Shown here: piece after piece, positions 1-30,724 of the stretch
Position numbering within the stretch: the first letter of the stretch is position 1
Layout of the letters: every line of letters begins with the position of its first letter
From: a virus
IMG/VR virus record: IMGVR_UViG_3300035688_000172
Coordinates: 1 to 30,724 of that record
Direction: 5' to 3' (one strand)
Length of the DNA: 30,724 nt
Position numbers and translations under genes: made by a program
Notes under the pieces: generated by a model
Told to the model about the DNA's origin: nothing
The model's input: only the letters and a program-made list of their open reading frames with translations
The model's database searches: none

Positions 1-1562
1 TAGCTCAACTCAAGCGCAGACTTGGGTACTTTATCTCCAGGTAGGTCCGCCATCACAGAGGTGATGGCATCTTTCTCAGCCTGCGTGACGTCCGGACGCT
101 TAAGCTCCTGCTCAAGATGCTGCCGGGGCACGTCCACCATCTTGGGGGGAAGCCTCTCCAGCACCTTGCTCTTGTACTTGTCCTCAGGCACAGGCGCATG
201 AATAGGTTCACTTGCTGCCTTACCCGACATGCGGTATGCTGGCGACCACGCCTTGATTTCCTCTGGCTTAACGTCTAGCGATCCACCTTCAGACAGATGT
301 GCTAGGGGGTCCATATCTCTCCGCTGTTCAGCGGAGAGGTTAGACCTACGCTCTACATTCCGCGCCATAGCCTCGCCAGGAAGCTTCATGTACGCATCAA
401 GAGCCTCCTCCTCGCTGAGCGGCACATGCCCCTCAGCTCGCTTAAGCACAGTGTCCCCGAATCTACGAAGGCTAGCAGCCTCTCCCGGCCTGCCTGCGCG
501 GTCAATGATGTCCGGCGCTGTGGCAGATACATCAGCTAGCGACCCCGCGTGCTTATTGTCAGCGACAACCCGGCGCAAAGCCTCTTCAGGGCCTATCCTA
601 TGTTCAGCCATGTATTCTTTAACTGCCGCAGCAGTGTGGAACGCATTAGCATTTTGCTTGAGATCTTTGCCCAAAGACAAAGATCTATCTTGAATCTCTC
701 TAGCATTTCCCCCGTATCCATGTCCCTCACGTGCCTGCACAGCATGCTCAAGCTCATGCAGCAGGTGTTGACGCAAGAGCGCGGGACGATTAGCTGTGAG
801 TGCGTTAACCCGGATCGTATTCGTCTCTTTGTCGAAGGATGCTCCTAGCGTCTTAGGGTCAGTAACGACCTTGATGTCTTTAAGGTGCGGGTACTGCTCA
901 AACACTTTGTCGTGACTAATCACGTCTGTAAGCGGAAACGTCTCTTCCTTAGCATTAGAGACAGCTAGCTTAGACACCGTGGCGCCAGAGTCGTCAATCT
1001 CAAACTTCCACTTCTTGTCTGCAGGATCAAACATCCACCCTGTTTGCTTTCTAATCCTGTCATTCTCTCCACGATTAAGCTGCGGGATTGGGAGAACTGC
1101 CTCGCGTTTGGCGTCTTCAAGCTTGACTAAGTCAGCAAATCTAGCTTGAGTTCCACCAAATATGCCGCGCTGAGCACTCCGGGCGCCTATAGGAGTACTC
1201 GCAGCCTCCATAAGCATCTGTCCCCCCACTTTAGCGGCGCCCCTGGAGGCCTTAAGTGCTGGCGCCGTGGCCGGTAGTGCACCAAAAACGGCGCCAACCG
1301 TCTCAGGTTTGGCCTGTAGGGTCTCTCCCTTGCCTTGCGTGAGATCTTCCCCATATGCGATGCGCTTTGCCGTCGTTGCCATGTCAGGCAAGAACATCCA
1401 ATCAGCAGCTAGATTTCCCAACTTGTTAGCTGCGACGTCTCCCAAGTCTTCGCCCTTAGACCCAAGACTCCTTAGCATCTTGTCTGCAGACTCAATGCCT
1501 TCCCCTAACTTTTCAGCTAGGGGATGCTTTGGCTTCCACTCGGAAAAGTATTGCTCAGGCAT
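1..1562 (-). CDS. Large polyvalent protein with HExxH metallopeptidase-like domain (LPD type), C-terminus outside window
   Basis: An open frame of 520 codons runs from ATG at 1562 to the left edge without a stop, so the gene is partial. The first 130 residues are Ala/Gly-rich and low in complexity. From about residue 175 the pattern (GWMFDP, KWKFEIDD) and then HELEHAVQAREG at 269-280 and PGEAMARNVE at 396-405 match the large polyvalent protein-associated domains of phage and mobile-element proteins. HELEH gives two likely zinc-ligand histidines, and Glu398 may be the third ligand. The start follows the stop of the PurD-like gene by two bases and has no clear Shine-Dalgarno, so translational coupling is likely. 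By position it belongs with the DNA-ejection proteins and may enter the host with the DNA, which is inference. The exact LPD subfamily is uncertain. Confidence 0.75.
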   Translation of the reverse strand, partial: MPEQYFSEWKPKHPLAEKLGEGIESADKMLRSLGSKGEDLGDVAANKLGNLAADWMFLPDMATTAKRIAYGEDLTQGKGETLQAKPETVGAVFGALPATAPALKASRGAAKVGGQMLMEAASTPIGARSAQRGIFGGTQARFADLVKLEDAKREAVLPIPQLNRGENDRIRKQTGWMFDPADKKWKFEIDDSGATVSKLAVSNAKEETFPLTDVISHDKVFEQYPHLKDIKVVTDPKTLGASFDKETNTIRVNALTANRPALLRQHLLHELEHAVQAREGHGYGGNAREIQDRSLSLGKDLKQNANAFHTAAAVKEYMAEHRIGPEEALRRVVADNKHAGSLADVSATAPDIIDRAGRPGEAASLRRFGDTVLKRAEGHVPLSEEEALDAYMKLPGEAMARNVERRSNLSAEQRRDMDPLAHLSEGGSLDVKPEEIKAWSPAYRMSGKAASEPIHAPVPEDKYKSKVLERLPPKMVDVPRQHLEQELKRPDVTQAEKDAITSVMADLPGDKVPKSALELS

Positions 1563-1564
1563 GG

Positions 1565-2878
1565 CTAGTAGTTCGCGTGCAGAGCGTATCCCAGGGCATG
1601 AAGCTTAGGCAACTGCTCTTTCAGCGTCTCGCCAATATCATCACGAACAATGGCGTTGGACACCTGTAGATCTTTAGTGGTCTTGTAGGCTCGTTTCGCG
1701 GCTTGAGACACGGACTTTCCATACCCTGTCACCACAGCCACATAGTTCCCCGCAGTAGCCCACATCTCCTTGTCTACAACTCCGACACCATCAGGCCCAG
1801 GATGGGGAAGCTTCATTTTCTGCATAGCCTGCGGATGTAGACTATGTGCATTGCCCTTATTCACTCCGTAGACAGGCACTCCAAGCGATGCTTGCTTGTC
1901 TGGATTTTCATGTGGGAAGTGATCGTGGGCAAGCACTAAACAGACTCCAATGTCCTCACTGAAGGACGTGGTGTCCTTGCCATCCATCGCGTCCCTCATC
2001 CAGGATATAGGATCGCCTTGGGTTGCTCCAAGCATCATGTTAGCGATAGGCCACCCCAAGCGACACGTCCACTCTGTCGGCCAAGGCTTGCCCTTGTCAT
2101 CAATGATGAAGCCAAGCGCAGTATCCCCACGATGTCCTAAAGCCAGAAGCTTCTTCTCAAGCTTTCCTAACGTCTCAGTGCCGAGCTTCGACGTCTCTGT
2201 GAAGTAGGCAACTGTCCCCATTTCGCCCGTATTCGGACCATAGTTACTCGGCATCAATTTCTTATGCTCGAAACTCTCATTCCATTGCCCCACCCACCCA
2301 GACTTGCCAAGGAAGCGGGACACCCCCATCTCAATGCCATCAATGAAAGTCTGTAGCATGACCTCTCCCTTTGGGGGAGGGGTGCGGCGTATCCAAGCAA
2401 CTAAGTCTGCGGGCGACTTGCTGACATAAGTCAGCGCCTTGTCCTCATTATCCCCAAGCGTTTTGAAGACAAAGCGCTCGTCCGCCTTAGTGACATGACG
2501 CTCAGCTTCCTGCATTGTCTTGAATGTCTTGTACGGAGCACACTCAATGCCTACGGACTCAAGAAGTTTCATCCCACTGGCGCGGGAAATCTCTAGTCCT
2601 GCTGAGGCGGGGCTAGGCGCAAAGAAAGGCATGCCCCTCTTGGCAAAGAACTCCATCTTGGGGATGTAGTCGTCGTTCGACGTTGAAATTCTTAGATCGG
2701 CCCATGCAACATGGGGGATCCAAGCGTCTACCTTCTCGACACCCTTAACGCCCAGACCCGTCTCTTTAGAAATAGAGGGCTTCGGCTTAATAAACCAGCG
2801 TACCTGATGTCCTGCCTCGTACGCCCGAAGCGCGAATGAGAGGCCCACCCCATCCTGGTCAACGATCAGGACCTTCAT
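1565..2878 (-). CDS. PurD-like ATP-grasp ligase (phosphoribosylamine-glycine ligase family), substrate unknown
   Basis: The 437-residue protein starts at the second in-frame ATG (2878), which has GGAGG seven bases upstream; it overlaps the previous gene by 20 bases. Residues 1-30 look like the N-terminal domain of PurD/GARS (MKVLIVDQDG, then AYEAGHQVRWF). Residues 100-275 read as an ATP-grasp core: SGMKLLESVGI, FVFKTLGDN, VMLQTFIDGIEM, HKKLMPSNYGPNTGEMG (compare the GPNTGGMG of PurD) and PTEWTCRLGWP (compare EFNxRFGDPE). In that last motif Glu269 and Arg273 are kept, but the usual Asn is Thr271 and DPE is WPI, so metal binding and substrate may differ from true PurD. PurD makes glycinamide ribonucleotide; no other purine gene is here. 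Its place among ejection-protein genes suggests a virion-linked or different ligase role, which is inference. Confidence 0.75.
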   Translation of the reverse strand: MKVLIVDQDGVGLSFALRAYEAGHQVRWFIKPKPSISKETGLGVKGVEKVDAWIPHVAWADLRISTSNDDYIPKMEFFAKRGMPFFAPSPASAGLEISRASGMKLLESVGIECAPYKTFKTMQEAERHVTKADERFVFKTLGDNEDKALTYVSKSPADLVAWIRRTPPPKGEVMLQTFIDGIEMGVSRFLGKSGWVGQWNESFEHKKLMPSNYGPNTGEMGTVAYFTETSKLGTETLGKLEKKLLALGHRGDTALGFIIDDKGKPWPTEWTCRLGWPIANMMLGATQGDPISWMRDAMDGKDTTSFSEDIGVCLVLAHDHFPHENPDKQASLGVPVYGVNKGNAHSLHPQAMQKMKLPHPGPDGVGVVDKEMWATAGNYVAVVTGYGKSVSQAAKRAYKTTKDLQVSNAIVRDDIGETLKEQLPKLHALGYALHANY

Positions 2879-4700
2879 CTTGTGGCCTCCATGGCGTATT
2901 CTGTGCGGCACCCATTGTCAGTGCTCCGGTCGCGGCCTGAGCCTTACCCTTAGCCGTAGGGCGATCGCTAGGTTTGACAAAGTGTTTCTGGTATGTGTCA
3001 CTAGCAGCAATTTTTCGCGCAACAGGACCAGTCATCGCGCCTAAGACGCCCGCAGTCTTAATGGCCCCATGTCCTTTAAGTGCGGCAGCGCCCATAGAGA
3101 ATCCAGCCCTAGCAGTATCGCTCATCTTAATTTCAGAGGCAGGAATCATACCCTCAGTGCTGCGAACTACATTACCCTTCATCGAGTTTGCTGCCTTAGC
3201 GATGGTAAGCAACTCACCGCTCATCTTCTTACCGTTTTTGAAATCAGTCTTAATCTTGGATGCGTTTACTTTCCCAGTTTCAAGGTTAGTGTACCGCTCA
3301 ACATCTGCAATCTTGGCAAGTGCTTCTCTAGCAGCTTGAAGACGCGGGATGACGTCGTGAGAGATATCAGGCCGACGCTTGGCTGCTTGCGTCAGTTGCC
3401 TATCCATCATGTCTTGGATCGCAGAGGCGGCTTTCAGCCTAGCGTGCGCTAGGTCTACTTGCGATTCCCCAATCATGTTCTTGCGTGAAAGGTCATGCCG
3501 TGCCTCACTGCGTAGCTTCTTCATCATGTCAAGAAGTACGTCAGGCGGGGCAGTCTTCATCTTAGTGATGGTGCCCTGTAGCCTAGAGAGCTCGGGGTCA
3601 ATTTGCCACTCTGGCGAGTATTGCTGAATTCTCCGATCTTTCTTGCTTAGGTCGTTGACTGCATCAATGACCTTCTTGTCTATCGTATGGTAGCCCTTGA
3701 TGTCCCGCAATTCTTGATAGACCGCATTGTGCGGTGCCTCTTTCGCAGCAATCGTGTCCGCATTTATGACCTCATCTACTGCAAAGCCCCCGTGCTTACG
3801 CATGAGTCGGTCAGACGTCGTTTGGTTTTCTAGTGTTATCTTGTTCTTAAGCTCGGGCTCCTTAGCGAGCGAAAGCATGGTCTGCCCCTCGGGCATTCCT
3901 TTATACCCCGCATCCATGGCCTCTTTAATGGCAGCGTCATGCTGAGGTAATGCACGCGCAGGTCCGCGATCAGCAGCCTTAGCCACAGACTTAGCTTTGA
4001 GCAGCCCTGCGATGGATGCGGCTCCCTCACCTCCCGCCTCCCCTATGGCGCGGCCAGCTTCCTCGTTTCCAGCAAGGCGTCCGTACAGCGCACCCTCTGC
4101 TCCACCTATGGTCTTCGCAACTGCTATAGGAGCACCTAGAACTTGAGTGGTGTACTTGCCCATCGGGGTTCTGGGCTCATACTCAGTAAATTTACGCGCA
4201 CCCTCCACTACGTCCGCTCCCGCTTGCAGTGCTGTGTCTGCTGACTCACCTCCAAGCAGGTAGCCGCCCGCCGCACGTCCAGCCCCGGCAAGCCCGCCTC
4301 CTATAGCGCCCGCCGCGCCCGCTACGCCCGCTCCTACGCCCTCAACAATACCACCTAGGCCCTTACCCCCTGCCAGGGTTTTTAAGCCCTCCCAGGGCGT
4401 CTGAGAGCCTTTAGGCGCCTCGTCTGTAAGCTCCTTGGGAGGCGTAAGGCTTTCAGACAACGTGCTGCTAAGGTCAGAGATTAACTTCCTGCCCGTGGCT
4501 GGCACATCAAGAATCTCTTTCTTAGCCCTAGCTAAGAACCCCGGCTTTTCCTCGGGTGGAGAGGGGCGCACGAATCCACGACCAGCGCCAGCAGACTTCG
4601 GTGTAACCGAAGTTCCCGCCGCAATCTCCCAGGGCTCTTTACTGGCCGGGTCGGGCGTATCTTCTCCCCCGCCTGCCGCGACTTCCCAGGGCTCTTTCAT
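2859..4700 (-). CDS. Putative virion or DNA-ejection protein, 613 aa
   Basis: I chose ATG 4700 because it overlaps the stop of the preceding gene by one base (TGATG) and starts with KEPWEVAAG, which is repeated almost exactly about 18 residues later (KEPWEIAAG). Such N-terminal PWE-AA repeats are seen in large phage virion proteins. A long Gly/Ala-rich hydrophobic stretch lies at about residues 105-230 and could insert in or line a membrane. The second half is charged and mostly helical-looking (KKVIDAVNDLSKKDRR, ARHDLSRKN). No enzyme motif was recognised. Gene order (adaptors, then this group) and composition suggest one of the internal proteins ejected with the genome, as with gp7/gp16/gp20 of P22, but no sequence identity to those is claimed. 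Confidence 0.6.
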   Translation of the reverse strand: MKEPWEVAAGGGEDTPDPASKEPWEIAAGTSVTPKSAGAGRGFVRPSPPEEKPGFLARAKKEILDVPATGRKLISDLSSTLSESLTPPKELTDEAPKGSQTPWEGLKTLAGGKGLGGIVEGVGAGVAGAAGAIGGGLAGAGRAAGGYLLGGESADTALQAGADVVEGARKFTEYEPRTPMGKYTTQVLGAPIAVAKTIGGAEGALYGRLAGNEEAGRAIGEAGGEGAASIAGLLKAKSVAKAADRGPARALPQHDAAIKEAMDAGYKGMPEGQTMLSLAKEPELKNKITLENQTTSDRLMRKHGGFAVDEVINADTIAAKEAPHNAVYQELRDIKGYHTIDKKVIDAVNDLSKKDRRIQQYSPEWQIDPELSRLQGTITKMKTAPPDVLLDMMKKLRSEARHDLSRKNMIGESQVDLAHARLKAASAIQDMMDRQLTQAAKRRPDISHDVIPRLQAAREALAKIADVERYTNLETGKVNASKIKTDFKNGKKMSGELLTIAKAANSMKGNVVRSTEGMIPASEIKMSDTARAGFSMGAAALKGHGAIKTAGVLGAMTGPVARKIAASDTYQKHFVKPSDRPTAKGKAQAATGALTMGAAQNTPWRPQDEGPDR

Positions 4701-6589
4701 CAAAGTTTCTCCCAATTCGCCTTATTCTTAGCGATGCCACCCTTAAAGATTTTTCCGTTGAATACATCTCCAACCTGTGCTTTCCCGGCAGCTAGGTCAG
4801 CCTCTGAGATCTCAACTAGCGTGCGCTGAGTTTTCTGGCTGTGCCTAATTTCTCGCACATCATTCCAAGCACGTTCCTTTTCTAGAGGATCTTTAGCTTC
4901 GTTGTATGCTGCGAGCTTCTTGGGCATCTCCTTCTCTTGTATCGCCTTAGCATCAGCATCCCGCGCCTTTTGTTCGCTGTCAGAAACCTTACGGTCGGTT
5001 AGGGACGTGCCGCCAGTAGAGGTAGTGGGTGACGGCTCGCTAGATTTCTTAGTTGGGAGTGTAGAGAGATTAGAGAGGGTAGTGATTTCTTCTTCAGTTG
5101 CCTTCTTACGAATGTCAAACAGCTTAGGCAACACATCCTTAAGCTTTGCAACCTGAGCCAGAGTAGGCTTCTCTGGCATGTCTTTTTCAGCCAACTGCAA
5201 AAAAGACACGGGCGTACCCGATGCTCCGGTAACACCTGAATATACCCGCGCAGAACTTTCTACCAAGTCCTTGTATGCCTGCGCAATGCCGATGTAGTCT
5301 GGATCACCAAGCCAATCAGTCTTTTGTGACGACCAAAATTGGTCCCACTTAGGAGAACCAGAAAGCTTTGCTTTCCTAATCTCGTCCTCCATAACATTAA
5401 GCACGCCCTTTACGTTCTTTTCCCCAGAGCTAATCTGTGCATGTTGCGTTGTAAGCCTCTTAATCCCTTCCTGAGAGGTCTTTACCATGTTCGCAAGCTG
5501 CACGGCCTCATTTGGATCCATACCAGCCTCAATCTTTGCCTTCACAGCCAAAGCATTAAGCCGCATTCTCGCAGGAGCAACTGCGGCGCCAGCACCAAGG
5601 GCAGGCATCTTTCCAGTAAGCGCCATTTCCTTAGCTTGGAATAGTTCTTCCGCTGTGGGGGGCTTTTTATCAAAGTCCATCGCAGTGTCAATAACCGACT
5701 GAGGCAGAATCTTTGGCGTGGCTCCAATGGAGGTCGCCCCATCTGGAATTCTAGGAATCTCTACGAGCTCACCAGAGGCCGCGCTCTTACGATAGTATTT
5801 TCCGTAGGGAGTAGAAATGTACGAGTCCGGATCATTCGGCACAGTATACATCTTAGAGCCCTTGGAAACTCCACCAGAAAGAATATCTGCTTCCGCAGTG
5901 TCTTTCGCTGCCTTAGCCTCGTACTCTTTAGTCTTCGCAATGCGCTCGGCATTAAGAACCCTGCTTACTTCCTCCTTAGAGTTAGCCACCCATCCATGAA
6001 TTAGATGCGTAGGAGCATTCTCCAAGTCCTGAATAAGTTGAGGAGGGGTGAGGGGTGCACCAGTCGGACCCTTCATTGCGCTATATTTCTTAGCTAGAAG
6101 TCCAGCCTTTGCTTTGAGATTTGCGTCCGCCATCTCGGGGTTTTGCTTGTATTCCGCAGTGTGCGCCTCATCAATAGCCCGTAGCTCGCTAACCATAGGC
6201 TCAATGGCCTTCGCATACTCCCCCCGTTGAGCATCATTCAAGTTAAGGATAGCTTGCTGATTTGCCACTGCATTTTGCTGAATCTTAGCTGCGTGGTCCG
6301 CTTGCTTAAGATAGAAGTCTGGACTAGTCTTGCCCTTAATCTTCTCAAGATACTTCTGCGTACCATCAACAGTTGCGAGGTCTACCCCCTCTTCTTGAAG
6401 TGCTGCGTTAGCCGTGCTACGGTCCTGATTAGATCGGTCAAACTCTTGCTGCCTCTCCTGAGCCAAGATCTGTTTTCCCTGCATGTCAAACTTAATCGCT
6501 TGATTCTCAACGGGGGTATTCATCTGCATGGGTCGCCCCGACATGGGCACCCTAGCTGCACTGGAGAGAAGACCAAAGTCAACGGACAT
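4700..6589 (-). CDS. Putative internal virion or ejection protein, 629 aa, helical
   Basis: The start at 6589 has GAGG seven bases upstream and lies four bases after the previous stop. The protein is long, charged and rich in Gln, Ala and Lys, with extended coiled-coil-like stretches (residues about 30-130, 200-240 and 560-600) and no cysteine-rich or hydrophobic domain. A Ser/Thr-rich linker (PTTSTGGTSL) separates the helical body from a basic C-terminal region. I recognise no catalytic motif. Its size, composition and place between the S74-tailed protein and the Gly/Ala-rich protein fit an internal virion protein of a podovirus. It could equally be another minor structural protein. Confidence 0.6.
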   Translation of the reverse strand: MSVDFGLLSSAARVPMSGRPMQMNTPVENQAIKFDMQGKQILAQERQQEFDRSNQDRSTANAALQEEGVDLATVDGTQKYLEKIKGKTSPDFYLKQADHAAKIQQNAVANQQAILNLNDAQRGEYAKAIEPMVSELRAIDEAHTAEYKQNPEMADANLKAKAGLLAKKYSAMKGPTGAPLTPPQLIQDLENAPTHLIHGWVANSKEEVSRVLNAERIAKTKEYEAKAAKDTAEADILSGGVSKGSKMYTVPNDPDSYISTPYGKYYRKSAASGELVEIPRIPDGATSIGATPKILPQSVIDTAMDFDKKPPTAEELFQAKEMALTGKMPALGAGAAVAPARMRLNALAVKAKIEAGMDPNEAVQLANMVKTSQEGIKRLTTQHAQISSGEKNVKGVLNVMEDEIRKAKLSGSPKWDQFWSSQKTDWLGDPDYIGIAQAYKDLVESSARVYSGVTGASGTPVSFLQLAEKDMPEKPTLAQVAKLKDVLPKLFDIRKKATEEEITTLSNLSTLPTKKSSEPSPTTSTGGTSLTDRKVSDSEQKARDADAKAIQEKEMPKKLAAYNEAKDPLEKERAWNDVREIRHSQKTQRTLVEISEADLAAGKAQVGDVFNGKIFKGGIAKNKANWEKL

Positions 6590-6593
6590 GATA

Positions 6594-7490
6594 CTACCTC
6601 ACTTTTCCGTAGTCCACCATACGGTAGCCGTGTGATCCACGCGCTGCCGCTTGCGGCTGCATCTTCTCAACATCCTGTGCCATCACCCCCATCTGCTTAG
6701 GACCACCGCTGCCCCGCATGCGGAAGGTGTAGATCGGCAGACCATCGTGCGTCATGCCGACGTGGGAGATATCTTCCTTAAGCCGCTCGTCAGAGGGCAC
6801 AAACGCAGAGGGGTTATTTTGCGTGCCCTGATACCCATTGGGGTCGCTGCCCATACTCACAGGAGGCACAGTTGCAATCGCAGGCTTAAAGAGGTCTGAC
6901 TGTCCCAAGATGTCACCAAGCTGCCCCATCGTGTTGGTCATGGCATTGCCCTGCCCAATCTGTCCACCCGCCTGTGCGCCCCCCGCAGCATTGACAGCAT
7001 TCGCCTGCGTGGTGGCATTTCCAGTCGCTGCGTTCACGCCAACATTAGCTAGCTTCTGATTAGCGCCAAGTTCCATCTGTTGTTGTTGTTTCCACTGATC
7101 AAATGCCTGACCCTGATACAGCGCAGCATTCTTCTGCCCAAACTCAGTCAAGCCCTGCATCACATTGCTGTTAATGAGCCCACCTTTCGCAGCCGCGCTG
7201 TTCTGAATAGCCTGCTCGCCCTGTTGAAGTGCGTGCTGTTCAGCAGGACTGTTCGTAGCATCAGCCATGCTAAAGCGTTGAGTGGCAAGACCTCCAGGCG
7301 CTACGCTCGCCGCCATGTTGTTGATGCCAGTCTTGCCAGCATCAATATATGGTTGAACTCCCTGTTGATACGTCGCCGCCGCTTGCTTGGCGGCATCGGA
7401 CTGCGTATTCGCAGCCTTTTTGGCTGAATTAGAGCTGATAGCTCCACCAATGACACTTGCGGCGCCTGCCGCGACTGCTGCCCATGCCAT
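6594..7490 (-). CDS. Virion protein with hydrophobic N-terminus and S74-like C-terminal chaperone region
   Basis: ATG 7490 is preferred over ATG 7496 because GGAG lies seven bases before it and it overlaps the upstream stop (TAATG). Residues 1-20 are Ala/Gly-rich and hydrophobic (MAWAAVAAGAASVIGG). Residues 20-150 are Ala/Gln-rich and helical, and about 150-195 are low-complexity Asn/Ala/Gly. From about residue 232 the sequence SDERLKEDISHVG, then PIYTFRM, QMGVMAQDVEKMQPQAA and VDYGKVR matches the intramolecular-chaperone (peptidase S74-like) region found at the end of phage fibres and some DNA-transfer proteins. The family usually uses a Ser-Asp or Ser-Glu start and a dyad for self-cleavage; I cannot tell whether this short version cleaves. 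Position suggests an ejection or tail-tip protein. Confidence 0.7.
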   Translation of the reverse strand: MAWAAVAAGAASVIGGAISSNSAKKAANTQSDAAKQAAATYQQGVQPYIDAGKTGINNMAASVAPGGLATQRFSMADATNSPAEQHALQQGEQAIQNSAAAKGGLINSNVMQGLTEFGQKNAALYQGQAFDQWKQQQQMELGANQKLANVGVNAATGNATTQANAVNAAGGAQAGGQIGQGNAMTNTMGQLGDILGQSDLFKPAIATVPPVSMGSDPNGYQGTQNNPSAFVPSDERLKEDISHVGMTHDGLPIYTFRMRGSGGPKQMGVMAQDVEKMQPQAAARGSHGYRMVDYGKVR

Positions 7491-7969
7491 TAGCATTCTC
7501 CTTCAAGAAGTGGGACGGGGTCTGCCATCCCTAGTTCAGTGTACGACTTCGCAATGTTGAAGTCTTCAAGCTTTGCCAGATCTTGAATATTCTCTGGATT
7601 CGTATGGATGCACGACCACACAGTATCCTCAAGGGCAATGATCGCACGCTTAGTGCCGCTGGGAGACATAAACATCTTGTGCCCCTCAATGACTTGGTAG
7701 GGCTCAAATTCGGTCACTACAGCCACCTTGCCCGAAGATATAATGCTGGCGTGCTCATGCTTGTGAATCTTACCAATGTAGGTGTGTCCCTTCTGTAGCC
7801 ACACCTTACGAATGTAGACTCCCGGAGCAAACATATGCTCCGTAGGAAGCTCCGTATAGTGGTCCGCAAGCTTGAACATTTCGCGCTCAAGCAGACATAT
7901 TTTGGCTCTAATGTCATAGGGCGTAACCCCCACCATATTCAGTGCCGAGAATAGTTCTAATTGTAGCAT
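7490..7969 (-). CDS. Cupin-fold protein, 159 aa
   Basis: ATG 7969 lies just past the stop of the upstream gene (7971) and gives a 159-residue protein; no strong Shine-Dalgarno is visible, so coupling is likely. The centre reads as a single cupin: VYIRKVWLQKGHTYIGKIHKHEH (about 51-73), a turn with SSGKVAVVTE, then GHKMFMSPSGTKRAIIALEDTVWSCIHTNP. The His cluster at 69, 71 and 73 and His122 could bind a metal. Small cupins of this kind are found near tail genes of several podoviruses, with unknown role; a structural or glycan-binding role is possible. Function is not assigned. Confidence 0.65.
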   Translation of the reverse strand: MLQLELFSALNMVGVTPYDIRAKICLLEREMFKLADHYTELPTEHMFAPGVYIRKVWLQKGHTYIGKIHKHEHASIISSGKVAVVTEFEPYQVIEGHKMFMSPSGTKRAIIALEDTVWSCIHTNPENIQDLAKLEDFNIAKSYTELGMADPVPLLEGEC

Positions 7970-7970
7970 G

Positions 7971-8372
7971 CTACGCCAGCCTATACCAAGTAAGATTTGT
8001 CTTCGAAAAGTAGTACGCGATGCACACGCCTGCAACTCCAGCAGTGGGGGCGTTCTTTATCGTGTACGCTGACGTGAGTGTAAGCGCCGTGATGGTTTGC
8101 GTGCTTGCAATATAGATTCGTTGCCCATCAACGGGGTATGCAGGGAGCGCGACAGTAGCAGCAGCGATAACGCCAGCCGCATCTATCTGTAGTATTTCAG
8201 TGTTTGCTGGAAATTGGAGTGGGTAGCTAGGCGAAAGTGTATAGAAATACTTGGCATAGTTCTGTACTGCGAATATAGAAAAGAAGACCTGGTTAAACCA
8301 CTTCTTCCAGGCAGCATTAAACTCTTTGTCTTGCCCTAGCACTAGCGCGTCGATAGGTGGAGGAAAGATCAT
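7971..8372 (-). CDS. Small putative tail-associated protein, 133 aa
   Basis: The start overlaps the stop of the gp10-like gene (ATGA). The N-terminus carries an aromatic, amphipathic stretch (AAWKKWFNQVFFSIFAV, about 20-36), and the rest is a Thr/Ala/Val-rich beta-strand pattern (IDAAGVIAAATVALP, YIASTQTITALTLTSAYT). This layout, with a short anchor followed by beta structure, resembles small fibre or plug proteins near the P22-like adaptor genes. No family is recognised with certainty. Confidence 0.55.
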   Translation of the reverse strand: MIFPPPIDALVLGQDKEFNAAWKKWFNQVFFSIFAVQNYAKYFYTLSPSYPLQFPANTEILQIDAAGVIAAATVALPAYPVDGQRIYIASTQTITALTLTSAYTIKNAPTAGVAGVCIAYYFSKTNLTWYRLA

Positions 8373-9799
8373 TGTCCTACCTCTGTGCCAGGACTAACCG
8401 TAGCCTCAGCTAAGTTGATGGTAAACGGCACAGGGTCAGTAAGTGAAAACTGAAACACAAAGTCTCTTGCAGACCCAAGTTGATCCCAAATGACGCGCCT
8501 TTGATACTCCCCTATCCTGCCCATACTAGCCCATCGCTCAGGACCAAAGGTTTTCCCATTGTCCTTGCTTATCTTTAGCATGAGTTGCGGATTAGACCCT
8601 TGACCCACAGACAGAAGAGTAGAGCCAGTGTCCATTTCGAGCACGAGTTCAGATACACCAAACTCATTGCCATCTAGCCGAACGTGGCGGCTCGTAGCTA
8701 TTCGCTTAATGGGAGTTCCATTGTCTGTATACTGGCTGTTCCTAAGCTGATAGATCGTGCCAGTAGTAGAGTCACAGATATAATTCTTGGTGTTGAACAC
8801 TACGCTCAAGTTTCCAAAGTGCCGAGTGTAATCCGTCACTCCCGTTTGTGTCTCAAACCAGAAGCCTGTAGATGCGTCGAACAAGAATGACCGCCCCGCA
8901 GATGGAAACGTAAGCTGATACATGGGGTGCCCATCTATCATATACGTCAGCGCCACTGCGTCACTATAGACTGGAAATCCTGTGATAATGTTCTCAAGGT
9001 CCGAATTGCTGACCCTAGTCGGCACGTAGCCATGCAGCATCAGCACTTGGATTCCACCCTGCGGATTTTGCCCAAGGAAAATCATCGTGTTGTTGAGCGC
9101 CGCCCTGCTCCAAATAGCGGCTAGCCCCCATGTCTGCGATGCACCATTGATGCGTTGGTATGGGTTAGGCGCTGCGCCCACATCCTGCCAGAACTCTATG
9201 CTCTGCACACCCCACAACACCAGAGCGCCGTTCAGAACGTCAACTGCAACGAGATTATCACTCGTATTTTCCTTCGCACCAAAGATAGCCGGGGTCCACA
9301 ATGAACTATTCAACTGCTCACTAACGTAGAAAATACGGCTATTCGGCGCGCCTGCAATAGATCGGCTATCTAGGGTACAGATTGTTCTGCACCCATTGGG
9401 GAAGTTGACATCTGCAATGAGTGTGGGCGCTCCAGACGGGAGGGTAAGATAGTACCCCCGAACTCCATCCACTAGAGTAAGTTGAAGCGAATTGTCGTCT
9501 ACATCAACATACTGCCCACTATTGATTATCGTGCCGAGCAGCACGCTTGTCAGGTCAGAGGCGACCTGAAATACACTGCTCCCCGCCACTACATACAGAT
9601 AGTCGCCAACTACCCGCCATCCCCGAATAGGTTGATCCGGAACACTTGCAGCCGCGAATGCTCCTGGCGTGCCGCGCAGAACAATCTTCGTCTTGTCTTC
9701 ATCTTGACGGACATCGTAGAAGCAGTTTACTCTCCTCTGTGCTGACACAGAGGAGCTGAGTGACTTTAAGCTAGACCCGAACAAAGGAATTGGGCGCAT
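8369..9799 (-). CDS. P22 gp10-like tail adaptor / packaged DNA stabilisation protein
   Basis: The 476-residue protein starts three bases after the upstream stop. Its N-terminus (MRPIPLFGSS, then SAQRRVNCFYD, LRGTPG) and the repeated beta-rich pattern (GDYLYVVAGSSVFQV, DSRSIAGAPNSRIFYVSEQLN, LWGVQSIEFWQDVG, FLGQNPQGGIQVLMLHGY) fit the gp10 family of P22-like phages. In P22 this protein forms a hexameric adaptor ring below gp4, closes the portal and retains DNA; its length (about 470 aa) is the same. The gene lies directly after the gp4-like gene, as in P22. Confidence rests on pattern and order, not on an alignment. Confidence 0.75.
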   Translation of the reverse strand: MRPIPLFGSSLKSLSSSVSAQRRVNCFYDVRQDEDKTKIVLRGTPGAFAAASVPDQPIRGWRVVGDYLYVVAGSSVFQVASDLTSVLLGTIINSGQYVDVDDNSLQLTLVDGVRGYYLTLPSGAPTLIADVNFPNGCRTICTLDSRSIAGAPNSRIFYVSEQLNSSLWTPAIFGAKENTSDNLVAVDVLNGALVLWGVQSIEFWQDVGAAPNPYQRINGASQTWGLAAIWSRAALNNTMIFLGQNPQGGIQVLMLHGYVPTRVSNSDLENIITGFPVYSDAVALTYMIDGHPMYQLTFPSAGRSFLFDASTGFWFETQTGVTDYTRHFGNLSVVFNTKNYICDSTTGTIYQLRNSQYTDNGTPIKRIATSRHVRLDGNEFGVSELVLEMDTGSTLLSVGQGSNPQLMLKISKDNGKTFGPERWASMGRIGEYQRRVIWDQLGSARDFVFQFSLTDPVPFTINLAEATVSPGTEVGQ

Positions 9800-10759
9800 T
9801 TAGTCCTCCGCACCGGGCTGGAAGTATATGCCAGTCTTCTCCGCATCCTTTTGTTGAGCAATCCTCAGGGCAGTAATGAAGTTCTCTCCCATAAGTGGGG
9901 TCCACGGCCTGTTGAACTGCGGACATATATTCTTCGCCAGTCCCCAACACAGAGGCAGATACCACTCTTGCGGAAAATACGGATTATCCAGCGCAGTATT
10001 GAAATCTTGCACAGGCTCCATATAGGTCAGGGCGAGATGCTTAGTGACGTCCTGAGACGCCCCTGCGTCGGTATACAAGAATGAGTTTCCTAGTTGATTC
10101 TCATAGTAAATTGCAGTGGGGTCTTGAAGATTTGTTGAGTCAGCCTTGTTTGGCAGAAAATCGTAGTCCTGCACAGTCATCATCCTCAAGGGCGTATCGC
10201 TGAAGTTTGTGTCCCGAAGCACAGCGGTCTCGATGAACAGAGGCTGCTGAGCAATAGTTTGGAAAACAAAGACTTGCGCGTTCGCGGCTGCTTGGCTAGG
10301 AAGACCCGCAGTAATCGTAATCGTAACCGAAGGAGCAGTGGCTACAGTCGTCCAATACAGCGCCCCGCTATCAAGCACAATGCCGATATAGTATCCTACA
10401 GCTACTCCAGAAATGCTAGACAACACGAGTGTTGTCGCAGCAGGCGCTGCCGTAGCGGTAAGAGTCGGATAGACATAGTCATTAGTCCACCCCGTCGTGC
10501 TGCCAGGACCAATCACATATCTGCCAGTGTTGTTCTGAAGAAATAGATGCCCATGCTTACGGGTCCACATCTTCAAACCGGGAGCAAAGTCTACCTTGCC
10601 CATCCACTGCTTAACCATCATGTTGAGAGCAATACCAATGTCCTGCGTCTGGACAGCAGTGGGGCTCTCATAAGGATCTAGCTTGCCAATATTCAGCATA
10701 GCTTGCCGAATAATGTCGTCGCGGGTTACTGCGAACGCATAGGTGCCAGAAGTACTCAT
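9800..10759 (-). CDS. P22 gp4-like head completion / tail accessory protein
   Basis: The N-terminus reads VTRDDIIRQAMLNIGKLDPYE, then ALNMMVKQWMGK, the helical start typical of gp4-like head-tail adaptors, which bind under the portal ring. The middle (about 90-160) is a Thr/Ala/Val-rich beta insertion, and the C-terminal part is helical with an aromatic-rich stretch (NPYFPQEWYLPLCWGLAKN). At 319 residues it is longer than P22 gp4 (about 166 aa); the beta insertion and C-terminal extension account for this. Its start overlaps the stop of the glycosyltransferase gene (ATGA), and it is followed directly by the gp10-like gene. Confidence 0.7.
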   Translation of the reverse strand: MSTSGTYAFAVTRDDIIRQAMLNIGKLDPYESPTAVQTQDIGIALNMMVKQWMGKVDFAPGLKMWTRKHGHLFLQNNTGRYVIGPGSTTGWTNDYVYPTLTATAAPAATTLVLSSISGVAVGYYIGIVLDSGALYWTTVATAPSVTITITAGLPSQAAANAQVFVFQTIAQQPLFIETAVLRDTNFSDTPLRMMTVQDYDFLPNKADSTNLQDPTAIYYENQLGNSFLYTDAGASQDVTKHLALTYMEPVQDFNTALDNPYFPQEWYLPLCWGLAKNICPQFNRPWTPLMGENFITALRIAQQKDAEKTGIYFQPGAED

Positions 10760-12318
10760 GCCACCTTCTCCTTAGTAAGCTCTAGTAGATGGAAGGCCAC
10801 GGCGTTCCATGCGTCCTCTACAGAAATATCCGCTTGGCACTGCGCTGTGCTAGTCACTGGATCTAATTTGCAGTGCGCCCATCCGTAATGCATCTGGTGA
10901 CAGGCAGGCACACCCGCAGACCGGCCAGGACACTCGGTTTTCTTTGCCCATAGGGCAGATGTATTTACCCAATCTCGGGTCAGGTTCTCTTCGCTGGAGT
11001 GGCTAAGGAAAATGACCTTCGGCATAGGCATGCAGGATGCAGCGTTGAGAACACCAGTCTCAGGCCCAATCACAAGGTCCGCCTGCTCCAAGAACGCCAG
11101 ACTTTGACGGATGGACCACTTACCGCTGGTCTCGGTTACGCGGGGCTCTTTCTCCCACCCTTGCTCCAGTATCACACACTCCGGCCCACCACAGAGGACA
11201 ATCTGAGACGTTGGGAAGTGCAAAAGAGCGCTAGCAATGATATTGTCCAGCCCCGCCCACGTCTTATGGACGCTGCTACCAGACAACGAATACATGATAA
11301 TGGGGCCAGCGCCCATCTTTGCGCGCTCTTTCCTGGCCCACCCCTTCTCCTCCAATGTGGCATAGAATTTGACCTGTGGCTTGTGGGGTACGTCAGCAAT
11401 GGCATGCTGGAACTCCAGATAGTTTCGGCTCATCATGCTGTGTCGAACTGCGGGGGACCAAGCATGTTGAGCCCGTCCTGGCATGGCTAGCAAGGAACCC
11501 TCGACCGACTCACTAAGGTTGACAAAGCGGTCGTATTTCTTACGCTGCCATGCCCAGAAATCCCCAAGATTAGTATTGGGTATTTGATCCTTATCAAACA
11601 GAATCATCTGGTCGATGTTAGGGTCAGTCTCGACCACGACACATCCAGGGGGTGCACAATGCAGAGTCACATGGAACCCTTGATCCTTCAACCCTTTGAT
11701 GACGCTGGACGCCTGCATTAAGTCACCAAACGCACCATATCGGACAACTAACGCAGTCTTCGTAGGTTTGGGGCGCTTCCAAGACTCTGAGGTTATGCGC
11801 CCAGGCATCTTCTTGAAGATCAGAAGGAAGCTGTATTCAAAGTCTTCGTTCCGCTCTTGGCATTCAAGCAAGTCCCATCCGTGGGAGGGCATAGCGGCAA
11901 TGACGTCCTTTGGCCGAAAGTCGCGCTTGTGGTCAGGATTGGCTCCCGGCTGGCCCATGTTCGGGTAAAAGTCCGCATGTGGAAGGTACATAATCAGCAG
12001 ACCACCCTGCTTGACAATGCGCCACCATTCACGAAGAGTGGCTCCCATATCCTCCACGTGCTCTAGCGTGTGGCTGCTGTAGACCCAATCCATGGACCCA
12101 CTGGCAAGCATATCTAGCTTTGACACATCTGCAAGAATGTCCGGCTTTTGAGTGAACCCGAACTGAGCGTGGTTCATGTTATCCACACTTATGGCGTGCG
12201 GGAGAATCTTAAAGTCCCCCGCTCCCAAATCAACTCCACGGCCACGCAGATAGGGGGCAACCTCCCAGACGATCTTCTTAGACTCGTTGCACTGCGGATT
12301 GTCAATTTTCCAGACCAT
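10756..12318 (-). CDS. Fusion: SAM-dependent methyltransferase plus family 9 glycosyltransferase
   Basis: Residues 1-170 form a class I methyltransferase: SAM-binding motif RGVDLGAGD at 27-35, the acidic VDN at 45-47, and VYSSHTLEHVED at 79-90. Residues 188-515 read as a GT-B fold of the heptosyltransferase family (GT9): TALVVRYGAFGDLMQASSVIKGL at the N-domain, SLSGSSVHKTW near 344-354, IVLCGG at 373-378, and the signature DLVIGPETGVLNAASCMPMPKVIF at 414-437. GT9 enzymes usually move heptose or related sugars from nucleotide donors onto lipopolysaccharide; the acceptor here is unknown. The start overlaps the stop of the TylF-like gene (TAATG) and the end overlaps the gp4-like gene, so it is expressed with virion genes. 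Modification of a virion protein or of host glycan is inference. Confidence 0.82.
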   Translation of the reverse strand: MVWKIDNPQCNESKKIVWEVAPYLRGRGVDLGAGDFKILPHAISVDNMNHAQFGFTQKPDILADVSKLDMLASGSMDWVYSSHTLEHVEDMGATLREWWRIVKQGGLLIMYLPHADFYPNMGQPGANPDHKRDFRPKDVIAAMPSHGWDLLECQERNEDFEYSFLLIFKKMPGRITSESWKRPKPTKTALVVRYGAFGDLMQASSVIKGLKDQGFHVTLHCAPPGCVVVETDPNIDQMILFDKDQIPNTNLGDFWAWQRKKYDRFVNLSESVEGSLLAMPGRAQHAWSPAVRHSMMSRNYLEFQHAIADVPHKPQVKFYATLEEKGWARKERAKMGAGPIIMYSLSGSSVHKTWAGLDNIIASALLHFPTSQIVLCGGPECVILEQGWEKEPRVTETSGKWSIRQSLAFLEQADLVIGPETGVLNAASCMPMPKVIFLSHSSEENLTRDWVNTSALWAKKTECPGRSAGVPACHQMHYGWAHCKLDPVTSTAQCQADISVEDAWNAVAFHLLELTKEKVA

Positions 12319-12860
12319 TATCTTGTCTCCGTTACACCAGCACGAATCAGAACCTTGTTGCTCTTTGTGGCCTCAGTGATCACGAAGTGTTCGTCTACTG
12401 CGCGGGTAGCTCCCTCAAGACACGCATAGTCATCGAACACTATCATGCCTCCAGGGAGTAGTTTTGGGTACAGGTGCGTGATCACGTCCTTAACTGCTTG
12501 GTATTGATCACAATCGCAATGGACAAATGATATAGGCCCCATTTCCACAAGGGTATCAGGAAACACGCCCTTGCAGAAAATGGCGTCGGGTATAGCCGCC
12601 CGCACTTCCGCCTCGTTGACGTCCGAAAAATCGCCAACCACATGAGTATCTCCCTTCTCCACATTTCGATATGGAATACCAGTGAACGTGTCATACAAGT
12701 AGAGTGGAACGCCGCGCACTCGGGCTAGGGCCGCAAGCTGCCACGCCGTTCCCCCTCGGTATACACCTACCTCAACGATACATCCTTCTAGTGGGGTTGT
12801 TGAAGCGGCGAGGATCATACTCTCCTGCGCATCTTCTCCAACTAGAGAAAGTGGTTTCAC
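12318..12860 (-). CDS. TylF-like SAM-dependent O-methyltransferase
   Basis: The start is GTG 12860 with AGGAG upstream and a GTGA overlap with the previous stop. Motif I is GCIVEVGVYRGGTAW (26-40), followed by LYLYDTFTGIP (53-63), SFVHCDCDQYQAVKDV (111-126) and GGMIVFDDYACLEGATRAVDEHF (137-159). This order, with the paired acidic residues DCD and DDY that bind metal in the family, fits macrocin-type (TylF) sugar O-methyltransferases. The length of 180 residues is short compared with about 250 for TylF, so the N-terminal cap is reduced. Together with the adjacent methyltransferase-glycosyltransferase fusion it suggests synthesis or decoration of a methylated sugar. Confidence 0.8.
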   Translation of the reverse strand: MKPLSLVGEDAQESMILAASTTPLEGCIVEVGVYRGGTAWQLAALARVRGVPLYLYDTFTGIPYRNVEKGDTHVVGDFSDVNEAEVRAAIPDAIFCKGVFPDTLVEMGPISFVHCDCDQYQAVKDVITHLYPKLLPGGMIVFDDYACLEGATRAVDEHFVITEATKSNKVLIRAGVTETR

Positions 12861-13222
12861 GCCATCTCCTCATCTGGCAATTTCCACATTTCGTTGCCCT
12901 TATAGGTGAACTTGTGTACTTTCAACTCTAAGGCTGCATCACGCACGCTATCCCAAAACTGAAGGTTGTTTTCTGACTCTTTGTACACGACAGCCTTAGA
13001 AAGTGGTCCTTCCTTCAGCACATTTCTAAGAAAAAGCATCGCACCAGCAAGACTATCAGTCATTATGCGGGAACTATCCTCAACCTGCACACTGGCTGCG
13101 ACTGTCTTAGGTGTGCCAATCAGCTCATCATTTCCCGCATACAGAAGCCCATTTTGCTCATACCGAGCAATGGAGTGGCCAACAATCGTGGCATAGGGGC
13201 GCTCTCGGTCTAGTTTGCTCAC
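12857..13222 (-). CDS. Hypothetical protein, 121 aa
   Basis: The frame starts with GTG 13222, which has AGGAG six bases upstream, and ends in a GTGA overlap with the TylF-like gene. The N-terminus (PYATIVGHSIARYEQNGLLYAGNDE) is beta-like, the middle is helical and the C-terminus is acidic (KLPDEEMA). No motif or family is recognised. The tight coupling to the methyltransferases suggests it belongs to the same accessory cassette. Confidence 0.6.
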   Translation of the reverse strand: MSKLDRERPYATIVGHSIARYEQNGLLYAGNDELIGTPKTVAASVQVEDSSRIMTDSLAGAMLFLRNVLKEGPLSKAVVYKESENNLQFWDSVRDAALELKVHKFTYKGNEMWKLPDEEMA

Positions 13223-13230
13223 GTTAACTC

Positions 13231-13482
13231 CTAAGCTGCAAAGGTAGAGGCCTGCTTTATCTTGTCCAGGACTACACTTTTCGCGTCCTGTAGGTCAGCC
13301 AGCATGCGACCTTTCGTGAAAGACACTAGGGGGTGCTTGATTTCCTCAGCAAGCGCAAGCAAGAAGTCGTCGAGCGAACACTCAAGCGAGATACCCTCAT
13401 CGCGGATAGTAACCACGATTGTTGGGTTATCCCAATGCCGAGAAATTACCAGCGATTGCTTCCGGATTTCACTGCCATCCAT
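13231..13482 (-). CDS. Hypothetical protein, 83 aa
   Basis: ATG 13482 was chosen because AGGAG lies five to six bases before it and it is the first start after the upstream stop. The sequence has a beta-like N-terminal part (SLVISRHWDNPTIVVTIRDEGISLECSL) and a helical acidic part (DDFLLALAEEI, then LADLQDAKSVVLDKIKQA). No family is recognised. Such small mixed alpha-beta proteins are common between phage structural genes. Confidence 0.6.
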   Translation of the reverse strand: MDGSEIRKQSLVISRHWDNPTIVVTIRDEGISLECSLDDFLLALAEEIKHPLVSFTKGRMLADLQDAKSVVLDKIKQASTFAA

Positions 13483-13490
13483 ACTATCTC

Positions 13491-13844
13491 CTATTGTGCT
13501 GTGAGTGACGCCGGTGCGGACGGTGCGCTTTGCGGAAAGGTCTTGCACGCTTCGTTGGAAGGCACGCTCTCCAACGAGTTAAGGGCCGAGGTGACGTTCC
13601 AGCAGTAGGTCTTGCCTGAGAGCAGGCCGGTGTTGATCGTGACCGTGGTGGCGCTCACGTTCGGACCTTTGACCTTAGCCGCTCCCTGCAGACCTTGGTA
13701 CACGTTGAACGTCAGGCCAGCGCCGATCGGCGTGCCGTCCTCGTAGGTCGTTGGTGCGGTCCACGCGAGTACAGCCTGATTCGCCGCGTAGGCCGGAATA
13801 GCAGCCACAAGTGCGAGAGAGAGTGCGAGAATACTGTGTTTCAT
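13491..13844 (-). CDS. Exported fibronectin type III-like protein with signal peptide
   Basis: ATG 13844 has AAGGA upstream and yields 117 residues. Residues 1-20 are a textbook Sec signal peptide: a basic start (MKH), a hydrophobic core (SILALSLALVAAIP) and an AYA cleavage site. The mature part looks like one fibronectin III-like domain (AVLAWTAPTTYEDGTPI, FNVYQGLQG, LLSGKTYCWNVTSAL), with two cysteines at 81 and 100 that could form a disulfide in the periplasm. An exported protein within a virion operon suggests action at the host envelope, or a virion protein that borrowed the domain. G+C is higher (37 of 60 at 13621-13680) than in the next gene (26 of 60 at 13441-13500), which hints at separate origin. 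Confidence 0.72.
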   Translation of the reverse strand: MKHSILALSLALVAAIPAYAANQAVLAWTAPTTYEDGTPIGAGLTFNVYQGLQGAAKVKGPNVSATTVTINTGLLSGKTYCWNVTSALNSLESVPSNEACKTFPQSAPSAPASLTAQ

Positions 13845-13885
13845 GATAATCCTTAGGTTGAACTTCACAGAGACATGGATGCTTA

Positions 13886-14689
13886 TTAGGCGCCCAGATA
13901 ATAACTAACGTTGACCCGACCCAATACCGCAAGACCAGCAGCCGCCGCTACGACTGTCGTCGCCGTACCTGCGACCGAAGACTTCAGCGGTGTGGTTGGG
14001 GTATAGTTTACATCTTCTTGCGTGCCCCCTGCAACCATTGCATTACCTACCGACCACGCTGGAGTACCCGGTAGATTCGTGCTAGTGTGAATGAGCGTCG
14101 CTGTACCCGCAAGTGCTGCCGTGGCATTGCGCACGATGTTGATGTGCGTAATATAGTGGAACAACCCCGCCACAGCAGGAAGCGTCGCCGTTGCGGCAGT
14201 GTTCGCCGCAGCAGTAGCCGTAACATGAAGATTGGAGGGAAGGAGGCGTACATTGATAATCTCATCCGCCGCGCTACCCCGCAGAGTAACTATGATATTC
14301 CCCGAAGTATATGCGGAAACCCTTATCCGCATACGGCGGAATCCACTAACTCCAACAATATATGTGCCGGAAGTAGTTGTAGCAACTACGACACTAGCAA
14401 CGAATGTTTCTTGAACAATGGCAGCAACAAGGAGTTGCTGCTCTGCAAACATTGGCAGCGCGAAGTAATTCGTACCATCTACAGTAGCTTCCGCAACTAC
14501 TGTAAGAGCACCAGCCGCAGTCCGTATGTCTACGCGGACAACTGCCTTACCCTGAATATCAATGAGGGACTCAGCATTAAGTGCTGCGAGTGTAGCTGAT
14601 GCTGCACGAGCATCTGTCAGCGTCTCACCAGTAATAGAGTCAAGCGACCCTTGGAATGGGTTGCCGCGTGCGTCGAGAATTTGAGACAT
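13886..14689 (-). CDS. Beta-rich putative structural protein, 267 aa
   Basis: The start has AGGG about six bases upstream and lies three bases after the previous stop. The sequence is Ala/Thr/Val-rich with alternating hydrophobic positions and almost no cysteine (IIVTLRGSAADEIINVRLLP, ITHINIVRNATAALAGTATLIHTS), as in beta-sandwich virion proteins. The C-terminal part (PLKSSVAGTATTVVAAAAGLAVLGRVNVSYYLG) is hydrophobic. No specific family is recognised; position after the repeat protein suggests a fibre-associated or decoration component. Confidence 0.55.
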   Translation of the reverse strand: MSQILDARGNPFQGSLDSITGETLTDARAASATLAALNAESLIDIQGKAVVRVDIRTAAGALTVVAEATVDGTNYFALPMFAEQQLLVAAIVQETFVASVVVATTTSGTYIVGVSGFRRMRIRVSAYTSGNIIVTLRGSAADEIINVRLLPSNLHVTATAAANTAATATLPAVAGLFHYITHINIVRNATAALAGTATLIHTSTNLPGTPAWSVGNAMVAGGTQEDVNYTPTTPLKSSVAGTATTVVAAAAGLAVLGRVNVSYYLGA

Positions 14690-14692
14690 GAT

Positions 14693-15121
14693 TTACCCTA
14701 TCAAGTAGTTGATCTTGTAGCTGCCACCGATTCTGTGTATGAAGTCTCTAGCAGAGACTCGCACCACCATAGATCCAGCAGCAGGCACAGCATTGAACTC
14801 CACGTCATCGAAATCTGGCGTGTTTTCGTCGGCATCTGTGATGTTACCCCACCCAACGATTACTTTCGACGTGCCGCTGATATTAGCGTCTGTCACAGTG
14901 ACTTCAGCATACTGAGTATTATAGGGTATGCCTGTCAGCGTAGCCGCCACCTGTGATACGCTGCCAACACCACCCCCAGGCACATTCACCACGGTAGGGT
15001 TGATGCCTGACGCAGTGACGCCCGCGCCCGTGAAGTTCAAGCTTGTCGTAGTACCAAGCGGCGTTCCCTCGTCTTGCGTAGCTACGCCACCGCCGCTCGA
15101 TGCTGGTGGAAACAGAGGCAT
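14693..15121 (-). CDS. Putative structural protein, 142 aa
   Basis: ATG 15121 overlaps the upstream TAA by one base (TAATG), which argues against a longer form starting at 15166. The N-terminus is a Gly/Ser/Thr-rich linker (PPASSGGGVATQDEGTPLG, SLNFTGAGVTASG) of the type seen in phage fibres just before a folded domain. Residues from about 75 form a compact beta domain (YAEVTVTDANISGTSKVIVGW, MVVRVSARDFIHRIGGSYKINYLIG). The last part resembles small C-terminal domains of tail fibres. No enzyme motif. Confidence 0.55.
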   Translation of the reverse strand: MPLFPPASSGGGVATQDEGTPLGTTTSLNFTGAGVTASGINPTVVNVPGGGVGSVSQVAATLTGIPYNTQYAEVTVTDANISGTSKVIVGWGNITDADENTPDFDDVEFNAVPAAGSMVVRVSARDFIHRIGGSYKINYLIG

Positions 15122-16845
15122 TAGGTAATCTCCCCGACGCGAGCACTGCCTGTAGCAGATGCCCATATGCCTCTAATCGCACCTGTGTAGCCGAAGGGCA
15201 CTTCATAATACGCGTCCGCCACCATCTTTACCGTGAAGTCAGTCGTAGACGCAGCAGCAGTACCGAGCGATAGATACAAGATTGCCGCAGAGTCATTGTA
15301 GACCGTAGCTCCTAGTCGGTTAGCGTTCGACGCCAGAATGAGAGTATCCGCCGCAGCGCCCGCAACGCTAGTTCGCGCATTGGCTGTAGATCGTGTTTCT
15401 TTGGTCGGTACTGGCGTGGCGCGAAGTTGAGCGTCTGTAAGGGGACCGGTGACTGCAACCGATCCAGTGATGGTCGTGGACGCAAGACTAACAGGTACAG
15501 CCGACGCCCGCAGTTGAGTATCGGTCAGTGGGCCAGTGACTGCAACCGATCCCGTAATCGTAGTTGATGCCAACGACACGGGCACCGCTGACGCACGAAG
15601 TTGCGTGTCTGTAAGCGGCCCGGTGACTGCTACAGACCCCGTGATGGTAGTAGACGCCAGCGATACGGGTTGCGTAGCCTGCCAGAATGTGCCGCTTACG
15701 GGTTGAGTAGCCTGCCAGAATGTTCCGCTTACTGGCACCGGAGTCAGGCGAAGTTGCGTATCCGTCAGCGGGCCGCTTACGGGCTGAGTAGCCTGCCAGA
15801 ATGTGCCGATAGCGGTAACAGAATCAGTGCCACTGCTCAGCGCCCAGGTTCTGCCTATGCTCCACGCGCCAGACTGCGACACCGACCACGGCGGCGTGCC
15901 TTGCTGAACAGTCCAAGTCCCGGATTGTGTGACGTCTGCGGTCAGTGCGCCACTTGGATTAACCTTTACATCAACGTATCCGCCACCGCCTCCGGTAGTA
16001 ACCCCGACGATGACACCCTTGGTCAGTATGGCAGTATCGTTCGCAGCCAAGGTGTCCGATATCTGCACCTTGTTCTGGGTCATTGCCAGAGACTGATAGA
16101 TGGTTTGCAAGCGCAAGACACCCTGCGCTACGCCACCATTCACAAGCCTTATGCGATAGTATTGCCCGTGCGGCTCGTTCTGAATCGTTATTGCCGTGTT
16201 CGCTGCCAGCGGGATACTATCGGTATAGTCCCAATTCGTGCTATTAGTTGAGTAATCAATAAATACTGTGCCAGCCTTATCGGAAAAGGCCATTATCCCG
16301 ATAGTGGAGTATCCTGTGATGTCCTCAGAAGTACCTGTGAATGTGCCTCCAGCACCGAGAGGAGTAGTGCTGCTATTGTTGGTGGAAATCAGGGCATTCT
16401 GCCCCGCAGGGAAGACCGCACCTGTCCCGGGCTGAACGGGGAGGGCGTTAGTTAGCTCTACACCAACTAGATTCGCACCAGACTTCCATCCCGTATAGCC
16501 CGCGCTCGCTGGAACAGCCGCGCCAGTCGGAGACGCAGCAGCATTGCCGCCAGAGATAGTCCCTGCGGCAAGGTTTACGTTAAGATTACCGGACCCATCA
16601 AGCGAAAGGGCGGATACAACATTTGACGTGTTCTTTCCAAGGGCCACCGTACCCGTTGCCGGGTTGATGGTTGTTCCCTCGGCATATTGCGTTCCGCCGC
16701 CCCCGCCCCCTCCAGCCTGAGTAGCTTTAACCCAGGCAAGACCAATGCTGTCCCAGACTAGGGTCGCTACCTGATTAACGTTTTCGGTCTGTACACCGTT
16801 TGCATCAGTTAGCTGCGTACGATGTATGTACGCACTGAGGGGCAT
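15121..16845 (-). CDS. Repeat-containing fibre-like structural protein, 574 aa
   Basis: I use ATG 16845 (MPLSAYIHRT); an upstream GTG at 16851 is possible and neither has a strong ribosome site. A poly-Gly linker is at about 65-72. The centre is beta-rich and carries a galectin-like or jelly-roll-like pattern (TGYSTIGIMAFSDKAGTVFIDYS). From about 325 the protein becomes repetitive: several GTFWQATQPVSG units, then three tandem 29-residue units beginning LASTTITGSVAVTGPL (bases 15660-15574, 15573-15487, 15486-15400). A conserved beta domain ends the protein (GATVYNDSAAILYLSLGTAAASTTDF). Such repeats are found in phage fibre or head-decoration proteins. Role as a fibre is inference. Confidence 0.6.
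   Translation of the reverse strand: MPLSAYIHRTQLTDANGVQTENVNQVATLVWDSIGLAWVKATQAGGGGGGGTQYAEGTTINPATGTVALGKNTSNVVSALSLDGSGNLNVNLAAGTISGGNAAASPTGAAVPASAGYTGWKSGANLVGVELTNALPVQPGTGAVFPAGQNALISTNNSSTTPLGAGGTFTGTSEDITGYSTIGIMAFSDKAGTVFIDYSTNSTNWDYTDSIPLAANTAITIQNEPHGQYYRIRLVNGGVAQGVLRLQTIYQSLAMTQNKVQISDTLAANDTAILTKGVIVGVTTGGGGGYVDVKVNPSGALTADVTQSGTWTVQQGTPPWSVSQSGAWSIGRTWALSSGTDSVTAIGTFWQATQPVSGPLTDTQLRLTPVPVSGTFWQATQPVSGTFWQATQPVSLASTTITGSVAVTGPLTDTQLRASAVPVSLASTTITGSVAVTGPLTDTQLRASAVPVSLASTTITGSVAVTGPLTDAQLRATPVPTKETRSTANARTSVAGAAADTLILASNANRLGATVYNDSAAILYLSLGTAAASTTDFTVKMVADAYYEVPFGYTGAIRGIWASATGSARVGEIT
15400..15660 (-). repeat. Three tandem 87-bp units encoding 29-residue protein repeats
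   Basis: Three adjoining units of 87 bases encode LASTTITGSVAVTG plus PLTDTQLRASAVPVS with only a few changes in the last copy (TDAQLRATPVPT). The DNA units differ at many third codon positions, for example Leu as CTG, TTG and CTT. The repeat is therefore conserved at the protein level rather than recently duplicated. Confidence 0.85.
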
Positions 16846-16854
16846 TACCACAAC

Positions 16855-17226
16855 TTATTCTCGATCGAGGTAATTATTCCTCTCCACGAAACCGCCCGCA
16901 TCTCCATAGAAGAGATCTACGTGCTCGCCCGTGTATTGATCATCAACACCCTTCATTTCGCGCTTCTTGAAGCCCTCAGCAAATGATGTTGGGTTGGTGT
17001 CCGCCGACACGTCCGACTCACCAGCCATGCTCATCGGCATATTGGGCAAGTCCAAGCAGCACTGATCCGCAATCTCCATTCCAGGAGGCATGGCATTGAA
17101 CTGATCATTACCTTGCGGCACGTCAGCCTGCGATTGCCGCGAGGACTTAAAGTCAGCCCACGGCTCCGGTCCCTCTGGCTTGTTCGGAACTGAAATTTGA
17201 AACTTTTCTTGCAAAGGAGCACGCAT
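16855..17226 (-). CDS. Hypothetical small virion-region protein, 123 aa (paralogue of next upstream gene)
   Basis: ATG 17226 is chosen because GGAG lies six bases upstream; upstream ATGs at 17238 and 17268 have no such site and lie in a hairpin region. The protein is hydrophilic and Pro/Gly-rich. Residues 42-64 (QFNAMPPGMEIADQ, then LPNMP) match residues 71-93 of the preceding 116-residue protein (KFNFLPPGMDISDQ, then IHTMP). The C-terminal part (EGFKKREMKGVDDQ, DLFYGDAGGF) is unrelated. No known family; location after capsid genes suggests a minor capsid or assembly role. Confidence 0.6.
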   Translation of the reverse strand: MRAPLQEKFQISVPNKPEGPEPWADFKSSRQSQADVPQGNDQFNAMPPGMEIADQCCLDLPNMPMSMAGESDVSADTNPTSFAEGFKKREMKGVDDQYTGEHVDLFYGDAGGFVERNNYLDRE

Positions 17227-17242
17227 GTATTTCTCCATGTGA

Positions 17243-17268
17243 ATGAGGGGGCACATCGGCCCCCTCAT
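17243..17268. other. Ten-base-pair hairpin between two small capsid-region genes
   Basis: Arms ATGAGGGGGC and GCCCCCTCAT are perfect complements around a six-base loop. It sits in the 67-base gap below the 116-residue gene. No T-run follows on the minus strand, so it is not a classical intrinsic terminator; it could partly stop or process the message after the highly expressed capsid genes. Confidence 0.7.
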
Positions 17269-17293
17269 GGTCTACCGCTAGGACAAAGCCAGA

Positions 17294-17644
17294 TTACTCA
17301 GCGATGTCACGGGGGGCAGGAGTCCAACCGTCGCCGGGGTAGGACTCGGCAACCAGCTTCCTGAGCGGCATCGTGTGGATTTCCGCATTCTCCTGGTCGC
17401 TGATGTCCATACCGGGCGGCAGGAAGTTGAACTTCGCAGCCTCGCCGTAGGGGGTGCCTTGCTTGTCGATGTAGCCATCCGTCTGGAACCCAGACTTCTC
17501 ACCGATGTCGTTGTGCAGCCCACCGAGACCCCCGATGGTCTTCGGCAGACCACCACCGAAGGGCTCAGCAAACTTTTCCTTGCCGCCCTCCCCTGCCATC
17601 TGGCCTGCGCTTTGGCCAGGAACATTTCCGCGCTTGCTTGCCAT
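17294..17644 (-). CDS. Hypothetical small capsid-region protein, 116 aa
   Basis: The start at 17644 has GGAG seven bases upstream. The protein is Gly-rich and hydrophilic with a near N-terminal low-complexity region (GQSAGQMAGEGGKEKF, GGGLPKTIGGLGGL). The segment KFNFLPPGMDISDQ at 71-84 is shared with the following 123-residue protein. The overlapping frame at 17278-17625 is a shadow without its own ribosome site. G+C and codon use resemble the capsid gene, suggesting strong expression. Function unknown. Confidence 0.6.
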   Translation of the reverse strand: MASKRGNVPGQSAGQMAGEGGKEKFAEPFGGGLPKTIGGLGGLHNDIGEKSGFQTDGYIDKQGTPYGEAAKFNFLPPGMDISDQENAEIHTMPLRKLVAESYPGDGWTPAPRDIAE

Positions 17645-17655
17645 GCTGCTTCTCC

Positions 17656-18066
17656 TTAGGAAGTGACGTTGGACAACGGAAGGATCGCGAGTTCGATCAT
17701 CCCAACGAAGGTGCCCGTTGCGTCCGTGCCCTTCTGGGCATAGAACACATCGCCTTGCTGAAGGGACACTTGGTTCGCAGCCAAGGTCGGGGTCATGTTA
17801 CCGATGTACGCCCCTGAACCCATCGTTCCGTATGCAGTCGTGCTCGTCGTCGTGTTAGTGCCGCCCACGCCGGTCACCTTCACAACACTGATGACGTCTG
17901 CCGACGTGCTGAGCACGGTCGTAGCGATCTGCACCGCCTTGACCTGCATAGCGGTGAATGCCGCCATCTTCGTGCCCGTGCCACCAGACCCGACAAGGTT
18001 GCCCGAGGGAACAGCCAAAACGGCCTGATACGCCGGATGGTCATACGCCATGTTTTTCGTGGTCAT
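17656..18066 (-). CDS. Putative head decoration protein, 136 aa
   Basis: The start has GGAGG seven bases upstream and lies 13 bases below the capsid stop. The protein is Thr/Val/Gly-rich and beta-like (VKAVQIATTVLSTSADVISVVKV, YIGNMTPTLAANQVSLQQGD, FVGMIELAILPL), with no cysteine. Size, composition and place right after the major capsid gene fit a head decoration or stabilisation protein. No specific family signature was recognised. Confidence 0.6.
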   Translation of the reverse strand: MTTKNMAYDHPAYQAVLAVPSGNLVGSGGTGTKMAAFTAMQVKAVQIATTVLSTSADVISVVKVTGVGGTNTTTSTTAYGTMGSGAYIGNMTPTLAANQVSLQQGDVFYAQKGTDATGTFVGMIELAILPLSNVTS

Positions 18067-18079
18067 GTCATGGCCTCCT

Positions 18080-19051
18080 TTAAGCCAGAGAATCCCACTT
18101 CACGATGCGAGTGTTCGCAGCGAGAGTGTGAACGATGCCGAAGCCGCCGAGGTAGTACCACGCGACGCCCTTTGAACGACCATAATCGCTCGGGATCTTA
18201 CCCCGCATTTCTTCTGGCACTGCGATAGCCTCAGCGACGGTGTCGTTGCCGAAGAAGAAAATCCAGTCCGACTTGCCGTTGGTCCACAGAGTCTGCGTGA
18301 TGCCGTCCGTGCCGGTTCCCTTGGCGATGTTGGTCTGCTCGACGTAGCGAACGTTTTCGTAACGCCCGATTTCGCCATTCATGATCAACTTGAAGCCGGT
18401 GTCCGAATACTGGTGGATCGTTTCCAGGTTGTTCTTGAACGAACGCAGCGTCGTCGGCCATGCCAGGGCATAGTAATCATCGCCGAGGTAGGCCGGGATG
18501 TTCCGTTCCTTCATCGTGTCGACGATCGACTTGGCGTGTGCATTGCCGTAGGCGATGCTGTTCGTGCCGGTCACCGTGCCGTTCGTGTACAGCGTGACTG
18601 CCGCCGTATCCGTGCCCGCCGTGGGTATTGCACGCAGGAGGGTCTGGTTGAATTGCGTCCATGCAAGACGGTCGAACGTCTTGACGGCGTCGTTCTTGAG
18701 AACCTTCTGAATCAGTTCCATCACCGGGAACTTGGACAGGTTGTCCAACTTGCCCGAGTAGGGGACCGAGTTACCAGCTTCCGTCATCGTCAGGGTGCCC
18801 TGAACGATGGTGAAGTTGGTCTCAGGCATTGTGTTCGTTTCCGAAAGCACGCCACCAGCCGATGCAACATCCGAGAACACGTCCCACGTGAAGATGTCAC
18901 CCTTCTTCTTGCCTTGTTGACTCGCGTCACGGACGTCCGCAAACTGGCGAAACTTCACCAGCGGTTGGACTGCCATGCGGAGCACGTTGCTCAACTGACG
19001 GCTATACATGAAGCCGCCGAGCGAATTCACTGCCCAGACTTGACCTGCCAC
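18080..19051 (-). CDS. Major capsid protein, N4-gp56 family
   Basis: The start is GTG 19051 with AAGGAG eight bases upstream. The 323-residue sequence (SNVLRMAVQPLVKFRQFADV, KGDIFTWDVFSDV, ETNFTIVQGTLTMTEAGNSVPYSG, VKTFDRLAWTQFNQTLLRA) and the C-terminal part (SIVDTMKERNIPAYLGDDYYALAWP, GEIGRYENVRYVEQTNIA) have the HK97-fold pattern of the N4-gp56 capsid family. It follows the acidic scaffold-like gene, as expected. G+C is visibly higher than in the tail genes, consistent with codon choice for strong expression. No protease or delta-domain is seen; the separate scaffold takes that role. Confidence 0.8.
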   Translation of the reverse strand: MAGQVWAVNSLGGFMYSRQLSNVLRMAVQPLVKFRQFADVRDASQQGKKKGDIFTWDVFSDVASAGGVLSETNTMPETNFTIVQGTLTMTEAGNSVPYSGKLDNLSKFPVMELIQKVLKNDAVKTFDRLAWTQFNQTLLRAIPTAGTDTAAVTLYTNGTVTGTNSIAYGNAHAKSIVDTMKERNIPAYLGDDYYALAWPTTLRSFKNNLETIHQYSDTGFKLIMNGEIGRYENVRYVEQTNIAKGTGTDGITQTLWTNGKSDWIFFFGNDTVAEAIAVPEEMRGKIPSDYGRSKGVAWYYLGGFGIVHTLAANTRIVKWDSLA

Positions 19052-19061
19052 GATTATCTCC

Positions 19062-20048
19062 TTAGTTCCTCATCCACTGCGGACCGCCACGAGCCTTTCG
19101 GATGTTGGCGATAACAGTAGCTGTATCTTCCTCACCATCTTCGTCCTCTTCTTCCACCTTAGCGACTTTCTTAGTCGCAATGGCAGGAGTCTTCGGAGCG
19201 GCAGCTTTTTTCGCATCCTTATCCGCGAACGAAACGTCCGGGACCTTAGGATCTCCCTGCGCATTCGGAGCAGGAACAAGACCTTCTTTCCATGCGCGAA
19301 GTTCTTTCCCGATTGATTCGTAGCGCTCCTTGTATGGGCGGGTATCTCCCGATGCCACAAGGTTTGCATCTCGCTGTTGGGCGAGCGAATTCAATAGGGG
19401 TTCACTTGCAATGTCAGGAAAGTTCTTGCGAAAATCCGTGATGGCTTCATTGAAAGCGAGGCGTTCGTCAATAGCGCGAGACATGTCGTCCGGAGAAACG
19501 GATGGACGTGCGGCTACTCGCGAAGTCAGCAGGCGAACTGCTATCTTCGCTTCCTCTTCTGTGCCCATTTGTATAGCGCGGACAATTCGCGCGTCTTCTT
19601 CGTCTTGTTGACGTTGAATTTCTTCAGCTGTCGGGCCCTCTGGCGGAGGCGGTGCCTCTGACGCTCTCTTAGCCCGTGCTGCATCGGCAAGATATGCATC
19701 TGCCGACTCTACCTTCTGCGCCCGCGCAATCAATTCCTCTTGCGTAAGCTCAATTTCCTTGCCATTTACCTTGATCTTGAACTTAGGTGCCTGAATTTCA
19801 GGTTCAGGAGCCTTAGCCACAGGTTCGGGCTCAATGACTTCAGGTTCAACTTCAGTGACTTCAGGCTCTTTTTTCTCGCCCTCTACCAAGAAGGCTGACG
19901 TCGTGCCGTCGTCGTTGACATCAGCTAACTCTTCGGCACCCTCACGGTCATTGCGATCGTTAATTTCAGCAAGCAGAGCCAGCCGTGCGTCATTGCCAGT
20001 GCCAACCGCACCAGAGTTCAATGAGCCATCAACAACTTCGTCATCCAT
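19062..20048 (-). CDS. Putative scaffolding protein, acidic, 328 aa
   Basis: The protein is strongly acidic, with Glu/Pro-rich runs at about 58-85 (KKEPEVTEVEPEVIEPEP) and a Lys/Glu-rich tail (KKVAKVEEEDEDGEEDTATV). The short motif KFKIKVNGKEIELTQEELIARAQK at 88-111, followed by helical coiled-coil sequence, is common in phage scaffolds. Position directly before the major capsid gene supports the call. The basic final residues (NIRKARGGPQWMRN) could bind capsid, as in other scaffolds. Its start overlaps the previous gene by eight bases. No capsid protease is encoded next to it. Confidence 0.72.
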   Translation of the reverse strand: MDDEVVDGSLNSGAVGTGNDARLALLAEINDRNDREGAEELADVNDDGTTSAFLVEGEKKEPEVTEVEPEVIEPEPVAKAPEPEIQAPKFKIKVNGKEIELTQEELIARAQKVESADAYLADAARAKRASEAPPPPEGPTAEEIQRQQDEEDARIVRAIQMGTEEEAKIAVRLLTSRVAARPSVSPDDMSRAIDERLAFNEAITDFRKNFPDIASEPLLNSLAQQRDANLVASGDTRPYKERYESIGKELRAWKEGLVPAPNAQGDPKVPDVSFADKDAKKAAAPKTPAIATKKVAKVEEEDEDGEEDTATVIANIRKARGGPQWMRN

Positions 20049-20325
20049 CTAAGTCCCCTGATTCAATAAGATCTAAAGACTTGAGCCCATCTAAAATGGC
20101 TTCTGACAGCCAGTCCTCAAAGCTCTCTGCACGCCAGACTTCTCCTTGAAGTCTGGAGATTCTCTTTGCATCAGCCGGGTCGCAAATCTTTAATTCCCGA
20201 ATGGCGGCAGTATAGCACTCCCTTGCCCTGCCTTGCAAGTACTCGCCTAGTTGTGAAGACCAAAATTGTTGCGCTTGTTGCCCGAACGCTGCCCGCGCAT
20301 ATAGTTCTTCACTTTCTAGGCTCAT
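20041..20325 (-). CDS. Hypothetical protein, 94 aa
   Basis: A small acidic helical protein whose start overlaps the portal stop by 17 bases and whose end overlaps the scaffold start by eight. The sequence (ESEELYARAAFGQQAQQFWSSQLG, ARECYTAAIRELKICD, LQGEVWRAESFEDWLSEAILDGL) looks like a helix bundle. Small helical genes between portal and scaffold are common in podoviruses and may assist head assembly; no family is recognised. Confidence 0.65.
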   Translation of the reverse strand: MSLESEELYARAAFGQQAQQFWSSQLGEYLQGRARECYTAAIRELKICDPADAKRISRLQGEVWRAESFEDWLSEAILDGLKSLDLIESGDLDG

Positions 20326-22234
20326 TTTGTGCTTTCACTATTGCTGCGAAGTGTGTCGCAAGATTGCGCCGGTTCTCATTCTCTTCTTGAATCTTCGTAA
20401 TCGCAAGCCTCGTCTGATTTGTCTTGTCTGTACGAAGTATACTGGCTTGATGTGCAGTGTTCTTGTCCTTAACCTGCCCCTGAAGCTGCTGAATGATGCC
20501 CTGCGCTTGCTGAAGTTGCTGCTGAAGTTGGATAACTTGGGGGTCGTCCACAGTAAAGAAGCGAGATCCGTCGCTATATCCAAGATGCCCGAAGATTTCC
20601 TTACCTACCTCTACCATGTTGACGCCAGGGGTAGGATTCTTGAGCGCGTTGCTGTAGGCTGTGAACGCAGCAAGGAACTTCTGAAGCTTTTGCGTGGGAT
20701 CTGTAGCGCCCATGCCTACATTCACGCTAAGTGTGATTTCTTGATTGAGAAGTTCATCTGTAATCTCGCTTACGCCGAACTTCTGGTAGAGCTGTGCCTT
20801 CTTAGCACACAGTCCCAAGATTACAAGGTCGCTCTCATAGTGTTGCTCAAGCAGAATTAACTGCCGCAAGATGGGCTGCACGAATGTTTCAACATAAGTG
20901 CGAATGAGGTACTCAACCAGCGTACCATTCGACTGATTAAGCATCGCCATGTTGCGAGCGGGGGCGTTCCCTGCGCCGCTTGTCATCAAGGCAGCAGGAT
21001 TGAAGTTGCCAAGCAACTCATCCATATCAAGGTTGATGCTTTGCTGTTCTTGATAGGCTGACCCTGTAACGTCGGGCCACGTAATCTCACGCACGTCGTT
21101 GATGGGGTCGTTCATCATGACCACACCGCCAGGAACATTTCGTACCAAACCAGCTAGATCAACATCTACACCACGCTTGGCGAACCACTTCTTATTCAGC
21201 GCGAATTTGACATTGTCGATTCGCTGGTTGGCAATCTCGTTGGTTTCGTCTGCGAGCCCTCTACCCAATTGAGGCACTCCAGCGGGGATTGCCTTGTGGG
21301 TCTCGAGGATGCAGCAGCCCATGACATACGGTCGCTTGCCGTGAAAAACGGAGTCTTCAAGGGGAGTTGGCTCAGACAGGAGAGCATGTTCTCCCAGGGT
21401 GTAGAATTCCCAATCATGTCCGTCCTTTCTATGGATGTGCCGTTGAACCCACACAATGTCATAAGCGTCAACTGCTCTCGTGGATTGATCATATGGATCT
21501 TCCCTGTCCTTATTTCTAGCCGCACGAGTGCTATCCATCTCAGATGCCTGAGACTTAGTAATCGTAATCTCCAGCCACTCTCCTGCCTTCATACGTGCTT
21601 TGACGTCCATTGCATACATCGGCATGCAGTGAATCCAATAGGGGCTCGTATTGACTGGGTCGATCCAGTTTGCGCTAGGATCAAAGCGGCAATTCTCAAT
21701 CGGAAGGAGCTCAACCTGAGGACGGTCCTTCTCTGAAGTGTCCCAGTATACGTGCGCAATGGCGCAGCCCACGGTTTGGGCATCCTGTAGCCCGCCAAGC
21801 ACGGTTTGGAACCAAGGAATAGTTCTGGTCAACCTATACTGAATCAATTCCTTGTTGATTTCAGCGCTTGCAATCTGCGCTTTGTCTGTTTGATCGCCAG
21901 CAGTAACGCTGACAACATCCATGTTGCTGAAAAAAGCTGCCGCTGCTGCGGCCTCATTCTTACGAATAACTGACCGGATCTTGGGGCGGTATAGGCGCGA
22001 ACGTTTATCATATGCCGGAGCATTGTACTTTGAGTCTGCAGGATGCTGATTGTTAAATGCACGAATGCCATCCTCAAACGTCTTTCGGTATGAGGAGTCC
22101 ATGTAGTTCGTACTTGCTCGGTAACTAGAGCGAGCCAGTGCCAACCACGACGAATTCGTCGGGCCAGTTTCTGGGTCCGTACCCTCTGCTGTCTGTGCAG
22201 TAGGGGGCTGAGTCCGACCCATTACTTCTGCCAT
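20309..22234 (-). CDS. Portal protein, 641 aa
   Basis: The length, the N-terminal pattern (SYRKTFEDGIRAFNNQHPADSK, RSRLYRPKIRSVIRKNEAAAAA), the central DAQTVGCAIAHVYWDT and the later ETNEIANQRIDNVKFALNKKW and LDMDELLGNFNPAALM are those of podovirus portals. The C-terminus (about 565-641) is Gln-rich and helical (QLQQQLQQAQGIIQQLQGQ), like the helical barrel extending from the P22 portal into the head. GGAGG precedes the start. The portal ring lets DNA enter and leave and binds terminase and the gp4-like adaptor. Confidence 0.85.
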   Translation of the reverse strand: MAEVMGRTQPPTAQTAEGTDPETGPTNSSWLALARSSYRASTNYMDSSYRKTFEDGIRAFNNQHPADSKYNAPAYDKRSRLYRPKIRSVIRKNEAAAAAAFFSNMDVVSVTAGDQTDKAQIASAEINKELIQYRLTRTIPWFQTVLGGLQDAQTVGCAIAHVYWDTSEKDRPQVELLPIENCRFDPSANWIDPVNTSPYWIHCMPMYAMDVKARMKAGEWLEITITKSQASEMDSTRAARNKDREDPYDQSTRAVDAYDIVWVQRHIHRKDGHDWEFYTLGEHALLSEPTPLEDSVFHGKRPYVMGCCILETHKAIPAGVPQLGRGLADETNEIANQRIDNVKFALNKKWFAKRGVDVDLAGLVRNVPGGVVMMNDPINDVREITWPDVTGSAYQEQQSINLDMDELLGNFNPAALMTSGAGNAPARNMAMLNQSNGTLVEYLIRTYVETFVQPILRQLILLEQHYESDLVILGLCAKKAQLYQKFGVSEITDELLNQEITLSVNVGMGATDPTQKLQKFLAAFTAYSNALKNPTPGVNMVEVGKEIFGHLGYSDGSRFFTVDDPQVIQLQQQLQQAQGIIQQLQGQVKDKNTAHQASILRTDKTNQTRLAITKIQEENENRRNLATHFAAIVKAQNEPRK

Positions 22235-22425
22235 GAACCCTCCGTCTTATCCAAGATCTTTTTAAGTCGCTCACCCTGAATACGCGCTAGCTCACAAGCA
22301 TAGACTTGCTCAGTCACACTTAGCTCTGCATAGCGAATATTCTTGTATGCCTCCCACTCGTGCATGCAGCGAGCATTCTCTCGCTTAATGGCAGCGACTG
22401 ACTCTGTCTGGCTCATTTTTGCCAT
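22222..22425 (-). CDS. Hypothetical protein, 67 aa
   Basis: A small charged helical protein (SVAAIKRENARCMHEWEAYKNIR, CELARIQGERLKKILDK). ATG 22425 has GAGG close upstream; ATG 22416 forms an ATGA overlap with the HAD stop and is an alternative start. The end overlaps the portal start by 13 bases. No family is recognised. Confidence 0.6.
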   Translation of the reverse strand: MAKMSQTESVAAIKRENARCMHEWEAYKNIRYAELSVTEQVYACELARIQGERLKKILDKTEGSWQK

Positions 22426-22766
22426 ACCTGCCTCTCATGGTCTTCGTGCGTCGTACCTTTATTCCGCTTGACCTGCACTACCCGGTCATCGTAGAGAGCC
22501 TGCATGTGCGAGTCTTTAGTATTCGTAATGGGGAGTATCTCGCCTAGGTGTTCTTTCATCCATCGCCGCAATGCTGGTGATGGAGTACGCGCTGTGAAGA
22601 GTCGAACATCTCGCCCCTCAGCTAACCACTTCCGCACACGCTTGACCATCTCTTCCACAGGGGCGCCAACGTGGTCACGCCCCCGGAAATAGTCGTAGTG
22701 CGCCAGCGTGCCATCAAAGTCCACGCCAATCCAACCATCACCCTTAGTGCGCGGATTCGTAGCCAT
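22413..22766 (-). CDS. HAD-superfamily hydrolase (small phosphatase-like)
   Basis: The start is ATG 22766, coupled to the preceding stop (TAATG); the longer frame extending to 23153 is a shadow of two other genes. The 117-residue protein has motif I IGVDFDGTLAHYD (nucleophile Asp16, second Asp18), motif II LFTARTP (Thr58), a Lys at 84 and the acidic LYDD at 91-94, all in the usual order. There is little room for a cap domain. Minimal HADs like this are frequent in phages, often noted as nucleotide or polynucleotide phosphatases, but the substrate cannot be told. Confidence 0.8.
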   Translation of the reverse strand: MATNPRTKGDGWIGVDFDGTLAHYDYFRGRDHVGAPVEEMVKRVRKWLAEGRDVRLFTARTPSPALRRWMKEHLGEILPITNTKDSHMQALYDDRVVQVKRNKGTTHEDHERQVWQK

Positions 22767-22996
22767 TACTTCCTCTTGATGAGGTCCTTGTTTGGCCCCG
22801 GCAAGTCTCCAGCATTCTTGCCGCCACGGCCAGCGCCAGCGTCTGAAGAAGATGGCCCTACATACTCGTTCTGCCCCTCTAAGGGAATACCTGATGCCGT
22901 GACTAGGTCTCGGGTTTTCATATTCCCCTTTGGGTGCTTCTGGCTGTAAGTAGCCCTCTCCGGAAGTCCTGGGCCGCTGTCCTTCTTCATCACCAT
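22766..22996 (-). CDS. Small hydrophilic protein, 76 aa (shares motif with next upstream gene)
   Basis: The start at 22996 has AGGA about eight bases upstream. The protein is Gly/Pro/Lys-rich and probably disordered. GGKNAGDLPGPNKDLIKRK at its end matches GKDAGDLPGPG plus a final KKRK in the 69-residue protein encoded just upstream. No function is recognised; short basic tails of this kind suggest binding to DNA or to another virion part. Confidence 0.6.
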   Translation of the reverse strand: MVMKKDSGPGLPERATYSQKHPKGNMKTRDLVTASGIPLEGQNEYVGPSSSDAGAGRGGKNAGDLPGPNKDLIKRK

Positions 22997-22998
22997 GA

Positions 22999-23208
22999 CT
23001 ACTTCCTTTTCTTAAGCAACTCAGCAAGCTCTGCCTCTCTCTTAGGCATCTGCTTACCCTTGAAGAAATTAAACCCGGGACCAGGAAGATCACCAGCGTC
23101 TTTGCCCTTAGCCCGATCTTCAGGCTCCGAGGCCGCAGCCTCTCGCCGCTCAACCACGCGCTTCGGGTTGAGCACTCCCTCGAAATCCGCTTGCTTCTTG
23201 TCTGCCAT
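22999..23208 (-). CDS. Small hydrophilic protein, 69 aa
   Basis: The start at 23208 has GGAG six bases upstream. The sequence is charged and lacks hydrophobic segments (PKRVVERREAAASEPEDRAKG); the motif GKDAGDLPGP near residue 40 and a basic C-terminus (AELLKKRK) recur in the next gene, which starts two bases after its stop. No known family. Confidence 0.6.
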   Translation of the reverse strand: MADKKQADFEGVLNPKRVVERREAAASEPEDRAKGKDAGDLPGPGFNFFKGKQMPKREAELAELLKKRK

Positions 23209-23217
23209 GCCGTTCTC

Positions 23218-23547
23218 CTAGTTAAGACTCTGCAGAGTCATGAATTCGCCGTCCCACGCGCCACGCTTCACACCACAACGCTCAAGCAATTCTCCACCCC
23301 CGTAGACTACAGCCTTCTCAAGCTCTGAGATTGACGCTGCTTTCGCAGCATCTATTGTGAATCCGTAGCGCCCATCACTGATCGCCATGTTCTTGATGAT
23401 CAACGTTCTGCCCGGAGCCCATCCCACCATCCAGATGTGGTCAGGGTAGTGTGTGCTCAGCACTTGCGCAGCCATCTTCGCCACGAGTTCCATCTGGCTG
23501 TTCTCAGCGTCGGGCGTGGTGTCAACGACTTGGATGTCTGTGTTCAT
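23218..23547 (-). CDS. Hypothetical protein, 109 aa
   Basis: ATG 23547 forms an ATGA overlap with the LamG-like gene and is chosen over the longer frame from 23598. The protein seems a small alpha-beta fold (MELVAKMAAQVLSTHYPDHIWMVGWAPGRTLIIKNMAISDGRYGFTID is divided between helix and strands) with helix near the end. No motif is recognised. Confidence 0.6.
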   Translation of the reverse strand: MNTDIQVVDTTPDAENSQMELVAKMAAQVLSTHYPDHIWMVGWAPGRTLIIKNMAISDGRYGFTIDAAKAASISELEKAVVYGGGELLERCGVKRGAWDGEFMTLQSLN

Positions 23548-24263
23548 GAGTTTGGATAGGGGGCGGTTGGAACAGAAAAATTGGACGTGTATCGGCACAC
23601 TCCGACTGTAAACCTAACGTCATCAGTGTACGCATATGGAGGGTTGCCTCCAGACGCAATGCTCTGCATCAAATAGGTCGCGATTGTTTGCGTCGCACCA
23701 GCGCCCGTCACTACTGATCCCTGAAGAACACCATTGACGAACCAATACTTCGTGGTTCCATCATATGTCATCGCTAGGTGTACCCACTGATTCAGAGGGG
23801 GATTAACAAAGCCGTCGTGATTGCTGCCAAGTGCTGTAAAAAATCGGAATTGATTAGTAGTGTTGAACTTTATCGCGATTATTTCTGACGATATTGAGTT
23901 GTACACGGACGCCAGACCTAATCTGGAGTTTATGTCCCCAGTCCACCAAATCCACCCCTCTAGTGTGAATAGGTTGCCAGCACCCATGGAGTAGTTTCCT
24001 CCAATGGGGGGACTCGCGATAAGAGTGTAGTCTGATGACGTTCCTCCGGCACTCTTTACACGCAGACTTCCAGCACTAGATACTGCGGCTTGAGTATTCG
24101 ATACTTGGAGATTTGTGATGTCCGATCCAGGGGTCTGATGTACCCAAGTGTTCCCAATGACGTCTGGGAATATCTGTGGATTTGCAGGGTCGTCGAAGTG
24201 CAGAAGAAATCGAACATTGGCGAAAAAAGGATCCCGAGTTCCCTTGTAACGCAACGTCTGCAT
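23544..24263 (-). CDS. LamG / concanavalin A-like domain protein, 239 aa
   Basis: ATG 24263 starts after the stop of the preceding gene and begins MQTLRYKGTRDPFFANV. The rest is a jelly-roll: VRFLLHFDD, FTLEGWIWWTGDINSRLG (about 100-117), FRFFTALGSN, WVHLAMTYDGTTKYWFVNGVLQGSVV and YTDDVRFTVGVCRYTSNF. That order, especially WVHLAMTYDG with WFVNG, is typical of LamG/pentraxin-like sugar-binding domains in phage tail proteins. Likely role: binding a surface glycan as part of the receptor-binding complex, together with the neighbouring propeller and fibre-like proteins. Confidence 0.72.
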   Translation of the reverse strand: MQTLRYKGTRDPFFANVRFLLHFDDPANPQIFPDVIGNTWVHQTPGSDITNLQVSNTQAAVSSAGSLRVKSAGGTSSDYTLIASPPIGGNYSMGAGNLFTLEGWIWWTGDINSRLGLASVYNSISSEIIAIKFNTTNQFRFFTALGSNHDGFVNPPLNQWVHLAMTYDGTTKYWFVNGVLQGSVVTGAGATQTIATYLMQSIASGGNPPYAYTDDVRFTVGVCRYTSNFSVPTAPYPNS

Positions 24264-24277
24264 AATCTGCCAAGGGG

Positions 24278-24706
24278 TCACGTGGTGTCTCCACAAACTG
24301 CCCAAGTGTTCAATGCTGTGCAAACAAGTCCGAGGAAGGAGTACTGAACACGGGCTGTTAATGACGCCCCCTGTAGCGTTACGCCCGCCGCTCCCGCAAT
24401 AGTCAGTGTGCCCGCGCCGAGACGTTCAACCAAAATATTCGTCCCAACGGGGAAGGCTAGGGTCAGGGACGATGGGATGGTCAGCGTCATGGGCGACGCG
24501 TTGTTCATCTGTATGAGCGTCTGCAGGCTGTCTGCAGATTGCAGAGTGTACGCTGTTCCCGTCTGTGTGTTGATGCGAAGTCCAGGCCCAATAGCAAGGC
24601 TGATTGGGGCTCGCTTAGTAACCGGGGGATTACCCTGGTCAACCACTATTTGATCAGTTGCCCCAATGGATGTGGCAAGGTCTAGCTGAGAGATTCTGAT
24701 GCTCAT
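24278..24706 (-). CDS. Fibre-like protein, 142 aa
   Basis: The start overlaps the propeller gene stop (ATGA). Residues 1-37 (ISQLDLATSIGATDQIVVDQGN, then TKRAPISLAI) follow a pattern common at the N-terminus of phage tail-fibre modules. The remainder is a short beta domain (ILVERLGAGTLTIAGAAGVTLQGASL). Probably a small virion protein working with the LamG-like and propeller proteins; no enzyme motif. Confidence 0.6.
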   Translation of the reverse strand: MSIRISQLDLATSIGATDQIVVDQGNPPVTKRAPISLAIGPGLRINTQTGTAYTLQSADSLQTLIQMNNASPMTLTIPSSLTLAFPVGTNILVERLGAGTLTIAGAAGVTLQGASLTARVQYSFLGLVCTALNTWAVCGDTT

Positions 24707-25995
24707 GGTATTGTGAATACTGCTCCAGTAAACGGACCGGCAAACCCGACAACCGCAAGAATGTTACTTCCCCCATCGCTGGCGATGTGAATAGTGCTGG
24801 AGTTAGTACTCCACCACACTGGTGGCGATGAACTTGGGAATATTGCCCAATTTAGTCCATCTGCAGACCAATATATCTTTCCATTGTTTGGGCCGAATAC
24901 AAAAAAGTTTCCCTGATACACCACTAGTCCAGTGCATGTGGCCGCACCTGGAAGCGTCATGCCTACAGTCCACGTAACCCCATCTGGACTAGTCGCAACT
25001 TTTGTCGTTCCTGCATTCCACTGTGTAATACAGAACACCCCATTCGCAAATGCGATGTCGTTCCACACATACCCAGGTTGCGGAACACCACCAGCCGAGA
25101 AAGTAAGGCCATTGTCGCTAGAGACTGCCGCTGCGTCAGCGCCAGCAATGGCTATGATGACTACTTTACCATTCCCATACGCTGCGGCTGTCCACCCATT
25201 AGCATTAGCGGGTGCAACTATCAAGTTCCAAGCTAGGCCATCAGTGCTCCAATAGCCATTGGTCGTGCCTGACCGCATGTAGTAGAACTTACCATTGGCT
25301 GCGACTACCCCTCCTCCAAATCCCGCCCCAATGATTCCTGGCGAAGTCCAAGACTGCCCGTTGTTTATCGATCGCTTATACCCGACGGCTCCTTCCTGTC
25401 CAGTAAGGAAGATTCCATTGGCATAAGCCATCGTGTAGGTAAATGAATTTCCACCTTGCGCTACCGCAGTCCAAGTTCTTCCCCAATCTAGACTACGATG
25501 TAGTTGTGTGGTGGTGTTGAATATTGCAACCCCGGATGGACTAACCGCGATGCTCTTAACGCCTTGGACGTTAACAGTAGAGTTCAGTATAGATAGGGCG
25601 CTCGTCCCCCAAACGATGGTGGTGCTTGGTGTCGTGGGGGGTATGTATGGGAGATTAGAGCTTCTAGAGGGAGTGTTGTCCTCAACAGCAACCTCTTTAT
25701 AGTCTCCAAATCCATTGTTCGCGTATCCGTTGGCGAACACTCCAAAGGAATCAACGATGCCGTCCCGCATGTCGGGATATTTCGTGCCATCGAGTAGCAT
25801 GACCTCAGGGGCATCTACGCCGTAGATGCCAGTCAGGCCCATGTCGGTAGAGTCCTTGTTGTTCCCACCACCGAACTGATAAATTCGGTGGTCTGGGGCA
25901 TGGAACTCACTTCCCCAAGCCTTCATCACTTGATCAAGCCAACTGATGGTCTTGGTAGATACTCTTGAGCCTAGCTCTGGGGGTATGCGGGACAT
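24703..25995 (-). CDS. Asp-box (BNR) beta-propeller protein, 430 aa, putative receptor-binding protein
   Basis: ATG 25995 is used; a TTG at 26031 lies inside a strong hairpin and is unlikely. After an N-terminal segment of about 120 residues that may anchor it, at least six Asp-box-like repeats follow (LDWGRTWT, NNGQSWT, YWSTDGLAWN, SSDNGLTFS, TSPDGVTWT, YWSADGLNW), evenly spaced by about 40-45 residues as in a six-bladed sialidase-type propeller. The catalytic Arg triad of sialidases was not found, so a binding role is more likely. Its place right after TerL is unusual. No Shine-Dalgarno is clear. Confidence 0.7.
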   Translation of the reverse strand: MSRIPPELGSRVSTKTISWLDQVMKAWGSEFHAPDHRIYQFGGGNNKDSTDMGLTGIYGVDAPEVMLLDGTKYPDMRDGIVDSFGVFANGYANNGFGDYKEVAVEDNTPSRSSNLPYIPPTTPSTTIVWGTSALSILNSTVNVQGVKSIAVSPSGVAIFNTTTQLHRSLDWGRTWTAVAQGGNSFTYTMAYANGIFLTGQEGAVGYKRSINNGQSWTSPGIIGAGFGGGVVAANGKFYYMRSGTTNGYWSTDGLAWNLIVAPANANGWTAAAYGNGKVVIIAIAGADAAAVSSDNGLTFSAGGVPQPGYVWNDIAFANGVFCITQWNAGTTKVATSPDGVTWTVGMTLPGAATCTGLVVYQGNFFVFGPNNGKIYWSADGLNWAIFPSSSPPVWWSTNSSTIHIASDGGSNILAVVGFAGPFTGAVFTIP

Positions 25996-26006
25996 GCGCC
26001 GCAGTA

Positions 26007-26037
26007 TAGTGCTTGCGTGCAAGGCACGCAAGCACTA
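26007..26037. other. Fourteen-base-pair hairpin spanning the TerL stop codon
   Basis: Bases 26007-26020 pair perfectly with 26024-26037 around a three-base loop (AAG on the plus strand). The TerL stop (26035-26037) lies in the stem. No T-run follows on the minus strand. It may reduce read-through from TerL into the propeller gene or stabilise the message upstream. Confidence 0.8.
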
Positions 26038-27633
26038 AGTATACTCAGGCTCTAAATAACTCGGCTCGCGGAAGTTCGGCGCGTGGGGCTCCATATCATA
26101 GATGCGACTGGTCGCATCTATGACGTCCTTCTTCCCACCGAATGGGAAGAAGTGAGTCTGTAGCTTCAACTCTTTAGTCAGGTCGTAGATGTTGCCTGAC
26201 TCATCTTTTCGTCGGATGGGCTGAGCCACTCGCCACGAGTATCCAGTATTCGTGAACTTCCGTTGAACGGCTGTAAGCCGTTCGGCGACTGTTTCGTACG
26301 GGAGATAGAACTTATGCGTTCGGAGGTCTGGACCAAGCCGTTGAACGCGGTCGGACTTGCTGCCCTCAGAGTCTCGCGGCCACATCAACTCATCAATTAC
26401 AAAGTATCCTCCTCCTTGGGGGGTAGCCATCTGCTCTTGAAAGTAGTCCAGATCTGCTTGGGCACCGAAGGCCTCGTAGCCCACTTTGATATTACGGCAT
26501 CCGGGATCTCTCTTCCATTTGTGATACATCTGAGCCGTGCGCGTCCATCGCTCCCTAAGATCCATTCGATGGTTAAATCCGTCGATGAGGTACTTGTTTG
26601 AGGCATAATCTATCCCCAGAACTACGATTGCTGTCTTGTCGCTGCCCTTCTTCTTAGATCTAGCTGGATCTACCATGATGTAGATGTTGAGTGCCTCGGG
26701 GCGCACCTCGTAGACTCTGTAGTCCTCGACGTTGAACATCCGCTGCTGCCCGCTGAGCGGGTTCTGCAGAAGTTGACAGGCTACTGTTGCCTCACCCTGC
26801 GCGATTAGCTTGGCATCCCAGACTTCTTGCGGGAAGAAAATGGGGGTGCCGGTGAACGTACCGTCGTCCGTCGCGGGGTACACACGGGGGATGACTGCTT
26901 TGCGCTCCAGCATAGTCTCGTAGGTGTCGGCGTACGAATATCGCGTGCCGATATGCCACTTTCGGCCACCTGCTTTTCCCAAGTTGTCCGATAGCTCCCA
27001 AGACGTTGTTGTCTTTTGGATCTGCTCTGGTGTCGAGACTGATGCCTCAGTGACGACGTCATCGTACACGAGTAAGTCGAAGTGCTTGGATGTCGGCTGT
27101 CCGTCAACCAAACCGTGAGCCTCAATGGTTCGCTCCTTTGGGTTGGACTTTCGTCTAACTGTGAGGCCGTTGTCGAGTGACCAGCTCGGACTATCCTTAC
27201 CTGGATTGTCGTAGAAGACATCTGGGTAGAGTTTGAGCAAGTCATCATTCTTCTCCAACTCCTGCTGTATCTGGGCTAGGAACGCCTTGGCAATCGGCTT
27301 AGTGTGGCTGAAGATGCCGATGCAAATCTCAGGGTTCTTGATGACCTCTTGGATGATGCCAGCGTAGGTGATGATAGTGGACTTGTAGTGCTCCCGCGCC
27401 CAGAGGTCCAGGTATCCATCAGGCGCAGCCTCGACTTCTCGCGTGCGTGCGTACAGCCAGGGGTGGACAGCATCTAGCCTATGGAGTACGCGGACAAGCA
27501 GGTAATATCGATCGTGCGCGGCTAGCCATGCACGAGCGGCTGGCCCTCCATGCTCCTCTAAGACCCTCCAGAGCTCAGGTATGTCGCTGAACTCAGCGGC
27601 ATGCAGCTTCTGCTCAATTGAGAGTGGGTACAT
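26035..27633 (-). CDS. Terminase large subunit
   Basis: The 532-residue protein starts at ATG 27633 with GAGG about six bases upstream and overlaps TerS by 20 bases. The ATPase has a variant Walker A, AREHYKST at 79-86 (no G-x-G), Walker B FDLLVYDD at 185-192 and coupling motif WHIGTR at 226-231. The nuclease part begins IYIMVDPARSKKKGSDKTAIV with catalytic Asp322, followed by GYEAFGAQ and, near the end, KKDVIDATSRIYD with a further Asp. This is the motor that packages DNA through the portal and cuts the concatemer. The Walker A variant and order resemble T7-like and related podovirus terminases. Confidence 0.88.
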   Translation of the reverse strand: MYPLSIEQKLHAAEFSDIPELWRVLEEHGGPAARAWLAAHDRYYLLVRVLHRLDAVHPWLYARTREVEAAPDGYLDLWAREHYKSTIITYAGIIQEVIKNPEICIGIFSHTKPIAKAFLAQIQQELEKNDDLLKLYPDVFYDNPGKDSPSWSLDNGLTVRRKSNPKERTIEAHGLVDGQPTSKHFDLLVYDDVVTEASVSTPEQIQKTTTSWELSDNLGKAGGRKWHIGTRYSYADTYETMLERKAVIPRVYPATDDGTFTGTPIFFPQEVWDAKLIAQGEATVACQLLQNPLSGQQRMFNVEDYRVYEVRPEALNIYIMVDPARSKKKGSDKTAIVVLGIDYASNKYLIDGFNHRMDLRERWTRTAQMYHKWKRDPGCRNIKVGYEAFGAQADLDYFQEQMATPQGGGYFVIDELMWPRDSEGSKSDRVQRLGPDLRTHKFYLPYETVAERLTAVQRKFTNTGYSWRVAQPIRRKDESGNIYDLTKELKLQTHFFPFGGKKDVIDATSRIYDMEPHAPNFREPSYLEPEYT

Positions 27634-28393
27634 CCACGACCTCGCCCAGAATGGAGGACGTGCCTCCCGAGCTGACGGTGCCCTTCCGCTTCATGACGAG
27701 GTCGAACTTGCCGAGGATAACATCAATCTCAGATGCTCCAACTCGCGTCTCGGGGGCGAGCTCTGGGTCCTCAAGCGCACCTTGAATTCCGAACGCTTGC
27801 CGCTCGAGTTGGAGTTGTACCTTGAGTGCCTCGGACAGCTTCTTGTTGATGTCCACTCGATCTCCGAGGGAGATCGCTCGCCGGTACGCGTCGTTCAGCT
27901 TATCACGCCCCTTGTCGTCCTCAGCACGTAGGACTTCGGCGAGATTCTCGAGCGCGGGGAGATTATCCAGCATCTCCTCAAGCTCCTTGAAGAGACGCAT
28001 GGTGATTAGCCGCGCTCTCTTGATGTCCGTGCGGTGGCTGACTAGCGTCAGCGCCTGCATCTCAGCGTTGACCCGCTCAGCGCGTACCTGCTCAACGGCT
28101 AGCCGTTGAGATGCCTCTTGCTCGAGACTAGCCTTAATCTCAATCTCTTTCTTCGCCAGTACCTCGCGGTCTCGCACCCAATGCTCATTCGATGCGTGTG
28201 CGAACACTGACGTCGTGCCTACGCCAATCTCCTTGGCGATCAGGGCTACTGACTTAATGCCTGCCTCGTACTGCGCTCGGGCGTATACCCAGTCCTGCTG
28301 TCGCCCAGGGATTAGAGCAATCTTCGATGATGGGTAGGACTTAGGATCTCGCTTGGCTTGATAAGCTCCACGAGACCCATCCTTGGGGCGCAT
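27614..28393 (-). CDS. Terminase small subunit, putative
   Basis: I use ATG 28393 (MRPKDGSRGA), which follows the upstream stop by a few bases; ATG 28426 is possible but lacks a ribosome site. Residues 34-78 look like a helix-turn-helix (DWVYARAQYEAGIKSVALIAKEIGVG, then VFAHASNEHWVRDRE), followed by a long charged coiled-coil (KEIEIKASLEQEASQRLAVEQVRAER is broken into helices). The C-terminus (GEVVDVP) may contact TerL. The position just before TerL, with a 20-base overlap, supports a DNA-recognising small terminase. At 259 residues it is longer than many. Confidence 0.75.
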   Translation of the reverse strand: MRPKDGSRGAYQAKRDPKSYPSSKIALIPGRQQDWVYARAQYEAGIKSVALIAKEIGVGTTSVFAHASNEHWVRDREVLAKKEIEIKASLEQEASQRLAVEQVRAERVNAEMQALTLVSHRTDIKRARLITMRLFKELEEMLDNLPALENLAEVLRAEDDKGRDKLNDAYRRAISLGDRVDINKKLSEALKVQLQLERQAFGIQGALEDPELAPETRVGASEIDVILGKFDLVMKRKGTVSSGGTSSILGEVVDVPTLN

Positions 28394-28397
28394 GTCC

Positions 28398-28598
28398 TCA
28401 GCCACCTCTGAGCTCCTTCGCCGCATCGTCGCGGCCTAGGTCGTAGACTGCCCACAGAGCAGCTAGGTGGCTGTCCCTATACTGCATCTCGTAGAGCCTG
28501 AGTAGCTCAGTCTCCGTGGGAGCCCCTACGGGGCGTGAGAGTGAGACTTCCCCGACCGGGGAGGTCTCACTCATCTCCGGAGTATCCGTCATATCCAT
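28398..28598 (-). CDS. Hypothetical protein, 66 aa
   Basis: ATG 28598 is chosen within an otherwise longer frame; ATG 28592 and 28574 are alternatives. The C-terminal part looks like a folded helix (ELLRLYEMQYRDSHLAALWAVYDLGRDDAAKEL). The N-terminal codons coincide with a long inverted repeat (28539-28572). It overlaps the preceding 78-residue gene by 32 bases. Possibly a packaging accessory; no family is recognised. Confidence 0.5.
   Translation of the reverse strand: MDMTDTPEMSETSPVGEVSLSRPVGAPTETELLRLYEMQYRDSHLAALWAVYDLGRDDAAKELRGG
28539..28572. repeat. Inverted repeat with 15-bp arms
   Basis: Bases 28539-28553 pair with 28558-28572 around a four-base loop (GACC), with one mismatch (28548 and 28563, a G-U wobble in plus-strand RNA). 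It lies within the start of the 66-residue gene, so an RNA hairpin could affect its translation. Confidence 0.75.
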
Positions 28599-28803
28599 CG
28601 TAGTTCGTCCGAGGGCCGTACCCCTCGGTGCTCCTGTGGGGGCCTGCTTGAATACCCGCGTAGAACGCAAGCCTATCACGCATGTCTCGGTTCGGATTCT
28701 GGTGGATCGTCTTGTCCAGCTCAAAGGAGCCGGTGAGGTTGGGCGTGCGCCTGAACTCTTTCGGGGCGCACATGTGAGTGGGACAGCCGGGGGGATGCTT
28801 CAT
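28567..28803 (-). CDS. Hypothetical protein, 78 aa, first gene of the leftward block
   Basis: ATG 28803 has AAGGAG six bases upstream, one of the best ribosome sites in the window. The protein is small and hydrophilic (HPPGCPTHMCAPKEFRRTPNL, DKTIHQNPNRDMRDRLAFYAG) and ends in a Tyr/Gly/Asp-rich tail (NYDGYDGYSGDE). Two cysteines and two histidines near the start (H3, C7, H10, C12) could bind a metal. No family is recognised. It is the promoter-proximal gene of the late block. Confidence 0.65.
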   Translation of the reverse strand: MKHPPGCPTHMCAPKEFRRTPNLTGSFELDKTIHQNPNRDMRDRLAFYAGIQAGPHRSTEGYGPRTNYDGYDGYSGDE

Positions 28804-28816
28804 ATCATTCTCCTTG

Positions 28817-28828
28817 GTGAGCGCTCAC
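28817..28828. promoter_or_regulatory. Twelve-base palindrome, operator candidate
   Basis: GTGAGCGCTCAC is a perfect palindrome between the predicted transcription start and the ribosome site of the first leftward gene. A near-palindrome of the same half-site (CGCTC, GAGCG) adjoins it. The position fits a repressor site, or a stem in the leader RNA. Confidence 0.5.
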
Positions 28829-28844
28829 GTGCGAGCGTCCACCA

Positions 28845-28873
28845 AGCATACCACGCGCACGCACTGAAGACAA
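28845..28873 (-). promoter_or_regulatory. Candidate sigma70-like promoter for the leftward block
   Basis: On the minus strand a -35-like TTGTCT (28873-28868) and an extended -10-like TG-G-TATGCT (hexamer 28850-28845) are 17 bases apart, each matching four of six consensus positions. The start of transcription would be near 28838, about 35 bases before the first gene. Phage-specific promoters elsewhere cannot be excluded. Confidence 0.45.
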
Positions 28874-28882
28874 GCAGCCCGA

Positions 28883-28957
28883 CTGTAAAAATTTTTCGAC
28901 GAAATTTGGATGGCGGAACTCCTAGTTCTCTCTGTAAAATTTTTCATCGAAAAATTC
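28883..28957. repeat. Two AT-rich direct repeats, each a small inverted repeat
   Basis: CTGTAAAA(A)TTTTTC followed by GACGAAA or ATCGAAA occurs at 28883-28907 and 28932-28957, starts 49 bases apart. Each can fold on itself (AATTTTTC with GAAAAATT in the second copy). They lie just upstream of the leftward promoter candidate, so they may be activator or phage RNA polymerase sites. Confidence 0.6.
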
Positions 28958-29118
28958 TCAGGACTAAGTTACGAGAGTGCAGACAGACCCCTCCGCTAGC
29001 CCCCGCAGTGCCAGGATTTGGGAACCGATTGTTACATCCGCTTACATATGGGACCCGTTGTTTTCTAGCCACTGTTGCGTTCACGCTACGTGGTGCCGAT
29101 GCTACGTTGCTCCTACGC

Positions 29119-29136
29119 CACAGGGTTAACCCTGTG
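29119..29136. promoter_or_regulatory. Perfect 18-base palindrome containing GGGTTAACCC
   Basis: CACAGGGTTAACCCTGTG is fully self-complementary and holds the same core as the arms of the terminator at 29783. It lies midway between the two divergent genes and is a good operator candidate. Confidence 0.55.
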
Positions 29137-29190
29137 TACCGTAAATGGTAATGTAAGGGCGTGCTAACATTACACTTTGTGGCACTACCT

Positions 29191-29218
29191 AGGGTTAGCC
29201 CTTAAGGGTTAGCCCTTG
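29191..29218 (+). repeat. Tandem 14-base repeat upstream of the rightward gene
   Basis: AGGGTTAGCCCTTA is followed directly by AGGGTTAGCCCTTG, with a TTGACA at 29216-29221 overlapping the second copy. No convincing -10 lies at the right distance, so a promoter is not claimed. A further copy (GGGTTAGCC, 29291-29299) overlaps the ribosome site of the gene. Confidence 0.7.
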
Positions 29219-29301
29219 ACAGGTAGGCTATAGGGGCTGGCACGCAGCTTGCTTGTATATGCTTGCCGCAATGTTGCGGTGCTACTTAGGGGGTTAGCCA
29301 A

Positions 29302-29763
29302 ATGGCAAACCACACAAAACCCACAAAGCCCGCAGCGCCCGCTGCAAAGCCCGCAGCGCCCGCTGCTAACCCCGCTGCCAGTGCGTTTACCGCGCTGGTT
29401 GCCGCAACGGTAGCGGCGCCTGTTACCGTGCAGGTACCCGCTGCTACCGTGCAGGTACCGGCCACCTTTGCTGGCGTACCCTATGCCCAGTTGCCCAAAA
29501 GCAACCAAGCACTGGCTACCGCAAAGGCCCCGGGCAAGCTGCCGGTACTGCCCCCTGCGCTTACCATAGTTGGCGCTAAGCCGTACCGAGTTGGCAAAGC
29601 GCACACTGCACAATGGTTTGCGGCATTGTGCGCTGCGGGGTGCGGCAACCCACAAGGCGCCACACAGGCGCAAATTGCAGCACTGGTGCCCGGTACCGTG
29701 CCAGCGCAATTTGTCACCTATGCGCTGCGCAACAAATGGCTGGTGCCAGCCGCTACAGCCTAA
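29302..29763 (+). CDS. Rightward Ala/Pro-rich hypothetical protein, 153 aa
   Basis: This is the only convincing gene on the plus strand. ATG 29302 has a purine-rich AGGGGG about eight bases upstream. Residues 1-60 are Lys/Pro/Ala-rich and repetitive (KPAAPAAKPAAPAANPAA; TVQVPAATVQVPA), with 21-base tandem DNA repeats at 29326-29367. The C-terminal part from about 95 (YRVGKAHTAQWFAALCAAGCG, QAQIAALVPGTVPAQFVTYALRNKWLV) is helical and could be a winged-helix-like DNA-binding domain, which is a weak guess. G+C is high (41 of 60 at 29341-29400). GGGTTARCC motifs flank it on both sides and an intrinsic terminator follows. It is probably an early gene or regulator divergent from the late block. Confidence 0.65.
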   Translation: MANHTKPTKPAAPAAKPAAPAANPAASAFTALVAATVAAPVTVQVPAATVQVPATFAGVPYAQLPKSNQALATAKAPGKLPVLPPALTIVGAKPYRVGKAHTAQWFAALCAAGCGNPQGATQAQIAALVPGTVPAQFVTYALRNKWLVPAATA

Positions 29764-29782
29764 CCCTTAGGGGTTAGTGCTT

Positions 29783-29818
29783 AGGGGTTAACCCGCAAGG
29801 GTTAACCCCTATTATTTT
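29783..29818 (+). terminator. Intrinsic terminator of the rightward gene
   Basis: A perfect 12-base stem (AGGGGTTAACCC with GGGTTAACCCCT) closes a GCAA tetraloop and is followed by ATTATTTT. It starts 20 bases after the stop of the 153-residue gene. The arms contain the GGGTTAACCC core also found upstream of the gene. Confidence 0.8.
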
Positions 29819-29876
29819 GCCCCCTACGTTAGTAAGCACCCACACCGGGAATGAGCCGAGGAGACCAAGACCAGAT

Positions 29877-30034
29877 GATCCAGGATCCAGGACTTTGAGC
29901 TCTTACTGATAATCTTTCTACTCGCGTGCGAGCGTCTGCGATCCTGGATCAGAGACTATTGAGTCTTGGATCTAGGATCAGGGAGCTCAAGCCCGATGCT
30001 CGGACTCGAAGCCTAGAGCGAAGGATCCTAGATC
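29877..30034. repeat. Four GATC-N3-GATC doublets
   Basis: GATCCAGGATC (29877), GATCCTGGATC (29940), GATCTAGGATC (29969) and GATCCTAGATC (30024) share a GATC pair exactly seven bases apart. Each is followed by a loosely similar 15-base stretch, so they look like degenerate repeats of about 25 bases. Dam-methylated GATC clusters mark some bacterial and plasmid origins. Confidence 0.65.
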
Positions 30035-30288
30035 TAAGATTCGTAGTCCTTAGTGAGAACTCTGTAACTCGCGTGAGGGTCAAAAGATTGGGTGCCCAGG
30101 GCAAGGATCGCAGCGACTGTTTTTAGCCCCACACTCAAGGAGCCCATCACTGAACTAGAAGACCTGAACTCAGACCTCAGACTAATCACTAATGATATCA
30201 CACAACTAATGGTAAACCCTAATTCAGCACGCTAATGAGTGTTGAATGTGCTACTGTGCTACAGTGCGTGCTACAGTAAAAAACGACC

Positions 30289-30558
30289 ACTGTAGCACAC
30301 TCAACCTGTTGTTTTTAAAGGCTTTTTTGTTCAATGTGCTACTGTGCTACAGTAAACCCCCCAAACCATCCAATATATAACGCGACACGTTAGGGACAGT
30401 ATATCAGAGTGGGGTAGATATAGCCGATAGGCATATAGGGGTGCTGAATATCAGCACCCCTCACCCACACCCACGTATATAATTTGAGCTACACTACTTT
30501 TACTGTAGCACATTTGCCAAAAAACCCTTTAAAAACAACAACTTGAGTGTGCTACAGT
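30289..30558. repeat. Large imperfect inverted repeat, arms of about 57-65 bases
   Basis: The reverse complement of 30289-30353 aligns with 30502-30558 over its whole length apart from one eight-base gap and a few mismatches. Both arms begin and end with an iteron unit and contain CTTTAAAAACAAC or its complement. The arms enclose about 148 bases of AT-rich sequence. Confidence 0.8.
30437..30461. other. Central hairpin with 11-bp stem
   Basis: AGGGGTGCTGA and TCAGCACCCCT pair perfectly around a three-base ATA loop, within the spacer of the large inverted repeat. No T-run follows on either side, so it is more likely a DNA structural or protein-binding element than a terminator. Confidence 0.75.
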
Positions 30559-30640
30559 AGACCATTTTTACTGTAGCACGGGACTGTAGCACACAGCACC
30601 CACTGTAGCACATTCAGCACTCTAGAGCGATGAATGTGTC

Positions 30641-30724
30641 CTAGAAGAACTTCTTAAGGTGGACTAGACACTGCTGAGTCTGCCCCCATCTCTTGTCCGC
30701 CCTGTTGCGGATCACCCAGTATCT
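30641..30724 (-). CDS. C-terminal end of a leftward gene, partial
   Basis: From the right edge a minus-strand frame of 27 codons ends at TAG 30643-30641. The peptide (RYWVIRNRADKRWGQTQQCL, then VHLKKFF) has the charge and aromatic mix of a real protein end. It stops just before the iteron region. The length is too short to name a function. Confidence 0.4.
   Translation of the reverse strand, partial: RYWVIRNRADKRWGQTQQCLVHLKKFF

Follow-up and report, generated by a model that had tools for sequence, protein, structure and literature searches.

Inverted iteron arrays with IHF-like sites as a candidate replication origin in a group of uncultivated tailed phages

What is the role of a dense cluster of short repeats at the very end of an uncultivated phage sequence? 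The cluster lies in the virus record IMGVR_UViG_3300035688_000172, whose whole length of 30,724 nucleotides was analysed and is called the window here. The record has the gene content of a tailed phage, including terminase subunits, an SU10-like portal and a major head protein, and it ends at position 30724, 113 nt beyond the repeats, with no gene shown to their right. No named phage matched it at the DNA level; its terminase has only distant named relatives, and terminase relatives are found on hundreds of uncultivated contigs. A betaproteobacterial host is plausible, because, among sequenced bacteria, Paraburkholderia, Pseudothauera and Aromatoleum have the nearest terminases. An initial annotation had proposed that the repeats form a replication origin or a partition site. 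We consider it likely that replication of this tailed phage originates at the repeats and is initiated by a self-loading superfamily 3 (SF3) primase-helicase with a DUF5906 domain, similar to those of NrS-1 and SaPI5.

Repeats and symmetry of the window element

The ten-base unit GTGCTACAGT occurs in nine exact copies on both strands, just as first described, and in two further copies with one mismatch, all within 364 bases (30248-30611; Table 1). With up to one mismatch allowed, the whole window contains 12 matches against 1.9 expected, a number reached in none of 100 shuffles. The repeats are thus real and far beyond chance. The direct repeat and the inverted repeat of the initial annotation are both present and both longer than reported, the former extending to 26 nt (96%) rather than 24 bases and the latter to 79-nt arms (86% complementary) rather than about 60. 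The 11-bp spacer hairpin was recovered as well, and the spacer, which had been called AT-rich, proved mildly so (53.5% AT over 30354-30497 vs 46.8% in the window), with the AT peaks falling on two IHF-like sites. Within positions 29763-30724 the only relaxed IHF matches are these two mirrored cores, and the DnaA box TTWTNCACA is absent. No Rfam match was found in the window, and a tRNA search returned nothing. Multi-copy arrays resembling AAACCCCTAGGT occupy the area corresponding to the terminator hairpin of the window in L007, L008, L010, L141 and L153.

Table 1. Positions of the repeat element and of other features in the window.
Feature	Position	Strand	Remarks
Whole element, candidate replication origin	30240..30611		Basis: repeats, fold, same plan in relatives
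Exact copies of GTGCTACAGT (starts)	30256, 30268, 30344, 30549	+	
Exact copies of GTGCTACAGT (starts)	30289, 30502, 30570, 30583, 30602	-	
One-mismatch copies of GTGCTACAGT	30248 and 30336		
Direct repeat	30240-30265 / 30328-30353		
Inverted repeat	30267-30345 / 30502-30580		Left arm / right arm
Outer left iterons GTGCTACTGT, GTGCTACAGT, GTGCTACAGT	30248..30277	+	Starts 30248, 30256, 30268
Opposite-orientation iteron	30289..30298	-	Hairpin partner of 30268-30277
Left IHF-like core CAACCTGTTGTTTTTAAAGGCTTTTT	30302..30327	+	Relaxed IHF match 30302-30314, - strand
Inner left iteron pair GTGCTACTGTGCTACAGT	30336..30353	+	
Spacer	30354..30501		Presumed unwinding region
Spacer hairpin AGGGGTGCTGA-ATA-TCAGCACCCCT	about 30437-30461		11-bp stem, 3-nt loop
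Inner right iteron	30502..30511	-	
Right IHF-like core	30520..30545	-	Mirror image of left core; relaxed IHF match AAACAACAACTTG 30533-30545, + strand
Outer right iterons	30549..30611		30549 (+), 30570 (-), 30583 (-), 30602 (-)
Terminase large subunit	26035..27633	-	Query for relatives
Small ORF, 153 aa	29302..29763	+	No family; points at element; homologues in seven relatives
Terminator hairpin, TTAGGGGTTAACCC type	29764-29815		After small ORF
Methyltransferase-like gene	10756-12318		Among structural genes
Methyltransferase-like gene	12318-12860		Among structural genes; also matches a glycosyltransferase family

A shared plan with changing units

About twenty uncultivated phages, retrieved by terminase, helicase or motif, share the plan of the window element: units of 6-10 nt in both orientations, IHF-like sites (in 17 of 21 elements) and a spacer. 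The recurring order is outer units, core and inner units toward the spacer, followed by the mirror image; some elements do not have both halves, and in L110 both cores point the same way. The initial annotation had named absence of the repeat at the same place in close relatives as a finding that would speak against it. The relatives gave a mixed answer: the plan is conserved, the repeat unit is not. Among the loci examined in viral contigs, searches with the 19-nt direct repeat and with inverted and tandem unit pairs found no exact window unit beside a helicase or terminase relative.

Each lineage has its own unit instead. We observed GGTAACA in L007, L015 and L153, CGTATAAC in L005, ACTGTTAC in L006, CTCTTACA in L014, CTTGTAAC in L140, GGTAACTA in L141, CCATTACA in L142, GAATACCC in L148, CGGGTACA in L152, CCCTGTA in L155, ACCTTACA in L023/L145 and AGTAGCGA in L112 and L095; GGGTACA is also among these lineage-specific units. 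The two phages that share AGTAGCGA have helicases with 63% identity to each other vs 35-40% to others, an anecdote that shared ancestry would confound. Real sequence (1.34 Mb) contained 23 clusters of 8-mers in both orientations and dinucleotide shuffles (4.03 Mb) contained none; the 23 include a few other repeats (such as the terminator-like array at L012 3835-3975) and some loci that duplicate one contig. Units that are degenerate were spotted by eye or through 6-mers (L005, L012, L021, L028, L095, L137, L150), and in a uniform scan of L143, L144 and L151 other repeats score equal to or above the iterons. Near terminase relatives, L032 (111-328) and L041 (1037-1276) carry both-orientation arrays of CGGATCCC and GTCACCGA, which are unlike the GTA-containing units.

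The inverted repeats of the relatives, which lie upstream of the terminase and have units that differ from those of the window, surround a conserved core, AAAAACCCTTTAAAAACAACAACTT. This core was found in 17 of 21 elements at six mismatches or fewer and in none of the composition shuffles. In 24 copies the invariant or nearly invariant columns read YAA, four freer positions, TTG-TW and then an A/T tract. Save for one base (T here, A in the consensus), they are the E. coli IHF consensus YAANNNNTTGATW on the other strand; because similarity guided the choice of columns, the agreement is in part circular, and its informative part is the freer middle positions. Both window cores match the IHF site WATCAANNNNTTR with its third base relaxed but not in its strict form, and the Zoogloea element L160 contains a perfect match, TAAGTGATTGATT, inside its array. 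The core is not specific to origins, since lone copies also occur close to promoters in plasmids and phages with no relation to this group, and it may be a widespread bend site. Copies without iterons stand upstream of sigma70-like promoters at L084 49-115, L106 3620-3710 and L113 4001-4080 (unrelated phages and a Cupriavidus plasmid), and comparison of the motif with named phages and plasmids gave mostly marginal E-values in unrelated contexts.

IHF-like sites flanked by short boxes also resemble the general plan of partition centromeres of the P1 parS kind, in which protein boxes flank an IHF site. P1 parS has one IHF site, whereas two mirrored ones are present here, and ParB_N matched none of 15 records (the window and five of more than 50 kb included) while the control was positive in 10 of 14 genomes; as in the integrase and Rep_3 searches below, the genomes are incomplete and absence is suggestive only. 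We regard this reading as very improbable, so that of the two functions first proposed the origin is retained and the partition site is not. Equally improbable is a phage attachment site (attP), in which a core would be combined with IHF sites and arm-type sites for an integrase, even though arrays of arm-like sites and IHF-like sites around a spacer recall the general layout of a lambda-type attP. A tyrosine integrase scored above the cut-off in none of 22 related records (five of 50-57 kb; fragments included), and the element accompanies a helicase gene instead.

Neighbourhood with a DUF5906 helicase gene

Most elements of the relatives lie within 3.5 kb of a gene for a DUF5906 SF3 primase-helicase, often directly 3' of it. 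Elements with the same plan occur near such genes in L005, L006, L007, L012, L015, L028, L095, L112, L137, L140, L141, L142, L148, L150, L152, L153 and L155. The gene encodes about 700 residues with the DUF5906 domain and, weakly, DUF3854 or Prim-Pol domains. The element is directly 3' of it in L007, L015, L112, L137, L150 and L153, 0.4 kb 3' in L141, 0.5-1.2 kb 5' in L140, L152 and L155, 5' in L028, and 2-3.5 kb away in L142, L145 and L148. It can thus stand on either side of the gene and is therefore not simply the helicase promoter. L147 (L027) has a weak array only; no convincing array was found within 3.8 kb in the close pair L136/L138, nor any array in L149, the 3' flank of which is short. 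We infer that the phage of the window also has such a gene, which would probably lie just past the right contig end.

The element appears to be linked to the replication gene and not to the packaging genes, because L095, retrieved through the core motif alone, nevertheless adjoins a helicase gene, and because the ORF downstream in L112, which was found by its helicase, looks by eye like a different terminase. The iterons appear to follow the replication module even in genomes with a module of another kind. In the Paraburkholderia prophages L156 (120-327) and L157 (1277-1550), which have related terminases, similar-looking repeats (GTTACCGA, AGCGTTAC) lie inside an initiator-like gene, which in L157 is followed by a DnaB-like helicase gene (gene naming by eye).

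Could the units instead be an operator or silencer, at which a phage or host regulator, assisted by IHF, controls transcription of a neighbouring gene? Such a role would fit the single cores that precede sigma70-like promoters in plasmids and phages with no relation to this group, and also the ORF of L005 that starts about 40 nt from the element; plasmid iterons often serve double duty. We nevertheless find an operator improbable, as no sigma70-like promoter was found inside the window element and an operator with eleven sites spread along 370 nt about a spacer would be unusual. The positions of the genes also argue against it. The initial annotation described both flanking genes as ending into the region. 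The window, which stops short of any gene on the right, shows the small ORF on the left pointing at the element; the full arrangement (helicase and small ORF both directed at the element) is seen in L007, L012 and L015. It does not extend to G009, which has diverging blocks, or to L028, L140 and L152, and in other relatives the element is 5' of the helicase or kilobases away.

Among cultured phages, Stenotrophomonas phage S1 has eleven copies of CCGCACA, five in one orientation and six in the opposite one, in arrays located 17 nt 3' of the primase gene. The arrays (L215 2471-2733) are covered by the annotated ORF gp2, which is perhaps no real gene. Related primases are also encoded by Pseudoxanthomonas PW916, Stenotrophomonas AXL_3, a Manatee Spring phage and Yuavirus Aergia, but the stretch fetched from each contained no such array. 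In Bordetella phage BPP-1, inverted GTTTGCCTC pairs surround an AT-rich centre between bbp27 and bbp28 (about 26600-26714; L219 4600-4715), about 0.5 kb from the primase gene and separate from the stem-loop proposed in the literature.

We modelled the helicase of L015 with AlphaFold (pLDDT 87.6, pTM 0.60). The best solved match of the model was the C-terminal region of the NrS-1 polymerase (E 2.4e-19), followed by the SaPI5 primase-helicase, PriRep1 bound to dsDNA and poxvirus D5/E5. Modelled alone (confidence 76.8), the last 125 residues gave weak matches, mostly to winged-helix proteins, with a best Z of 5.6 and PriRep1 second at Z 5.5. These predictions are suggestive of a C-terminal winged-helix domain in this helicase that would bind dsDNA.

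A candidate origin and its relation to known systems

The closest known kind of site appears to be the origins of self-loading SF3 helicases, namely SaPI Rep, SCCmec Cch2 and P4 alpha. In SaPI, Rep attaches through its C-terminal domain, apparently as a pair of hexamers, to iterons that lie immediately 3' of its own gene; the C-terminal domain of Cch2 binds a comparable site at a putative origin downstream of the Cch2 gene (PMC7581432). P4 alpha, which unites primase and SF3 helicase in one protein plan, binds origin repeats through a winged helix (PMC4234260). Multiple short iterons around a spacer, as expected of an SF3 origin, are present in the window and in the relatives. As in SaPI and SCCmec, short iterons accompany the gene of what would be a self-loading SF3 helicase with a C-terminal DNA-binding domain (the helicase being seen in the relatives), and the L015 model resembles SaPI5 and PriRep1 in fold. 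Unlike those systems, the present elements belong to tailed phages, have mirrored arms with IHF-like sites and a DUF5906 helicase nearest to NrS-1, and are sometimes 5' of the gene or some kilobases off. The P4 ori/crr system is likewise comparable in its primase, SF3 helicase and C-terminal winged helix on origin repeats. P4 uses two separate loci, ori and crr, and requires both, whereas one locus with inverted arms is seen here.

A further possibility is that structure rather than the units matters: the element could be a structured RNA, or an origin that acts as a cruciform or stem-loop like those suggested for pRN1 and BIP-1. Folded as single-stranded DNA, the window element reaches -103.5 kcal/mol (z = -13.8 to -16), a very strong fold. 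The plasmid pRN1 requires a stem-loop 3' of its prim-pol/SF3 gene, and a stem-loop was noted at the same place in phage BIP-1 (PMC4234260), so that both share with our elements a foldable origin candidate 3' of a primase/SF3 helicase gene. The authors of that work saw no origin-like iterons or specific binding, whereas here the units recur and fold strength does not: z ranges from -0.2 (L137) and -1.4 (L015) to the extreme of the window. With the cores of L110 pointing one way and the window lacking an Rfam match, we judge an origin or RNA defined by structure unlikely.

The initial annotation had also likened the layout to iteron origins of plasmids, which does not hold at the level of subclass. 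Iteron plasmids such as RK2, pSC101, F and P1 do have iterons, an AT-rich stretch and, in some, IHF sites. We rejected a classical origin of this type because the Rep_3 initiator matched none of 15 records (fragments included), no DnaA box is present and the units, of 7-10 nt, are in both orientations rather than in tandem. Lambda-type origins also have iterons recognised by a phage initiator, but inside its gene, an arrangement that we observed in the terminase relatives L156 and L157 and not in the DUF5906 group. Nor was there a consistent change of GC skew at the element, such as the initial annotation would have expected of an origin: among six relatives the skew extremes lie from 29 bp to many kb away, with a maximum in some and a minimum in others.

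We therefore return to the SF3 origin and suggest how it may operate. It is probable, if somewhat less so than the origin itself, that the helicase is the iteron-binding protein, its winged-helix-like C-terminal domain recognising the GTGCTACAGT units. IHF is known to bend origin DNA in iteron plasmids and at oriC (PMC4980987), and host IHF or a similar protein could bend each arm at its mirrored core and so bring the outer iterons close to the inner ones. A pair of helicase hexamers, face to face on the arms, would then melt the spacer and prime both strands, and replication would start at the element.

Origins of this kind are already known; new are the phage group, the mirrored IHF-like scaffold and the turnover of the unit while the scaffold stays. 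We tentatively put forward, as a possibility that we hold somewhat doubtful, that mirrored IHF-like sites, inverted arms and spacer form a fixed origin scaffold in which the iteron word and the recognition domain of the helicase are repeatedly replaced together. If true, each lineage would have a private origin code, perhaps because co-infecting phages or satellites compete for the initiator. The phages offer a natural series of presumed initiators and sites in which the recognition word varies and the scaffold is constant, and the cultured Stenotrophomonas phage S1 is one in which the proposed origin is testable. Inverted iteron arrays with an IHF-like core near a DUF5906 helicase gene could also serve as a sequence rule for finding origins in this uncultivated phage group. 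Taken together, the comparison suggests that SaPI, SCCmec, P4, NrS-1-like phages and the present phages share one common way of starting replication.
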